Assembly: GCA_005893305.1 (NCBI GenBank) | Contig: VBOZ01000036.1 | Coordinates: 1 to 57,751, forward strand | Reading direction: 5' to 3' | Origin: Candidatus Eisenbacteria bacterium | GTDB lineage: Bacteria; Eisenbacteria; RBG-16-71-46; SZUA-252 | DNA: 57,751 bases | In this document: positions 1-57,751 of the stretch, piece after piece | Position numbering within the stretch: position 1 is the stretch's first letter | Layout: the number at the start of each line of letters is the position of its first letter | Program-made: the position numbers and the translations under genes | Notes under the pieces: generated by a model | Database searches by the model: none | Seen by the model: only the letters and a program-made list of their open reading frames with translations | What the model was told of the DNA's origin: nothing

Positions 1-146
1 GTCGGGCTCGACGTGAGCGGCCGGCATCCCGTCGTCGGAGGGGCCGGCTTTGTCGGTTTCCGCGTCTCGAAGAGCCCGCACGCCCCGATCGCGAAGGAAA
101 TCCCCGCGATCGCGGTGCCCCAGAGGATCGCGCGGGCGGATCGCAT
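1..146 (-). CDS. Putative lipoprotein, N-terminal part only
   Basis: Reading leftward from an ATG at 146, 48 codons are visible before the window edge. The product starts with a positively charged n-region (MRSARA), a hydrophobic stretch, then a lipobox I-G-A-C with the lipidated Cys at residue 23, followed by a polar Lys/Pro/Thr-rich linker. This is the standard signal peptidase II pattern, so the mature protein should be anchored in the inner or outer membrane. The start overlaps the stop of the upstream barrel gene as ATGA, so the two are probably translated together. Function cannot be read because nearly all of the mature domain lies outside the window. Confidence 0.7.
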   Translation of the reverse strand, partial: MRSARAILWGTAIAGISFAIGACGLFETRKPTKPAPPTTGCRPLTSSP

Positions 147-2158
147 CAGAACGACTTCGTGAACGTGGCGCCTGCCAGCCAATAGTCCACGACCTCCGCC
201 GAGGGAAGGTAGCTCGGTTTCTCGGTGTATTCCCCGATGTGCTGGACCGACCCGTGAAGTGACATGTCGCCCGGGAGTTCGCGATCGACCACCCCGCTCA
301 CGTTCAGGTTCCACCGATTCCGATTCGTACTCTCGCCCCCCGAAAGGAAGTAGTTTCTGGTGTTCGCGAGCGACTGGGTGGCGGAGAGGGTGATCCCCGG
401 CACGGGCCGCACTCCCAATGTGACGCCCACATTCTGCTGGTAGAGCTGCTGAGCGACCGAGTACGTCCGGAGATCTTGACCCGCGTCGCGCGAGTACGCC
501 CCCCGGTCCTGGAAGAAGAAGTTGTGGGTCAGCTTGAGGAAGCCGAACGAAAAAAGGCTGTCGCTCAACGTCGTGTCGATCCGCCTAATTCGCGTGAGTG
601 TGTTCCGCGGCTCGTCGTAGTCGTAAATCAGGTAGTTCGCGTTGATCTGGTAGTTCTGCACGACCCAGAGGGACTTGCTCACCCTCAAATTGAGAAGAGC
701 GTCCATCTGGTAGGTTGTCTGGACGTTGTTTCCGCCCGAGGAACCTGGGTCGATCGCGACGGTGTGGCTCCGGTTCGTGGAGAAGTGAACTGACGTGCTG
801 CACCGTGGCGACACCGCGTATCCCCCGCCCGCGTTGACGTAGCCCCGGACATCATCCCGGTCCGAGATCTTGTCATCGTAAACCCGTGAATAGAGCGTGA
901 CGCTGCCGTTGGTGTCGAGCCAGAGGCGCCGGGTGATGCGCCTCGCAGCGCCGGCATTCATCGCGCGGTTGATGACGCTCCCATTCTGGGTGACTTGCCG
1001 GTCGTTCCGCGTTCGGCCGACCTGAAATCCAAGCGACGCGCGCGATTCCGGCTTGTTGATCATGAAGGTCCCCGTCAGCGTACGCGAATTGACGAGACTG
1101 TTGAGGTTCTTCTGCAAGATGTACTCGCGGAGCGATCGGCTCATCGCGCCGTCGATCGTGATCTGGGCTCCCGGAAGGGGGGCATGCTCGATGTGAAACG
1201 CTCCGCCGCGGGAGCCGTAGGAGAGGTGCTCTTGATCCCGCTTCGTCAGCAGGTAGTACTCCTGGTCTCCGTCGGCATTGTTGAGCGACACGTTCATCAG
1301 AGTGCGGGAAATCCCCCTGAACGCGATGCCCGTGTCAAACCGGCGGTCCCCGTTCGGCGCCTTGGAGACGCCCAGCGAGTCCAGCCGGAGCGTGGCCCCT
1401 TCGCCCGGATTGATCGCGTAAAAGTCGCGGGTCAGCGTCCTTGTCTTCGATCCAAGGTACGTCCCGGTCCCGGAGCCCTTGATCTCGAGCGACGTGGTCG
1501 GGGTCCATCGGAGGGATCCGCTGATGCCGTCGCGGCGGCCTGAGGTGTACGAGGAATCGCGGGTGGTGTGTGCCCGATAGAGCGTGGTATCGCTCGGGGC
1601 CACCGTGGAGTCGACGACCATGAACGGATTGCCCGGGATCGACCGCGCCCCAAGGCTCTGCTCTTCCTGGAACTCGGAAAAGAGAATGCCGATCGCGGAG
1701 ACCTGGGGCAGTGGATTCAAATTGTACTGCGTGCGAGCCTGGAGCCGGTTCTGCCGCCGGTCGGTGCTGGAGAGATCATCCGAATTCGAGAACATCATGA
1801 ACGTGCCGTCGACCGACCAGATCCAGCGGTTCGTGGCCCTGAGATTGATCCGCCCAGTGAAGCTGCCGTCCGAGCCGTTCGACTGAAGGCCGCGAACCGC
1901 CTGGAGCGTGTTCACGTTCGCGTCGATCCCGAAAGTGGCACGGTTGCTGTTGTGGTAGTAGCTCAAAGACTGCGTCCAAGCGCCGCTCGACACGCTCCGG
2001 TCGTAGGTGGTCGTATAGAGGATCGGCTCGGCCGGCTTCTCGACGAAGACGGAGTCCGCTACCGTGAGGTCCGTCTGGGCTCGGGCGGGCTCGACCTGCG
2101 CCGCCGCGGAGAGCGCGAGCACGACGAGCGCAATAAGGAGCCGGGCGCCTCGCGTCAT
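146..2158 (-). CDS. Large outer-membrane beta-barrel-like protein, family not recognised
   Basis: A 670-residue protein with a signal peptide (hydrophobic core LLIALVVLALSAAA, likely cut after ARA near residue 26). The body has dense alternating polar/aromatic strand-like segments and many Asn/Thr/Ser/Arg turns, and the last residue is Phe, the terminal signature used by the Bam machinery. I do not recognise a named family; a membrane-embedded barrel is the best structural inference. The ATG at 2158 overlaps the ksgA stop by four bases. Upstream in-frame codons lie inside ksgA and give no signal peptide, so they were not used as start. It is followed, also with an ATGA overlap, by a lipoprotein gene, which suggests a barrel-lipoprotein pair. 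An export or surface role is inference only. Confidence 0.75.
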   Translation of the reverse strand: MTRGARLLIALVVLALSAAAQVEPARAQTDLTVADSVFVEKPAEPILYTTTYDRSVSSGAWTQSLSYYHNSNRATFGIDANVNTLQAVRGLQSNGSDGSFTGRINLRATNRWIWSVDGTFMMFSNSDDLSSTDRRQNRLQARTQYNLNPLPQVSAIGILFSEFQEEQSLGARSIPGNPFMVVDSTVAPSDTTLYRAHTTRDSSYTSGRRDGISGSLRWTPTTSLEIKGSGTGTYLGSKTRTLTRDFYAINPGEGATLRLDSLGVSKAPNGDRRFDTGIAFRGISRTLMNVSLNNADGDQEYYLLTKRDQEHLSYGSRGGAFHIEHAPLPGAQITIDGAMSRSLREYILQKNLNSLVNSRTLTGTFMINKPESRASLGFQVGRTRNDRQVTQNGSVINRAMNAGAARRITRRLWLDTNGSVTLYSRVYDDKISDRDDVRGYVNAGGGYAVSPRCSTSVHFSTNRSHTVAIDPGSSGGNNVQTTYQMDALLNLRVSKSLWVVQNYQINANYLIYDYDEPRNTLTRIRRIDTTLSDSLFSFGFLKLTHNFFFQDRGAYSRDAGQDLRTYSVAQQLYQQNVGVTLGVRPVPGITLSATQSLANTRNYFLSGGESTNRNRWNLNVSGVVDRELPGDMSLHGSVQHIGEYTEKPSYLPSAEVVDYWLAGATFTKSF

Positions 2159-3012
2159 CTGGCCAGCCACCGCCTCGCGAGCGTTAGCCACTCGTCGATC
2201 GAGAGCGTCTCCCCGCGCCGCTGGCCGCGAATTCCCGCCGACTCCAAGAGCGTCCGCACGTTCGGGCCGTCCACCCCCAGCCCGCGGGTCAGCGCATTCG
2301 CCAAGGTCTTTCGCCGCGTGCCCATCCCGGCGCGCGCGAGGCGCTCCGCGGCCCTCCGCTCCTCGGGGCCTGTTCCCGGATAAGGGCGCGGCCGGAGCTC
2401 GAGGACCACGGAGTCGACGGCCGGCCGCGGGTGGAAGGCTCCGGGGGAGACTCGAAACAGGGTGTTCACCTGGGCGTGGAGCCCAACGAACACGCTGATC
2501 GACCCATAATCCTTCCCTCCGGGCGGCGCCGCGAGGCGCCGGGCGTACTCGCGCTGCACCATCAGGAGCGCGCGGTTCACGCGGGTGCCCTGGGCCAAAA
2601 TCCACTCGAGGGCGGGCGTCGTGATCGAGTAGGGGAGGTTTCCGACGATGGTCGCGGCCGCCGGCTGGCTAGGCATCCGGGTCAGGAGCGTATCGAGGCG
2701 CTGATCCAGGATGTCGCCGCGGACCACGCGTGCCGCGTGATACGAGGCGAGCGACCGCTCGGCAGCCTCCGCCAGGCGAAGGTCCAGCTCCACCGCGATC
2801 AGGAGGCGCCCGCTTCGCGCCAGGAGCGTGGTCAGGGCGCCCAGACCTGGCCCGATCTCGACGACCGGCTCCCGCGGATCGTCGACGAGCGTCGCGATCC
2901 TTTCCGCCACGCGGGGGTCGATCAGGAAGTTCTGCCCGAGGCGGCGGCTGGGCCGCACCCCGATCGCGCGCAGAGCCGACGCGACGCCCGATGTGGCGCT
3001 CGCGAGGGCCAC
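2155..3012 (-). CDS. rsmA: 16S rRNA (adenine1518-N6/adenine1519-N6)-dimethyltransferase
   Basis: KsgA/RsmA dimethylates two adjacent adenines in the 3' terminal helix of 16S rRNA late in 30S assembly. The protein shows GQNFLIDP near the N-terminus, the SAM-binding motif I VVEIGPGLGALT, and the catalytic NLPY motif (VGNLPYSITTP). About 285 residues from a GTG at 3012 fits the family length. The start is chosen because it lies 22 bases after the tatD stop and just ahead of the first conserved block; extending further upstream would run into tatD. No ideal Shine-Dalgarno sequence is visible, only a G-rich tract. It sits in the widespread holB-ricT-metG-tatD-ksgA order. Confidence 0.93.
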   Translation of the reverse strand: MALASATSGVASALRAIGVRPSRRLGQNFLIDPRVAERIATLVDDPREPVVEIGPGLGALTTLLARSGRLLIAVELDLRLAEAAERSLASYHAARVVRGDILDQRLDTLLTRMPSQPAAATIVGNLPYSITTPALEWILAQGTRVNRALLMVQREYARRLAAPPGGKDYGSISVFVGLHAQVNTLFRVSPGAFHPRPAVDSVVLELRPRPYPGTGPEERRAAERLARAGMGTRRKTLANALTRGLGVDGPNVRTLLESAGIRGQRRGETLSIDEWLTLARRWLAR

Positions 3013-3034
3013 CGTCGAGGTGGAACCCCCGACC

Positions 3035-3796
3035 TTAGAGGCGGAAGAGCGCGCGGGCCGAGGCATCGGTCGCCTTCTCCAGCGCGTCCGGCGCGATTCC
3101 GAGCGATCCTGCGACCTGGTCGCGCACCAGCGCGAGATAGGCGGGCTCGTTCCGCTTGCCCCGGTGCGGCATCGGGGCCAGGTAGGGCGAATCGGTCTCC
3201 AGCACCACCTGCCCGAGGTCGATCTCGCGGAGGAGGTCGGGGAGGGGGCTCTTCCTAAATGTGGCCGATCCCCCGATTCCAACCTTGAAGCCCATCGCGA
3301 TCACGCGCCGCGCGAGCGCCAGGTCCCCGGCGAAGCAGTGGAACGTCCCGCCGGCCGGGGGAGGGCCCTCTTGCTCGAGGATCTCCGCGACCCGCTCGCC
3401 CGCCTTCCTGTGATGGAGCACCATCGGCTTGCCCGACTTCTTGGAGAGGGCGATGTGCCTTCTCAGGAATTCCTCCTGCACCGGGGCGGGTGCATTCTCG
3501 GGCCAGTGGGCATCGAGGCCGGTCTCCCCGATCGCGACCACCTCGGGCTCCGACGCCAGGGCCTCGATCTCGTCCATCTCGGCCATCCTCGCCGCGCTGA
3601 CGTCACAGGGGTGAAAGCCCACCGCAGCCTTGACCCCCTGGAGCCGCCGGGCGAGGTCGATCGCCGCGCGGCTCGACGCGGCGTCGGTCCCTGCCTCGAT
3701 AACGAGCAGAACACCGGCTGCGCGTCCGCGCGCCAAAACTTGGTCCCGGTCGGCGTCGAACTCCGGCCTGCCCAGGTGGGCGTGGCTGTCGATCAT
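3035..3796 (-). CDS. tatD: TatD family metal-dependent hydrolase (deoxyribonuclease)
   Basis: A 253-residue TIM-barrel hydrolase of the TatD family, which act as Mg-dependent DNases, often linked to DNA repair. Metal ligands are visible: the N-terminal SHAHL, the strand motif GETGLDAHW, the HHRKAGE segment, GTFHCF, and the C-terminal ETDSPYLAP. Length is typical. Its ATG at 3796 overlaps the metG stop as ATGA, so it is translationally coupled to metG. Natural substrates of TatD proteins vary, so the exact role stays general. Confidence 0.92.
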   Translation of the reverse strand: MIDSHAHLGRPEFDADRDQVLARGRAAGVLLVIEAGTDAASSRAAIDLARRLQGVKAAVGFHPCDVSAARMAEMDEIEALASEPEVVAIGETGLDAHWPENAPAPVQEEFLRRHIALSKKSGKPMVLHHRKAGERVAEILEQEGPPPAGGTFHCFAGDLALARRVIAMGFKVGIGGSATFRKSPLPDLLREIDLGQVVLETDSPYLAPMPHRGKRNEPAYLALVRDQVAGSLGIAPDALEKATDASARALFRL

Positions 3797-5313
3797 CGCT
3801 CGATGCGGGGGAAGAGCGGCTGCGACTCGCCCAGGACCGTCCCGGCCGGCGGGGGTGGCAGGAGCGCCCCGTCCGCGGGGAACCGGGCCTGCTCGAGGGC
3901 GGGCGTCAGTCGGAGCGTCTCCCAGACCACGTGGGCTTTAGCCGGCATGATTGGGTAGAGAAGCAGGGCCGTGTGCTGGAGGGCCACCGCGAGGGAGCCC
4001 AGGAGCCGGTCGAGGTCCGCCGCGCGCGCGGGATCCTTCGCCAGATTCCACGGCGCCCGTTCCTCGACCAGCCGGTTCGCCCGGCGGATGATCTCCCAGG
4101 CCGCCTCGATCCCGCCTTCCAGCTCGTAGCGGTCGACCGCGGCCCGGTAGTTCCGGATCGCGCCCGCGATCACCGAGGTCAAATCCTCCTCGGCCGCTCC
4201 GGGCGCGAGCTTTCCGGCCCGATACCGATGGACCATCGAGATCGTCCGCGTGAAGAGATTGCCCCAGTCGTTGGCCAGATCGGAGTTGTAGCGCTGGATG
4301 AAGAGGTCCCACGTGAAGTCGCCGTCCCGTGAGAGCGGAACCTCTTTTAGAAGGTAGTACCGCAGAGAGTCGGCTCCCCATCGATCGGCGACCTCGAGCG
4401 GATTGACGATGTTCCCGAGCGACTTGGAGAGCTTCTCCCCCTGGAAGTGGACCCACCCGTGGCCCAGGACGGAATGGGGGAGCGGGACGCCCGCGCTCAT
4501 CAGCATCGCGGGCCAGATCACGCAGTGGAACCGGGTGATGTCCTTTCCAATCACGTGAAGATCGGCCGGCCAGTAGCGGGAGAAGAGCCCGTTCGACTCC
4601 GGGTAGCCGACGCCCGAGATGTAGTTGATCAGCGCGTCGAACCAGACGTAGACGGTCTGGCCCGAATCGATCGGGAACGGAATCCCCCAAGCGCCGGAGG
4701 AGCGTGAGACCGAGATGTCCTCCAGACCGCCCTCGATCACGTTCACGATCTCGTTGCGTCGGATTTCAGGGATGATGAACTCTGGATGCTCCCGGATGTG
4801 TCGCAGTAGCGGCGGGCCGTACTTCGAGAGCTTGAAGAAGTAGTTGTCCTCGCTCAGCCGCTCGAGGACGGTCTGGTGGATGGGGCATTTCTTGTCGACC
4901 AGGTCCTTCTCGGGATAGAAGCGCTCGCACCCGACGCAGTAGTAGCCCTCGTACTTTCCTTTATAGATGTCCCCCGCGGCCGCGATTTTCTCGAAGAGCG
5001 CCTGCACGCCGCGGATGTGGCGCGGCTCGGTCGTGCGGATGAAGTCGTCGTAGGAGATATCGAGCCGCTTCCAGACGTCCCGAAAGACGACCTCCATCCG
5101 GTCGCAATATTCCTTGGGATCGAGCCCCTGCTCGCGCGCCGCCTTCACGACGTTCGTCGAGTGCTCGTCATTCCCCATCAGGAAGCGGGTGTCGAAGCCC
5201 GCGAGGCGCTTGTATCGCGCGATCGCGTCCGCCGCGATCTTCTCGTACGCGGTCCCGACGTGCGGGATGTTGTTCACGTAGTCGATCGCGGTCGTCAGGT
5301 AGAACTTGGGCAT
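3793..5313 (-). CDS. metG: Methionyl-tRNA synthetase, short form
   Basis: Class I aminoacyl-tRNA synthetase charging tRNA-Met in the cytoplasm. The HIGH motif is represented by HVGTAY near residue 18, the KMSKS motif by KLSKS (GEKLSKSLGN), and a zinc knuckle by CVGC...KCPIH around residues 125-145. At 506 residues it has the catalytic and anticodon-binding domains but lacks the C-terminal Arc1p-like tRNA-binding extension of longer MetRS forms. The start at 5313 (MPKFYLTTAIDYVN) is the canonical N-terminus and overlaps the ricT stop by one base (TGATG). In-frame sequence further upstream is a shadow of ricT. Confidence 0.95.
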   Translation of the reverse strand: MPKFYLTTAIDYVNNIPHVGTAYEKIAADAIARYKRLAGFDTRFLMGNDEHSTNVVKAAREQGLDPKEYCDRMEVVFRDVWKRLDISYDDFIRTTEPRHIRGVQALFEKIAAAGDIYKGKYEGYYCVGCERFYPEKDLVDKKCPIHQTVLERLSEDNYFFKLSKYGPPLLRHIREHPEFIIPEIRRNEIVNVIEGGLEDISVSRSSGAWGIPFPIDSGQTVYVWFDALINYISGVGYPESNGLFSRYWPADLHVIGKDITRFHCVIWPAMLMSAGVPLPHSVLGHGWVHFQGEKLSKSLGNIVNPLEVADRWGADSLRYYLLKEVPLSRDGDFTWDLFIQRYNSDLANDWGNLFTRTISMVHRYRAGKLAPGAAEEDLTSVIAGAIRNYRAAVDRYELEGGIEAAWEIIRRANRLVEERAPWNLAKDPARAADLDRLLGSLAVALQHTALLLYPIMPAKAHVVWETLRLTPALEQARFPADGALLPPPPAGTVLGESQPLFPRIER

Positions 5314-6275
5314 CAATTCTCCGAGGGGGACCGCGGCGGCTTGGGTCCGCGCGCCGGATTCTCTCCGTCCCCGGGCTTTGTCCCCCGGGAGGCACACTCG
5401 GATTTGTCGCATCCCTTTCTGCGGTCCCGGCTCGGACCGACGATCTTCGTACCCGCCGGGAGAGCCGAGAGCTCGACCGACGACTCCTTGCCACCCTCGT
5501 CGGTGAGATGAAGCGTGCGGTAGAAGATGTCGACGCGTCGGACCTCCCATTCGCCGTCCGGAAGCGTGAGCTTGCTCCCGATCTTGGGGAATTCGCGCGC
5601 CGCCTCCTTGTAGAAGTCGAGCTCGTAGCGGAGGCAGCACTTGAGGCGCCCGCAAGCGCCCGAGATCTTGGAGGGGCTGGGAGAGAGTCCCTGGTCTTTC
5701 GCCATCTTGAGCGTGATCGGCTCGAATTCCCGGAGCCACGTGGCGCAGCAGAGCTCGCGGCCACACGTTCCGACCCCGCCGATCCGGCCCGCTTCGTCGC
5801 GCACGCCGATCTGGCGGAGCTCGATCCTCGTGCGGAACGCCGAGGCCAGGTCCTTCACCAGGTCGCGGAAGTCGACGCGCTTCTCCGCGGTGAAGAAGAA
5901 GGTGACGCGGTTTCCGTCCAGCTGGTACTCGCAGTCGACCAGCTTCATCTCGACGTCGCGGTGGACGATCCGGTCCTTGCAGATCCCGAAGGCGCGCTCT
6001 TCCTTGGCGCGATTTCGCTCGTGTAGCTCCAGATCCTCCGCGCGGGCGACGCGCAGGATCTGCTTGAGGGATCCCTGGAGATGAGTCCGCTTCACCCACT
6101 CGCTCGTATGGTGCACGCGGCCCAGATCCTCGCCGCGCTCGGCCTGAACCACGACGTAGTCCCCTTCGTGGACCGGGAGCTCCCGTGGGTTCGCATAGTG
6201 CGCGCGGCGGCGCCCCTTGAAAATGATCTCGATGACTTCAGCGGCTTCGGCGACTGCCGTCTTCGTATCAGCCAT
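5313..6275 (-). CDS. ricT: PSP1 domain protein RicT/YaaT
   Basis: A PSP1-domain protein homologous to RicT (YaaT) of Bacillus, where it joins the Y-complex that assists RNase Y and can bind Fe-S clusters. The paired cysteine motifs are clear: CGRELCC around residue 150 and CGRLKCC near residue 185. The start MADTK at 6275 has a GGGGAT Shine-Dalgarno-like stretch seven bases upstream and overlaps the holB stop by eight bases; a start at 6308 would overlap holB by 41. A Lys/Pro/Gly-rich tail of about 50 residues follows the conserved region. Whether an RNase Y partner exists in this organism is not visible here. Confidence 0.88.
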   Translation of the reverse strand: MADTKTAVAEAAEVIEIIFKGRRRAHYANPRELPVHEGDYVVVQAERGEDLGRVHHTSEWVKRTHLQGSLKQILRVARAEDLELHERNRAKEERAFGICKDRIVHRDVEMKLVDCEYQLDGNRVTFFFTAEKRVDFRDLVKDLASAFRTRIELRQIGVRDEAGRIGGVGTCGRELCCATWLREFEPITLKMAKDQGLSPSPSKISGACGRLKCCLRYELDFYKEAAREFPKIGSKLTLPDGEWEVRRVDIFYRTLHLTDEGGKESSVELSALPAGTKIVGPSRDRRKGCDKSECASRGTKPGDGENPARGPKPPRSPSEN

Positions 6276-7461
6276 GACGGATCCCCGCTCGCGCGGGTCC
6301 TCCTGCAAAGGTTTCGACGGGGCCCAGCCCCATTCGGTACTGGGCGGACGCGACCGCGTAGGCGGCGGTCACGTTGGATTGAACTGCGGCGGCGATCTCC
6401 TCGAGGATGCGGACCCGCCGCGTCAGCGCGGTGAGCGAGAGCTCTTTGGCATCGGCCCCGATCTCGCGCCTCAGATCCTCGTGCGCGAGCGGGGTGCTAT
6501 CGCCCATGACCTTCCACCGCATCGCGTCGCGGTAGTAGTAGAGCGCGAGCGACACTGTGGAGAGAAATCGCCCGCGGTCGCGCTCGATCCGGGCGCGCCG
6601 AAGCGGTCCCAGGACGGCGGCCGTCTTGGGTCGCACGAAAAGCTCGAGCGCGGCGGAGCGCAGTCGCGCGAATTCCGATTCGCCCGGCGCCTCCTTCCCC
6701 GCGGCGTCGATCGGCGCCTCGAGGAGCGCGAGCGCCCGCCCCAGGCTCCCCTGCGCCGTCGTGGCCAGGAGCCGGGCCGTGGGCTTGGGGACTCCGCGCG
6801 ATTCGACGAGCGCCGAGGCGATGAAGTCGGTCGGCAGCGGGCGGAACCGCACGTGGAGGCAGCGGGAGGCGATCGTCGGGAGGAGCGACCGGACCCGCCG
6901 CGCGCAAAGGATCAGTACCCGGCGCGGCTGCGGCTCCTCGAGGATTTTCAAGAAGGCGTGGGCCGCGGGGCCTGTGATCGCCTCGGCGCCCTTCACAATG
7001 AGGACCTTGGCGCCTCCCTCCCGCTGAGCCGTCAGGGAGAGGAACTGCTTGGCCCGCGCCAGATCATCCACCGAGAGGACCGGGGGACGGGAGAAGATCG
7101 GAACGAAGTAGGGCTCGCTCGCCATCCGCGCGAGGACGGCGGCCCGGGCCTCCGAGCGTGTCTCCTCGGCCTGCCGCTCCGTCCGTCCCTCGGTCCGGAA
7201 GGTCGGCAGAGGCAGGAGAAGCTCAAGGTCGGGATGGCGAAGCTCGCGGACGCTCCGGCAGGAGGAGCACGTACCGCAGGCGCTGCCGTCGGGGAGCGGA
7301 GTCTCGCAAAGCAGGGATTGGGCGAAAAGGAGGGCTGCCTTCGTCTTCCCGACCCCGGACGGGCCGTGGAAGAGGTAGGCGTGTCCGATGTGCCGCGATT
7401 TAAGGGCGGCGCGGAGAAGCGCGAGCGCTTCGTCCTGGCCGCGCAGGGTACCTTCGGTCAT
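6268..7461 (-). CDS. holB: DNA polymerase III delta' subunit
   Basis: Clamp-loader subunit of the replicative polymerase. An AAA+ module is evident: Walker A-like GPSGVGKTK at about residues 33-41, a zinc-finger segment CETPLPDGSACGTCSSC typical of delta'/DnaX proteins, and the sensor region with RRVLILCARRVRSLLPTIASRC around residues 180-200. The conserved SRC arginine finger is present. At 397 residues it is slightly long because of a C-terminal extension. It begins the holB-ricT-metG-tatD-ksgA block, an order conserved from Bacillus to many other phyla. Only 12 bases separate it from the envC-like stop. Confidence 0.88.
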   Translation of the reverse strand: MTEGTLRGQDEALALLRAALKSRHIGHAYLFHGPSGVGKTKAALLFAQSLLCETPLPDGSACGTCSSCRSVRELRHPDLELLLPLPTFRTEGRTERQAEETRSEARAAVLARMASEPYFVPIFSRPPVLSVDDLARAKQFLSLTAQREGGAKVLIVKGAEAITGPAAHAFLKILEEPQPRRVLILCARRVRSLLPTIASRCLHVRFRPLPTDFIASALVESRGVPKPTARLLATTAQGSLGRALALLEAPIDAAGKEAPGESEFARLRSAALELFVRPKTAAVLGPLRRARIERDRGRFLSTVSLALYYYRDAMRWKVMGDSTPLAHEDLRREIGADAKELSLTALTRRVRILEEIAAAVQSNVTAAYAVASAQYRMGLGPVETFAGGPARAGIRHG

Positions 7462-7473
7462 GGAGAATACGGC

Positions 7474-8724
7474 TCAACGGAACCACTCGAGCGGATTCAA
7501 TGCCTCCCGCCCTTTGCGGATCTCGAAGTGGAGCGCCGTACCTATGGTGGAGCCGGTGTCGCCTACCCGGCCGATGATCTCTCCGGCGGCCACCTCCTTA
7601 CCGACGGTGACGCCGATCTCGGAGGCATGGGCGTAAAGCGTGTAGAAACCGCCGCCGTGGTTGATGATAACACACTTGCCGTAGCCCTCGAGCCAGTTGA
7701 CGTAGTCGACCCTCCCTCTGGCCACAGCGGCGATCGGGGTCCCGAACGTCGACGCGATGTCGATGCCGCTATTGAAGGTAGTCGTGTTGAACCGGGGGTT
7801 GGTCTGGTTCCCGAACGACCGCGCGACCCTCCCGTTCACCGGCCACGGGAGGCGGCCCCGGTTCCTCCCGAAGTCGCCTAGCAGCACCGGCTCGGTGCCG
7901 GGCGCCCCCCGCTCGGCGGCCAGGCGGCGCTTCTCAAGCTGGTCGATCAGGCCGCGAATCCGCTTGCTCGCCGATTCCAGCTCCTGCGAGGCCTGCTCGT
8001 TCGACTTCGCGTCCGAGCGGATCTTCTTGAGGAGGTTTCTCCGCGCGCCCGTGAGCTGGCTCAACGCAATCCGCTCCCGGTCGGTCTCCGCCTTCAGGCG
8101 GTCGAGCTCGCGCTTCCTGGATTCGAGGTGCGTCTTCGTGTCCTGTACCTGCGTGCGGCGGGCCTCCGTGAGCAGCATCTGGCCCCGGTCCTCCTGGGCG
8201 ATCTTGGCCAGGTAGTACGTCCGCGACATGAGGTCGCCGAAGGAACGGGCCGAAAGGACGTACTCCAGATCGGCGCTTCGACCCCGTTTATAGATTTCCC
8301 GGACGCGCCAGGCCAGGCGGCGCCGGTCGGAGTCGAGCTGAACCCCTGTGCGCGCGAGCTCCGATGTGGCGTCGCCGAGGTTGGCGGAGACCGTACGGCG
8401 CCTGCGCTCGAGCGCGTTCAGGTAGGCCGTCGTGAGCTGGAGGCTCTTCTCGGTCTCGCGGAGCTGGCCGAGGAGGCTCTTCTCCCTGCCCTGGAGCTCC
8501 TTCGAGATCACCCTGCGCTCGTCGAGCTGCTTGCGGAGCGATTCGAGCTCCCGGCGCTGCGATTCGATCTCGACGTCGGCCTGGTTGGCGGCGCGTGGAG
8601 CGCGGGGTGACACGGTGTCGGCGGGGGCGGCGGGCTCCTGGCCCCATGCCGTCCCCGCGGCCAGAAGGAGGGTGGCGGCGGCCAGTCGAAGGCCCACAGT
8701 CCCCCGCGTCGCTAGAGCAGCCAT
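7474..8724 (-). CDS. envC: Murein hydrolase activator, EnvC-like (coiled coil plus M23 domain)
   Basis: A 416-residue exported protein: signal peptide (LRLAAATLLLAAGTAWG), a long charged coiled coil over roughly residues 45-260, and a C-terminal LytM/M23 fold. The M23 metal ligands are partly degenerate: the HxxxD position reads NSGIDIAS rather than a His-bearing motif, while LHFEIRKG and LYAHA are kept. Loss of the first ligand is typical of catalytically dead EnvC-type activators, which switch on amidases at the septum. Its ATG at 8724 overlaps the ftsX stop by 13 bases, and ftsE-ftsX-envC together form the expected FtsEX-activator cassette. Regulation of the activator by FtsEX is family knowledge. 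Confidence 0.85.
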   Translation of the reverse strand: MAALATRGTVGLRLAAATLLLAAGTAWGQEPAAPADTVSPRAPRAANQADVEIESQRRELESLRKQLDERRVISKELQGREKSLLGQLRETEKSLQLTTAYLNALERRRRTVSANLGDATSELARTGVQLDSDRRRLAWRVREIYKRGRSADLEYVLSARSFGDLMSRTYYLAKIAQEDRGQMLLTEARRTQVQDTKTHLESRKRELDRLKAETDRERIALSQLTGARRNLLKKIRSDAKSNEQASQELESASKRIRGLIDQLEKRRLAAERGAPGTEPVLLGDFGRNRGRLPWPVNGRVARSFGNQTNPRFNTTTFNSGIDIASTFGTPIAAVARGRVDYVNWLEGYGKCVIINHGGGFYTLYAHASEIGVTVGKEVAAGEIIGRVGDTGSTIGTALHFEIRKGREALNPLEWFR

Positions 8725-9590
8725 TTCCTTGGAAGGGTCGCGACCGCGATCCAGCTCCCGATCAGACCCAGTAGTCCGCTCACCCCCACGAAGCAGAGCA
8801 ATGCGATCGGCGGCAGGAACTGAAGGCGGAACACGCCCTCGGCGAGCTGGTCGTTCAGCGCCCGGGCCATGGCGATCGTGAGCACCGAGGAGACTGCGGC
8901 GAGGGCGAATCCCTCGAGCAAGTAGGGGGCCTCGTTGAAAAGGAACCCCCCGCCGAGCGATCGGACGAGATGGATCGAGTCGAGCCGTGTTTGAACCGAG
9001 AGCCGCGTGGTCGCTCCCACGACGAAGAGGACCCCGAGGAGCACGATCATTCCGAGCGCGGCGCCGATCCGCCGCAGCGTGCCGACCACCTGCTCCGCGC
9101 GAAGCACCCACTCCCCGGCGTAGCGGACATCCTCGACGTGCGGGACCGTCTCCGCCGCGCGCGCGATCGAGCGCACGCCTTCCGCCGTCCGGTACCCCTC
9201 GCCCGGGCGAAGGACGTAGGAGGCAGGGAGCGGATTCGAGCCCACCGCCTGGACCAGCGCCTCGTCGGTGATGTCCTGGCGGAACGACTCCCACGCCTCG
9301 TCCTTGCTCACGTAGCGGACGCTGTCCACGCCCTCGATCGAGCGGAGCGCCGCGGCAACCGTGGCGAGGTCGGCGCGCGAGAGGCCCTCGTTCAGGAATA
9401 CCGAGACCTCCTCCCGCGACTCCAGATGAGACGTGTATTGGTCGACGCTCTGCAGAACCATGAGGAAGAGCAGGAAAATGAGGAGGATGGACGCCATCGA
9501 GATCACGCTCGTGATGCAGAGCGCGCGGTGGCGGGCCAACCCGCGCCAGAGCTCGCGCAGGACATATCGAGTGGCGCCGCCGGTGCTCAT
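8712..9590 (-). CDS. ftsX: Cell division ABC transporter permease FtsX
   Basis: A 292-residue four-helix FtsX: a cytoplasmic N-terminal segment, TM1 (SVISMASILLIFLLFLMVLQ), a periplasmic extracellular loop of about 130 residues rich in EEVSVFLNEG-type sequence, then three TM helices near residues 175-285. FtsX does not transport; with FtsE it transmits ATP-driven conformational change to a periplasmic murein-hydrolase activator, here the adjacent EnvC-like protein. The ATG at 9590 overlaps the ftsE stop as ATGA. Confidence 0.9.
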   Translation of the reverse strand: MSTGGATRYVLRELWRGLARHRALCITSVISMASILLIFLLFLMVLQSVDQYTSHLESREEVSVFLNEGLSRADLATVAAALRSIEGVDSVRYVSKDEAWESFRQDITDEALVQAVGSNPLPASYVLRPGEGYRTAEGVRSIARAAETVPHVEDVRYAGEWVLRAEQVVGTLRRIGAALGMIVLLGVLFVVGATTRLSVQTRLDSIHLVRSLGGGFLFNEAPYLLEGFALAAVSSVLTIAMARALNDQLAEGVFRLQFLPPIALLCFVGVSGLLGLIGSWIAVATLPRKWLL

Positions 9591-10363
9591 GGCTCGCCTT
9601 CCGGCTGATCGGAGCGGAGCATCCCGCGCTCGAGGCGGATCGCCCGCCCGGGGTGTCGCCGCACCCAGTCCTCCGCGTGCGTCGCGACCGCGACCAGCGT
9701 GCCGCGCCGGCCGATTTCCCGGAGGAGGGCGAAGATCTGTCCCGCGGCGGCCGGATCGAGATTCCCGGTCGGCTCGTCGGCGATCAGGATCCTCGGATGG
9801 CGCGCCATCGCGCGCGCGAGGGCGACGCGCTGCTTCTCGCCGGCCGAGAGGTCCTCGGGAAAGAGCGTCTCCTTCCCTCGGATCCCCATCTCGTCCAGGA
9901 GCGGCGTGATCCGTTCGCGAATCCGGGACCGATCCCAGATGCCCGAGATCTGGCAGGCCAGCGCGATGTTCTCGTAAACGCTTCGATCGCCGAGGAGGCG
10001 AAACTCCTGGCCGAGAACCCCGACGAGGCGCCGGACGCGGCGGAGCGGCACGCGCTTCGGGGATCGCCGCCGAGCGGGCGCTTCAGGCGACTCGCCGTCC
10101 CCATCGCCGACGGGGGCCTCCGGAGCCTCCGGTACCGGGCTCGGCGCGGTCTTAGGGGAGGAGATCGCATCGGGGTCCACCTCGACGCGGCCCTGGCTCG
10201 GCTTCTCCGCGAGCGCCAGCAGGCGGAGCAGGGTCGATTTTCCCGCCCCGCTCGGTCCGAGGACGAACACCCACTCGCCCGGATCGAAGGAGAGCGTGAC
10301 GTCGCTCAAGGCGATCCGATCGCCGAAGCTCTTGCTCACGTTCTCGAGACGGATCAGGGCCAT
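9587..10363 (-). CDS. ftsE: Cell division ATP-binding protein FtsE with an internal insertion
   Basis: ABC-type ATPase partner of FtsX. Walker A is GPSGAGKST at about residue 37, the Q-loop reads GVLGQEFRLL, the signature is LSAGEKQRVALARA (Ala in place of the usual second Gly), Walker B is ILIADEPTGNLD and the switch His is in VATHAEDW. At 258 residues it is about 30 longer than typical FtsE because a Pro/Ala/Glu-rich segment of roughly 40 residues replaces the short loop between the beta-strands after Walker A and the RR motif. The start at 10363 (MALIRLENVSKSFG) matches the family N-terminus and overlaps pdxA by 10 bases. Confidence 0.9.
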   Translation of the reverse strand: MALIRLENVSKSFGDRIALSDVTLSFDPGEWVFVLGPSGAGKSTLLRLLALAEKPSQGRVEVDPDAISSPKTAPSPVPEAPEAPVGDGDGESPEAPARRRSPKRVPLRRVRRLVGVLGQEFRLLGDRSVYENIALACQISGIWDRSRIRERITPLLDEMGIRGKETLFPEDLSAGEKQRVALARAMARHPRILIADEPTGNLDPAAAGQIFALLREIGRRGTLVAVATHAEDWVRRHPGRAIRLERGMLRSDQPEGEP

Positions 10364-11397
10364 GTCCACTCCAATGGTCGAACCGCGCGTTTCGCCAGCT
10401 CCACGCCGACTTTGATCGCGGTTACAAGGCCGGCCGGATCGGGCGCGCGGGCGCCGCCCTTCCACGCGCGATCGAACGCCGTGCCGTGGTCGACGGAGCT
10501 TCGCACGAACGGGAGGCCAAGGGTCACGTTGGCCGCGCCGCCGATGCCGCCGCTCTTCGCGGGAATCAATCCTTGGTCATGGTACATCGCGACGACGATT
10601 CCGAGATCACGTCGATTCTTGTGCTTGGCGAAAAATGTATCGGCGGGGTAAGGACCTTCCACCCGGATGCCGCGCGCGCGCGCGGCCTCGATGCTAGGGT
10701 CGATCACGCGCTTTTCCTCGTCGCCGAAGAGCCCGCCCTCGCCCGCGTGAGGATTCATCGCGAGCACGGCGACCACGGACCGGGCGCCCCAGCGGAAATT
10801 TCGCAGAGCGGCAGCGGCGAAATCCAGCGTCCGCCCCAGCGATTCGACGGTCACTCGATCGGCCACCTGCCGGAGCGGAAGGTGGACGCTGGCCAGGAGA
10901 ATTCGAAAATCTCCCCCGACGAACAGCATGCGCGTGTCCGGCACCCCGGCGAGCGCCCCGAAGAACTCGGTGTGGCCAGGATAGGGATATCCCGCCGATT
11001 GGAGCGCCGCCTTCGAGATCGGAGCCGTCACGACGCCGTCGGCGCGGCCCTCGAGCGCCAAGGCGGCCGCCGCCTCGATCGCCTTCGCGGCCATGCGCCC
11101 CGACGCCGCGGTCGCGGACCCGGGCCGGACCGCGCCCCATCCATCGCCGCTCGAAGCCACGAGCGGAATCCCCGGCGCATCGGCGTGAAGATCGGCGTCC
11201 CGCGTCGACATTTCGCGGAAGCGGAGCGGCGGGCGGGTGCGGCGGGCGGCGCGGATCATGACCTCGGGGTCTCCGACCACCGCGAGGCGGGCGATCCTCC
11301 GGAGCGCGGGCATGGCCAGCGCGCGCGCGACGATCTCGGGTCCGATCCCGGCCGGATCGCCCATCGTCACGATGAGGGTGGGGCGGCGCGCTGCCAC
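10354..11397 (-). CDS. pdxA: 4-hydroxythreonine-4-phosphate dehydrogenase
   Basis: Oxidises 4-phosphohydroxy-L-threonine in the DXP-dependent branch of pyridoxal 5'-phosphate synthesis. Family blocks are present in order: TMGDPAGIGPEI at the N-terminus, GVVTAPISKAAL, YPGHTEFFGAL with a metal-ligand His, LAMNPHAGEGG, and the C-terminal AMYHDQGLIPAK with another metal-ligand His. Length 347 is normal. The start lies 19 bases after the surA stop. In many Gram-negatives pdxA sits beside surA and ksgA, so this neighbourhood is partly conserved. Confidence 0.93.
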   Translation of the reverse strand: MAARRPTLIVTMGDPAGIGPEIVARALAMPALRRIARLAVVGDPEVMIRAARRTRPPLRFREMSTRDADLHADAPGIPLVASSGDGWGAVRPGSATAASGRMAAKAIEAAAALALEGRADGVVTAPISKAALQSAGYPYPGHTEFFGALAGVPDTRMLFVGGDFRILLASVHLPLRQVADRVTVESLGRTLDFAAAALRNFRWGARSVVAVLAMNPHAGEGGLFGDEEKRVIDPSIEAARARGIRVEGPYPADTFFAKHKNRRDLGIVVAMYHDQGLIPAKSGGIGGAANVTLGLPFVRSSVDHGTAFDRAWKGGARAPDPAGLVTAIKVGVELAKRAVRPLEWTWP

Positions 11398-11416
11398 GTC
11401 GGGTCGCCCTCCCGGG

Positions 11417-12724
11417 TCAGTTCTTCAGTTCGACGTTGACGTTCTTGCGAACGCGGTCGTACCAGCGCCGGTAGGCATCTTCCATCTTCTTGTTCATCAC
11501 GACCTGGCGAAGGTCGTCCTTGATCTCTTCGAACTTGTACTCGGACTCCGGCTCCCGCGCCAGGAGCTTGAAGATATGGTATCCGGCGTCGCGCTTGAAG
11601 GGGACGCTCACCTCACCGACGCGAAGGCCGGCCAACGGCTCGCGAAGGTTGGCGGGAAGGGCGGGCACGGAGATTTGCCCCAGGACGCCGCCCGAGTCGC
11701 GGGTAGCCGAATCGCCGGAGTAGGCCCGCGCCATCGCCGCGAAGTCGGCGCCGCGAAGCAGCGAGTCCCGGACGGCGAGCGCCTTCTTTCGGGAGCGCTC
11801 CTCGTCGGCGGGGGTTGACTTCGCCTGCACCATGACGTGCCGCGCGTGGACCCGCTCGTCCGAGCTATCGGTCGCCGCCAGGTGCTCGAGCACCTGGATG
11901 ACGTGGTAGCCGTAGCGGGTCCGGATCGGCGGGCTGATCTCCATCGGCTTCAGGCTGAACGCTACCTGCTCGAATTCCGGAACCATGGCCCCGCGCACGA
12001 ACGTGCCGAGGTCGCCGCCGCTTCGAGCGCTGGGGTCGTCGGAAAATTGGCGCGCGACCTCGTCGAAGGCCCGCCCCTTGACGATCAGGTTGCGAAGGCT
12101 GTCCGCGCGCAGCCGCGCACGGCGGAGCTGGAACGAGTCGGGCTCGAAGGGGAGCAGGATGTGCGCCAAGGTCAGCGCCTCGGGCTTTTTCCCGATGGAG
12201 TCGCGGTTCGCGGCGAAATAAGCGCGGACCTCGACGTCGGTGACGCTGGTCTTCGACTGGACTTCTTTGCCCACGAGGCGAGAGATAAGGAGCTGGTCCC
12301 GCACGTCCGGCTCGTATCGCTTCCGAAGATCGGCTTCGGTCGTCTTCTCGTGGGCCAGCGCAGCCCGGTAATCCTCCTCGGAGCCGAGCCGCTGCTTCAG
12401 GTTGTCGATCTCCCGGTCCACGGCTTGGGCCACGTCGGCGTTGGAGACTGTGATCGCCTGCCGCGTCGCCTCCGCCAGGAGGACCTCCTTTTCGACCATC
12501 TGATTGAGCACTTCCGTGCGGAGCTTGGCGAGCGCGACGGAATCGCCGGGATCGACGTGCATTCGCGACGCGGCTTCCAACGTCCGATCATCGACGTCCG
12601 ATGAGAGGATCACCTGCTTGTTCACGATCGCGGCGATCCGCTCGGATGCCTGCGCGGCGGGGACCCGCGCATCGAGAGAATAGAGGGCGCAAAGAATCGC
12701 GCCGAATAGAATCCAACGCTTCAT
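11417..12724 (-). CDS. surA: Periplasmic chaperone/peptidyl-prolyl isomerase, SurA-type
   Basis: A 435-residue exported protein: signal peptide (WILFGAILCALYSLDARVPAAQA), an N-terminal chaperone region (IAAIVNKQVILSSDVDDRT onward), and two parvulin rotamase domains at about residues 190-290 (LTLAHILLPF ... GYHVIQVLEH) and 295-400 (VHARHVMVQ ... GYHIFKLL). This two-parvulin layout is that of SurA, which escorts outer-membrane proteins to the Bam complex. The ATG at 12724 forms an ATGA overlap with the stop of the upstream parvulin gene. pdxA lies directly downstream. Confidence 0.88.
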   Translation of the reverse strand: MKRWILFGAILCALYSLDARVPAAQASERIAAIVNKQVILSSDVDDRTLEAASRMHVDPGDSVALAKLRTEVLNQMVEKEVLLAEATRQAITVSNADVAQAVDREIDNLKQRLGSEEDYRAALAHEKTTEADLRKRYEPDVRDQLLISRLVGKEVQSKTSVTDVEVRAYFAANRDSIGKKPEALTLAHILLPFEPDSFQLRRARLRADSLRNLIVKGRAFDEVARQFSDDPSARSGGDLGTFVRGAMVPEFEQVAFSLKPMEISPPIRTRYGYHVIQVLEHLAATDSSDERVHARHVMVQAKSTPADEERSRKKALAVRDSLLRGADFAAMARAYSGDSATRDSGGVLGQISVPALPANLREPLAGLRVGEVSVPFKRDAGYHIFKLLAREPESEYKFEEIKDDLRQVVMNKKMEDAYRRWYDRVRKNVNVELKN

Positions 12725-14541
12725 CGGGAAGATTCCCTCATGGTCGTGCTGGTGGAGGTGGAGGTCGAGGCGGCCGTCGCGCGGGCCAACTTCACCGCCG
12801 CGAGGCGCCCTGGAACCACCCGAACCGGCGTCTTCGCGCGAAGCCGTTCGAGCGTTTGGAGCACCCACTTGTTCTCGGCGTCTTCGCGCCACTCTCGGAG
12901 CGCCCGCGGCGCAGCCTCGTCGAACGTGAGCGGCCGCGGCTCCTCCCTCGACACGATCCGGGCGACCGCCCATCCGCGTTCCGTCGCAACGACCGGGGTC
13001 AGCTGAGCTACAGGAAGGTCGGCGAGCGCGCGGGCCAGGGCGTCCGAGTCTCCGTCGAGCAGCGTCATGGTGGCGTACCAGCCGCCGTAGATCGAGCCCG
13101 GCGCGGCGTGCGGGTCCGTGCGGAGCCCCCAGGCCTGGAAGAGCGAATCCGTCATCTCGGCTCCCGCCCAGGCGCTGTCGGCCAGCGCCGCGCTATCCCG
13201 CCTCGCGAACATGGCGACGCGCGCCACCGTGGCCCGCGGCCTCTTGTACCGGTCGGGGCGAGCCTCGACCATGGCGCGCAGGACGGCATCGTCCGGCGCC
13301 GGCGAGCTCCGCTCGACCATCGCTTGCGTCAGGATCTGGGCTCTCGAGAGCCGGAGCTCGCGCGTCGTCTCGAAATCCCCGTCAATTCCCCGATCCCTGG
13401 CGTCTCGAACCGTGAGCCGGCGGAGCACCGCGCGGGCACAGAGATCGTGGACGTCCTCCGCGTTTCGAACTCTCAGCCGGGTCCCTTTCCGGGGCGTCGC
13501 CGGCATCGCGCGGACCATGTCGGGGAACGTAACCGAATCGCCGTCGCAGCGGGCGAGTATGCCGAGCGCCGGCCGAGCGCCCTGACCGGAACGGGTGCCG
13601 TCGGGACCGAGGGAGGCGAGAATGGAGTCGGCGGTCTCGGTCCCCGCCGCGAACACCAGCGAGCGAATTTGCGTCGAGTCGATCGCAAAGTGGTACTTCG
13701 CGAGCACGGACCGTTCGTAGTCCCTCGCGATGTTCAGTTTCCTCTCGAGCAGCACCAAACTGTAGAGCGAGTCGTCGCTCAGCTCCCGGAAGCCGCCGAT
13801 CTTGTAGATCTCGTGGCCGACCGCCCCGGTGAAGACCCCGATCACCTCTCCGACCTGGGCCTTGCGGAGGGCGTCATACGCCAATGGATTGAGATCCTTC
13901 GCGAGGACCCATCCGAAGTGGCCCCCCGTGGCGCGCGTGGGCGGATGATCGTCGTAGATCTTCGCGAGCGAATCGAACCGCGCGCCCGCCTTCGCCTGCT
14001 CGTAGATGTGCTGCGCGAGCGGGCGTCTTGCGCCTTTGTCGTGGTCGCGGAGAACGATGAAGGAAATGTCGACCATCCGGTGGAGGCCTTCAGCGCGGAC
14101 CTCGCGGAGCTGCTCCGGCGTCGGAGTCACGCCGGGGAGGATCACCCGCAAATACATCTCCCGGTTCAACGTCAGGAATTCACGATCGGCGATCTGGGCG
14201 GCGATCGCGGGATCCTTGTCCAGACCATGGCGGCCCGCCTCCTCGGCGAGGAGCTCGCGATCGACGCAGCGATCGAGGAGCATCCGCCGCCATGCCGCGG
14301 GATCCGATTTGTGGAGCGGGTCGTCGTCGAGCGCGTCCGCGGCGCGCCGAATGTCGAGATCGGTGATCTTCCGGCCGCCAACGGTGGCTACAGTCGCCGC
14401 CCCGGAGGAGGCGGAGGCGGCCGGTTTTGGAGATGCCGCTGCGGCGTGGCCAGCCGACCGCGCCTGCCCGGCGCAAGCCAGGGCCAGGAGCGCCAAGGCC
14501 GCCAGCATGGGGCGATCGTGGTGCTTGGTGGGTCTAGTCAT
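12721..14541 (-). CDS. Second parvulin-type peptidyl-prolyl isomerase/chaperone, long form
   Basis: A 606-residue exported protein. After a signal peptide ending ALALLALACAGQ it has a SurA-like N-terminal helical part (TVGGRKITDLDIRRAADAL) and one parvulin domain near residues 150-250 (MVDISFIVLRDHD ... TGGHFGWVLAKDLN ... GHEIYKIGGF). The remaining 300 residues are helical and alanine-rich, ending with a segment resembling the closing helix of SurA-type chaperones; I cannot assign a second active rotamase there. The Cys in ALAC could be a lipidation site but the -3 position is Ala, so this is uncertain. It is translationally coupled to surA and probably works on the same periplasmic clients. 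Confidence 0.75.
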   Translation of the reverse strand: MTRPTKHHDRPMLAALALLALACAGQARSAGHAAAASPKPAASASSGAATVATVGGRKITDLDIRRAADALDDDPLHKSDPAAWRRMLLDRCVDRELLAEEAGRHGLDKDPAIAAQIADREFLTLNREMYLRVILPGVTPTPEQLREVRAEGLHRMVDISFIVLRDHDKGARRPLAQHIYEQAKAGARFDSLAKIYDDHPPTRATGGHFGWVLAKDLNPLAYDALRKAQVGEVIGVFTGAVGHEIYKIGGFRELSDDSLYSLVLLERKLNIARDYERSVLAKYHFAIDSTQIRSLVFAAGTETADSILASLGPDGTRSGQGARPALGILARCDGDSVTFPDMVRAMPATPRKGTRLRVRNAEDVHDLCARAVLRRLTVRDARDRGIDGDFETTRELRLSRAQILTQAMVERSSPAPDDAVLRAMVEARPDRYKRPRATVARVAMFARRDSAALADSAWAGAEMTDSLFQAWGLRTDPHAAPGSIYGGWYATMTLLDGDSDALARALADLPVAQLTPVVATERGWAVARIVSREEPRPLTFDEAAPRALREWREDAENKWVLQTLERLRAKTPVRVVPGRLAAVKLARATAASTSTSTSTTMRESSR

Positions 14542-14619
14542 AGAATTTGGGGTAGTTACCGGGGGCCTCCAGCCGCCAAAAAGCGCTCCTCTCTAGTACC
14601 CCGAAGGTCGCCCGGGAGT
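14542..14619. other. Short gap between mfd and the long parvulin gene
   Basis: Seventy-eight bases with no gene. I see no convincing hairpin with a T-run, so read-through from mfd into the chaperone pair is possible. Confidence 0.4.
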
Positions 14620-17600
14620 TCAACTTCCGGCGGCGGAAAGAGGCAGACGCGGGACGCTACCAGAGGGGTTCAGGTGCTGCAAGAGATTTGTCGCCAACGC
14701 TAAGGGATCGGCCGGGGACTTGACGCGAATTGTCCTCGAGCCGGGTCCGGCGAACTCCACCCGGACGGACATCACCGAGACCAGGCGGAGGATCTGCTCC
14801 CGCGCCACGTCCTCGGCGAGCTCGACCTCGAGGCGGTCCCGGCCCACCCGCAGCCGGTCCACGCCGGCGTCGCGACCCAGGAGGCGAAGCCGCTTCAGCT
14901 CGAGCAGGTTCGCGACCTCCGGCGGGAGCGGCCCGAAGCGATCGCGCAGCTCGGAGCGGAGCGCCTCGAGCGCATCGAGGTCGGTCAGGCCCGCCATCCG
15001 GCGGTAGACGTCCAGCTTCTCGTCGCGATCCGCGACGTATTCGTCGGGCACGAACGCCGCGAGGTCGCTTGCCATTTCCGGCTCGGGGCGGCGCGTGACG
15101 GCCGTCCCCTGAAGCTCCTGCACGACCTCGTCGACCATCCGGCAGTAGAGGTCGAAGCCGACGCTGGCCATGAAGCCGTGCTGCTCCGGTCCGAGCAGAT
15201 TTCCCGCCCCGCGAATCTCGAGATCCCGCATCGCGATCTGGAGCCCCGCGCCCAGCTCCTCGTGCTCCGAGATCGCGCGGAGCCGCTGGTCGGCCTCCTC
15301 GGTCAGAACCTTCCCCGCGGGGACGAGGAGGTAGCAGAAGGCCTGGTGGTGCGAGCGGCCGATCCGCCCTCGAAGCTGATAGGTCTGGGCGAGGCCGAGC
15401 GTGTCGGCGCGGTTCACGAGCATCGTGTTCACGCTCGGGATGTCGAGCCCGGATTCGATGATGAGGGTCGAGATCAGCACGTCGGTCCGTCGCTCGAGGA
15501 AGTCGAGCATCACCCGCTCCAGCTCCACGTCCTTCATCTGCCCGTGCGCCACGCCGTAGCGCAGCTGCGGCACGATCGAATGAAGGTAGTGCGCCATCCG
15601 ATCGATCGACTCGACGCGATTGTGGACGAAGAACGACTGGCCGCCACGGTCCGCCTCGCGGAGAAGGGCATCCCGGATCACGTCCTGGCTCAGCTCGACG
15701 ATCTCGGTCTTTATCGGATATCGCCCGCGCGGGGGCGTCGTCATGATCGACATGTCCCGCGCCCCCAGGAGGCTCATGTGCAGCGTGCGCGGGATCGGCG
15801 TCGCGGTCAGCGTGAGGACGTCGACCGTCTCGACGATGGAGCGGACGCGTTCCTTCTGCGCCACGCCGAAGCGCTGCTCCTCGTCGATGACGACCAGGCC
15901 CAGCTTGGGGAACTGGACGTCCTTGGAGAGCATGCGGTGCGTTCCAATGAGCAGATCCACCTCGCCCCGGCCAACCCGCTCCACGATCTCCTTCTGCTCT
16001 TTCGGCGACCGGAACCGGCTCAGCATCTCGATCCGCACCGGGAAGTCGGCGAGCCGCTCGGTGAAGGTGACGAGATGCTGCTGCGCGAGCACCGTCGTGG
16101 GGACGAGGATCGCGACCTGCTTCCCGTCCTGGATCGCCTTGAACGCGGCGCGAATCGCCACCTCGGTCTTCCCGTAGCCGACGTCGCCGCAGATGAGCCG
16201 GTCCATGGGCCGCGCCGATTCCATGTCGCGCTTCACGTCCTCGACCGCCTTCAGCTGATCGGGCGTCTCCTCGTAGACGAACGACGATTCCAGCTCGCGC
16301 TGCCACGGCGTGTCGGACGAGAAGGCGTGGCCCGGGCGCGCCTTTCGCGTCGCGTAGATGCGAAGGAGGTCCTCCGCCATCTCCTGGATGGCGCGGCGCG
16401 TCCTCGCCTTCATCCGCTGCCACGCGGTCCCGCCGAGGCGCGAGATCGAGGGCGCGCGGCCCTCCTCGGCCGAGTAGCGCTGCACCATGCCCAGCTGGTG
16501 GATCGGAACGAAGAGGCGGTCGTTCGACGCGTAGTCGATCTGGACGCATTCGGTGTCCTGGCCGTCGAGCGCGAGGCGTTTGAGCCCGCGGTAAACCCCG
16601 ATCCCGTGATCCAGGTGAACCACGAAGTCGCCCGGCTTCAGCGTCAGGAGGTCGCGCATCGCCGCGGCGGTCGCGCGCTGGCGCCGGGCGCCGCGGCGCC
16701 GGTAGCGCGCGAAGATCTCGTGGTCCGTGAAGACGGCGAGCTTGGCCGCCGGCAGGACGAACCCCGCCACGACCGAGCCGACCTCGATCGACGCCAGGTC
16801 CGGCCCGAGAAGCTCCTCCAGCCGCTCCGCCTGGCCGCGGTTGTCGCAGACGATGATCCGCTGGAAGCCGAGGGCAGAGAGCCGGCGAAGCTCTCCGCGC
16901 AGGACGTCGAGCTTCCGGCCGAATGCGGGCTGCGGGCGCGCCTCGATCGCGATCGCGCCGCTCGTGGATGTCGCGGGCGCGCTCACGGTGGCCTCGACCC
17001 GCGGTTTGGAACGGAGCCGGCTCAGGGCGCGGGCGGGGGAATCGAAGAGCGCGTCGCGCGGAGGGAGATGCGGCGCCCGCGCGCGCGCGTCGGGCTCGAG
17101 ACGCTCGGTCTCGCGGTTCACGGAATCGAGCTCGCGCTCGATGGCGCCTGCCTCGTCGAGCCAGAGGGCCGTGCCGGGCGGGAGGTGCTCGAGGAGTGAG
17201 GAGAGCGGGACGCCCAGGGTCAGGGCCAGCCAATCGATCCCGTCGAAGTAGATCCCCTCCCCGACCAGATCGCGGAGGCGGCGTCCGTCCAGGTCCGAGG
17301 GGGAGGAAGCCGAGTCGAAGGGGCGGAGGCGCCGATCCAGATCCTCGGCGTAGAGCACCTCGCGCGCCGGCGCGATCCGGATCGCGCCGACCGTTACGGT
17401 CGAGCGCTGGGACGTGATGTCGAACGCGCGGATCGACGCCACGACGTCGCCGTCGAATTCGATCCGGATGGGGTGGTCCATGCCCGGACCGTAGACGTCG
17501 ACGATCCCGCCACGTCGGCTCACCTCGCCCGACTCGCCGATCTCCGCGACGGCCCGGTAGCCCGCGATCGTAAGGCTGCGAAGAAGGGTCTCGGGCTCGC

Positions 17601-18111
17601 CCTCCCATCCGGGCGCGATCTCGACCGCGCGCGAGCGAATGTGCTCCGGCGACGGGAGGAGACGGTGGAGCGAGGCCGCGGGGATCACCGCGACCGGCGG
17701 ATCGGGATCGCCGAGGCGGAGGAGCGCGTGGAGCCGGTCGTCCCGCACCGGCGCCGTCGCGAACTGCGCGCTCCACGGCACGACGTCGAGCGGCGGAACG
17801 TAGACGACGCGATCCTCACCCAGGAGAAACGTGAGATCGTCGCGCCACGCCTCGGCCCGCTCGATGTCCGGTGCGATGACGGCGGCGGGGCGGCCCGGGT
17901 CGCTCGCGAGGATCGCGAAGAGAAGCGCCGCGGAGCTGCCGGACGCGCCGCGAACGCGGATCGCCGCCTGCTTGTCCTGGTCCGCGGCCGCCTTGGCGTG
18001 GTCCGCGGCCGCCTTGCCCTTCTCGGCCGCGCCGAGGCGTTCGCGAATCTCGGCGACCGCGGGCAGGGCGGCGCCGGCATCCAGGAGCCTCGCGGCGAGC
18101 GGCGCGATCAC
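14620..18111 (-). CDS. mfd: Transcription-repair coupling factor Mfd
   Basis: A 1163-residue Mfd, the translocase that removes stalled RNA polymerase and recruits UvrA. The UvrB-homology part lies in the first 350 residues. The RNAP-interacting domain begins with LKPGDFVVHLDHGIGVYRGL near residue 495. The RecG-like motor carries Walker A GDVGYGKTE, DEEQ box (VIDEEQRFGV), TATPIPRTL and the motif VI segment QLRGRIGRSHHQAFCYLL; the TRCF C-terminal domain closes the protein. Start is a GTG at 18111 overlapping the stop of the BatA-like gene as GTGA. An alanine/lysine-rich repeated stretch (AAADHAKAAADQDKQAA) near residue 35 is a small local oddity. Confidence 0.95.
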   Translation of the reverse strand: MIAPLAARLLDAGAALPAVAEIRERLGAAEKGKAAADHAKAAADQDKQAAIRVRGASGSSAALLFAILASDPGRPAAVIAPDIERAEAWRDDLTFLLGEDRVVYVPPLDVVPWSAQFATAPVRDDRLHALLRLGDPDPPVAVIPAASLHRLLPSPEHIRSRAVEIAPGWEGEPETLLRSLTIAGYRAVAEIGESGEVSRRGGIVDVYGPGMDHPIRIEFDGDVVASIRAFDITSQRSTVTVGAIRIAPAREVLYAEDLDRRLRPFDSASSPSDLDGRRLRDLVGEGIYFDGIDWLALTLGVPLSSLLEHLPPGTALWLDEAGAIERELDSVNRETERLEPDARARAPHLPPRDALFDSPARALSRLRSKPRVEATVSAPATSTSGAIAIEARPQPAFGRKLDVLRGELRRLSALGFQRIIVCDNRGQAERLEELLGPDLASIEVGSVVAGFVLPAAKLAVFTDHEIFARYRRRGARRQRATAAAMRDLLTLKPGDFVVHLDHGIGVYRGLKRLALDGQDTECVQIDYASNDRLFVPIHQLGMVQRYSAEEGRAPSISRLGGTAWQRMKARTRRAIQEMAEDLLRIYATRKARPGHAFSSDTPWQRELESSFVYEETPDQLKAVEDVKRDMESARPMDRLICGDVGYGKTEVAIRAAFKAIQDGKQVAILVPTTVLAQQHLVTFTERLADFPVRIEMLSRFRSPKEQKEIVERVGRGEVDLLIGTHRMLSKDVQFPKLGLVVIDEEQRFGVAQKERVRSIVETVDVLTLTATPIPRTLHMSLLGARDMSIMTTPPRGRYPIKTEIVELSQDVIRDALLREADRGGQSFFVHNRVESIDRMAHYLHSIVPQLRYGVAHGQMKDVELERVMLDFLERRTDVLISTLIIESGLDIPSVNTMLVNRADTLGLAQTYQLRGRIGRSHHQAFCYLLVPAGKVLTEEADQRLRAISEHEELGAGLQIAMRDLEIRGAGNLLGPEQHGFMASVGFDLYCRMVDEVVQELQGTAVTRRPEPEMASDLAAFVPDEYVADRDEKLDVYRRMAGLTDLDALEALRSELRDRFGPLPPEVANLLELKRLRLLGRDAGVDRLRVGRDRLEVELAEDVAREQILRLVSVMSVRVEFAGPGSRTIRVKSPADPLALATNLLQHLNPSGSVPRLPLSAAGS

Positions 18112-20273
18112 GTTCTAAGGGTCCGCGCGCTGCCGACCGCCAGCTCTAGAGCGAGCGCGATCGCCGCGGCGAGCAGGAACGTCACCCAGAGCTCGCGCCC
18201 GCGCCGGGTGTCTTGAAGGTGCGTGGCCAGCGCGTTCGCGCTCGAGAGGACGGCGATGCGTCCCGCGGGCGCCGGGCCGGGTGCGGCGGTCGCCGCGGTC
18301 GCGGCCGCGGCGGGTCCCATGCCGCGCGGGGCCATGAGGAGCGAGTCGGTCTGGATCGGCGCGAGGTCGCTCTCGATCGGATCCACGTTCACCGCGACGG
18401 TGGCGAGCGTCTTGCCCCCCGATTCGAATACGTAGAAGCCTGGACGGAGCGCGGGCGTGTCGGCGACACCGCGATAGGCCGTCCCCTCCGACTCGATCGC
18501 GGCCTGCGATGCATAGCCCTCCGGGCCGCGCACCAGGACCGCGGCGCCGGGGGCCGCCAGGAGTCGCGCGACCGGAGGCTCACCCACCTTGAGCGAGCCG
18601 GTCGACGACGTCTTGGAAGCGCGCGCCGCGTGGGAGACGAGGCCCCGCACGAGCGGAACGAACGCGCCCGAGTACGGTAGATCGCCCCAGTCGTCGGAGA
18701 AGGAGCTGAGGAACACGCCCACCCCGGGCGCGGTCGCGACGACCGGAAGACCACCTGTCGTCTGCACCACGATCTCCGTGCGGGGGGACGTGACGCGCCC
18801 GCGGATGAGCGCGGTCAGCCGCGACTGGGTGAGCGTCGATCCGACCCCGACCGTGATCCCCTCGAGCACGTCGTGCCCGGGGATGCGGGCCTTGAGCTCG
18901 AAGGGCGCGCCCTCGGCGGCCTGCTCGGTCCCCTCGAGGGCCAAGTCGATGAGCCCCTGAAAGAGGTGCGCGCTGTAGTAGTCGGGGTCGGAGTGGGGCC
19001 CGAGCGCCACGACAAGGCCTCCCCCGTCGCGGAGAAAGGTGCGGAGCTTGGCCTCCGCGTCGGCGGAGAGGGAGGCGACGTCTTCCAGGAGCACGACATC
19101 GGTCGTCGACCGGCTGAGCGAGAGCAGCGACGCCGGTGTCCCCGTCTCGGCCGTGAACCCTCCGGTGCCGTCGCCGCCGGGATCGAGCGCCAACGCCGCG
19201 AATCGAGGTGGCGGCGTCCCATCCCGCGCCTCCGCGATCCGGAGCACGCGGAGGGAACGCGGCGCCCCGAGCGCCGCGTACCAGCGATCGTCCGCCGGAA
19301 GCGCGTCCTGGTCGGACTCCAAGATAACCGGTCCCGCCGAGCCGGCCGCATCGGGCGCGCCCCGCCAATCGAGCGGCATCGAGACCCAGCGGACCTCGTC
19401 GCTCCGTAGCGTGATGTCCCCGCCGCCGATCAGCGCGTCGCCGCGGCGAACCCGGATCGCCACGCGATCGCTCGGCGCGTCCGCGTGATTGGCGAGGCGC
19501 GCGCGCAGCTCGAGCCCGCGGCCCTCCGGGCCGGGCCGAAGCTGGGGGTCGACGTCCTGGAATGCGTGGTTCGGCAAGCGGCCTTGGACCAGCGGGACGA
19601 GGTAGATCCGCACGCCGGCCCCCGCCGCCGCCGCGATCTCCGCCCGGACCTCGGGGGCGAAGTTGGCGCGCTGCAGGTCGCTGATCACGTAGAGCTCTCT
19701 GGCTTGGAGTCGGCTTCGCTGGAGAGCGCGGCGGGCTTCGAGAATCGCCGCCGCCATCTTCGCGGGCAGCGAGGTCGCCTCGACCCGTTCGAGGGCCCGC
19801 TTGAGACGGACGCGATCGGTGGTGTGTCCCGCGCCGTTGGCGTCGGGACGGGTCGAGGTCGCGATCGAGATCTCATCGCCGGGGCGGGCCGCCTCGAGAA
19901 TCGCCGCGGCTCGCTCCTTCGCGATCTCAATCCTGGGACGTGCCTGTTCTTCGAGCGCGGCCATGCTCTCCGAGTCGTCGATCAGGATCGCCACGGCCGC
20001 GGCGGAGTGGGCGACCGTGTTGTGCGGCGTGAGCGACGGCCGCGCGAAGGCCAGCACGAGGAGAAGGATCGCGAGCGTGCGCAGGATCAGGAGGAGGATC
20101 TCGCGAAGCCTGAGCCGGCGGATTTCCTGCGGCTCGAGGTCGCGAAGGAACTGGGTCGTCGGAAAGCTCACCTCGGGGAGCCGCCGGCGGCTCAAGAGGT
20201 GGATCACGATCGGAATCGCGGCCGCGGGAAGCGCCCAGAGAAACGCCGGATTCAGGAACGAGAAGACGGGCAT
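18108..20273 (-). CDS. BatA/VWA-domain membrane protein
   Basis: A 721-residue membrane protein. The N-terminus (FLNPAFLWALPAAAIPIVIHLLSRRR) is the BatA/aerotolerance N-terminal domain, with a second helix LILRTLAILLLVLAFARPSL. A von Willebrand A domain follows at about residues 90-200 with MIDAS start LIDDSESM, then beta-rich segments, a GATase-like stretch near residue 400 (VVLLEDVASLSADAE ... GGGLVVALGPH), and one C-terminal TM helix (LLAAAIALALELAVG). Family members occur with MoxR and DUF58 proteins, exactly as here. The substrate or partner is unknown for most such systems, though roles in envelope stress and metalloprotein assembly have been proposed. Confidence 0.82.
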   Translation of the reverse strand: MPVFSFLNPAFLWALPAAAIPIVIHLLSRRRLPEVSFPTTQFLRDLEPQEIRRLRLREILLLILRTLAILLLVLAFARPSLTPHNTVAHSAAAVAILIDDSESMAALEEQARPRIEIAKERAAAILEAARPGDEISIATSTRPDANGAGHTTDRVRLKRALERVEATSLPAKMAAAILEARRALQRSRLQARELYVISDLQRANFAPEVRAEIAAAAGAGVRIYLVPLVQGRLPNHAFQDVDPQLRPGPEGRGLELRARLANHADAPSDRVAIRVRRGDALIGGGDITLRSDEVRWVSMPLDWRGAPDAAGSAGPVILESDQDALPADDRWYAALGAPRSLRVLRIAEARDGTPPPRFAALALDPGGDGTGGFTAETGTPASLLSLSRSTTDVVLLEDVASLSADAEAKLRTFLRDGGGLVVALGPHSDPDYYSAHLFQGLIDLALEGTEQAAEGAPFELKARIPGHDVLEGITVGVGSTLTQSRLTALIRGRVTSPRTEIVVQTTGGLPVVATAPGVGVFLSSFSDDWGDLPYSGAFVPLVRGLVSHAARASKTSSTGSLKVGEPPVARLLAAPGAAVLVRGPEGYASQAAIESEGTAYRGVADTPALRPGFYVFESGGKTLATVAVNVDPIESDLAPIQTDSLLMAPRGMGPAAAATAATAAPGPAPAGRIAVLSSANALATHLQDTRRGRELWVTFLLAAAIALALELAVGSARTLRT

Positions 20274-20285
20274 GCGTCCGGCGCG

Positions 20286-21182
20286 CTAGAGAAGCCGCGC
20301 GCGCTTGGAGAGGTACTCGAGCAGCGCGCGGTCGTACGGCTGGTCTGTCGTCAGGGGAACGTAGCCCGCGTTTTTCTCGATGCAGTACTGGCGGATCCGG
20401 TCCCTCCACTCGCCGACGCGCGCGCGGTAGTCCGGGCGCAGCTCCTGGGGCCGCGTGGTCACGCGCTCACCGGACTCCATGTCCACGTAGACCGCCTCGC
20501 GCTCGAAGTTGAAGGACACTTCTTGGGGGTCGAGCACGTGGAAGACGAGCACCTCGTGCTTGCGGTGGCGGAAATGGTGGATCGCCTGCTCGATCCGATC
20601 GGGCTCGTCGAGGAGGTCGGAAAGGATGACGACAAGCCCGCGCCGCGTCATCCGCTCCGCGAGGGAGTGGAGCGAGGCGGCGAAGTTGGTGGTGCCGCCG
20701 GGCGTCAGGCGCTCGAGCAATAAGAGGAGCGGGCGTACGTGTCCCATCGTGGAGCGAGGCGGGATCTGCTCGCCCTGTCCCGCGGCGAAGGCGAACATCC
20801 CCACGGCGTCGTTCTGGCGAAGCATGAGGTACGCGAGCGCGGCGGCGAGCTGGCGCGAGTAGTCGAGCTTCGTGATCCCGTGGGAGCCATAGCCCATGCT
20901 CGCGCTCGTGTCGACGAGGATCATCGCGCGGAGGTTCGTCTCTTCCTCGTACTGCTTGATGTACTTGCGATCGGACTTCGCGAGGACCTTCCAATCGAGA
21001 TGGCGGAGCGGGTCGCCCGGCATGTACTGGCGGTGCTCCGCGAACTCGACGCTGAACCCGTGATAGGGGCTCCGGTGAAGGCCGGTCAGGAAGCCCTCAA
21101 CCACAAGCCGGGCCGTGAGATCGAGTCGCGCGAGCTTCGAGACGAAGTGGGGATCGAGGAGGCGCGGACGGTTTTCGCTCAT
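20286..21182 (-). CDS. DUF58 domain protein with VWA-like fold
   Basis: A 298-residue cytoplasmic protein. The DUF58 signature is clear at residues 40-75 (GFSVEFAEHRQYMPGDPLRHLDWKV, given here as its family block: Y-x-x-G-D-x-x-x-x-I/L-D-W). A VWA MIDAS motif LVDTSASMGYGS lies near residue 92. It has no TM helix, unlike some DUF58 proteins. It stands 12 bases after moxR and before the BatA-like gene, so the three form a standard MoxR AAA+/VWA module in which the ATPase is thought to act as a chaperone for the VWA proteins. Confidence 0.88.
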   Translation of the reverse strand: MSENRPRLLDPHFVSKLARLDLTARLVVEGFLTGLHRSPYHGFSVEFAEHRQYMPGDPLRHLDWKVLAKSDRKYIKQYEEETNLRAMILVDTSASMGYGSHGITKLDYSRQLAAALAYLMLRQNDAVGMFAFAAGQGEQIPPRSTMGHVRPLLLLLERLTPGGTTNFAASLHSLAERMTRRGLVVILSDLLDEPDRIEQAIHHFRHRKHEVLVFHVLDPQEVSFNFEREAVYVDMESGERVTTRPQELRPDYRARVGEWRDRIRQYCIEKNAGYVPLTTDQPYDRALLEYLSKRARLL

Positions 21183-21194
21183 GGCGGCCCCGCG

Positions 21195-22211
21195 CTACGA
21201 ATGCTTGCCGTCGACGCTCGGGGTCGCCTCGAGGAGCTTCGCGATGATGTCGAGGCTCGAGATCCCGTCGGCCTCGGCGTTGAAGTTGGGAATGATCCGG
21301 TGGCGAAGCACGGACGGCGCGACCGCCTTGACATCGTCCGCCGCAGGCGTCGGCCGGCCGGCGAGCGCGGCCCGCGCTTTCGCGCCGAGCACGAGGTATT
21401 GGGCGGCGCGGGGCCCCGCGCCCCAGCTCACCCAGTCGCGGATGAAGGAATCGCTCTGCGGGCTCGGACGGGAGGCGCGCGCCAGGCGCACCGCGTAGCG
21501 GACGACGTGCTCCGCGACCGGAACGCGCCGCACCAGGTGCTGGAGCTCGAGGATCCGCTCGACGCCCATCACCTTCTTCGGCTCGGCCTCGTAGTCGCTC
21601 GTCGTGGTCGCGACGATGCGCTCCTCCTCCTGCTCGCCGGGATATCCAACCGAGATGTGGAACATGAAGCGGTCGAGCTGGGCCTCGGGGAGCGGGTAGG
21701 TGCCCTCGAACTCGATCGGGTTCTGCGTCGCGAGCACGAAGAACGGGAGAGCGAGCGGGTAGGTCGTGCCGCCCGCGGTCACGCGGTACTCCTGCATCGA
21801 CTGGAGCAGCGCGGCCTGCGTCTTCGGCGGCGTCCGGTTGATCTCGTCGGCCAGGACCATGTTCGCAAAGATCGGCCCGCGCAGAAATTTGAACGCGCGC
21901 TTCCCGGTGACCGGATCGTCCTCGAGGATCTCCGTCCCGGTGATGTCGGACGGCATGAGGTCGGGCGTGAACTGGATCCGGCTGAACTTGAGATCCAGGA
22001 TCTTGGCGAGCGTCGAGACCAGAAGGGTCTTCGCCAGTCCTGGAACGCCGACGACGAGGCAATGCCCGTTCGCGAAGAGCACCGTGAGCAGCTGCTCCAC
22101 GACCGTGTCCTGCCCGACGATGACCTTGCGCAGCTCGGTAAGAATCTCGGAGCGAGCCGCCTTCAGCCCCTCGAGTAGGCCCACATCGTTTTGCGCGACC
22201 GGTTGAGTCAT
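21195..22211 (-). CDS. moxR: MoxR family AAA+ ATPase
   Basis: A 338-residue MoxR ATPase. Walker A is GVPGLAKT, the MoxR-specific segment RIQFTPDLMPSDITG follows, Walker B is NMVLADEINRTPPKTQ, sensor 1 reads VLATQNPIEFEGTYPLPEAQ, and the arginine finger lies in DRFMFHI. It heads the MoxR-DUF58-BatA module and probably remodels the VWA proteins encoded after it. The region just upstream (22212-22388) carries DnaA boxes rather than an obvious sigma70 promoter. Confidence 0.92.
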   Translation of the reverse strand: MTQPVAQNDVGLLEGLKAARSEILTELRKVIVGQDTVVEQLLTVLFANGHCLVVGVPGLAKTLLVSTLAKILDLKFSRIQFTPDLMPSDITGTEILEDDPVTGKRAFKFLRGPIFANMVLADEINRTPPKTQAALLQSMQEYRVTAGGTTYPLALPFFVLATQNPIEFEGTYPLPEAQLDRFMFHISVGYPGEQEEERIVATTTSDYEAEPKKVMGVERILELQHLVRRVPVAEHVVRYAVRLARASRPSPQSDSFIRDWVSWGAGPRAAQYLVLGAKARAALAGRPTPAADDVKAVAPSVLRHRIIPNFNAEADGISSLDIIAKLLEATPSVDGKHS

Positions 22212-22388
22212 GATTTTTTCCCCAGAATTCGTAGGACGGACGCCTACATCGTTTTGCGCGCCAGTATGCTGCGGGCCATGCGGCTGTGCATAACCGTTGG
22301 CTTCAGCATAGGCAGTGCGGCTTCAAGTCTTTGGCAAAATTACCTTTGGAGAGTTTTCCACATTTTCGACCGACTTATCCACAGGCAA
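22212..22388. other. Intergenic region with a DnaA-box cluster, candidate oriC element
   Basis: This 177-base gap between parB and moxR is visibly richer in A+T than its surroundings. It contains TTATCCACA at 22375-22383, TTTTCCACA (one mismatch from consensus) at 22354-22362, and TGTGCATAA at 22285-22293, which is TTATGCACA on the other strand. Two of three fit the TTATNCACA DnaA-box consensus exactly. AT-rich sequence (AAAATTACC, 22336-22344) lies between the boxes. Clustered boxes beside parAB are compatible with a replication origin or a DnaA-regulated promoter; which one cannot be settled by reading. Confidence 0.55.
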
Positions 22389-23330
22389 TCAACGCTCTGC
22401 TGGCAGGCGAGCGCGCTCGAGGAGCTGTGCCGCGGCGGTGATCTCCCGGAACAGGCCTACCAATCGCTCCAACTCTTCCTCTGAGTGGTAGTCGATCGAG
22501 ATCGATCCCGACCCACCGCGCCTGCGCGTGATCCTCACGCGCGACGCCACGATTCTCACCAACTCGTCCTCCAGGGCCATTAGTTCCCCGGAAACCGCGC
22601 GCTTCGGTGTGCGGCGGGAGCGCTGCGGCTGCGCGCCGCCGGATCGCTTCGCCCGTTCCTCGAGCTCTCGGACCGACCAACCGTGGCTTGCGGCCGAGTT
22701 CGCGAGCTCGGTCTGGTGCTTCGAGTCGGTGACAGAGAGGAGCGCCCGCGCATGCCCGGCCGAGAGCTGATTCGATTCGATCAGCCGCTGGGCGTCCTCA
22801 GGCAAATTATTGAATCTTATGATGTTGGAAACCGTAGAGCGATCCTTGCCGACACGCTCTCCGATTTCGTCGTGTTTCAGGCCGTATTCCGTTGCGAGCC
22901 TGTAGTATGCACGCGCCTCGTCGATTGGGTTCAGGTTTTCGCGCTGGATGTTTTCGATGAGCGCGATCAGGAGCGACTCGCGGTCGGTGAGCGGGCGGAT
23001 GATCGCCGGGATCGTGTCGAACCCGGCCTCCCGGGTCGCGAGGAAGCGACGCTCGCCGGCGACAAGTTGGTACCCATCTGCGGCGGGTCGAAGAAGGATC
23101 GGCTGGAGCACACCTCGCTCGCGGATCGAATCGGCGAGCTCTTTGATCGTCGCGGGGTCGAACTGCGTCCGGGGCTGGGCTGGGTTGCGCGAGATCTTCG
23201 TGAGCGCAATGTGCTGAATGTCGCCTTCGCGAACTTCGTAATGGCGAGGCTCCGGAACGATCGACACCTCGCTTTCGACGGCCTTTGGGATGAGGGCCTC
23301 GAGCCCCCTGCCTAGCGCTTTCCTAACCAC
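22389..23330 (-). CDS. parB: Chromosome partitioning protein ParB
   Basis: A 313-residue CTPase and parS-binding protein. Motifs in order: the N-terminal ParA-activating stretch (RKALGRGLEALIP), the CTP-binding box with NPAQPR and GERRFLATREAG (usual GERRxRAA slightly altered), ENIQRENLNPIDEA, the helix-turn-helix (EIGERVGKDRSTVSNIIRF), and a C-terminal dimerisation region. The start overlaps the parA stop by eight bases, as is usual for parAB. Three perfect parS sites lie 0.9-2 kb away beside parA and rsmG. Confidence 0.95.
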   Translation of the reverse strand: MVRKALGRGLEALIPKAVESEVSIVPEPRHYEVREGDIQHIALTKISRNPAQPRTQFDPATIKELADSIRERGVLQPILLRPAADGYQLVAGERRFLATREAGFDTIPAIIRPLTDRESLLIALIENIQRENLNPIDEARAYYRLATEYGLKHDEIGERVGKDRSTVSNIIRFNNLPEDAQRLIESNQLSAGHARALLSVTDSKHQTELANSAASHGWSVRELEERAKRSGGAQPQRSRRTPKRAVSGELMALEDELVRIVASRVRITRRRGGSGSISIDYHSEEELERLVGLFREITAAAQLLERARLPAER

Positions 23331-24084
23331 GTTCGATCACCTCCCTGGCGAGACTCATGTAGCTGGTGGCCCCGGTGCAGCTGGGATCGTAGGTAACGAC
23401 CGGCTTGCCGAAGCTCGGCGCTTCGCTGAGCCGGACGTTTCTTGGAATCACTGTTTGATAAACCCGCTCCGCAAAGAAGCGTCGCGTCTCGGCCAGAACC
23501 TGCTGCGACAGGTTGAGTCGATTGTCGAACATCGTCAGCAGCACACCCTCGATCTGAAGGCCGGGGTTGAGTGCCTGCTGCACGAGGCGAATCGCGCCGA
23601 GCAGGTGACTCAATCCTTCGAGTGCGTAGTACTCACACTGGACCGGGACCAGGACAGACCGCGCGGCGGTGAGAGCGTTGATGGTCAGAAATCCGAGTGA
23701 GGGGGGCGCGTCAATCAGGATGAAATCGTATCGCTCTTGAAGGGGCTCGAGCGCTTCCTTGAGTTTGAACTCGCGCCGCTCCGCGTCGGCCAGCTCGATC
23801 TCCGCGCCGGCGAGACGTTGTCCTGAGGGCACGAGGTGGAGGCCGGGCACCTCGGTCTCAACGATCACCTCAGTGATCGGCGTCCCCGAGATGAGGACCT
23901 CATAGATCCCCTTCGGCACCTTGAGGCCCGGGAATCCGAGACCGCTGCCGGCATTGCCTTGGGGATCCGAGTCGACAAGAAGCACGCGCTTCCCGCTCAG
24001 CGCGAGAGCCGCGGCGAGATTGATGGCGGTCGTCGTCTTTCCGACACCGCCCTTCTGATTCGCTATCGCAACCATCCTGGTCAT
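23323..24084 (-). CDS. parA: Chromosome partitioning ATPase ParA (Soj)
   Basis: A 253-residue deviant Walker A ATPase: IANQKGGVGKTTTAINLAAAL at the N-terminus with the signature Lys, then DSDPQGNAGSGLG, and FILIDAPPSLGFLTINAL as Walker B. It positions ParB-parS complexes on the nucleoid. A second ATG nine bases inside (MVAIANQ) is an alternative start. Upstream on the minus strand a weak sigma70-like pair is seen (TTGGAT at 24176-24171, TAGACT at 24151-24146, spacer 19), and one parS site lies just beyond. Confidence 0.95.
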   Translation of the reverse strand: MTRMVAIANQKGGVGKTTTAINLAAALALSGKRVLLVDSDPQGNAGSGLGFPGLKVPKGIYEVLISGTPITEVIVETEVPGLHLVPSGQRLAGAEIELADAERREFKLKEALEPLQERYDFILIDAPPSLGFLTINALTAARSVLVPVQCEYYALEGLSHLLGAIRLVQQALNPGLQIEGVLLTMFDNRLNLSQQVLAETRRFFAERVYQTVIPRNVRLSEAPSFGKPVVTYDPSCTGATSYMSLAREVIERG

Positions 24085-24185
24085 TTTGATTATCCCCGTT
24101 CCGGTCGACGCTGTGCGCCGGACCCCGTTCCTGTCGGGGAGCCGCAGTCTACGCGATCGCGAGGTCCAAAATCCAATCCCAAAAA

Positions 24186-24201
24186 TGTTTCACGTGAAAC
24201 A
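24186..24201. other. parS: parS site 1
   Basis: Perfect 16-base palindrome TGTTTCACGTGAAACA, the universal ParB binding consensus, extended by one A/T pair on each side. It lies about 100 bases upstream of parA. Confidence 0.97.
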
Positions 24202-24266
24202 TCTCGGTAAGCATTTGGAATTATGCGCGTTGTCCCGGCGGCTTCGCGAAGATGTGCCTCCCGAGC

Positions 24267-24395
24267 AGGATTGGAAGCGATGTTAGGGGCCAGCGGGGAC
24301 TCAAATCGGGCGGCATCGGAGGCGATGTTGCGGTCCGCGGCTACTCAAGGCGGCCGGCATCGGAGGCGATGTTGCGGTCTGCGGCCACTCAAGGC
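24267..24395. repeat. Tandem repeat, unit 44-45 bases, three copies
   Basis: Copies 2 (from 24311) and 3 (from 24355) share a 41-base core that differs at only two positions; copy 1 (from 24267) is clearly related but diverged (shared GCGATGTT, CAGCGGGGACTCAA-type sequence). The array sits between parS sites 1 and 2 in non-coding sequence. No palindrome typical of a CRISPR repeat is present and the copies abut directly. Confidence 0.8.
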
Positions 24396-24679
24396 AGAAG
24401 GGCGCGGCACGCGTGAGCATCTAGGCATGGTCGACAAGGTAGACGGCTCCACCCTACCGGGTCCGCAACGGCTGGGCTGTCGAAGCTGAGAGGGCGGCGG
24501 TTCTCGGTGGAGCACTCACTGCCGATCAGGAAGGCGTGCCGGTCCGATGATCGCCCGGGCGACCTTCCCCTCGTGCGGGCGATCGCGGCTCTCTGTAAAT
24601 CGCGTCCCTCAGGGCCGCTGGAGCGCCATTTCGCTGAACACGCCTGGTTAACCAGCATATTTGCAGTATTTTATGAGAA
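24396..24679. other. Non-coding stretch between the tandem repeat and parS site 2
   Basis: About 280 bases without a gene I can support. Its last 50 bases (GCCATTTCGCTGAA at 24628-24641 and the AT-rich run before parS 2) match the sequence ahead of parS 3 at 25310-25364, so they belong to a duplicated block. Confidence 0.5.
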
Positions 24680-24695
24680 TGTTTCACGTGAAACA
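24680..24695. other. parS: parS site 2
   Basis: Perfect TGTTTCACGTGAAACA palindrome. It lies at the 3' end of the rsmG remnant and is flanked by AT-rich sequence also seen next to site 3. Confidence 0.97.
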
Positions 24696-24699
24696 TTGC

Positions 24700-25180
24700 C
24701 CAGAACGATCGCCGGGGAGGCGGTGCGAGATATGGGGCTGAGGCGGCGGAGGTGCGGCGGCAGGATCTCCTCCGCGGAGAAGCCTACTCCTAGAAAGTAG
24801 ACCCAGCGCGCGTCCGATGCGTGGATCGGTCCGAGCGATCCGAGGGGATCCGGAAGCGAGGCCAACGCCCAAATGGAGACCTCGTCGAAACCAGGCGAAA
24901 GAGAGTCGGCCCGAGCTGAGGGTCCGAGTCGCCCGCGAGATCCTCGAGGCGCGAAAGGAATGGCCTTCGCGTTCCTGAGCCCCAGTTCCGGCGCCGCGCG
25001 CTAGAGGAAGCCCGTCTCCCTCTCTCGGCGTTCGAGGAGCGCCACGGTCCGCGTTCGAGGAGCGTCCACGGTCGCTGAAGGCCAGGCTGTCGCGAGCGGG
25101 ATCCCCAGAAACCCGGCGCCGCTTCCCACGTCGGATCGGGAGGCGGGTGGGCGATCGAACGGGGAGAACGGGAGTCGAGG
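24700..25180 (-). pseudogene. Degenerate partial copy of rsmG
   Basis: Reading leftward, this stretch matches the intact rsmG (25427-26182) from its SAM-binding motif to near its C-terminus, broken by frameshifts and deletions. One in-frame remnant (24865 to 24671) encodes [18 protein letters not shown], matching [18 protein letters not shown] in the intact gene. At the DNA level shared blocks include CTCCTCCGCGG, CCTTCGCGTTCCTGAGCCCCAG and ACCCGGCGCCGCTTCCCACG, offset by 760-770 bases. The flanking parS is duplicated with it. The N-terminal third of the gene is absent. It cannot make a working methyltransferase. Confidence 0.88.
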
Positions 25181-25364
25181 GTGGCTCGCGAAGAGAGAGG
25201 ATAGGGCACAGAGCCACCTCTCAAACTCATCCCCGCGAGGAGCGGGTGGGTATTCGCTGCCGCGTGCCGACCCAGACTGTGAGAATCCTGTTTCTCATCT
25301 CCCCGGGAGGCCATTTCGCTGAAGGGCTCAGGTTATCGTATTTATTGGCAATTTATTGTGGAGA
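25181..25364. other. Spacer between the rsmG remnant and parS site 3
   Basis: About 180 bases without a gene. A CCCGC-GAGGA-GCGGG hairpin lies at 25231-25245. The last 55 bases repeat the sequence ahead of parS 2 (GCCATTTCGCTGAA, then an AT-rich run). Confidence 0.5.
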
Positions 25365-25380
25365 TGTTTCACGTGAAACA
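25365..25380. other. parS: parS site 3
   Basis: Perfect TGTTTCACGTGAAACA palindrome, 46 bases beyond the rsmG stop. The three sites are 494 and 685 bases apart. Confidence 0.97.
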
Positions 25381-25426
25381 TTGCGCGGAGCGAGTGTGTG
25401 GAGATGCGGAGGTGGTTGCGAGGGGC

Positions 25427-26182
25427 TTAGCCGCGCTCGTTCAAGCGCCCGTGAAGGAGCTGTCCTCCAAACTTCCCGCGGGCGACCTCCGCGCCTTGGC
25501 CGAGCGGACCAAGACCGGACAGAATCTCCTCCGCGGGGGACCCTGCCCCCAGGAAGTAGACCCAGCGCGCACCTGGCGCGCAGACCGGATCGAGCGAGCC
25601 AAGGATACGCGGGAGTGAGCCCAGAGCCCGGATGAAGACAGACTGGAAGCCCGGCTGTCGGGAATCTGGGCGAGCCGAATCTGAGCGGGCCTGTGATTGT
25701 GAGCCGGCCTGTGAGAGTGAGCCGCTAGCGAGATTCTCGAGGCGCGAGGGAATGACCTTCGCGTTCCTGAGCCCCAGCTCCCGCACCGCGCGCTCGAGGA
25801 AGCCCGCCTTCCTCTCTCGGCGCTCGAGGAGCGTCACGGTCGCAGAGGGCCAGACAGCCGCGAGCGGGATCCCTGGAAACCCGGCGCCGCTTCCCACGTC
25901 GAGCACCGAGGCGGGTGGACGATCGAACAGTGAGATCGGGTTCAGCGAGTCAAGGATGTGGCGCGTGAACAGCGTGGATCGGTCGCCCTTCGAGATGAGG
26001 CTCAGACGCCACGCGTGCTCGTAGACAAGCAGGCCGAATTTCGTCAGGAGATGAAGGACCTGAATGTCCACCAGCTCCGGCCCCGCCGGGCCAGAGAGCG
26101 CCTGCACGAAATCGCGGTGGTCGGCCTGGAGACTAGGCGGGAGCTGGGGCGTGCCCGCGGCGGCGGCGTTCTCGCTCTGCAT
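25427..26182 (-). CDS. rsmG: 16S rRNA (guanine527-N7)-methyltransferase
   Basis: RsmG (GidB) methylates G527 of 16S rRNA. Visible motifs: RHILDSL near residue 75, the SAM motif [16 protein letters not shown] near residue 93, [12 protein letters not shown], and the RALGSLP segment. Between the last two a Ser/Gln/Ala-rich insertion of about 25 residues ([13 protein letters not shown]) interrupts the usual spacing. The start at 26182 overlaps mnmG by 50 bases; a later GTG near residue 27 is possible but would remove a helix. The order mnmE-mnmG-rsmG-parA-parB is conserved near many origins. A broken copy lies directly downstream. Confidence 0.9.
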
Positions 26183-28175
26183 AGACTACGAGAACCGATA
26201 CGTCGGCCGGCGAGACGCCCGGGATGCGGGATGCTTGGGCAAGCGTCCGAGGCTTGAGGCGGCAGATCTTCTCACGTCCCTCACTCGATAGCTCGCGGAG
26301 CGGCTCTGTGTAGAGAGACTCGGGAATCTCGAGCCGCTCGCTCCGGCTCGCGCGCTCGACTTCTCGCATCTGTCTCTCGATGTAGCCCTCGTAACGAATC
26401 TCGATCGCGGCGGACTCTATCGCTTCCTGCCCGAACTCCGCAAGGTCGTCGCGACCGAGGAGGTCTGCGAGCGTGACGTCGCCATCCCGAACGGCGTGCG
26501 CGAGCGGGATCGTCACAGCCATCCGATTCCCACCGGAGGGAGCGCGGCGAGAAGTCGGTCCGCCCCCGGGAATCGGCGCGCCCCCGGGAGTCGGCGCGTC
26601 CCCGAGAGTCGATTCGACCGCGGGGGTCGACTCGACCGGACGAGCCCGAGGCCCGACTCGGGTCGATCGCATCCGTTCGACCGCGGCCCAACGGCGGGTG
26701 CTCACTCCTTCGAGCCGGCGGAGCTCCTCCGTGTTCAGCGTGCCCACCTCGCGAGCCCGGCCGGCCAGCCGCTCCGCGGCGTTATCCTGCCGCAGCAGAA
26801 GGCGATACTCGGCACTCGAGGTGAACATCCGGTATGGCTCCTCGGTGCCTTTAGTTACTAGATCGTCAATCAACACACCGACATACGCCTCTTCGCGTCC
26901 CAAGATCAGCGGCTCGCGGCTCGTGAGCGCGAGGGCAGCGTTGATGCCGGCGACGAGCCCCTGCGCCGCCGCCTCCTCGTAGCCCGACGTCCCATTGATC
27001 TGACCCGCGAGGTAGAGACCCGCCACGGATCTCGTCTCCAAGGACGCCCGGATCTGCGTCGGCGGGATGAAGTCGTACTCGACCGCGTAGCCAGGGCGGA
27101 GCATCTCCGCCTGCTCCAGCCCAGGAATCGTCTTCAGCACCTCGCGCTGCACCTCCTCGGGGAGGCTCGTCGACAGACCGTTGATGTAGTACTCGTGCGT
27201 CTCGCGCCCCTCGGGCTCCAAAAAAATCTGGTGCGCGGGCTTTTCGGAGAACCGGACGACCTTGTCCTCGATGGAAGGGCAGTAACGCGGGCCGATCCCT
27301 CGAATCTTCCCGGTATAGAGCGGAGAGCGATGGAGATTCTCGCGGATCAGGTCGTGCGTCGCCGCGGTCGTGAGGGTCAGATGGCAGAGAACCTGATCCA
27401 CTTCGAGCCCGTCGGTGAAATGAGAGAACGGGCGAGGCGGCTCGTCGCCGCGCTGCGGCAGCATTCGAGTGAAGTCGATCGAGTCGCGGTGGACGCGCGG
27501 AGGTGTCCCGGTCTTCAGTCGAACGAGCCGGAACCCGAGCTCCGCTAAGCAATCCGAAATCCCGCGCGCGACGCCCTCGCCCACGCGTCCACCGGCGTAG
27601 GTGACGTCACCGACATGCATCAATCCGTTCATGAAGGTGCCAGGGGTCACGATGACCGCGTCGGCGCCGATGAATCGCCCGTCGGCGAGCGAGACGCCCC
27701 GCACCCGGCCACGCTCCACTTGAAAATCCACCACCTGGCCCTCGACGAGCGTGAGGCCCTCCGTCCGCGCAAGGTGCTCCCGCACGATCGCGCGGTAGCG
27801 GGCCTTGTCCTCCTGCGCCCGTGGGGACCAGACCGCGGGCCCGCGGCCGCGATTCAACATCTTGAACTGAATTCCCGCGCGATCCGCCATCCGCCCCATG
27901 ATCCCGCCGAGCGCATCGATCTCGCGCACGAGCTGCCCCTTCGCGAGGCCTCCGATCGCGGGGTTGCACGGCATGTGGGCCACCGAATCGAGGCTCATCG
28001 TGACCAGCCCGACCTCGACGCCCATCTTCGCGGCGATGCACGCGGCCTCGCACCCGGCGTGCCCCGCGCCGACCACGAGCAGGGGATAACGCGCGCGGGG
28101 AGCCGCGGCGGGCCGGGTGACGCCCTCTTGCGCGCGGGGGGCCGCGGCGGGCGGAGTGACGCGGTGCCCGATCAT
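26133..28175 (-). CDS. mnmG: tRNA uridine-5-carboxymethylaminomethyl modification enzyme MnmG
   Basis: FAD-dependent subunit (GidA) that with MnmE installs cmnm5 at the wobble uridine. The Rossmann motif [40 protein letters not shown] and the redox segment [15 protein letters not shown] are all present, with the C-terminal helical domain ending in [11 protein letters not shown]. At 680 residues it is about 50 longer than usual. The excess is a repeated N-terminal tail of about 28 residues and a Pro/Gly-rich insertion near residue 535-570, both from short DNA repeats. The ATG at 28175 overlaps the mnmE stop as ATGA. Confidence 0.94.
26559..26612. repeat. 18-base tandem repeat inside mnmG
   Basis: Three copies of an 18-base unit around CCCCCGGGA (at 26563, 26581 and a diverged TCCCCGAGA at 26599) encode the Pro/Gly-rich insertion ([14 protein letters not shown]) in the C-terminal part of MnmG. 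The period is a multiple of three, so the frame is kept. Confidence 0.75.
28091..28162. repeat. 33-base direct repeat in the 5' end of mnmG
   Basis: Copies at 28091-28123 and 28130-28162 differ at three positions and start 39 bases apart. They encode two similar copies of a VTxPAAAPRA-type peptide that precedes the Rossmann fold of MnmG. Confidence 0.8.
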
Positions 28176-29557
28176 TTGCCGATGCAGAATCGGGCGAAGA
28201 CGGCGGCCGTGACCTCGTCGTCGACCCCGCGACCGACGATCTCGCCCAATGCCCGCCGTGCATCGGCCAGATCGACCGCGATCAGATCGTACGATCGGTC
28301 CGCCGCGAACCCGGACTCCGCGCGCCCCAACGCCGCCGATGCTTCCGCAAGCAATCCCTCCTGACGCACGCTGGTTGTCGCGATCTCTTCGCCGACGTGC
28401 TCGCCCAGCACCAAAGGCATCGCGGAGCGAAGTGCTCCCAGGAGCGGATCGGCGCCGCCGGGACGCACGGCGACTGTCTCGACTTCCTCCACGACGCTCG
28501 CGCCCGAAACCGGGGCCAGTGGTCGCGGCGCCAGACTCGCGCCCAAATCCGCCTTGTTCCACGCCACGACCACCGGACGATCCCGGACCCAGGACGCGGC
28601 CTCGCGGTCGGCGTCTCCCACGCCGTCCGATCGATCGAGCACGAGCACCGCGAGGTCGCAATCGCGCGCGGCCCGCATCGATCGCTCGACGCCGAATCCC
28701 TCTACCCGATCCGCGCCTCCGCGCAGCCCCGCCGTATCGGCGATCCGCAATTCGACTCCCTCGATCCAAATCGATTCTTCCACCGTGTCGCGGGTCGTCC
28801 CAGGATCCACATCGACAATCGCGCGGTCGTAGCCGACGAGCGCGTTCAGCAGGCTCGACTTTCCGACGTTCGCCCGACCGACCAGCGCCGCGCGCACGCC
28901 CTCCTGGCCCCGCCGCGCTCCGGGAATTCGCTCGACCCATTCCCGCACCGTCGTCGCGATCCTCGAGCACCGCCGCCCCAGCTCCACCCCGTCCAGCGCT
29001 TCACCCACGTCTGAGGGAAAATCGATCCGTGCCTCGACCTCGGCGAGCAACGCCACGAGCTCCGAATCGACGTCCGCCACGCGCCGGGACAAAGAGCCGC
29101 CCAAGGCCCCCATCGCGGCCCGAAGCGAGCGCTCGCTTCGGGAGCGGATCAACGCCGCCACCGACTCGGCCTGAGCCAAATCCAGCTTTCCATTTCGAAA
29201 CGCACGCTCCGTGAACTCGCCCGGGCGCGCCGCCCGCGCCCCCGCGCGCACCAATACGTCGATGATCGCGCGCGGAATCGCCGGCCCGCCGTGGGAGGAG
29301 ATCTCGACCACGTCTTCACCGGTATAGGAGTGCGGCGATCGAAATACGGAAAGGAGAACCGAATCGAGCGGGGCGCGGTCGACCCCTAAAAACGAACCGA
29401 AGAGGATCCGGTGGGAGGCGCTATCGGCCGGCGAGAGCCGGCCGTGAAACTGCTTCGACGCGAGCGCGAGCGCGTCCGGTCCGCTGAGCCGCGTGACCGC
29501 TATCGCCGATTCGCCGGGCGCCGTCGCGAGCGCGACGATCGTATCGTTTACCACCAT
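28172..29557 (-). CDS. mnmE: tRNA modification GTPase MnmE
   Basis: A 461-residue GTPase partner of MnmG. The N-terminal formyl-THF-binding domain starts with [20 protein letters not shown]. The G domain carries G1 [14 protein letters not shown] near residue 223, G2 [12 protein letters not shown]3 [13 protein letters not shown] and G4 NKAD. The C-terminal FCIGK motif with its catalytic Cys is intact. Length is typical. It is separated from jag by 12 bases. Confidence 0.95.
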
Positions 29558-29569
29558 CGCCGATCCCGC

Positions 29570-30412
29570 TCATTCAGGCTTCGCCCCGGCCTTGCGGATC
29601 ACGACGCGCTTGAAGTAGCCGTCACCGACGGTGACGGTCTCCATGCCCGCATGCTCCGCCACCTCCAGATGCACGATGCGGCGCTCCGAGGCGGGCAACG
29701 GGTCGGTCGAGAGCTCCTCGCCGGTCCGCCGCACCTCCTCCATCAGCCCGCGCGCCATCTCGCGCAGCCCCTCGATCTGGCGATCGCGGAACCCGGCGAC
29801 GTCCACCTCCACGCGCGGCGGCGACTCCTCGGGCATCTTGGCGCGGATCATTCGGCCAAGGAGGTGCTGAAACGCGGACAGGGTCTCCCCGTCTTTCCCG
29901 ATCAGGAACTGATCCTGCTCCCCCGCGTCGAGCGCGATCCGGATCCCGTGCTGGGTCTTCTCCGCCTCGACCGAGCCCGGGAATCCCATGCTCTCCAACA
30001 GCCCCACCGACATCTCGCGCACCATCGCGACGATCTCCGGCGTGATCTTGGCGGGATCCATCGGCGGCGGCGGCGGGCCATAGTTCGCGGCCTCGCGGCG
30101 CGGCTCGCGACGTCCCATGCCCCGTCCACCCTCCGACCGGTCGTAGCCCCGTGCTTCGCCCGGCGCCGCGGGTGCCCTGCGGGCAGCGCCGCCGGCCGGC
30201 TCGGGAGGACGCCGCCGCGCGCGGATCTTCACCGCGCGGTAGCCGCCGCCGGATTCGGCGGACCGACCCGGGTCCAGGATCTCGATCGAGAGGTCATCGG
30301 GCTCGAGCCCAAGCTGGTCGGCCGCGTCGCGGACCGCTTCCCCGAAGCTCGGGGCCTCGGCGTCGACGTGGGGCTCGTTCGCGGGATCGAATTGAGAGGC
30401 GTTCGCTTGCAT
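29570..30412 (-). CDS. khpB: Jag/KhpB family RNA-binding protein
   Basis: A 280-residue protein with a Jag-N domain (GEAVRDAADQLGLEPDDLSIEILDPG, residues about 25-50), a basic and proline-rich linker, a KH domain near residues 150-215 (QFLIGKDGETLSAFQHLLGRM), and a C-terminal R3H domain (LPASERRIVHLEVAEH ... GYFKRVVIRKAG). Jag/KhpB proteins bind RNA and influence cell elongation in Gram-positives; the role in diderms is less clear. It follows yidC after 27 bases, the standard rpmH-rnpA-yidD-yidC-jag order. Confidence 0.92.
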   Translation of the reverse strand: MQANASQFDPANEPHVDAEAPSFGEAVRDAADQLGLEPDDLSIEILDPGRSAESGGGYRAVKIRARRRPPEPAGGAARRAPAAPGEARGYDRSEGGRGMGRREPRREAANYGPPPPPMDPAKITPEIVAMVREMSVGLLESMGFPGSVEAEKTQHGIRIALDAGEQDQFLIGKDGETLSAFQHLLGRMIRAKMPEESPPRVEVDVAGFRDRQIEGLREMARGLMEEVRRTGEELSTDPLPASERRIVHLEVAEHAGMETVTVGDGYFKRVVIRKAGAKPE

Positions 30413-30439
30413 CGTCAGGCGCTCGTCGGTTCCGTGTCG

Positions 30440-32110
30440 TCAGCCGCCCGCGGCCATTTTCCGGTCTTCCGCGGCGTTCACGAGGTACTGCTGGATCGCT
30501 GAGAGGACGTTGTTCATGGTCCAGTAAAGGATGACGCCCGAGGGGAAACTATACATGAAGACGAGCATCATGACCGGCATCAGCATCATCATTGTTTTTT
30601 GCTGCGGGGCGACCGGGGTCTGGGACTGCATGAGGTAGGTGCTCCCGGTCATGATGACCGGGAACAGGTGGACCGGGAACCCGGCGACCCTCATGAGGAC
30701 GTCCGGCGTCGAGAGGTCCTGCACGTACGCCATGAAGCCCGCCCCGCGCAGCTCGATCGAGTTCAGAAGCACGTTGTAGAGCGCGAAAAAGACCGGAATC
30801 TGGAGGAGCATCGGCAGGCACCCGCTGACCGGGTTCACCTTGTATTCCTTATATAGGGCCATCATGGCCTGGTTCATCTTGGCCGGATCGTTCTTGTACT
30901 TGTCCTGGATCGACTTCACCTGCGGCTGGAGATGGTGCATCACCTTCATCGACCGAAGGCTCGACTGCGTGAGCGGGTAGAAGACGAGCTTCGTGGCAAG
31001 CGAGATCAGTATGATCGCGATCCCGTAGTTCGGGATGTGCTTGTGGATGAAGTTGAGGCACCAGAGGAGGAGCGCGCTCAGCCCGGTGATCCATCGCCAG
31101 CCCAGGTTCGCGAGCCGATCGAGCTCGGCCCCGAGGGCGACCAGCGTGTTGTAGTGGATGGGCCCCGCGTAGAGCCTGGCGTGGCGCACGACCTCGGTCC
31201 CGGGAGGCGCCGCTCCCAGGAGCCACACGGTCGGCTGGCCGTCCTCGAGCTTCGTGAACTGCGCGTCCTCGACCGTCGCCGAGTCCGGGACGATCGCGGC
31301 CACGAAGTACTTGCTCCGGTCCCCCGCCCACCGGATGTTCCCCTTCAGCGCCCTCGCCCCATCCTTCTGAATGTGGACCGCGTCGACGACCTCCAGCTTA
31401 TCCCCGACGAGCGCGACCGCCTGATTCAGCCGGGGATTCAGCATCGTGTCGGTGACCGGGAGCGCCTGCGCCCAGCCCCATCGGTACTGAATCGGGCCGT
31501 ACTGGACAGGCACCGTGATCCGAAGCTCGAGATCGAGGGCCACCGAGTTGGGCCCCATGCGGTAGGTCTTGCTCACGCGCACGCCGCTCGAGTCTTCCGC
31601 GACGAATGTGATCGAGGTGTCCATCGCCGCTGGGGGCACGACGCGGAACGGAACGTCGGTGAAGTCGTAGGTGAAGTAAGGAGTCGTGACGATGAGCTGG
31701 AGCGCGCGCTGGCCGGGCGGGACCAGGTTGACCGGCACCTTCCCGTGCGCCAGGTCAGGGTATTTGGGAAGGATCCACTCCGAGATGGTCGCGCCCTTGC
31801 TCGTGAAGGTCGCGTTCGCGAGCCCGCTCGTGAGCTGGCGCTCGACGATCGGCGCCGCGTGCACCCGCGGCCCCGAGGTCGCGACGAGCGCTGCGGTCCC
31901 GCCGCCGGGCTTCGCGGGGGTCGTGGAGGTCGGAGTTTGCGTCGACGACTGGGACGGCGCGACCCCCGGCGAGCCCGCCATCCCCGTCGAATCCTGACCG
32001 GTCGTCGGCTGGGCCGGATGGCGGTTGCGGCCCCACCGGGACATCAGGAACTGATCCCCGATCAGAACCGCCATGATCAGAACAACTGCAAGTATCGTCC
32101 GTCGATCCAT
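30440..32110 (-). CDS. yidC: Membrane protein insertase YidC
   Basis: A 556-residue diderm-type YidC: N-terminal TM helix (TILAVVLIMAVLIG), a Thr/Pro/Gly-rich linker, a periplasmic beta-sandwich over about residues 85-330, and the insertase core with five TM helices near 335-540, including VFYPLTQSSLRSM and the cytoplasmic hairpin. The position that carries the hydrophilic-groove Arg in E. coli YidC reads Lys here (ATKLVFYPLT). The start at 32110 (MDRRTI) fits family N-termini; an in-frame upstream extension overlaps yidD and lacks support. It inserts membrane proteins with or without SecYEG. Confidence 0.93.
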   Translation of the reverse strand: MDRRTILAVVLIMAVLIGDQFLMSRWGRNRHPAQPTTGQDSTGMAGSPGVAPSQSSTQTPTSTTPAKPGGGTAALVATSGPRVHAAPIVERQLTSGLANATFTSKGATISEWILPKYPDLAHGKVPVNLVPPGQRALQLIVTTPYFTYDFTDVPFRVVPPAAMDTSITFVAEDSSGVRVSKTYRMGPNSVALDLELRITVPVQYGPIQYRWGWAQALPVTDTMLNPRLNQAVALVGDKLEVVDAVHIQKDGARALKGNIRWAGDRSKYFVAAIVPDSATVEDAQFTKLEDGQPTVWLLGAAPPGTEVVRHARLYAGPIHYNTLVALGAELDRLANLGWRWITGLSALLLWCLNFIHKHIPNYGIAIILISLATKLVFYPLTQSSLRSMKVMHHLQPQVKSIQDKYKNDPAKMNQAMMALYKEYKVNPVSGCLPMLLQIPVFFALYNVLLNSIELRGAGFMAYVQDLSTPDVLMRVAGFPVHLFPVIMTGSTYLMQSQTPVAPQQKTMMMLMPVMMLVFMYSFPSGVILYWTMNNVLSAIQQYLVNAAEDRKMAAGG

Positions 32111-32129
32111 CGACTTGCGTGCCGCCCCC

Positions 32130-32339
32130 TCAGGGGACGGGGTCGTAGCCTCCCGGATGGAATGGGTGGCAGCGGAGGATACGACGGAGGGCAAGTCCGA
32201 AGCCTGAGAGCGCGCCGTGTCGTGTCAGCGCTTCCTCGGCGTAGACCGAGCAGCTCGGCTCGAAGCGGCAGGCCCGAGGGAGCACCACGGAGATCATGGC
32301 GCGATAGGCGCGAACGAAGAAGATAAGGAGGGCCGTCAC
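32130..32339 (-). CDS. yidD: Membrane protein insertion efficiency factor YidD
   Basis: A 69-residue YidD with the family block RACRFEPSCSVYAEEAL and the C-terminal CHPFHPGGYDPVP. It starts with GTG at 32339, overlapping the rnpA stop as GTGA. YidD helps YidC-dependent insertion, in line with its position between rnpA and yidC. Confidence 0.92.
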   Translation of the reverse strand: MTALLIFFVRAYRAMISVVLPRACRFEPSCSVYAEEALTRHGALSGFGLALRRILRCHPFHPGGYDPVP

Positions 32340-32683
32340 GCCGGCTCCTTCGAGAGGAGCCGGTTCATCTCGCCCGAGACGTCGTGAAGGGTCGCGGCCG
32401 CGCACGGGGTGCGCGCGATCCAGATCCGCCAGCTCGACTCCTCGCGCCGCGCGGCCGGAACGCCGCGAAATGCTTCCCGCAGAAGCCGCTTCGCCCGGTT
32501 TCGTTTCACGGCCGTGCCCACCTTCCGGCTCGCGACGAACGCCACGCGGCCATGCTCCTCCGGCCGGCCCAAGCTGACGAGGGTCATCAGAACGCCGGGA
32601 AAGGATCGGCCCGATCGATACACTTCGCGGAATTGCCACCCCGAGTGGAGGCGGCGATCGCGCGGCGGGATCGCGCCGGCCAT
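32336..32683 (-). CDS. rnpA: Ribonuclease P protein component
   Basis: The protein subunit of RNase P, about 115 residues. The RNR-type motif is VGTAVKRNRAKRLLREAFR, and the N-terminal RDRRLHSGWQFREVYRSG is typical. I place the start at the ATG at 32683 because the conserved part begins directly after it; a GTG at 32740 would extend the protein by 19 unconserved residues and overlap rpmH by 32 bases. It is encoded just after rpmH, as in nearly all bacteria. Confidence 0.92.
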   Translation of the reverse strand: MAGAIPPRDRRLHSGWQFREVYRSGRSFPGVLMTLVSLGRPEEHGRVAFVASRKVGTAVKRNRAKRLLREAFRGVPAARREESSWRIWIARTPCAAATLHDVSGEMNRLLSKEPA

Positions 32684-32708
32684 GGGGATTGCGTCCGTGG
32701 AGACCGTG

Positions 32709-32843
32709 CTAGACCGTGAGACGCTTGCGGCCCCGCTCACGGCGGCGCTTCAACACCGCGCGGCCACCTCGGGAACTCATCCGCTCGCGGAAGCCGTGGA
32801 CCTTTTTCCTGCGGCGATTGTGCGGCTGAAAGGTGCGCTTCAC
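32709..32843 (-). CDS. rpmH: 50S ribosomal protein L34
   Basis: A 44-residue protein starting with GTG at 32843: [18 protein letters not shown], then [19 protein letters not shown] and the ending KRLTV. The KRTFQPxxRRRxxxHGF opening is diagnostic of L34. It is the first gene of the rpmH-rnpA-yidD-yidC-jag-mnmEG run and has a recognisable promoter about 45 bases upstream. Confidence 0.97.
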
Positions 32844-32894
32844 TGTAGGAGTGCCTCGAAGATCGGGTTAATTGCCTTTAGACACGAGCGATGG

Positions 32895-32923
32895 AGTCTA
32901 CCGGGACGGGGCTCTCGGGTCAA
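32895..32923 (-). promoter_or_regulatory. Sigma70-type promoter of the rpmH operon
   Basis: On the minus strand TTGACC (32923-32918) and TAGACT (32900-32895) are separated by 17 bases. The expected transcript start is near 32888, about 45 bases ahead of the rpmH GTG. No competing pair of this quality was seen nearby. Confidence 0.65.
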
Positions 32924-33206
32924 TTCGGAAACGTGGATCGATTTCAAGGCGAATTTGAGGGCCCGCGATCGCGCGCGGCGCGCCTCTAACTGATGTTAAA
33001 TTCCCGTTAGTTCCTGTCCTTAAAATTTTCGTTGCACGGTTCCACGCGCGGGTCGTACGGTGCGGGCGTTGACCTGGGCCGCGACCCGACATCGCGCTCG
33101 AGCCGACTCGAATCCACTCTCCCGTAAGATGCGCGCCTCGAGCGCGCGGCCTTCACCAGGGTTCTGAATGCAGTGATCTACGCCGCGACGGGTCCATTCG
33201 TTTGGG

Positions 33207-33250
33207 GGCGTAACGGATCGAACAGACATCCGTTACGCCTCCATCTTTTT
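33207..33250 (+). terminator. Terminator-like hairpin in front of dnaA
   Basis: GGCGTAACGGAT (33207-33218) and ATCCGTTACGCC (33228-33239) are a perfect 12-base inverted repeat with a 9-base loop, followed by TCCATCTTTTT. On the plus strand this is a textbook intrinsic terminator, yet no plus-strand gene lies upstream. It may be the leader attenuator of dnaA, the end of a small RNA, or an origin structure. Confidence 0.65.
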
Positions 33251-33261
33251 GGGGATAAACT

Positions 33262-33270
33262 TGTGGATAA
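33262..33270 (-). other. DnaA box upstream of dnaA
   Basis: TGTGGATAA on the plus strand is TTATCCACA on the minus strand, an exact DnaA-box match, 21 bases before the dnaA start. It may serve autoregulation or origin function. Confidence 0.7.
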
Positions 33271-33291
33271 GAGGGTGGAAAGGACGTGGAG

Positions 33292-34665
33292 ATGGTGTTC
33301 GCAGTTGGGGAAAGTGTTGGGGACGATCTGATGATGGAGACGATGGTGGTCGGAGATCTTTGGGAACAGTCGCTTCAAAAGATTCGAGGGAGCATTTCGA
33401 GCCAGACCTACGAGGCATGGTTCAAGAATCTCGGTCCGCTGGAGTTCGACGGCGCGACGCTCGTGCTCGAGGTTCCGAACCAGTTCTACGTTGATTGGCT
33501 CGACCAGCACTACCGCCACTTGATCGAGAGCTCGGTCGGGGCGGTCGCCGAGCGCTCGATCGGCATCTCGTTCCACGTGCGACCCGAGCAGCCCACCGCG
33601 CCGTCGCGGGAATTTCGCCCGCGCGCCCCGCTCCCCACTCGCGACGAGAGCAATCTTGGCCCGAACAACACGTTCGATACCTTCATCGTCGGGAGCGGCA
33701 ATCAGTTCGCGCACGCCGTCTGCCAGGCGGTGGCGCAAAGTCCCGGCGAACGCTACAACCCGCTCTTCATCTACGGCGGCGTCGGCCTCGGGAAGACCCA
33801 CCTGATGCACGCGATCGGACACCACGTACGCGCGATGCGCCCCTCGGCCCGGGTCTTCTTCGTGACGGCCGAGAAATTCATGAACGAGATGATCTACGCG
33901 ATCCAACACGCGACCACCCTGGAGTTCAAGAGCCGCTACCGGACCGCCGACGTGCTCCTGATCGACGACATCCAGTTCCTCGCCGGCAAGGAGAGCACGC
34001 AGGAGGAGTTCTTCCACACCTTCAACACGCTCCACGGCGCCCACAAGCAGATCGTTCTGACGAGCGACAGCCCGCCCAACTCGATCACGGCCCTCGAGGA
34101 GCGCCTGATCTCGCGCTTCACGTGGGGAGTGATCGCGGATCTCCAGGCGCCCGACCTCGAGACCCGGGTGGCGATCGTGAAGAAGAAGGCCGAGCTTCAG
34201 GCCCGGAGCATCCCCAACGAGATCGCGCTCCTGCTCGCGAGCAACATCAAGACCAACATCCGCGAGCTGGAGGGTTCCCTCTCGCGACTCATCGCGTTCT
34301 CCGATCTGACCGGCCAGCCGCTCACGGTCGAGTTCGCGCAGGAAGTCTTGCGCGATCAGATCAAGCCCGACTTAGCGCGCGTGGACGTTCTCGACATCCA
34401 GCGGGCCGTGGCGAAGCACTTCGGCGTGAGCGAGGAGTCGATGCGCGGGAAGCGCCGCACGGAGACGATCGCCTTCCCCCGTCAGATCGGGATGTACGTC
34501 ACGCGGTCGATCACGGATCTGTCGTTGGCGGAGATCGGCGCCAAGTTCGGCGGCCGCGACCACACGACGGTGATGCACGCCTGCCAGAAGATCGAGAACC
34601 TGATGGTCACCGACCGGGAGCTGCGCCTCGTGGTCGAGGACTTGATGGCGGTGTTGAGTCGGTAA
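33292..34665 (+). CDS. dnaA: Chromosomal replication initiator protein DnaA
   Basis: Domain I begins LWEQSLQKIRGSISSQTYEAWF. Domain III has Walker A GGVGLGKTHLMHAIG, Walker B LLIDDIQFLAGKE and sensor sequences around SRFTWGVI. Domain IV ends with the DnaA signature GGRDHTTVMHACQKIE, which contacts the DnaA box. Start ATG 33292 follows AAAGGA by seven bases; a later ATG at 33331, preceded by GGGGA, would give a length closer to short DnaA forms and is equally possible. About 457 residues. It is the only rightward gene of the origin cluster, and dnaN does not follow. Confidence 0.95.
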   Translation: MVFAVGESVGDDLMMETMVVGDLWEQSLQKIRGSISSQTYEAWFKNLGPLEFDGATLVLEVPNQFYVDWLDQHYRHLIESSVGAVAERSIGISFHVRPEQPTAPSREFRPRAPLPTRDESNLGPNNTFDTFIVGSGNQFAHAVCQAVAQSPGERYNPLFIYGGVGLGKTHLMHAIGHHVRAMRPSARVFFVTAEKFMNEMIYAIQHATTLEFKSRYRTADVLLIDDIQFLAGKESTQEEFFHTFNTLHGAHKQIVLTSDSPPNSITALEERLISRFTWGVIADLQAPDLETRVAIVKKKAELQARSIPNEIALLLASNIKTNIRELEGSLSRLIAFSDLTGQPLTVEFAQEVLRDQIKPDLARVDVLDIQRAVAKHFGVSEESMRGKRRTETIAFPRQIGMYVTRSITDLSLAEIGAKFGGRDHTTVMHACQKIENLMVTDRELRLVVEDLMAVLSR

Positions 34666-34684
34666 ATGTGGCGGTAGAGGGGCG

Positions 34685-35131
34685 TCAGTCGTCGACGGTG
34701 TCCAAGTCGTTGGGGAGAGCTCCTAGAACCATGTGCACGTAGGCGGGGATTTGTAAGCCCTTCAGCTCCAGGCCCGGCGGGAACGGAAACTCCGAGGGCT
34801 TTCGCAGAAGAAATACGTCGATCAGGAAGCCTACTAACTTCCGGTGGTACTGAAGCGCCTCCTCGTCACAATCGAAACACTCATTGTTGATCCAAGAGTC
34901 CGTGACTCTCGCCTGCCCCCCACCGGACTCGAACCGAACTCCATAATTCGCAATTCCGGTCCAGCTGCGGTGAAATGCGAGCCACGGCGGATCGAAAATT
35001 ATGTCCCACTTTTGGTCCATGTCGCTGGATTTGAAACCTGCGGCAATCCGTCCGAATTCATCCGCGTCGTACGTAGCGGTGAAGCCGAGGGCGGCGCGGC
35101 AGTCGGGAAGTGGGAGGTAGGGATCGTTCAT
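34685..35131 (-). CDS. Hypothetical protein, 148 residues
   Basis: Not recognised. The sequence looks like a real globular cytoplasmic protein: balanced composition, several Trp and aromatic residues (WDIIFDPPWLAFHRSW), two Cys close together (NECFDCDEE), no signal or TM segment. It points towards dnaA (convergent, 19 bases apart) and follows the DUF1697 gene on the same strand. Confidence 0.6.
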   Translation of the reverse strand: MNDPYLPLPDCRAALGFTATYDADEFGRIAAGFKSSDMDQKWDIIFDPPWLAFHRSWTGIANYGVRFESGGGQARVTDSWINNECFDCDEEALQYHRKLVGFLIDVFLLRKPSEFPFPPGLELKGLQIPAYVHMVLGALPNDLDTVDD

Positions 35132-35181
35132 CAGCCTATTTGCCTACTGAGCATCGAAGACATCGCGAGGCCTCTCCTCAT

Positions 35182-35712
35182 CTAGCTCACCCCCTCGAGG
35201 ATGTCGCGAATCGCTTCGATCGTGTTCCAATTGCGGGTGGTTGCGGGGACGCCGAAGATCTTCTCGACGACCTCGTTGGGGTACAGGAGCGATCGGCCGA
35301 GCCGTCGCCAAAGGCTGACCGCGAACTTGCCTGAGACGGCCACGACCTTGACCTGCCATTCTGCGCCGTCAGGGCGGAGGATCGGAAGGCGAGGCAACGT
35401 CTGGGGCCGCTTCCCCAAGACGGTGACGAACCGCTTCGCGCCCTTCGGGATCGGCTGACCCGCGAAAGGATCCGTCCACACCAAGTTCTGGAGATCGGCC
35501 GCTGGGCAGATCATCAGCTCGGCCTTGAACGGCAGCCTCTTGTTTAACTCGGCCCGCAGCTTCGCCTGGCTGACCGTCTTCCGCACCACGAATGTCCCCG
35601 CCGCGCCCACGTTGACGACGTCGAGGGCCACCAACTCCTTCGCGAGCGCCGCGGGACGGAAGGTCTTGTGCCCCCCGACATTCACGCCCCTCATGAACAC
35701 GACCAAAGCCAT
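35182..35712 (-). CDS. DUF1697 family protein
   Basis: A 176-residue protein with the DUF1697 opening ALVVFMRGVNVGGHKTFRPAALAKEL and the GAAGTFVVRKT segment (family GNVVF-type strand), followed by the conserved FGVPATTRNWNTIEAI near the C-terminus. Function of the family is unknown. Upstream, 35 bases short of the divergent flavoprotein gene, there is a small direct repeat of GGAATCCT (35732 and 35741). Confidence 0.88.
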   Translation of the reverse strand: MALVVFMRGVNVGGHKTFRPAALAKELVALDVVNVGAAGTFVVRKTVSQAKLRAELNKRLPFKAELMICPAADLQNLVWTDPFAGQPIPKGAKRFVTVLGKRPQTLPRLPILRPDGAEWQVKVVAVSGKFAVSLWRRLGRSLLYPNEVVEKIFGVPATTRNWNTIEAIRDILEGVS

Positions 35713-35764
35713 GTCCCTTCCCCCGTGGTTTCAGGAATCCTGGGAATCCTACTAGAATCAGCCA

Positions 35765-37087
35765 ATGAATGACCCAGTCATCGTAATCGGCGCCGGAGCT
35801 GCGGGGTTCATGGCGGCGATTTTCTCAGCTGGCGGCCCCGGCGGCGGCGGCGACGCTCTGAACGGCAAGCGCCGCGTCCTCCTCCTCGAGCGGACCCACG
35901 ACGGCGGTCGGAAGATCCTCATGAGTGGCGGAGGGCGTTGCAACGTTCTCCCCTCCGAGCTCGACCCCGCGCGCTTCGTCACTGCTTCCTCCCCGAACAC
36001 CTTGAAGAAGCTCCTCCTTGCCTGGCCCCTCCGAGAGCAGCGGCGCTTCTTCGAGGAGGATCTCGGTATCCAGCTCGCCCTCGAGGAGGGAACCGGAAAG
36101 CTCTTCCCGGTTTCGAACAAGGCAAAGGACGTACGCGATAGTTTGCGCGCGATGGCCGAGCGAAACGGCGTCGAGATGCGCTTTGACGCGTACGTGAATG
36201 GGTTGGAGCCGGAGGGAGCGGCGAGCGCCGGTCGTGAGGCGGGCGGCGGCAAGGCGGGCGGCGACGACGCATCGCCCTCGTGGAAGGTTCGCCTCGCGAG
36301 CGGCGTCTTCCTCCGCGCCTCGCGCGTCATCATCGCGACCGGCGGACTCTCGATCCCCGCGACCGGAAGCGACGGTACCGGCATCGACATCGTGCGCCGC
36401 CTCGGTCACACGATCCACGACACTTATCCCGCGCTGACCCCGCTCACCTTGGTGCCGCCTCGATACGGCGCTCTCTCGGGCATTTCGCTGCCAGTCTCGC
36501 TGGAGGCACCGGGCCCGAAGCGAAAGTTCACGACTCGGGGAGGGTTCCTATTCACCCACAAGGGTTATAGCGGTCCATCGGTGCTCAATCTCTCGCACCT
36601 CGCCATACTCTCGAAGCGTGACGGCGGCCCCGCCCAGGAGATATTTGTCCAATGGACAGAGCGGGACGAGAAGGCGTGGGACCGTGCGCTCCGAGAGGGG
36701 GAGGGCTCGGTGCTCACCGCGCTCCGACGCAGCCTGCCCGCGCGCCTCGCCGAAGCGCTCCTCGAGGATGTTCGGGTCGACGGCACGACGCCGCTCTCCC
36801 AGCTATCCCGCGATGAACGCCTCCGCGTTGTGGAAGCGCTAACTCACCACCGCCTCCCTTGGACCGGCGACGAGGGATACAAGCGCGCCGAGGTCACCGG
36901 CGGCGGGGTCGCGCTCAACGAGATCGATCCGCGCACGCTCGAAAGCCGGCTCCACCCTGGTCTTTACCTCTGTGGCGAGATCCTGGACGCGTTCGGCCCC
37001 ATCGGCGGCTATAACTTCGCTTGGGCGTTCTCGACCGGCCGCGCCGCGGGCCTCGGGGCGGCACGGCCGCCGGGAGGCGACTCATGA
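35765..37087 (+). CDS. HI0933/YhiN-type flavoprotein (NAD(P)/FAD-dependent oxidoreductase)
   Basis: A 440-residue FAD protein. The dinucleotide-binding motif IVIGAGAAGFMAA is at the N-terminus, followed by the family block HDGGRKILMSGGGRCNVLP, and the C-terminal GLYLCGEILDAFGPIGGYNFAWAFSTG that completes the FAD site. Family members include BaiN-like proteins; most have unknown substrates. A Gly/Ala/Lys-rich insertion (EPEGAASAGREAGGGKAGG) near residue 145 and another short one after residue 22 are unlike relatives. It stands alone on the plus strand. Confidence 0.85.
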   Translation: MNDPVIVIGAGAAGFMAAIFSAGGPGGGGDALNGKRRVLLLERTHDGGRKILMSGGGRCNVLPSELDPARFVTASSPNTLKKLLLAWPLREQRRFFEEDLGIQLALEEGTGKLFPVSNKAKDVRDSLRAMAERNGVEMRFDAYVNGLEPEGAASAGREAGGGKAGGDDASPSWKVRLASGVFLRASRVIIATGGLSIPATGSDGTGIDIVRRLGHTIHDTYPALTPLTLVPPRYGALSGISLPVSLEAPGPKRKFTTRGGFLFTHKGYSGPSVLNLSHLAILSKRDGGPAQEIFVQWTERDEKAWDRALREGEGSVLTALRRSLPARLAEALLEDVRVDGTTPLSQLSRDERLRVVEALTHHRLPWTGDEGYKRAEVTGGGVALNEIDPRTLESRLHPGLYLCGEILDAFGPIGGYNFAWAFSTGRAAGLGAARPPGGDS

Positions 37088-37091
37088 CCGC

Positions 37092-37447
37092 TCACGTCTT
37101 GAGCATCCAGACGCCCCACGTAACTCGCCCAGCTTTCTGGTCCGTCAATGGACGGCCCGTCATCTTGAGGGTCAGCTTGACCTGGCCGTGGTGGTAGCCC
37201 TCGTGCCAGATCATGTGCTGAAGGAAAAGGATCGGGTGGTCGTAGTGCAGGATCATTGCCTGACCTGCTCGCCCACCCACTCCTTCTCGGGTAGCTCTCT
37301 GGCGAACTCAGGGGCATCCCCCGAGATGAACACCAGTCGCACAGAGATCTCGGCCACGAACGCCGCGACGTGCTCCGCGTGATCGGGCGGAATCTTTGCA
37401 AAGACGCCCGAGAGCGTCGCGTCATGCGGGACCTTGGAATAGAATCC
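37092..37447 (-). pseudogene. DinB-family protein, frameshifted and N-terminally truncated
   Basis: Two reading frames carry consecutive parts of one protein. Frame 1 (37447 to about 37258) reads TLSGVFAKIPPDHAEHV ... KEWVGEQVRQ then stops. Frame 2 (from about 37270 to 37092) continues with AMILHYDHPILFLQHMIWHEGYHHGQVKL, where the His residues are the DinB metal ligands. No start codon or N-terminal 40-50 residues are seen, and the frame-1 part directly follows the stop of the upstream membrane gene in the same frame. It is either a decayed gene or a sequence error combined with truncation. Confidence 0.7.
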
Positions 37448-38212
37448 TCACCTCGCCGGCGTAGGCACCAGCCTTGCACCTTCGTGCGCCTCGCGCGCTA
37501 ACCTTGCGAGGCAAATAAAGTGGAGCAGCATTGATACCGGCACCGCGAAGGTCGGTACCAGGATCATCGGATACACGCCCATCGCGGCGGCTGCCGGAAC
37601 CCGCGAGGCACTCAAGAGGCTAGCGAGAAACCCGGTCCCCATCCCCACCGCTACGAACAGATCGAGCACCCCAACCACGTTCCAAGAAATGGCGATCGGA
37701 CGCGCGCCCGGGACACTCCGCGCGAGCGCCAGCGCTACGAGTGGCGCCGCGAGGCCGATCGCAACGTCCCCCCATCCGGCCGGCAGCGCGAAGTGCGCCG
37801 GGAGCTGTCCCTGGATAAGGAGGATCACGAAAACCACCCCGATGGCCCTGTATACCTGCACTCCGTGCAGGGTCGGTAGGGGCACGGCCGAGATCACGCG
37901 ACGCAGCGACGAGGAGCGCCAGATGGCCAGAAGGGCGAACGCCATTGGCACCGCGTCGAGGATCGGGATGATGGGCGTGAGCAAGAAAGGGTCCCGATGA
38001 AGTATTGACGCAGGTCGTGGGGCGAGCAGCAGAGCCGCCCCAAACCACGCGCCGAGGAAGAGTCCGGAGCCCGTCCGGACCGCGCGCTGGGAGGCAGACG
38101 AAAGGTCGCTCCGCCCCGTCGCGGAGGAGACGATTCTCCACACGATAACGGCGACCGCGAGGTTCGTCGCGATCACGACGAAGGTGATGTACCAAGGAAT
38201 GGTGGGAATCAT
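37448..38212 (-). CDS. Multi-pass membrane protein, family unknown
   Basis: About 254 residues with six to seven hydrophobic segments, from WYITFVVIATNLAVAVIVW at the N-terminus to VPTFAVPVSMLLHFICLARLA near the end. No catalytic motif is recognised. The start ATG 38212 is fixed by a strong AAAGGAG Shine-Dalgarno eight bases upstream; a longer in-frame start at 38254 lacks one. It is immediately downstream of a MarR regulator gene on the same strand, and a candidate operator lies in front of it, so it may be a target of that regulator. Confidence 0.7.
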   Translation of the reverse strand: MIPTIPWYITFVVIATNLAVAVIVWRIVSSATGRSDLSSASQRAVRTGSGLFLGAWFGAALLLAPRPASILHRDPFLLTPIIPILDAVPMAFALLAIWRSSSLRRVISAVPLPTLHGVQVYRAIGVVFVILLIQGQLPAHFALPAGWGDVAIGLAAPLVALALARSVPGARPIAISWNVVGVLDLFVAVGMGTGFLASLLSASRVPAAAAMGVYPMILVPTFAVPVSMLLHFICLARLAREAHEGARLVPTPAR

Positions 38213-38228
38213 GGCTGCGCTCCTTTCA

Positions 38229-38243
38229 TGTGTAGATACAACT
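38229..38243. promoter_or_regulatory. Candidate MarR operator before the membrane protein gene
   Basis: TGTGTAGATACAACT, an imperfect dyad (TGTA-GA-TACA core). It resembles the site at 38767-38781 at 12 of 15 positions and lies 17-31 bases upstream of the membrane protein start. Confidence 0.45.
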
Positions 38244-38270
38244 GTTGCGGGCAAAAAAACACTCTGCCCT

Positions 38271-38756
38271 CTAGATTCCGGCCCCGCGCCGGGCGCGCGT
38301 GACTGTCGGCCTTGTCCGCGGCGCCCCAGCGATCACCGCCATCTCCCCGAGCATGGCCTTCAGGCGCTTTTCACCCACCCGTGCGCTCAGCTCCGCCTGG
38401 GCGCGCTCCCAAGCCGGCGTCGACCTTTCGAACACCTTTCTGCCGGCCGAGGTGATTCGCCAGTACCGCTCACGCCGATCGCTGCCCGTCGAGCACTCAA
38501 GCCACCCCTCGTTCTCGAGAGGCCGCAATGTCCGGCTCAGCGTCGTGATATCCAGGGCGAGAAATTCGCCCAGCTGCCCCTGCGTCATCTCTCCTGCCAA
38601 ACGCATGACCTGGAGCAGCGTGAACTGGGCAGTGTTTAGCCCAAGCGGCCGAAGCTCCCGGTCATACGCCTGCGTAATGGCGCGGCTGGCACGACGCAAG
38701 CTCGCGCACGCACAAGGGAGAACCGGGAGCCCCTTCATCCGTTCCATCTCTTCCAT
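38271..38756 (-). CDS. MarR family transcriptional regulator
   Basis: A 161-residue winged-helix regulator: LNTAQFTLLQVMRLAGEMTQGQLGEFLALDITTLSRTLRPLE covers the DNA-binding helices and the wing follows with DRRERYWRITSAGRKVFE. A Cys pair (PCACASLRR) near residue 14 recalls redox- or thiol-sensing MarR proteins, but this is only suggestive. Short dyads of the same type are found in front of this gene and in front of the downstream membrane gene, consistent with autoregulation. Confidence 0.88.
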   Translation of the reverse strand: MEEMERMKGLPVLPCACASLRRASRAITQAYDRELRPLGLNTAQFTLLQVMRLAGEMTQGQLGEFLALDITTLSRTLRPLENEGWLECSTGSDRRERYWRITSAGRKVFERSTPAWERAQAELSARVGEKRLKAMLGEMAVIAGAPRTRPTVTRARRGAGI

Positions 38757-38766
38757 ACCTCCAGTA

Positions 38767-38781
38767 TATGCAGATGCAACT
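38767..38781. promoter_or_regulatory. Candidate MarR operator before the regulator gene
   Basis: TATGCAGATGCAACT with the dyad AGTATATGCA-GA-TGCAACT, just 11 bases upstream of the regulator start. Similar to the site at 38229-38243. Confidence 0.45.
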
Positions 38782-38833
38782 ATCAGGTGAAGGGATTCCT
38801 ATAATGGGGTACCAGAGGGTCGGGAACGACAAA

Positions 38834-39679
38834 CTACGGGGCTCGGGCGCTGACCACCGGCACGAACCACACGGCGTAGCCGCGCGGGTCGCGGATGTTG
38901 GCGATCATCTGGTCGAAGTACGCCTTCGCCTCCTCCCGCTTGAACCGGGTGAACTCGGCGACCACCTCCACGTAGCCGTCCCGCCACGCCTCTATGATCG
39001 CGGCGAACGTCTCGCGCGGCACGCGGATCGTGTCGACCACGACGTAATCGATCGAAATATCTTTAAGTCCCAGATCCATGAGAATCCCGAACACGTGGCG
39101 CCCGATAAATAGATCCGTCTCGGTCGCCTCGCCGAATCGCGCCGGCGCCTCGTGCCAGAAATCGCGCGGATCCAACTTCCGGCGCTCGAAGTGGAGCATC
39201 CCGTAGTCCTCGGGAATCAGGTGCAGCCGGCCGCCGCGCTTGGTGACGCGCACCTGCTCCGCGAGCACACGGTCGGGATGCGGGATCGAATGCAGCACGT
39301 GGCGGCTGACCGTCAGGTCGAACGCATGGTCGGGGGCGCGAAGCTCGTACGCGCTCTGATTCTCGAACCGCAGCCGGGGCGCCAGGCTCCCATAGCGCGC
39401 GCGTGCCCGCTCGAGGCTCTGGTCGAGGACGTCAACGCCGAGCACGTCCGCGCGCGGAAACATCTCGGCGAGGCGCGACGAACCCTCCCCCGTCCCGCAA
39501 CCCACATCAAGAATGCGGACGTCATCCGGCAGCCCGTAGCGCCGGATCAGCTCGGACTCCTGCGGCCAGATGGCCCGCGCCTGCGCGTCGAGAGTACGCA
39601 CCATCGACTCGTCGGCCATCTGCTTCGACTGGGGATTGAGGTCTGTCACGGCTCCCGGTTCTCCATCACGCAGTGCCAC
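38834..39679 (-). CDS. SAM-dependent class I methyltransferase
   Basis: About 281 residues with the SAM motif ILDVGCGTGEGSSRLAEMFP near residue 56, the acidic motif II VLGVDVLDQSLERARARY and the motif LTVSRHVLHSIPHPDRVL, all typical of UbiE-type methyltransferases. Substrate unknown. Start is GTG at 39679 behind a G-rich tract; another GTG lies 30 bases inside. It is 13 bases after the DinB gene, so both may share a transcript. Confidence 0.82.
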   Translation of the reverse strand: MALRDGEPGAVTDLNPQSKQMADESMVRTLDAQARAIWPQESELIRRYGLPDDVRILDVGCGTGEGSSRLAEMFPRADVLGVDVLDQSLERARARYGSLAPRLRFENQSAYELRAPDHAFDLTVSRHVLHSIPHPDRVLAEQVRVTKRGGRLHLIPEDYGMLHFERRKLDPRDFWHEAPARFGEATETDLFIGRHVFGILMDLGLKDISIDYVVVDTIRVPRETFAAIIEAWRDGYVEVVAEFTRFKREEAKAYFDQMIANIRDPRGYAVWFVPVVSARAP

Positions 39680-39692
39680 TCGTGCCCCCCGC

Positions 39693-40166
39693 TCACACCG
39701 CGACGCCCGCGTGCGCCTTCTTGAGGACCGCGATCTGGCCCGCGTGATAGAGCATGTGCTGCAGCTCGCCGATGACCAGCGCGTACCACGTGTCTTCCAC
39801 GTTCGGCCGCTTCTCCAGAAGCTTCTCCGCGGGGAATCGGTTCACCGTCGCCACCAGCGCGCCTCCGGTCTCGTACAGCCGCGCCACCGCCGCCTCCCAT
39901 TCCGCCTCGTCCTTGAGCTTCGGAGGCGGCCAGTCCTGCGCTTCCGTCACCTCGGGTGCTTCGCCCCCCAGCCTGCGCCTGACGACCTCGTGCCAGGTCG
40001 TCGCGTGCAGCACCACCTCGGCGATGCTGTGTGCTTCCGGAATCGGGCGGTGAAGGGCCACCTCGCGCGTGACGCCGTCGAGCGTCTCGCGCCACGACGG
40101 CCCGTGCCAGGCGTCCCCGTTCAGCGCGCGGTTCATTTGGTCTCCCAGCCTCTGGCTCTCGTTCAT
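39693..40166 (-). CDS. DinB family protein
   Basis: A 157-residue four-helix DinB/YfiT-like protein. Putative metal ligands are His in EVVLHATTWHEVV and in GELQHMLYHAGQI near the C-terminus. Many members are thiol-dependent or metal-dependent transferases, but the substrate here is unknown. The start ATG at 40166 follows a GAGGGGGG tract. A broken relative is found at 37092-37447. Confidence 0.85.
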   Translation of the reverse strand: MNESQRLGDQMNRALNGDAWHGPSWRETLDGVTREVALHRPIPEAHSIAEVVLHATTWHEVVRRRLGGEAPEVTEAQDWPPPKLKDEAEWEAAVARLYETGGALVATVNRFPAEKLLEKRPNVEDTWYALVIGELQHMLYHAGQIAVLKKAHAGVAV

Positions 40167-40186
40167 TTCTCGCCCCCCTCTCGCAA

Positions 40187-40537
40187 TCACTTCAGAGTCA
40201 CTTGGTACGTTAGCAAGTGCTTGATCTTGCCGTTTCGCATGGTGAACGCGTCGGAGAACACCGCATCGAGAATGCCGCCCTCCAGTCGCCCCACCTGGAC
40301 CGCGCCCTCGGCGATCACCACATCGTTCTCCTCGGTCATCCGCTTGATCGCTATGGTCGGCTTGCCGACGAACGCGGGGTTCTCGATCTCCTTATCGATC
40401 GCTTCCTTCCCGACCAAGTGGAACGCGCCGGGCATCTCCCACACGATATCGTCCGTCATGCACGACAAGATTTGAGCGTGATCGCCCTTCCTGAAGCCGT
40501 CCATGTACTTTTCCACGGTCTTCTTGTTTTCCGTCAC
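40187..40537 (-). CDS. SnoaL-like/NTF2-fold protein
   Basis: A 116-residue protein with the typical NTF2-fold layout: an N-terminal helix (VEKYMDGFRKGDHAQILSCM), the strand TDDIVWEMPG, the GKEAIDKEI helix and C-terminal strands ending FTMRNGKIKHLLTYQV. Family members bind or isomerise small molecules; no specific role is visible. GTG start at 40537 overlaps the stop of the upstream membrane gene as GTGA. Confidence 0.8.
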   Translation of the reverse strand: MTENKKTVEKYMDGFRKGDHAQILSCMTDDIVWEMPGAFHLVGKEAIDKEIENPAFVGKPTIAIKRMTEENDVVIAEGAVQVGRLEGGILDAVFSDAFTMRNGKIKHLLTYQVTLK

Positions 40538-40935
40538 GTCTGCGCCCCTACCGCGTGAAGATCGCCCGGGCGGCCGCCGGCACTCACTTGCTTGCCCAGA
40601 CCGTCGACCATCCCCATGGCCGCGATCCCGACTGCCAAGTGGAGAACGCGGATTACCCAATGAAATTGCCCAGGAAATAGATTCGCCTGGGTCATCCCGA
40701 ACACGAGCATGATCGGACCCCACAGGATGGCGAGCGCAACGAAGCCCGGATTCGCCCCCGCCCGCGCGGCGAGGATGGCCTGCGTCAGGAGCGTCAGCAC
40801 CAATAGCGAGCCAAGCAGCATATGAAGTGGAATGAGCTGCAAGGCACGCCCGGTCCAGAAGAGGATGCCGAGCACGAGCAGTATGAGACCGGTGGTCCTG
40901 CCCACGACCTGAAGGATGGAAGCTGCCGATTTCAT
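40534..40935 (-). CDS. Small four-helix membrane protein
   Basis: A 133-residue protein with four hydrophobic helices: TTGLILLVLGILFWTG, LIPLHMLLGSLLVLTLLTQAI, GFVALAILWGPIMLVFGM and VIRVLHLAVGIAAMGMV. No family recognised with confidence. The ATG at 40935 follows an ideal AAAGGAGG Shine-Dalgarno sequence, which decides the start. It lies 13 bases after the hydrolase gene and is coupled to the SnoaL gene. Confidence 0.75.
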   Translation of the reverse strand: MKSAASILQVVGRTTGLILLVLGILFWTGRALQLIPLHMLLGSLLVLTLLTQAILAARAGANPGFVALAILWGPIMLVFGMTQANLFPGQFHWVIRVLHLAVGIAAMGMVDGLGKQVSAGGRPGDLHAVGAQT

Positions 40936-40948
40936 GGGTGCCTCCTTT

Positions 40949-42349
40949 CTATAGCGTCCGGCCGAAATGCGCAACGACCTCTGCTACGGCCGCGGCGACG
41001 GTCTCGGGATCATCGTAGAAGTGAAACTGCGTTCCCGCCATCCACTTGATTTCCGGCGCCACCGGCATCGCGGCAGCGTACCGGCGGACCCCGTCGGGGA
41101 TCGCGCCCTGCTCCGAGTGCACGAGCAGCGTCGGCTTGCGAAGACGCGGCGCACTGGCGATCGCGTTATAGCCCAGCCACTCGGGCCATGATGCCACCGC
41201 GTACCTGTTTCCCCACTGCGGTATGCCGCCGCGGAGTGGGTTCAAGTAATAGTCCAGGAATCCCGGATCGGGCCAGTACATTGCGGCCCGAGGGTCGGTG
41301 GTGCTTGCCGCGGGCACGGTGTCCAGAATTCCGTCGCGCATGTACCGCTCGGCGGCCCTCCGGCCGACCGTCGTGAGTGCCGCCGCGCCCTTCCCGCCGT
41401 ATACCTCTCGGCCGCCGTAGACGGACTCGGCTAGCTCAGCATCGTGAAGCCATGGGGCCACCAGGGCGATTGCCCGCACTCGTTCATCGGAGGCAGCTTC
41501 CTCGGCGGCATAGCCGGCGCTCGCGCAGACGCCGAGCAAGCCAATGCGGCCGCCATCCACGAGGTTGCTTGAAGCAAGGAAATCAACGGCGCTCCGGATG
41601 TCCTCCACCTTCTTCTTGGGCGACTCGAAATGACGGGGCTCGCCCTCGCTCTCCCCGTAGCCTCGGAAATCGAACGTCAGGGCCGCGTACCCGGCCGCCG
41701 CGAGGCGCTCAGCGTAAACAGCCGGCATCTGCTCCTTGACCGTTGTCCACGATCCAGTCACGACAATTGCCGGCAGACGAGAGTCACCCTCGCGGGGCCG
41801 GTAGAGAAGGCCCGTCAGCTCATCCCCCCGGCTCTTGAAACTTACGTGGTCGACACTATACGGAGGCGTGGGGCGGCCAGGCAGCCCCGCACGCGCCTTC
41901 GCCTCATCAAGGAGCCTTGCGTTCCCGGTGGACTCGCCCGGAGTCATGCGCATCCGGGTCACCTTCCATGAGCCGCCGAATTGCATGAGCTCGTAGTCGT
42001 ATCGTCCGTTTAGAACCCATTCGTCGCCACCGGCGACCCGATCCATCCGATGGGATGCTCGAAACGTCGCCGACACCCGGGCCGACTCCTGCTCCTTTCG
42101 AACACCATCGATCAGGACCGAATGCTCCGTTTGGTCGAATTCCGAGAGGAGCGGCTTCCAGCGCGCCACGATCTCCTCGGGGGTCAAGAGCTCCGGCGTT
42201 CCGTAGTCGAGCACGACGCGAGGGGCGAAGCTCTCCCGCATGGCGCCCCAGTTTCGCTTGTCCGCCTCCTGCGTGATTCTTTGGGCTACTTGAAGGACCG
42301 TCGATACGTCCTGCACCGGCCTCGAGTCAACATTCGTGTTCATAATCAT
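40949..42349 (-). CDS. SnoaL-type domain fused to an alpha/beta hydrolase
   Basis: A 466-residue two-domain protein. Residues 1-150 look like a SnoaL/NTF2-fold domain (QRITQEADKRNWGAMRESF ... WKVTRMRM). Residues 165-466 are an alpha/beta hydrolase: FDFRGYGESEGEPRHF, nucleophile region LGVCASAGYAAEE with Cys in place of the first Gly of GxSxG, and a C-terminal FHFYDDP that carries the likely catalytic His. Substrate unknown. The ATG at 42349 has GGAG seven bases upstream. It appears to head a small operon with the membrane protein and a separate SnoaL protein. Confidence 0.8.
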   Translation of the reverse strand: MIMNTNVDSRPVQDVSTVLQVAQRITQEADKRNWGAMRESFAPRVVLDYGTPELLTPEEIVARWKPLLSEFDQTEHSVLIDGVRKEQESARVSATFRASHRMDRVAGGDEWVLNGRYDYELMQFGGSWKVTRMRMTPGESTGNARLLDEAKARAGLPGRPTPPYSVDHVSFKSRGDELTGLLYRPREGDSRLPAIVVTGSWTTVKEQMPAVYAERLAAAGYAALTFDFRGYGESEGEPRHFESPKKKVEDIRSAVDFLASSNLVDGGRIGLLGVCASAGYAAEEAASDERVRAIALVAPWLHDAELAESVYGGREVYGGKGAAALTTVGRRAAERYMRDGILDTVPAASTTDPRAAMYWPDPGFLDYYLNPLRGGIPQWGNRYAVASWPEWLGYNAIASAPRLRKPTLLVHSEQGAIPDGVRRYAAAMPVAPEIKWMAGTQFHFYDDPETVAAAVAEVVAHFGRTL

Positions 42350-42408
42350 TTTCGTCGCTCCGGTTGTGGTTCACCGATCCATGGGTGCTTCCGCCCCACA
42401 CCGTTTCC

Positions 42409-45400
42409 CTACGCGGCTTCAGACGCCTCGCCCGCAACCGCCACCTCAGGTACCTCCTCACGCGCGGCCGCCCGCGCGTGCGCTCCCGCGACGAGCATGT
42501 AGACCGCCGGCACGACGAAGAGCGTGAAGAACGTGCCGATCACCATGCCGCTCACGAGCGTGATGCCGATGCTGTTCCGTGCGCCGGCCCCCGGCCCGTG
42601 TGCGAACACCAAGGGTAGATGACCGAATACCGTCGCCGCGGTCGTCATCAAGATCGGCCGCAGCCGGGTCCCCGCGGCATCGATGACCGCCGCCAATTTC
42701 TCCACACCGGTCTCGCGAAGGTGATTCGCGAACTGGACGATGAGGATCCCGTTCTTCGCGACCAGCCCGACCAGCGTGATGAGGCCGACCTGGCTATAGA
42801 TGTTCATCGTCGTGAAGCCGAGGAACGAGAAGAGCAGTGCGCCGCTGATGGCGAGCGGAGCCGAGCCCGCAAGGATGACGAAGGGATCGCGGAAGCTCTC
42901 GAACTGGGCCGCGAGCACCAGGAAGATCAGGACCGCGGAGAGCAGGAAGATGCCGAGGAACCGGCTGCCTTCCGTGCGGAGCTGGCGGGACTCGCCCGCG
43001 TAGTCGACCGTGAAGCCCTGGGGCAGTATCGACTTGGCCTCGCTTTCCAATACTTGAAGCGCCTGGTCCAGCGACACCCCCGGCGGGACGACGCCTTGGA
43101 TCCGCACGGCGTTGAGCTGCTGGAACCGCTTCAGCTCCCGCGGCTCCGTCGTGGTCTCGAGGGTCGCGAAGGTCGAGAGCGGCACGAGCCGGCCGCCGGT
43201 CCCGGTGACGTAGATGTCCTTGAGCTGGTCGGTCGTCAGGCGCTCGCTCCGCTTTACTTGGGGAATCACCTTGTAGCTCCGACCCTGGATGCTGAATCGA
43301 TTGACGTAGTTTCCGCCGAGAAGCGTCGAGAGGTCCTTGCCCGCCTCGCTCATCTCGACCCCCTGGGAGCGGACCTTGTCGCGGTTGAACACGACCCTCG
43401 CCTGGGGCTGGTCGAATTTGAGATCCGCGTCGGCGAACATGAACATGCCGCTCGCGAACGCCTTTCCGACGAGCTTGTTGGCGAACTCCACGAGCTGCTC
43501 CGGCTCGGCCGTCGAGGCGACCACGAAATCGACCGGGAAATCGCCGCCCCCGGGCAGTGCCGGCGGGATCAAGGAGATGACCCGGATTCCCGGAATCTTC
43601 GAGAGACCCATCGAGGCCTCGACCTGGAGCTGCTGGGCCGTCTTCTTCCGATCGCTCCAGGGCTTGGTGACCATGCCCCCGAAGCCGCCGGTCGGGAAAG
43701 CCAGCTGGAACGTGTTCTTGTACTCGGGGAACTTACGATAGACGCCCTCGACCTGCGCCGAGTAGAGCTTGGTCTGGTCGAGCGTCGAGTTCGGCGCGGC
43801 CTGAATGATTCCAAAGACCACGCTCTGGTCCTCGCTCGGCGCCAGCTCGTGCATCGAGAACATGTAGAAGGGGATGATCAACGCGACGACGACCGCCCAT
43901 GCGACATAGACCGCGGGCCTGTACTCGAGCGTCCGGGTGAGTGCCCCCTTGTAGGCCTCCCGCACGCCGTCGAAGCGCCGGTTGATCCACCCCGCGAAGC
44001 CGCGCTCATTGTCGCCGGCGCGGAGCAGCTTCGATCCCAGCATCGGGGAGAGCGTCAGGGCCACGATCCCTGAAATGATGACCGCCCCCGCGAGCGTGAA
44101 CGCGAACTCGCGGAACAGCGACCCCGTGAGACCGCCCTGGATCGCGACGGGGGTATAGACCGCCGCCAGCGTGAGCGTCATGGCGATGATCGGGCCGATC
44201 AGCTCGCGCGCCGCTTCGATCGCCGCTCGGAACGGCGTCACGCCCATGCGCAAATGTCGCTCCACGTTCTCGACCATCACGATCGCGTCGTCGACCACGA
44301 GCCCCACCGAGAGCACGATCGCGAGCAGGGTGAGCAGGTTGATCGTGAACCCGGCCACCATCATCATGAAGACCGCGCCGATCAGCGAGATCGGAATCGC
44401 GACGACCGGGATGATCACGGCGCGCACCGACCCTAGGAAGAGGAAGATGACGAGAATCACGATGAGCAGCGTCTCCGTGAGGGTCTTCAAGACCTCGCGG
44501 ATGGCGCTCTCGATGTACTCGGTCGAGTCGTAGGGGACCCCGGCCTTCATTCCGACCGGCAGCTGCGCCTCGATGGCGGGCAACGCCGCACGGACGCGCC
44601 CGATCACCTCGAGCGTGTTGGCTGTGGGGAGCACCCAGATTCCCATGAAGACCGCGCCCTGGCCGTCGAAGCGGACGTCCTGCTCGTAGTTCTCGGCGCC
44701 CAGCACGACATCGGCGATGTCGCCGAGGCGAACGACGGTGCCCTTGTCCTGCTTCACGACCAAGCGGCGGAACTCGTCGGCCGTCTTGAGGTCGGTGTTC
44801 GCGACCAGGTTCACCGAGACCATCGACCCTTTCGTCTGGCCCAGCGTGGAGAGATAGTTGTTGTCGGCCAGCGCGTCGTGCACCTGCGACGCCGAGATGC
44901 CCATCGCCGCCATCTTCTCGGGCTTCAGCCACACGCGCATCGCGAAGGTGCGGCCGCCGAGGATGTCCGCGCGCTGCACGCCGTCGATCGCGCTCAGCTT
45001 TGGCTGCACGACCCGCATCAGGTAGTCGGTGATCTGGTTCTGGTCGAGATCCTTGGAAGAGAAGCCGAGGTACATCGCCGCGAACCGGTTGTCCGCGGTC
45101 GCCAGCTCGATGACCGGCGCCTGTGCCTCCGGCGGCAGGTCGTTCCGCACCTGCGCCACCTTGGCCTGGACCTGGGTGAGCGCCGCGTTCGTGTCGTAGT
45201 TGAGCTTCAGGTGCACGGTGATCGTGCTCACGCCCTGGGCGCTTGACGACTCGATGTAGTCGATGCCGTCGGCGCTCGCGATCACCCGCTCCAGCGGCGT
45301 CGTGATGAACCCGCGCACCAGGTCGGCGTTCGCGCCGACGTAGGTCGTCGTCACCGTGAGGATCGCGATGTCGCTCCGCGGATACTGCCGGACGCTGAGC

Positions 45401-45492
45401 GATCGGATCGACTGGAGCCCGGCGATCAGGATGACCAGGCTCACGACCATCGCGAGAACTGGTCGCCGGATGAATAGATCGGTGAATTTCAT
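42409..45492 (-). CDS. RND efflux transporter, AcrB/HAE1 type
   Basis: A 1027-residue inner-membrane pump subunit. It starts KFTDLFIRRPVLAMVVSLV, typical of HAE1 pumps. Twelve TM helices are arranged in two blocks, and TM4 carries LSVGLVVDDAIVMVENVERH with the Asp pair of the proton relay. The two large periplasmic loops and the second-half TM repeat near residue 860-1000 (LVGLVAKNGILIVQFAN) are complete. It is coupled (TGATG) to the membrane-fusion gene and is the last gene of the pump operon. Sequence type (MdtB/MexK-like) suggests drug or hydrophobic-compound export. Confidence 0.93.
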   Translation of the reverse strand: MKFTDLFIRRPVLAMVVSLVILIAGLQSIRSLSVRQYPRSDIAILTVTTTYVGANADLVRGFITTPLERVIASADGIDYIESSSAQGVSTITVHLKLNYDTNAALTQVQAKVAQVRNDLPPEAQAPVIELATADNRFAAMYLGFSSKDLDQNQITDYLMRVVQPKLSAIDGVQRADILGGRTFAMRVWLKPEKMAAMGISASQVHDALADNNYLSTLGQTKGSMVSVNLVANTDLKTADEFRRLVVKQDKGTVVRLGDIADVVLGAENYEQDVRFDGQGAVFMGIWVLPTANTLEVIGRVRAALPAIEAQLPVGMKAGVPYDSTEYIESAIREVLKTLTETLLIVILVIFLFLGSVRAVIIPVVAIPISLIGAVFMMMVAGFTINLLTLLAIVLSVGLVVDDAIVMVENVERHLRMGVTPFRAAIEAARELIGPIIAMTLTLAAVYTPVAIQGGLTGSLFREFAFTLAGAVIISGIVALTLSPMLGSKLLRAGDNERGFAGWINRRFDGVREAYKGALTRTLEYRPAVYVAWAVVVALIIPFYMFSMHELAPSEDQSVVFGIIQAAPNSTLDQTKLYSAQVEGVYRKFPEYKNTFQLAFPTGGFGGMVTKPWSDRKKTAQQLQVEASMGLSKIPGIRVISLIPPALPGGGDFPVDFVVASTAEPEQLVEFANKLVGKAFASGMFMFADADLKFDQPQARVVFNRDKVRSQGVEMSEAGKDLSTLLGGNYVNRFSIQGRSYKVIPQVKRSERLTTDQLKDIYVTGTGGRLVPLSTFATLETTTEPRELKRFQQLNAVRIQGVVPPGVSLDQALQVLESEAKSILPQGFTVDYAGESRQLRTEGSRFLGIFLLSAVLIFLVLAAQFESFRDPFVILAGSAPLAISGALLFSFLGFTTMNIYSQVGLITLVGLVAKNGILIVQFANHLRETGVEKLAAVIDAAGTRLRPILMTTAATVFGHLPLVFAHGPGAGARNSIGITLVSGMVIGTFFTLFVVPAVYMLVAGAHARAAAREEVPEVAVAGEASEAA

Positions 45493-46548
45493 CAGCTGTC
45501 CTCCGGCTTCGGCGCGGGATTGTTACCCGGCCGGATCTGGTTGTTCACGAGGACGGACGCTCCGTTTCGAAGCTTGAAGACGCCCGAGGTCACGACTTCC
45601 TCCCCCGCCTTCAATCCGGATACGATCGCGACCTGGTCGCCCCGGTTTCCGCCCAGCTTCACGAAGCGCTGCTCGACGCCGCGGTACGACTTGCCGTTTG
45701 GACCCTTGAGGTCGGTCACGACGAAGATCGAGTTCCCGTACGGCGCGTAGCTGACGGCCGTGGCCGGGAAGCCTCCCGTCCGGATTCCGGAATATCGCCT
45801 GGATCTGGACGTTTCGGGTCGCCTCGTCGACCACCGAATTGATGGCGGTGACCTTGCCCGACGGGATGACCGCGAGGCTCTCCGCCGCCACCATCACCGA
45901 CGCGCCCACCTTCAAATCGCCCAGCTCCTGCTGCGGCACGGAGAAGTTAACGTAGACCGGATCCAGCGACTGGAGCGGCACGACCGGATCGCCGCCCTTC
46001 AAGTACTGGCCCAGGTTGATCTGGCGAATGCCCAGGACCCCGGTGAACGGCGCCCGGATCTGTTTCCGGTCGATGATCGCGCGGATCTCGCTCGCGCGGG
46101 CTTCTGCCGATTTGAACTCGGCCGAGGACCGATCGAACTCCGCCTGCGAGGCAACCTCCTTCTCGAGCAGGTGGCTGATGCGCTCGAGGTTGAGTCGGGC
46201 GAGCTCACGCTGTGCGTCCGCGGCGGCCAGCTGCGCTTGCTCCTGGCTCACGTCGAGACTCACCAGCACCTCTCCCGCCTGCACGCTCCTGCCGGATTCG
46301 AACGCGATCTTCTCGACGATGCCGGGCAGGTCCGCGCTCACCGTGACGCCTTGAACCGCGGCGACACTACCGATGACGCTGGTGGTCGCCGGCCATTGTT
46401 CCTGACGCGCGGCGATCGTGGTAACCGCCTCGGGAGGCGGCGACCAGGTCTGCGCCATGGCCGCATGGATCTGCTGGAACTTCACGAAACCCAGGCCGGC
46501 GACGAGCACGGCCAACGCTGAGACCACGATAATCATTCGCTTGTTCAT
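45492..46548 (-). pseudogene. Membrane-fusion (periplasmic adaptor) protein, frameshifted
   Basis: From the ATG at 46548 the frame encodes a membrane anchor (MIIVVSALAVLVAGLGFVKF), barrel and lipoyl segments (VTVSADLPGIVEKIAFESG), a coiled-coil hairpin and beta-barrel up to IFRNPDGRLP near 45770, then runs into unrelated Arg-rich sequence. The proper C-terminus (ATAVSYAPYGNSIFVVTD onward, to 45492) continues in another frame. Around the switch the usual RPGMF-type strand of adaptors is missing, so about 15-18 residues were deleted together with the frame shift. As written the adaptor should not work. Real lesion or assembly error cannot be told apart here. Confidence 0.85.
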
Positions 46549-46558
46549 GATTTCCTCC

Positions 46559-48127
46559 CTATCGCCTTGTTCCGTTGACGTTGATGCCGCGTTCTTCGAT
46601 CAACGACCCGGTGGCGCGCCCCATTTCCGCGCGCGCCATCCGGTAGTCGGTAAGAGCCGAGATCTCATCGAGCCGGGCTCGGGACAGATCGTTCTGGCGC
46701 GTCAGCACCAGGAAATTCGTGGAGAGGCCGGTCTCGTACCGGTCCTTTTCAGCGGAGAGCTGAACCTCGGCCGCCTCGCGCCCCGCGCGGGACGACTCGA
46801 TCCTTTGACCCGCGGTCTCCAGCGCGGACGCGGCGTCGAGGACCTCCGCGCGGATCGCCTTCCGCACGCGCACCAAGTCCGCCTCGGCCTGCCGCTCGAC
46901 GTGGCGGGCGATGTCGGCCTCCGCGCGCGCCGTGCGGTTCCGTATCGGAAGGCTCAGTACCAGCGCCACCCGGGCCGCGTCGAAGTCGCCGTCGCCGAGC
47001 GATTGGAACGACTGCGCGAGGGCCCCGTCGAGATTCGAGGGGAGCGGGCCGGCCGGACCCGCAGGGTTCCGCGAGCCCGCGAGCCCAAAGCGGTCGTACG
47101 AAGCGACCGCGTCGAGCGCCGGCCAAACCCCGCTGCGCGCGAACGACGTCTCGGCGTGACGGCGCTCCACGACGGCCCGCGCCGCGCCCAGCTCCGGCCG
47201 CGCCGCGAGCGCGCGCTGCAACGATGCCGCGACGTCGACCGGGGTCACCTCGACCGCAGCGCTGTCGGCGGGAGCGATCTCGGAGAGCCACATCGACTCG
47301 TCGGTATCCTCGAGGATCAGGAGCTTGAGGTCGTTCTCGGCGCGGGCGGTCGTTTCGCGCGCGGCCAAGAGCTCGCTCCGCCGACGCTCCAGCTCCGCGC
47401 GCGGCTGAGCCACCTCGGTTCCAGGCACCGCGCCCGTCTGCACGCGCGTGCGCGTCTCATTCAATTGCTCCTCCGCGAGGCGCACCGCTTCCTCGCGAAC
47501 GCCTACGCCGAGCCGGGCGGCGGTGAGGGCCCAGTAGGCCTGCTCCACCGCCGCGACCGTTTCCGTCAGCGTGCGCCGAAGGGACGCGTCGGCTTGCCGA
47601 CGACCCGCCTTCGCGACACGCACAGAGAGTCGCGCCCCGTCGATCGCCCGATCGCGCAGAAGGGGCTGCCTCAACTCGACGCCGACCCGGGTGCTGTAGG
47701 CCGGGGAGAGCCGCGCAAAGCTTCCCTCGGTCTTATCCCGCGCGGCCCGCCCCCGCAGGGATAGCGCGCCGCCGGTGGGAAGGAGCTGGTGAAGCGTGAC
47801 GCCGCCCTCAGCCGTGCTGGCCTCGGGGGCGATCTGGTTGGGCAGGGTGCCCGAGAACGAAGAGTTCAATGGCTCGTTCGACCTCGACCATCCTCCGTCC
47901 AGCTCCGCCACCGGATCGTAGGCGCCGCTCGCGCTGCTCACGGCCGCCTTGGCCGCGGCGAACGACTCGCGCTCGATCAGGAGCCCCTCGTTCTTCTGCA
48001 GAGCCAGGTTGATCGCCTCGTCCAGGGTCATGCGGTGCTCGGCGCCGAACGCGGGGGCCGCCGACAAGGCGAACGCCATCAGTAGCGGCGCCAGCGCGAC
48101 GATTCGTTTCGACTTCCCAAGATTCAT
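46559..48127 (-). CDS. TolC-family outer-membrane efflux protein
   Basis: A 522-residue protein with a signal peptide (ALAPLLMAFALSAAPAFG) and the two TolC repeats: MTLDEAINLALQKNEGLL at the start of the first and VDVAASLQRALAARPELGAARAVVE at the second, with long helical hairpins between strand segments. It forms the outer-membrane duct of a tripartite pump with the adaptor and RND protein encoded next. ATG overlaps the stop of the small upstream gene as ATGA. Confidence 0.9.
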   Translation of the reverse strand: MNLGKSKRIVALAPLLMAFALSAAPAFGAEHRMTLDEAINLALQKNEGLLIERESFAAAKAAVSSASGAYDPVAELDGGWSRSNEPLNSSFSGTLPNQIAPEASTAEGGVTLHQLLPTGGALSLRGRAARDKTEGSFARLSPAYSTRVGVELRQPLLRDRAIDGARLSVRVAKAGRRQADASLRRTLTETVAAVEQAYWALTAARLGVGVREEAVRLAEEQLNETRTRVQTGAVPGTEVAQPRAELERRRSELLAARETTARAENDLKLLILEDTDESMWLSEIAPADSAAVEVTPVDVAASLQRALAARPELGAARAVVERRHAETSFARSGVWPALDAVASYDRFGLAGSRNPAGPAGPLPSNLDGALAQSFQSLGDGDFDAARVALVLSLPIRNRTARAEADIARHVERQAEADLVRVRKAIRAEVLDAASALETAGQRIESSRAGREAAEVQLSAEKDRYETGLSTNFLVLTRQNDLSRARLDEISALTDYRMARAEMGRATGSLIEERGINVNGTRR

Positions 48128-48363
48128 TCTTCACCTCGCTTCCGTAGTTCGATCTTCTGGAGGCGCTCGTCGATGGCTCGTGCGAAACGCTCCAGCTTTT
48201 GAGGATCGAGGCAGGCGAGCGACGCCAGCTCGAAGGACGTCAGCTCGATGCCGCGTTCGGCCAGCTCTTTCAGAGCGGCCGTTGGGTTCATCTTGAATCG
48301 GCGACGCAATCCTTCGTCTGTCGCCAAGACACCGATGATTCGTTCGACATGTAGTTGGCTCAT
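48124..48363 (-). CDS. Small Os1348/LigA-like (NHLP-clan) protein, first gene of the pump operon
   Basis: A 79-residue, all-helical protein: SQLHVERIIGVLATDEGLRR, then a segment with NPTAALKELAERGIELT, and LACLDPQKLERFARAID. The VERxIGxLxTDExxRxxF ... L..LDPxxLExFAxxxDxRLQ pattern is that of small proteins annotated as Os1348 family or LigA-like, related by fold to nitrile-hydratase-type RiPP leaders. No Gly-Gly cleavage site or obvious core peptide follows the helix region. The Shine-Dalgarno AGAGGAG (48370-48376) is too close to the ATG at 48369 but well placed for the ATG at 48363, which decides the start. Role is unknown; translation is coupled to tolC. Confidence 0.65.
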   Translation of the reverse strand: MSQLHVERIIGVLATDEGLRRRFKMNPTAALKELAERGIELTSFELASLACLDPQKLERFARAIDERLQKIELRKRGEE

Positions 48364-48390
48364 TTGCATCTCCTCTCGCGTAACGCCTAT

Positions 48391-48407
48391 CTCAAGAGAC
48401 GTGCCAA
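48391..48407 (-). promoter_or_regulatory. Sigma54 (-24/-12) promoter of the pump operon
   Basis: On the minus strand TTGGCACGTCTCTTGAG: the TGGCACG -24 box is exact, GG and the -12 G are 10 bases apart, and the -12 reads TTGA instead of TTGC. The transcript would start near 48381, about 18 bases ahead of the first gene. Confidence 0.7.
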
Positions 48408-48473
48408 GTCGTGAGGCGTCGGCGAAAGAGCGTGATTCCCATGTGCGCGTGGAGCTTGACGTCACGCGCGTAA

Positions 48474-48531
48474 GTCGAACGAGACGGACGGGCTTCGACG
48501 TGTATGTAGATAAATCGACAGAACGTCGATT
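48474..48531. promoter_or_regulatory. Candidate upstream activator sites of the sigma54 pump promoter
   Basis: Two dyads lie 95-150 bases upstream of the predicted start. One is AATCGAC-AGAAC-GTCGATT (48513-48531), with perfect 7-base arms. The other is GTCGAA (48474-48479) facing TTCGAC (48494-48499). All arms share the TCGA core. Position and symmetry fit binding of a Fis-type HTH dimer such as the activator encoded at 49568-51712. Confidence 0.5.
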
Positions 48532-48597
48532 GGCGGGCGGGACCGACCGCTTCCTCCAGATCACGCGGGGGACCGAGCGTTTCGACCCGAAACGGGC

Positions 48598-48624
48598 GAC
48601 GCCGGGCTTTTTGGGCCCGGCGTC
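48598..48624 (-). terminator. Strong hairpin after the outer-membrane protein gene
   Basis: GACGCCGGGC and GCCCGGCGTC form a perfect 10-base stem with a 7-base loop, 46 bases beyond the stop of the gene at 48670-49305. There is no T-run after the stem on either strand, so it is a hairpin-only terminator or an RNA-stability element. Confidence 0.5.
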
Positions 48625-48669
48625 TGAGGGGGGTATGGGCGGGACTGTGTTGCGGGGTGCTCGAGGAAA

Positions 48670-49305
48670 CTAGAACCGATACAGGAGACCTACGGTGCCG
48701 CGCTCCATCCAGATATTGTCCGCGCCCTTGGAAGTCGAGAGCCCGGTGGAGTTGTTGGACGGGAACGCGACCAGCTCACGTACATCGGCGCGCACGCCCC
48801 AGCGGTCATTCAGTCCATAGGACACGCCTCCGCCGAAGTTGATCGCGAACGCGGTCTCGGACTTCGAGAGCTGAGGGACCCGATCTGGATCGGTGTTCGA
48901 CAGGAACGTGACCGCGCCCGCTCCGGCCGCCAGGTACGGCGTCAAATTGGATACCGGGAAATCGGCGCGCAGATTGGCCTGGTACGCGAGAATATCGGCA
49001 GACTTCTTGTCCTGGGACACACCCGATCCAAGATCGACGCTCTGCTTGACCGGGATCAGCCACGTGAACTCTCCTTCAGCGGCCAACCTCGACGTCATGC
49101 GGTACGACACGGTCGCGACAGCCGGGACGTTGACGAAGTGGTCCGGCAACGAGGTGTCATTCTTGTTCAGAGCCTGGACCCCGCCCATGAGCGAGAGCTC
49201 GGCCCGGGACTCCCCCGCCGCGGCGGACGAAACGGCGCCGGCGACGAGGAACGCGGCAACTGCTACGGCACTGGCGAAACGGATGCTCCCTTTACTGGTC
49301 TTCAT
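48670..49305 (-). CDS. Outer-membrane beta-barrel protein, about 211 residues
   Basis: Signal peptide (FASAVAVAAFLVAGAVSSAAAG), then strands such as VATVSYRMTSRLAAEGEFTW and LTPYLAAGAGAVTF, and the ending GTVGLLYRF with terminal Phe. The layout is that of small 8-stranded OmpA/OmpW-like barrels. The ATG at 49305 has GGGGAGG seven bases upstream. It has its own sigma54-type promoter at 49400-49416, matching that of the pump operon, so it may be co-induced with the pump. Confidence 0.82.
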   Translation of the reverse strand: MKTSKGSIRFASAVAVAAFLVAGAVSSAAAGESRAELSLMGGVQALNKNDTSLPDHFVNVPAVATVSYRMTSRLAAEGEFTWLIPVKQSVDLGSGVSQDKKSADILAYQANLRADFPVSNLTPYLAAGAGAVTFLSNTDPDRVPQLSKSETAFAINFGGGVSYGLNDRWGVRADVRELVAFPSNNSTGLSTSKGADNIWMERGTVGLLYRF

Positions 49306-49399
49306 GGCATTCCTCCCCAGAGGGGTTTGCGGCGGCGCGGCGCCGGGGCGCCGTTTGCGTCGGGCGGGCCGCCCGCCGCTTCCTCTGGTCATGCGTTAC

Positions 49400-49416
49400 A
49401 TCAAGCAACATGCCAA
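49400..49416 (-). promoter_or_regulatory. Sigma54 (-24/-12) promoter of the outer-membrane protein gene
   Basis: On the minus strand TTGGCATGTTGCTTGAT, identical at 13 of 17 positions to the pump-operon promoter, including the unusual TTGA -12 box and the 10-base GG-to-G spacing. The transcript would start near 49390, leaving a leader of about 85 bases. Confidence 0.62.
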
Positions 49417-49513
49417 TGGAGCGATCGGGACGCGAGTCGGCCGATACTCTTTGCGCTCGTGGAAGTTGTGCTGCTTAAGACGAGGCGGTGAAGTTTCGGG
49501 GAGGTTTCTTGGA

Positions 49514-49552
49514 GTTGCCGAGAGATCAGCAGGCTGTCGATTTCTCGGCAAC
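49514..49552. promoter_or_regulatory. Long inverted repeat with the shared activator 10-mer
   Basis: GTTGCCGAGA (49514-49523) and TCTCGGCAAC (49543-49552) are perfect 10-base arms with a 19-base spacer. The spacer and right arm contain CTGTCGATTT (49534-49543), the reverse of AAATCGACAG found at 48512-48521. It is centred about 145 bases upstream of the predicted start of the outer-membrane protein transcript, an enhancer-like distance. It is also 16 bases after the stop of the activator gene, so a terminator role is possible, though no T-run follows. Confidence 0.5.
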
Positions 49553-49567
49553 CGCCGAGCAACGCAG

Positions 49568-51712
49568 CTACTGAACTCCGTACTTCTCGATGCGGGAATA
49601 GAGCTGGGCGCGTGTCAACCCCAGTAGACGGGCGGCCCTGGACTTGTTGCCCTTGGCCTGACCCAGAGCCTTCTCCACCAGGTCGCGCTCCACGTCCTCG
49701 AGGTTCATGCCGTCCGAAGGGATCCCGCCGTCCGAGATACTGCTGATCTTCACGGGCCTCCCACCATCCGACACCGGCGAGGCAAGGACCCTCAACGCTC
49801 CGTATGTCGGGCGAGACACTGCGGCCGGAAGATGGTCGCGCGTGATGAGACCACCGTCGGACATCAAGATCGCCCGCTCGATCGCGTTCCGGAGCTCGCG
49901 AACGTTTCCGGGCCAGCGGTAGCCCAGCAACCAACCGCGAGCATCCTTCGAGATTCCCGCCGCGGGCCGTCCCATCGTCCTGCCCAGGTCCTCGAGGAAC
50001 GCCTCGGCGAGAGGCAAGATATCCTCGGAGCGTTCCCGGAGCGGCGCGATGTGGATCTGGAACACGTTCAGGCGGTAGTAGAGGTCCTCCCGGAACGTTT
50101 GATTCGCGATGGCCGCCGTCAGATCGCGGTTCGTGGCCGCGATCACCCGCACGTCGGCCTTCAACGTGCGGGACCCACCCACGCGCTGGAACTCACGCTG
50201 CTCCAACACGCGAAGGAACTTCGCCTGCACGATCGGGCTCATCTCGGCGATTTCATCGAGGAACAACGTTCCCCCCGCCGCCTGCTCCATCCGTCCGATC
50301 TTCGTGGCGATCGCCCCGGTGAACGCTCCCTTCTCGTGACCGAACAACTCGGACTCGAGCAGGGTCTCGGGGAGCGCCGCGCAGTTGATCGCGACGAACG
50401 GCTTGCCCGAACGCGGCGAGCCTTGGTGGATGAGGCTCGAGATCACTTCCTTGCCGGTCCCGGACTCGCCGGTGATGAGCACGGTGGTTTCCGAGGCCGT
50501 CACCCGCTGGGCTGCCCTCAATGTTTCCTTCCATGAAGGCGATATCCCAATGACGCGGCCGCCTCCGCGGGACTCCAGCTCTCGCGCGAGTGTTTCGACC
50601 GTGGCTTCGAGCCGCTCCGCCCGCTCCCGCGCTTCCGCGGCGACCCGGGCTTCATCCGAGAGCCGCAGGTGGGACAGCATCAAGGCGACGCGGTCCGCGA
50701 GACGGATCGCGACCTCGGTGTCCTCCCAGGTGTAACGCGACGGCTCGCGATGGAAGAAGCTGAGGCCGCCTTGGACCTGCCCTGAAATCCAGACCGGGAC
50801 CCGGAGCCAAGACCGCATGCCCGAGGAGATAATGAGGCGATGGCGCTCCGTGTCGGGCGGGATCTCGGCCGGGATGTCTTTGATGATCTCGGACGCATTT
50901 CGCCGCGCGAGCTCGGCGTCGGTAAGAGGGACTGCCGCCGTCGGCGCCGGGTTGTCGGTCTTGCCCGCGATCGCGGAGATGCGGATCGTCTTCGCGCCCA
51001 TGTCCAATTCGGTCAGGCACATCATGTCATGCGGCAGGATGGCCTTCATGCCGTCGGAAAGCGGCTCGAATACCTCGCGCACGTCGAGCGACTGGGCCAG
51101 CATCCCCAGCAACGCCTCGATCCGGTCGAGCCGGTCCCTGCGACGCTGCTCGATATCCCAGAGCTTCCAGTGCTCGACCGCCGATCCAAGCAACGCCGCG
51201 ATCGGCTTGAGAACCTCCTGGTGCTCGTCGGTGAACGCGTTCGTCGTTTGCGAGGACAGCCAGACGCCCCCGGCGAACGTGTTCCCGGCCCGGAACGGTT
51301 CCCACATGCCGGATCCCATTCCCCCTTCGAGCGCCGTCGCGTCTAGCGGAAATGAAGGATCGAGCTCCTTCCTGGCGTCGTTGATCCGAGGGGTGGGGCC
51401 CGCGTGCGGACGCATCCTCGGCGACCACATGGTCACCGGCATGGGATCGGAGCTTTTCGCGTCCGAGCATTTCGGCCCCGAGCACGTTCCATCCGGCTTT
51501 GGCTGCGTGAAGGTGACGGCGTGGAGGACCACGTGCGAGCCGTCGATGATCCGGACCACGCCCATCTTATAGAAGGGAATGACCCGCTGGACGGCTGTGC
51601 CCACGCGGTCGAAGACCTCGCGGAGCTCGATCGTCTCCGACGCGATCTCGGCGATCTCGGAGAGAACGCCGGTTACCAACTGAGCATCAATGGGAGCGGC
51701 TGTGAGGCCCAT
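49568..51712 (-). CDS. Sigma54-dependent activator, GAF-GAF-AAA+-Fis
   Basis: A 714-residue bacterial enhancer-binding protein. Two GAF-like sensor domains occupy about residues 1-180 and 200-360. The AAA+ module has Walker A GESGTGKEVIS, the sigma54 loop GAFTGA, Walker B LFLDEIAEM and the sensor RVIAATNRDL. The C-terminal Fis-type HTH (NKSRAARLLGLTRAQLYSRIEKYG) ends the protein. No receiver domain is present, so the signal is probably a ligand or redox cue sensed by the GAF domains. Its neighbours downstream carry two sigma54 promoters and likely are its targets. Confidence 0.92.
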   Translation of the reverse strand: MGLTAAPIDAQLVTGVLSEIAEIASETIELREVFDRVGTAVQRVIPFYKMGVVRIIDGSHVVLHAVTFTQPKPDGTCSGPKCSDAKSSDPMPVTMWSPRMRPHAGPTPRINDARKELDPSFPLDATALEGGMGSGMWEPFRAGNTFAGGVWLSSQTTNAFTDEHQEVLKPIAALLGSAVEHWKLWDIEQRRRDRLDRIEALLGMLAQSLDVREVFEPLSDGMKAILPHDMMCLTELDMGAKTIRISAIAGKTDNPAPTAAVPLTDAELARRNASEIIKDIPAEIPPDTERHRLIISSGMRSWLRVPVWISGQVQGGLSFFHREPSRYTWEDTEVAIRLADRVALMLSHLRLSDEARVAAEARERAERLEATVETLARELESRGGGRVIGISPSWKETLRAAQRVTASETTVLITGESGTGKEVISSLIHQGSPRSGKPFVAINCAALPETLLESELFGHEKGAFTGAIATKIGRMEQAAGGTLFLDEIAEMSPIVQAKFLRVLEQREFQRVGGSRTLKADVRVIAATNRDLTAAIANQTFREDLYYRLNVFQIHIAPLRERSEDILPLAEAFLEDLGRTMGRPAAGISKDARGWLLGYRWPGNVRELRNAIERAILMSDGGLITRDHLPAAVSRPTYGALRVLASPVSDGGRPVKISSISDGGIPSDGMNLEDVERDLVEKALGQAKGNKSRAARLLGLTRAQLYSRIEKYGVQ

Positions 51713-51845
51713 AGGTTCCCGTTCGCGGTTCGCGGTGACTTGGGTTGGTCCACGTTTGGACGCGGCCCAAGGCCCGGCGGATCGGACTAAATCTCCCCGA
51801 CGCCAAAATTCGGAACATAAGGCTGACCGAGCCCTACCCCGATGT

Positions 51846-52635
51846 CTACTGGATTGACGTTCGGCGGGAGCCGGACCCCCCGAGGAACGAAAAGGTCCCG
51901 CCCTCTTGCATCTCCTGCGCCGCGCCCAGAATCGCGCCTAACGCGATGTGACACAACGCACTGCCCACGCTGACGCGTTTCACCCCGATGCTCGAGAGCT
52001 CGGAGAGGGACAACCCACTCTGCGGCATCACCAGGACATTCAAGGGTCGGTCCACGGATTTGACCACGCTCGCGATGTCGTCTTTCTTGGTGAGCCCGGG
52101 CGCGAAGAGAACGTCGGCGCCCGCTTCCTGATATGCCTGGAGGCGTGCGATGGTGTCCGCGAGATTCGCCCGACCGACCAGATAGTTGTCCGCCCGGGCG
52201 GTAAGAGTGAAAGGAAACGGGCGCGGCCGCGGCAATGCGCTCCGCCGCTCGCTTCTGCTCATAGACCGGGTCGCCCGCGCGCGTGGTGGCGTCTTCGATG
52301 GAGCATCCCACGAGTCCCACCTCGGCGGCGCGGCGGATGGTCTCGGCCACCTCCGCCGGATCGTCGCCATAGCCGTTCTCAAGATCTCCGGTGACGGGGA
52401 GGTCGGTGGCGGAGGCGATCGCGCCTACGAGGGCCATCATCCTGTCCCGCCCGATCGCGTGATCCCGTTCCCCGGCCAGGAGCGCAATCCCGGCGCTCGT
52501 CGTCGCCAGGGCCTCGAAGCCCAGATCAGCGAGGATGCGTGCCGTCCCCGCGTCGCCCGGATTCGGAACGATGAACGCGTGCCGCCGCTCGTGGAGCGCC
52601 CGGAATGTCTGCGCCTTCTCGAGCTGAGACCTCAT
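51846..52635 (-). pseudogene. Isocitrate lyase/PEP mutase family protein, frameshifted
   Basis: From the ATG at 52635 the frame encodes FIVPNPGDAGTARILADLGF, TSAGIALLAGERD, VTGDLENGYGDDPAEV and VGCSIEDAT, all family blocks with the Asp/Glu metal ligands. Near 52215, in CCGTTTCCTTTC, the frame is lost; it resumes one phase over with FTLTARADNYLVG, GADVLFAPGL and ends near RRTSIQ at 51846. One extra base in the T-rich run explains it. With the shift repaired the protein would be about 263 residues, typical of 2-methylisocitrate-lyase/PEP-mutase relatives. It may be a sequence error. Confidence 0.82.
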
Positions 52636-53083
52636 TGGTTACATAGGCGCCCGGAACGAGGCGGGCCGAGATCGAAAGTCGATTCCATGCGTTGATGGCC
52701 GCCAGCGCGAGCGTCAGATCGCACAGTTCCTTCTCGCTGAATCGCGCTCGGACCTCCTCGTACAGCGAGTCGGGCACGTGTCCATCCGTGATCAGCGTCA
52801 CCGCTTCGGTCCACGCGAGCGCCGCGCGCTCACGCTCCGTGTAGTAGGGGCACTCGCGCCAGGCATCGAGCGAGTAGAGGCGCTGCTCGCTCTCCCCGCG
52901 CGCACGCAGATCCTTCCAGTGCATGTCGAGGCAATAGGCACAGCCGTTGATCTGTGAGGCGCGAAGCCGAACCAGGTCGAGCAATGGAACCTCCAACCCG
53001 CACTTCGAGACGTACTGATCCAGCGCGTCCATGGAATCGTAAACGCCGGGAGCCACCTTGCCGTAATTGAGCCGGGATTTCAT
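52526..53083 (-). CDS. AhpD-like carboxymuconolactone decarboxylase family protein
   Basis: The N-terminal 145 residues carry the AhpD core with the redox motif CAYCLDMHWKDLRARG (CxxC plus His), followed by helices ending NAWNRLSISARLVPGAY. Such proteins act as alkylhydroperoxidase-type thiol peroxidases. After VPGAY the frame runs on for about 38 residues and overlaps the start of the next gene by 110 bases. Relatives normally stop soon after this point, so the tail is probably not native; an indel near the end of the gene would explain it. Start at 53083 follows GGAGGGACTC. Confidence 0.82.
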   Translation of the reverse strand: MKSRLNYGKVAPGVYDSMDALDQYVSKCGLEVPLLDLVRLRASQINGCAYCLDMHWKDLRARGESEQRLYSLDAWRECPYYTERERAALAWTEAVTLITDGHVPDSLYEEVRARFSEKELCDLTLALAAINAWNRLSISARLVPGAYVTNEVSAREGADIPGAPRAAARVHRSESGRRGDGTHPR

Positions 53084-53277
53084 GAGTCCCTCCAGTCTTG
53101 TTTGTGTCCTGGCACATCCCTATGCCGTGAAAAGTCTCACCAGCACTTCACCCACATGATACTGAGATCCCTGGCCCGGCTGGGGGCCAAGACCAAGGTC
53201 TCTCGGTCAAAAAGCGAGTAGAATTGCGGAGCCGCAGTCCAAGTCAGCGAATGTCTCGCGCGTGAGGAGTGACCCAA
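53084..53277. promoter_or_regulatory. Divergent promoter region between the AhpD-like gene and formate dehydrogenase
   Basis: About 195 bases between two divergent genes. A -10-like TAGAAT (53219-53224) precedes formate dehydrogenase, but no good -35 is placed with it. A sigma54-like TGGCAC at 53110 has the wrong spacing. No operator was identified. Confidence 0.35.
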
Positions 53278-54477
53278 ATGGCCAAGGTGCTCTGTGTCCT
53301 GTACGACGACCCGGTCGGAGGGTATCCGACATCCTATGCTCTCGCCGATATCCCGAAGATCGACGGCTACCCCGGCGGCCAGACCGTCCCCACCCCGAAG
53401 CGAATCGATTTCAAGCCGGGCCAGCTCCTCGGGAGCGTCTCCGGCGAGCTCGGGCTGCGCAAGTTTGTGGAGTCGCAGGGCCACAAGCTGGTCGTCACCG
53501 CCGACAAGGACGGACCGAAATCCGCCTTCGAGCGCGAGCTGCCCGACGCGGAGATCGTCATCTCCCAGCCGTTCTGGCCCGCGTACCTGACCGCGGAGCG
53601 CTTCGCCAACGCGCCGAAGCTGAAGCTCGCGATCACCGCGGGCATCGGGTCGGATCACGTCGATCTGCAGGCGGCCATCGAGCGGGGGATCACCGTCGCC
53701 GAGGTCACCTACTGCAACAGCATCAGCGTGTCGGAGCACGTGGTCATGATGATCCTGGCGCTCGTGCGCAATTACATCCCGTCGTATCAGGTGGTCGTCG
53801 ACGGCGGCTGGAATATCGCGGACTGCGTCGCCCGCTCCTACGATCTGGAAGGAATGGTGGTGGGCACCGTGGGCGCCGGGCGCATCGGCTCGGCGGTACT
53901 GCGCCGGCTCAAGCCGTTCGACGTGAAGCTCCACTACACCGATCGGCATCGGCTGCCGACAAGCGTCGAGCAGGAGCTGGGATTGACCTTCCATCCGAAC
54001 GCCGACACGCTGGTGAAGGTCTGCGACGTGGTCACGATCAACACCCCGCTCCATCCGGAGACCGAGCATCTCTTCAACGACGCGCTCATCGCCCAGATGA
54101 AGCGCGGCGCCTATCTGGTGAATACCGCGCGAGGGAAGATCTGCGACCGCGACGCGATCGCGAGGGCGTTGAAGAGCGGGCAGCTCGCCGGGTACGCCGG
54201 CGACGTCTGGTTCCCGCAGCCTGCGCCGAAGGATCACCCCTGGCGGTCGATGCCGCACCACGGGATGACGCCGCACGTGTCCGGCACGAGCTTGTCGGCC
54301 CAGGCCCGCTACGCGGCGGGCGTGCGCGAGATTCTGGAATGCTGGTTCGAGGGGCGCCCGATCCGCGAGGAATACCTGATCGTTTCCGAGGGCGAGCTAG
54401 CCGGAGCGGGGGCGCATTCCTACAGCGCCGGAAACGCGACCGGGGGCTCGGAGGAAGCGGCGCGGTTCAAGAAGTAG
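53278..54477 (+). CDS. fdh: NAD-dependent formate dehydrogenase
   Basis: A 399-residue D-2-hydroxyacid dehydrogenase-fold enzyme that oxidises formate to CO2 with NAD+. The start MAKVLCVLYDDPVGGYP and LPKIDGYPGGQT-like region (PKIDGYPGGQTVPTPK) match the classical metal-free FDH. The GxGxxG motif is GTVGAGRIGSAV, catalytic Arg lies in ITAGIGSDHVD ... NTARGKICDRD, and the catalytic His in MTPHVSGTSLSAQARY. The ATG at 53278 is preferred over an upstream GTG because AGGAG lies eight bases before it. No accessory FDH genes are near, as expected for this single-subunit type. Confidence 0.93.
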   Translation: MAKVLCVLYDDPVGGYPTSYALADIPKIDGYPGGQTVPTPKRIDFKPGQLLGSVSGELGLRKFVESQGHKLVVTADKDGPKSAFERELPDAEIVISQPFWPAYLTAERFANAPKLKLAITAGIGSDHVDLQAAIERGITVAEVTYCNSISVSEHVVMMILALVRNYIPSYQVVVDGGWNIADCVARSYDLEGMVVGTVGAGRIGSAVLRRLKPFDVKLHYTDRHRLPTSVEQELGLTFHPNADTLVKVCDVVTINTPLHPETEHLFNDALIAQMKRGAYLVNTARGKICDRDAIARALKSGQLAGYAGDVWFPQPAPKDHPWRSMPHHGMTPHVSGTSLSAQARYAAGVREILECWFEGRPIREEYLIVSEGELAGAGAHSYSAGNATGGSEEAARFKK

Positions 54478-54524
54478 GCGAGCCATTGGGTCATCCTGCT
54501 CATAGATAGCCGTGGGGGTAGAGC

Positions 54525-54758
54525 GTGTCGATTGAGATCATCGGCGCGATCAGTCGCGTGGAGACCATCGCGGTGGGGCGGGCGATTCGGGAGCGAGCGC
54601 GATTGGAGCGCGTCTACGGCCCCGGCCGCTGGCGGAAGCGTAAGGGGATCGCTCGAGTTAAGACGGGATACGGGACCATCCTCGCCGAAGTACACTGGTA
54701 TGAGGCATCGGGGATTGGGCGGAAGGAATTCAAAATCAAACGTATCTTGAGCGAGTGA
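54525..54758 (+). CDS. Small conserved-looking protein, 77 residues (pair member 1)
   Basis: Starts with GTG at 54525: MSIEIIGAISRVETIAVGRAI, a basic patch YGPGRWRKRKGIARV, then EVHWYEASGIGRKEFKIKRIL. Basic, no TM segment. I recall pairs of small proteins of this sort in other uncultured bacteria but can name no family. The stop overlaps the GTG that could start the next gene; the two are clearly one unit. Could be a toxin-antitoxin-like or small regulatory pair, without direct evidence. Confidence 0.62.
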   Translation: MSIEIIGAISRVETIAVGRAIRERARLERVYGPGRWRKRKGIARVKTGYGTILAEVHWYEASGIGRKEFKIKRILSE

Positions 54759-54760
54759 CC

Positions 54761-54994
54761 ATGGCAAAGCGGGAGAACGGGACTCAGTACGTCATTTGCA
54801 TTTCGAATCGTGGATACAGGGCATCCTTGGTTGTGCGACGGATCTACCGCATGAAGCCGGATCCAAAGGCGATGAAGCACGGGCTCCTTCGGGTCGTTGA
54901 CGAGTCTGGCGAGGACTATCTGTACCCAGAGAAGCTGTTTGTCACGATTGCACTTCCCCGGGGAGCGGGGCGCGCCTTCCGGGCGGCGAGCTAA
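54761..54994 (+). CDS. Small conserved-looking protein, 77 residues (pair member 2)
   Basis: Starts with ATG at 54761, two bases after the stop of the preceding gene. The sequence QYVICISNRGYRASLVVRRIY ... LLRVVDESGEDYLYPEKLF looks like a compact beta-rich fold. No signal, TM or catalytic motif is seen. An upstream GTG at 54755 overlapping the previous stop is an alternative start. Function unknown; it travels with pair member 1. Confidence 0.62.
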   Translation: MAKRENGTQYVICISNRGYRASLVVRRIYRMKPDPKAMKHGLLRVVDESGEDYLYPEKLFVTIALPRGAGRAFRAAS

Positions 54995-55028
54995 CCCGTC
55001 TGCGGCGCGCCCATCACCACCCGCAGTG

Positions 55029-56960
55029 ATGCCGAGCACAACCGCTCTCGATTTTACGTCCCCCCTCCACGCTCTCGGCTACGCCTCATTTCGCCCGGGG
55101 CAGCTGGAGGCCCTGGAAGCCCTCTTCGAACATCGTCGCCTCCTGCTTGTCGCTCCGACTGGCGGTGGGAAGAGCCTCATCTACCAGCTTCCGGCCACGA
55201 TGCTCGAGCGGACGTCGCTCGTCATCTCTCCCCTCATCGCGCTGATGCAGGACCAGGTCGCCGCTCTCACCGACCGCGGCGTGCCCGCGACCTACCTCGC
55301 GAGCACGCTCTCCGAGGAGGAGACCCGCGCGCGCCTTCGCGGCATCCGCGCGGGCGAGTACCGCCTGGTCTACGTAGCGCCGGAGCGGCTCCAGTACCCG
55401 GGGTTCCAGGAAATGGCCCGGGATCTCGATCCACCCCTCATCGCGGTCGACGAGGCGCACTGCATCAGCCACTGGGGGCACGATTTCCGGCGCGAGTACC
55501 TCGAGATCGGCGACTTCCTGAGTCGGTTTCCCGCCGCAATGGTCCTTGCCTGCACAGCCACGGCCACGCCGGCGGTGCGCGACGACATCGTCACGCAGCT
55601 AAGGCTCGGCCCGGACACGCCGCAGATCCTCCGCGGCTTCGCGCGCCCGAATCTCTCGCTGCGCGTTGGCAACGTGGCGTCGGCGGATGAGCTTCACGCG
55701 GGCATTGACCAGGCGCTGGCGGAGGCACTCGGCGGCCACGGCGCTCGCGACAACAAGCCAGGCGCCGTCATCATCTACTGCTTAAGCCGCGCTGACGCCG
55801 AGGCACAGGCCAGAAGGCTCCGCACGGCGGGTTGGGCCGCCGGCTGGTACCACGCGGGCCTCTCGGGCGAGCACCGCTCCGAAGTGCAACGCCGCTTCAT
55901 GTCGGGCGCCCTGAACGTCGTGACCGCCACGAACGCATTCGGCATGGGGATCGACCGCGCCGATGTGCGCGCCGTGATTCATCTCTCGCCGCCCGACTCC
56001 GTCGAGGCGTACTACCAGGAAGTGGGGCGCGCGGGGCGCGACGGTCTCGACGCGTTTGGGCTGCTCCTCCTTCGCCTGGCGGACATCCCGCGGCGAAAAT
56101 CGCTGATCGAGCGGAGCGCCCACGACAAGGGCGCGTCGGCCGAGTGGGTGGAGCACCGCTGGTCGATGTTCCGCGATCTCCTCCGCTGGGCCGAGGGCGG
56201 CACCTGCCGGCACGACGCCATCCTTCGCTACTTCGGCGATGAGGTGGAGACGCTGCACGGCTGCGGACGGTGCGATGTCTGCCTGGAGCTGGCGGAGGGC
56301 GACTTAGGCGATGCCGGATCGGCGGCGCGCGGCGAGGAAATCGCGATGGCGATGCTCTCGGCGGTGCGGCTGGTGGATCGGCGGCTGGGCTTCAAGGTGA
56401 CGGTGAAGTTTCTTCGCGGGGAGAAGGACGACCGGCTGGCGCGATACGGGCTGGCCGGGCGTCGGGAGTTCGGGGCGCTGGCGAAGTACCCGGAGGAGTG
56501 GCTGAGCCTGGTGCTACAGCGCTGCGTCACAGCGGGGTGGGTCGATTTCACCGACGGCGAGTATCCGCTGCTGATGCTGACCGCCCAGGGAGCGGCGGTG
56601 CTAGAGGGGAAGCGGGCAGCGCGGTTGGTGCTGCCGCCGGCGAAAGCCCCCGGTAGTCGACCCGCGACGCGCCGGCAGCGGCGCGGCGCCGCCGGGCTCC
56701 CCGGTGCCCTCGCCGCCGCGGGGGCGGACAAACCCGCCGGCTACGCTACCCGTTTCGACGCGCTCCGTCGCTGGCGGCTGGAGCGCGCCCGCGCGGACTC
56801 CGTACCCGCCTTTGTCGTCGCCTCCGACCGCACGCTGGACGACATTGCCACACTCAATCCGTCCAACCTGGAGGAACTCCATCTCTGCTACGGCATCGGC
56901 TCGAGCAAGGTCGAGAAATACGGGCCGGAGGTCTTACAAGTTTTGCGCCACTTGGGGTAG
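55029..56960 (+). CDS. recQ: RecQ-family ATP-dependent DNA helicase
   Basis: A 643-residue helicase. Motif 0 FRPGQLEAL, motif I VAPTGGGKSLIYQLPA, motif II AVDEAHCISHWGHDFR, motif III CTATATPAV and the conserved AFGMGIDRADVR ... YYQEVGRAGRDG are clear. The RecQ zinc-binding domain uses Cys in GGTCRHDAILRYF and CGRCDVC. A C-terminal HRDC-like domain (RRWRLERARADSVPAFVV ... YGIGSSKVEKYG) follows a basic linker. Start ATG at 55029 is the first that avoids an unconserved upstream stretch overlapping the preceding small gene. Confidence 0.92.
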   Translation: MPSTTALDFTSPLHALGYASFRPGQLEALEALFEHRRLLLVAPTGGGKSLIYQLPATMLERTSLVISPLIALMQDQVAALTDRGVPATYLASTLSEEETRARLRGIRAGEYRLVYVAPERLQYPGFQEMARDLDPPLIAVDEAHCISHWGHDFRREYLEIGDFLSRFPAAMVLACTATATPAVRDDIVTQLRLGPDTPQILRGFARPNLSLRVGNVASADELHAGIDQALAEALGGHGARDNKPGAVIIYCLSRADAEAQARRLRTAGWAAGWYHAGLSGEHRSEVQRRFMSGALNVVTATNAFGMGIDRADVRAVIHLSPPDSVEAYYQEVGRAGRDGLDAFGLLLLRLADIPRRKSLIERSAHDKGASAEWVEHRWSMFRDLLRWAEGGTCRHDAILRYFGDEVETLHGCGRCDVCLELAEGDLGDAGSAARGEEIAMAMLSAVRLVDRRLGFKVTVKFLRGEKDDRLARYGLAGRREFGALAKYPEEWLSLVLQRCVTAGWVDFTDGEYPLLMLTAQGAAVLEGKRAARLVLPPAKAPGSRPATRRQRRGAAGLPGALAAAGADKPAGYATRFDALRRWRLERARADSVPAFVVASDRTLDDIATLNPSNLEELHLCYGIGSSKVEKYGPEVLQVLRHLG

Positions 56961-56970
56961 ATTGGCCCCG

Positions 56971-57751
56971 ATGACACCTAAGCGAAGTGGCGAGACGCTT
57001 TTCCTTCCCGGCGGCCGGGGCGATCGGCCGTCGAAATTAAGTCCCGACCGGACCCTGCCGCCGCACCTCCAAGAGCAACTTCCCCGGCGGCTGCGAAATA
57101 TCGCGCTCCTCTACTCGCTGGCGTTCTTCCTGTCGGAGTTCGCCCCCTCCATCGTGGCGGGGAAGCTTTCGCAGGAATACCAGGCGCTGTTCGACTGGCT
57201 CCCCGGCGTGGCGTCGATCCTGATCGGCATCGTGGTCGCGGCGCTCGCGTCCAGCCCGCGCGTGCCGTGGCAGGTGAAAATGAACGTCGGCCTCGTGTTC
57301 GAGGTCCTCGGCAGCTACGGCATCGCGCTCTCGATGTACCTCGGGGCCGAGCGGTTCGCGAGCACACCGATCGTCTTCTTCGCGCTCTCCCCATCGTGGG
57401 TCGCGATCTGGATGATCCTCTACTCGATCGTCGTTCCGGCACAGCCCGTGAGGGCGCTCTTCGCGCTGCTCGCCTCGGCGTCCGCGCCTGCCGTGGTCAT
57501 GGCGTACTCGCTACATCACGCCGGGCTCTTTCACATTTTCACTCCGGAGACGTTCTTCCTCACCCACATCCTCCCCTACCTCACCTGCGTCCTTCTCGCA
57601 TACGCGAGCGCCCGCATTATGGTCACGCTGGGCGCGGAGGTGTCTCGCGCGCGCGAGCTGGGCAGCTACAAGCTGATCGAGCGCCTCGGCCAGGGCGGCA
57701 TGGGCGAGGTCTGGAGGGCGTCGCACCAGCTCCTGGCGCGAGAGGCGGCCA
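56971..57751 (+). CDS. Membrane-anchored serine/threonine protein kinase, N-terminal part
   Basis: The frame is open from the ATG at 56971 to the window edge (260 codons). Six hydrophobic helices occupy about residues 42-215 (for example ALLYSLAFFLSEF, ASILIGIVVAALA, HILPYLTCVLLAYASARIM). They are followed by the start of a Hanks-type kinase: YKLIERLGQGGMGEVWRA, the glycine-rich ATP loop. The rest lies outside the window. This order (six TM helices first, kinase after) is unlike PknB, where the kinase is N-terminal. It starts 10 bases after recQ. The input signal is unknown. Confidence 0.85.
   Translation, partial: MTPKRSGETLFLPGGRGDRPSKLSPDRTLPPHLQEQLPRRLRNIALLYSLAFFLSEFAPSIVAGKLSQEYQALFDWLPGVASILIGIVVAALASSPRVPWQVKMNVGLVFEVLGSYGIALSMYLGAERFASTPIVFFALSPSWVAIWMILYSIVVPAQPVRALFALLASASAPAVVMAYSLHHAGLFHIFTPETFFLTHILPYLTCVLLAYASARIMVTLGAEVSRARELGSYKLIERLGQGGMGEVWRASHQLLAREAA

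Follow-up and report, generated by a model that had tools for sequence, protein, structure and literature searches.

Tripartite efflux pumps of the AcrAB-TolC and MexAB-OprM type are regulated by a TetR/MarR-type repressor. NifA, an activator of sigma54 promoters, recognizes a box of the form TGT-N10-ACA. Enhancers located 100-150 bp upstream, with DNA looping helped by IHF or HU, are standard for sigma54-dependent transcription (PMC7057263, PMC4641369). In Desulfovibrio, the regulons of one-component enhancer-binding proteins combine inverted-repeat enhancers with the sigma54 consensus tGGcacg/tTGCt, and their targets concern the bacterial exterior (PMC4641369). Sigma54 promoters that differ only at -11 or -12 have been described where a species carries rpoN in two copies (PMC3162934). 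The founding protein of the Os1348 family, from Pseudomonas sp. Os17, is a helical dimer (PDB 6lk7) whose loss lowers antibiotic activity and whose cellular level is higher in a mutant of a neighbouring RND pump gene (PMC7726476).

Here we analysed an Eisenbacteria locus that brings elements of these systems together. The window is the whole stretch of DNA under study (VBOZ01000036.1, positions 1-57,751), and the genome to which it belongs comprises 2,746,291 bases (2.75 Mb). Our literature search found no paper joining Eisenbacteria and sigma-54.

Promoters, activator and predicted target genes in the window

Two sigma54 -24/-12 promoters had been predicted on the minus strand, and both 17-mers were found exactly where they had been placed: P1 (TTGGCACGTCTCTTGAG, 48407-48391), predicted to drive the pump operon, and P2 (TTGGCATGTTGCTTGAT, 49416-49400), predicted to drive the barrel gene. 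Re-counting gave the same 13 identical positions out of 17. In P1 and P2 alike, 10 bases separate the GG from the -12 G, and the -12 element reads TTGA instead of TTGC, again as originally described. Both sites lie in intergenic DNA. With the +1 placed 12 nt after the -12 base, transcripts are predicted to start at about 48380 and 49389, which leaves leaders of ~17 nt for the Os1348-type gene and ~84 nt for the barrel gene.

The uniqueness of the sites was examined by pattern searches of the whole genome and by matrix ranking in the window. TTGGCAYGNNNCTTGA gave two exact matches genome-wide, P1 and P2 only. An approximate sigma54 matrix placed P1 and P2 in the top two ranks among all positions of the window, on either strand, with scores of 16.7 and 14.8 (next 13.2). 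A looser search, allowing up to 3 mismatches to the 17-mer, was uninformative, with 21 matches versus 16 expected from shuffled DNA. At this threshold the sites are no commoner than in shuffled DNA, as one would expect if the matching 17-mers were products of chance or non-promoter repeats. However, exact matches occur at P1 and P2 only and the sites are kept in 10 genomes together with an enhancer at a fixed distance (see below), which leaves such a reading with next to no credibility.

The genome encodes the matching sigma factor: the search for rpoN returned one copy (E 6e-62), and the helix-turn-helix and RpoN box of its product closely match solved sigma54 sequences. In the phylum, rpoN is present in all 26 good-quality genomes. 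Directly upstream of the barrel gene, Pfam confirmed the GAF-GAF-AAA+-Fis activator gene of the original prediction (51712-49568, minus strand), a bacterial enhancer-binding protein with two GAF domains, a Sigma54_activat domain with GAFTGA (PF00158, 238 bits), an AAA lid and a Fis-type HTH_8 domain (PF02954, 52 bits). The GAFTGA loop is invariant. No invariant cysteines, which would hint at metal or redox sensing, were found in GAF1. NifA was considered as an identity for the activator and rejected (TIGR01817, 389.5 bits, under the cut-off of 528.85).

P2 precedes a gene for a small outer-membrane beta-barrel protein of the OMP_b-brl family (49305-48670, minus strand; PF13505, E 7.7e-16), which is likewise found ahead of the pump operon in 7 relatives. 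On its 3' side we detected a hairpin (48598-48624, minus strand) with a 10-bp perfect stem (-22.5 kcal/mol, z -4.8), and similar hairpins are visible in most relatives. It is probably the transcript end that divides the barrel and pump units. Since this strong hairpin stands between the barrel gene and P1, two promoters are needed.

The pump operon predicted behind P1 was recovered with respect to its TolC, adaptor and RND permease genes, but its first gene is not tolC: an Os1348-type gene (48363-48124, minus strand), unseen in the earlier reading, comes first. It overlaps by 4 bp with the gene of a TolC-family outer-membrane efflux protein (46559-48127, minus strand; PF02321, E 6e-47), followed by an RND periplasmic adaptor (MFP; 45495-46548, minus strand; TIGR01730) and an AcrB/MexB-like RND permease of the HAE1 type (42409-45492, minus strand; PF00873, 867 bits; solved MexB/AcrB relatives at E ~1e-158). 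That is, the RND (HAE1) tripartite set of AcrB-like permease, HlyD-type adaptor and TolC-type channel is complete, with the adaptor frame broken in this assembly. The break lies between 45763 and 45806, as judged from the intact relatives of 373-375 aa in four other loci (L021-L024); either the assembly is wrong here or the frameshift is genuine.

Conservation, enhancers and spacing

The cassette of activator, barrel, Os1348-type, TolC, adaptor and RND genes recurs in this order, with variations, in 10 of the 47 Eisenbacteria genomes. An Os1348-type gene scored above the cut-off in 10 of the 47, and an ortholog of the activator's GAF half (59-74% identity) was detected in nine of those 10, namely the own genome plus 8 more; in the tenth, G036, the contig starts inside the barrel gene. 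Two loci (L021 and L029) are without the barrel gene and one (L027) is without TolC. In G043, the activator is encoded on a different contig (C55, L162) from the cassette (C57, L023), and both promoters and enhancers are kept, an arrangement that fits action in trans. Outside the phylum, a scan of genome contigs with strict patterns matched only Eisenbacteria, and plasmids gave no match.

All 17 readable regions upstream of barrel genes and pump operons in the cassette loci contain the -24/-12 site, with GGCA and TTG invariant. Their -24 element and spacing agree with the sigma54 consensus (GG/GC doublets 10 bases apart, TGGCAYG, TTGC), but the -12 doublet is GA and not GC in 16 of the 17 sites, despite a search matrix that penalised A at this position. 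Apart from this doublet, the sites match the consensus in full. Another two positions, which the usual consensus does not include, are conserved as well: a C preceding TTGA (15/17) and a T three bases past the A (15/17). GA at -12 as a habit of the whole genome was rejected: six -24/-12-like sites by other activators of the own genome, a small sample with several not proven promoters, carry C (5) or T (1) and never A. On these small numbers, GA at -12 looks like a trait of this regulon and not of the genome. Canonical strong -24/-12 sites (ATGGCACGACGGTTGCC, ATGGCACAGACGTTGCT and TTGGCACGCGGGATGCA, at L111, L120 and L128) were also seen in intergenic DNA of the own genome close to other activators and probably belong to separate sigma54 regulons.

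Upstream of both promoters we found a palindrome unnoticed in the original prediction, with the consensus ATCGACAG-N-CTGTCGAT. Counted from the -24 G to the palindrome centre, the putative enhancer of P2 (49524-49542; AATCGACAGCCTGCTGATC on the minus strand) lies 120 bp upstream, and that of P1 (48513-48531; AATCGACGTTCTGTCGATT on the minus strand) 118 bp upstream. In 14 of the 17 regions, each scored with matrices trained only on other genomes, the top-scoring palindrome position lies at a distance of 118-121 bp, measured from the second -24 G, and is far above the runner-up. None of 500 dinucleotide shuffles reached the score of the window's two enhancers, and the own genome holds only 4 places with at most 2 mismatches to the enhancer consensus, including the enhancers of P1 and P2. 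The barrel enhancer is itself enclosed by a 39-nt imperfect palindrome (GTTGCCGAGA...TCTCGGCAAC, 49514-49552) directly 3' of the activator gene, which may double as the transcript end of that gene.

We then combined promoter, 105-115 bases and half palindrome into a composite pattern. It has exactly two occurrences in the own genome, which makes a two-promoter regulon likely; a larger regulon was rejected for want of a third site. Across the 47 genomes the pattern matched 18 times (13 matches inside cassettes), versus 2 times for a backward-read control. One match in another genome (G040, C55:22680), by a different activator, is without a good palindrome and was set aside.

The distance between enhancer and promoter is constrained and the intervening sequence is not. 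From the enhancer to a second conserved block (below), identity is at the level of shuffled DNA (0.32-0.34 versus 0.31). The distances on either side vary across the loci, from ~31 to 347 between the -24 G and the start codon and from 28 to 171 between the upstream stop and the enhancer centre. Exceptions to the standard distance are the pump enhancers of L024 (4450-4638, at 110 bp) and L025 (4600-4833, at ~108 bp). Their alignment requires single gaps of 10 and 11 bases, about one helical turn, which fits a face-of-helix constraint in these two cases only. In L027, no clear enhancer was seen at the standard distance.

The second conserved block, approximately CAACTCC..CG.GCGCA and weaker than the enhancer, was likewise missed in the first reading. 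In 14 of the 17 regions its start lies 56-57 bp from the -24 G on the upstream side; this test is slightly circular, since the seed consensus was picked by eye from all regions, with scoring matrices taken from other genomes. In the window, the upstream distance from the -24 G to the start of this middle block is 57 bp for P2 (CACAACTTCCACGAGCGCAA, 49451-49470, minus strand) and 56 bp for P1 (GTCAAGCTCCACGCGCACAT, 48441-48460, minus strand). The block is a possible site for DNA bending or for a second regulator. Since the genome has three HU/IHF-family genes, a bending protein at the middle block is plausible. G040, a genome without the cassette, also has a GTGGCACGTTGATTGAG site (C55, L154/L160, ~9681-9810) that is accompanied, at a comparable distance, by a CAACTCC block, with a different sigma54 activator nearby.

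The pairing of activator and enhancers is based on adjacency, co-occurrence and the form of the palindrome. Genuine sigma54 promoters whose palindrome is bound by a regulator other than the GAF neighbour, be it another activator or a repressor, could be imagined in a genome with ~18 further full sigma54-activator genes, and the middle block possibly reflects the binding of more than one protein. However, an ortholog of the activator accompanies the cassette in 9 of 9 genomes (leaving aside G036, with its truncated contig) and is normally adjacent, and at -142 to -144 the palindromes lie where activator enhancers usually do (100-150 bp upstream, PMC7057263). We consider binding by another regulator improbable.

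The small sigma54 regulon of the original prediction is thus upheld by the single rpoN, the retention of both sites in 10 genomes, the enhancer at fixed distance and the two composite sites. Most likely, the locus forms a sigma54 regulon of two promoters under the adjacent GAF-GAF-AAA+-Fis activator, with the barrel gene and the pump co-induced.

The Os1348-type protein of the pump operon

The first gene of the pump operon encodes a 79 aa protein of the Os1348 family in the NHLP clan (NF038399, 60.2 bits, cut-off 40). Membership of this family raises the question of a cryptic RiPP system, in which the gene would encode a precursor peptide exported by the RND pump, in place of small-molecule efflux. 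The ties of the Os17 protein to antibiotic activity and the rise of its level in an RND pump mutant point in the same direction (PMC7726476). A RiPP precursor combines a conserved leader and a variable core with modification enzymes encoded nearby, and the Os1348-type gene deviates from this scheme. In the 10 genomes conservation extends as far as residue 73, and the protein has no variable core. Pfam and family profiles revealed no modification enzyme among the operon genes examined, and an abhydrolase encoded 3' of the pump is not conserved among relatives. In addition, RND pumps are not known to export peptide precursors. A RiPP system is unlikely on these grounds.

Structure prediction yielded a fold of moderate confidence (pLDDT 75). 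Its best PDB match, 6lk7, is weak (E 0.41), and RiPP-precursor chains are also weak matches. Since the operon genes examined include no modification enzyme, the protein lacks a variable core and the gene comes first in an RND operon, an accessory or regulatory function is more likely than that of a RiPP precursor. Poorly understood small proteins of the Os1348/NHLP type are hereby placed inside an RND pump operon, which narrows their possible roles.

Proposed mechanism and comparison with known systems

The sequence itself shows promoters with enhancers at fixed spacing, their conservation, the gene content and the single rpoN, and from these we infer how the regulon could work. The activator (49568-51712), in this reading a one-component protein, would bind ATCGACAG-N-CTGTCGAT via its Fis-type helix-turn-helix at the two enhancers, each centred ~142-144 bp upstream of the predicted transcript start. 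The stretch from enhancer to promoter would loop, probably aided by an HU/IHF-type protein on the middle block, and the loop would bring the activator into contact with the sigma54 polymerase. A signal received via the GAF domains would trigger ATP hydrolysis by the activator, and the complex of sigma54 and polymerase would be opened at P2 and P1. P2 would then yield the barrel protein, and P1 the Os1348-type protein, TolC, the adaptor and the RND pump. Since the activator would open both promoters, barrel and pump would be made together, from two transcripts split by the hairpin. The purpose may be the export of, or protection from, a compound that the GAF domains detect directly or indirectly; that one compound is both sensed and exported is a natural guess.

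A more far-reaching proposal is tentative and, taken as a whole, rather doubtful. It holds that the enhancer geometry is fixed, with a dedicated activator that acts solely from a single DNA face near -143 and a second protein at the middle block, that the GA-type -12 element and its flanks (C before TTGA, GAT after) form a separately selected promoter subclass which insulates the regulon under a single sigma54, and that the co-transcribed Os1348-type protein serves an RND pump as a new accessory subunit or is its cargo.

The locus offers a sigma54 regulon open to experiment from an uncultured soil phylum. Its enhancer distance is near-invariant even though the DNA from the enhancer to the middle block is at shuffled-level identity, and so provides a natural test of the strictness required for looping by an activator.

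With NifA/NtrC-type regulation the locus shares a -24/-12 promoter, a GAF-AAA+-Fis activator with GAFTGA and a palindromic enhancer more than 100 bp upstream, as well as a conserved block between enhancer and promoter as the possible seat of an IHF/HU-type protein. It differs in the palindrome itself (ATCGACAG-N-CTGTCGAT), the near-invariant enhancer distance, GA instead of GC at -12, and a pump and a barrel protein as target. Inverted-repeat enhancers by sigma54 promoters and targets at the bacterial exterior are features in common with the Desulfovibrio regulons (PMC4641369). There, however, enhancers are located from <100 to >300 bp upstream or even downstream (PMC4641369), compared to 118-121 bp here. 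The species with promoters differing only at -11 or -12 have two rpoN copies (PMC3162934), whereas the Eisenbacteria genome has one.

An NF038399 small protein adjoining an RND pump is shared with the Pseudomonas sp. Os17 cluster, where the pump is EmhABC (PMC7726476). In Os17, pump and small protein are encoded on opposing strands, the cluster includes modification enzymes and GacA exerts control (PMC7726476); in our locus the Os1348-type gene is the first of the pump operon, none of those enzymes was seen and control would be by sigma54. Finally, AcrAB-TolC and MexAB-OprM have the same set of permease, adaptor and TolC, from which the present operon is set apart by its predicted sigma54-activator control and its Os1348-type first gene.
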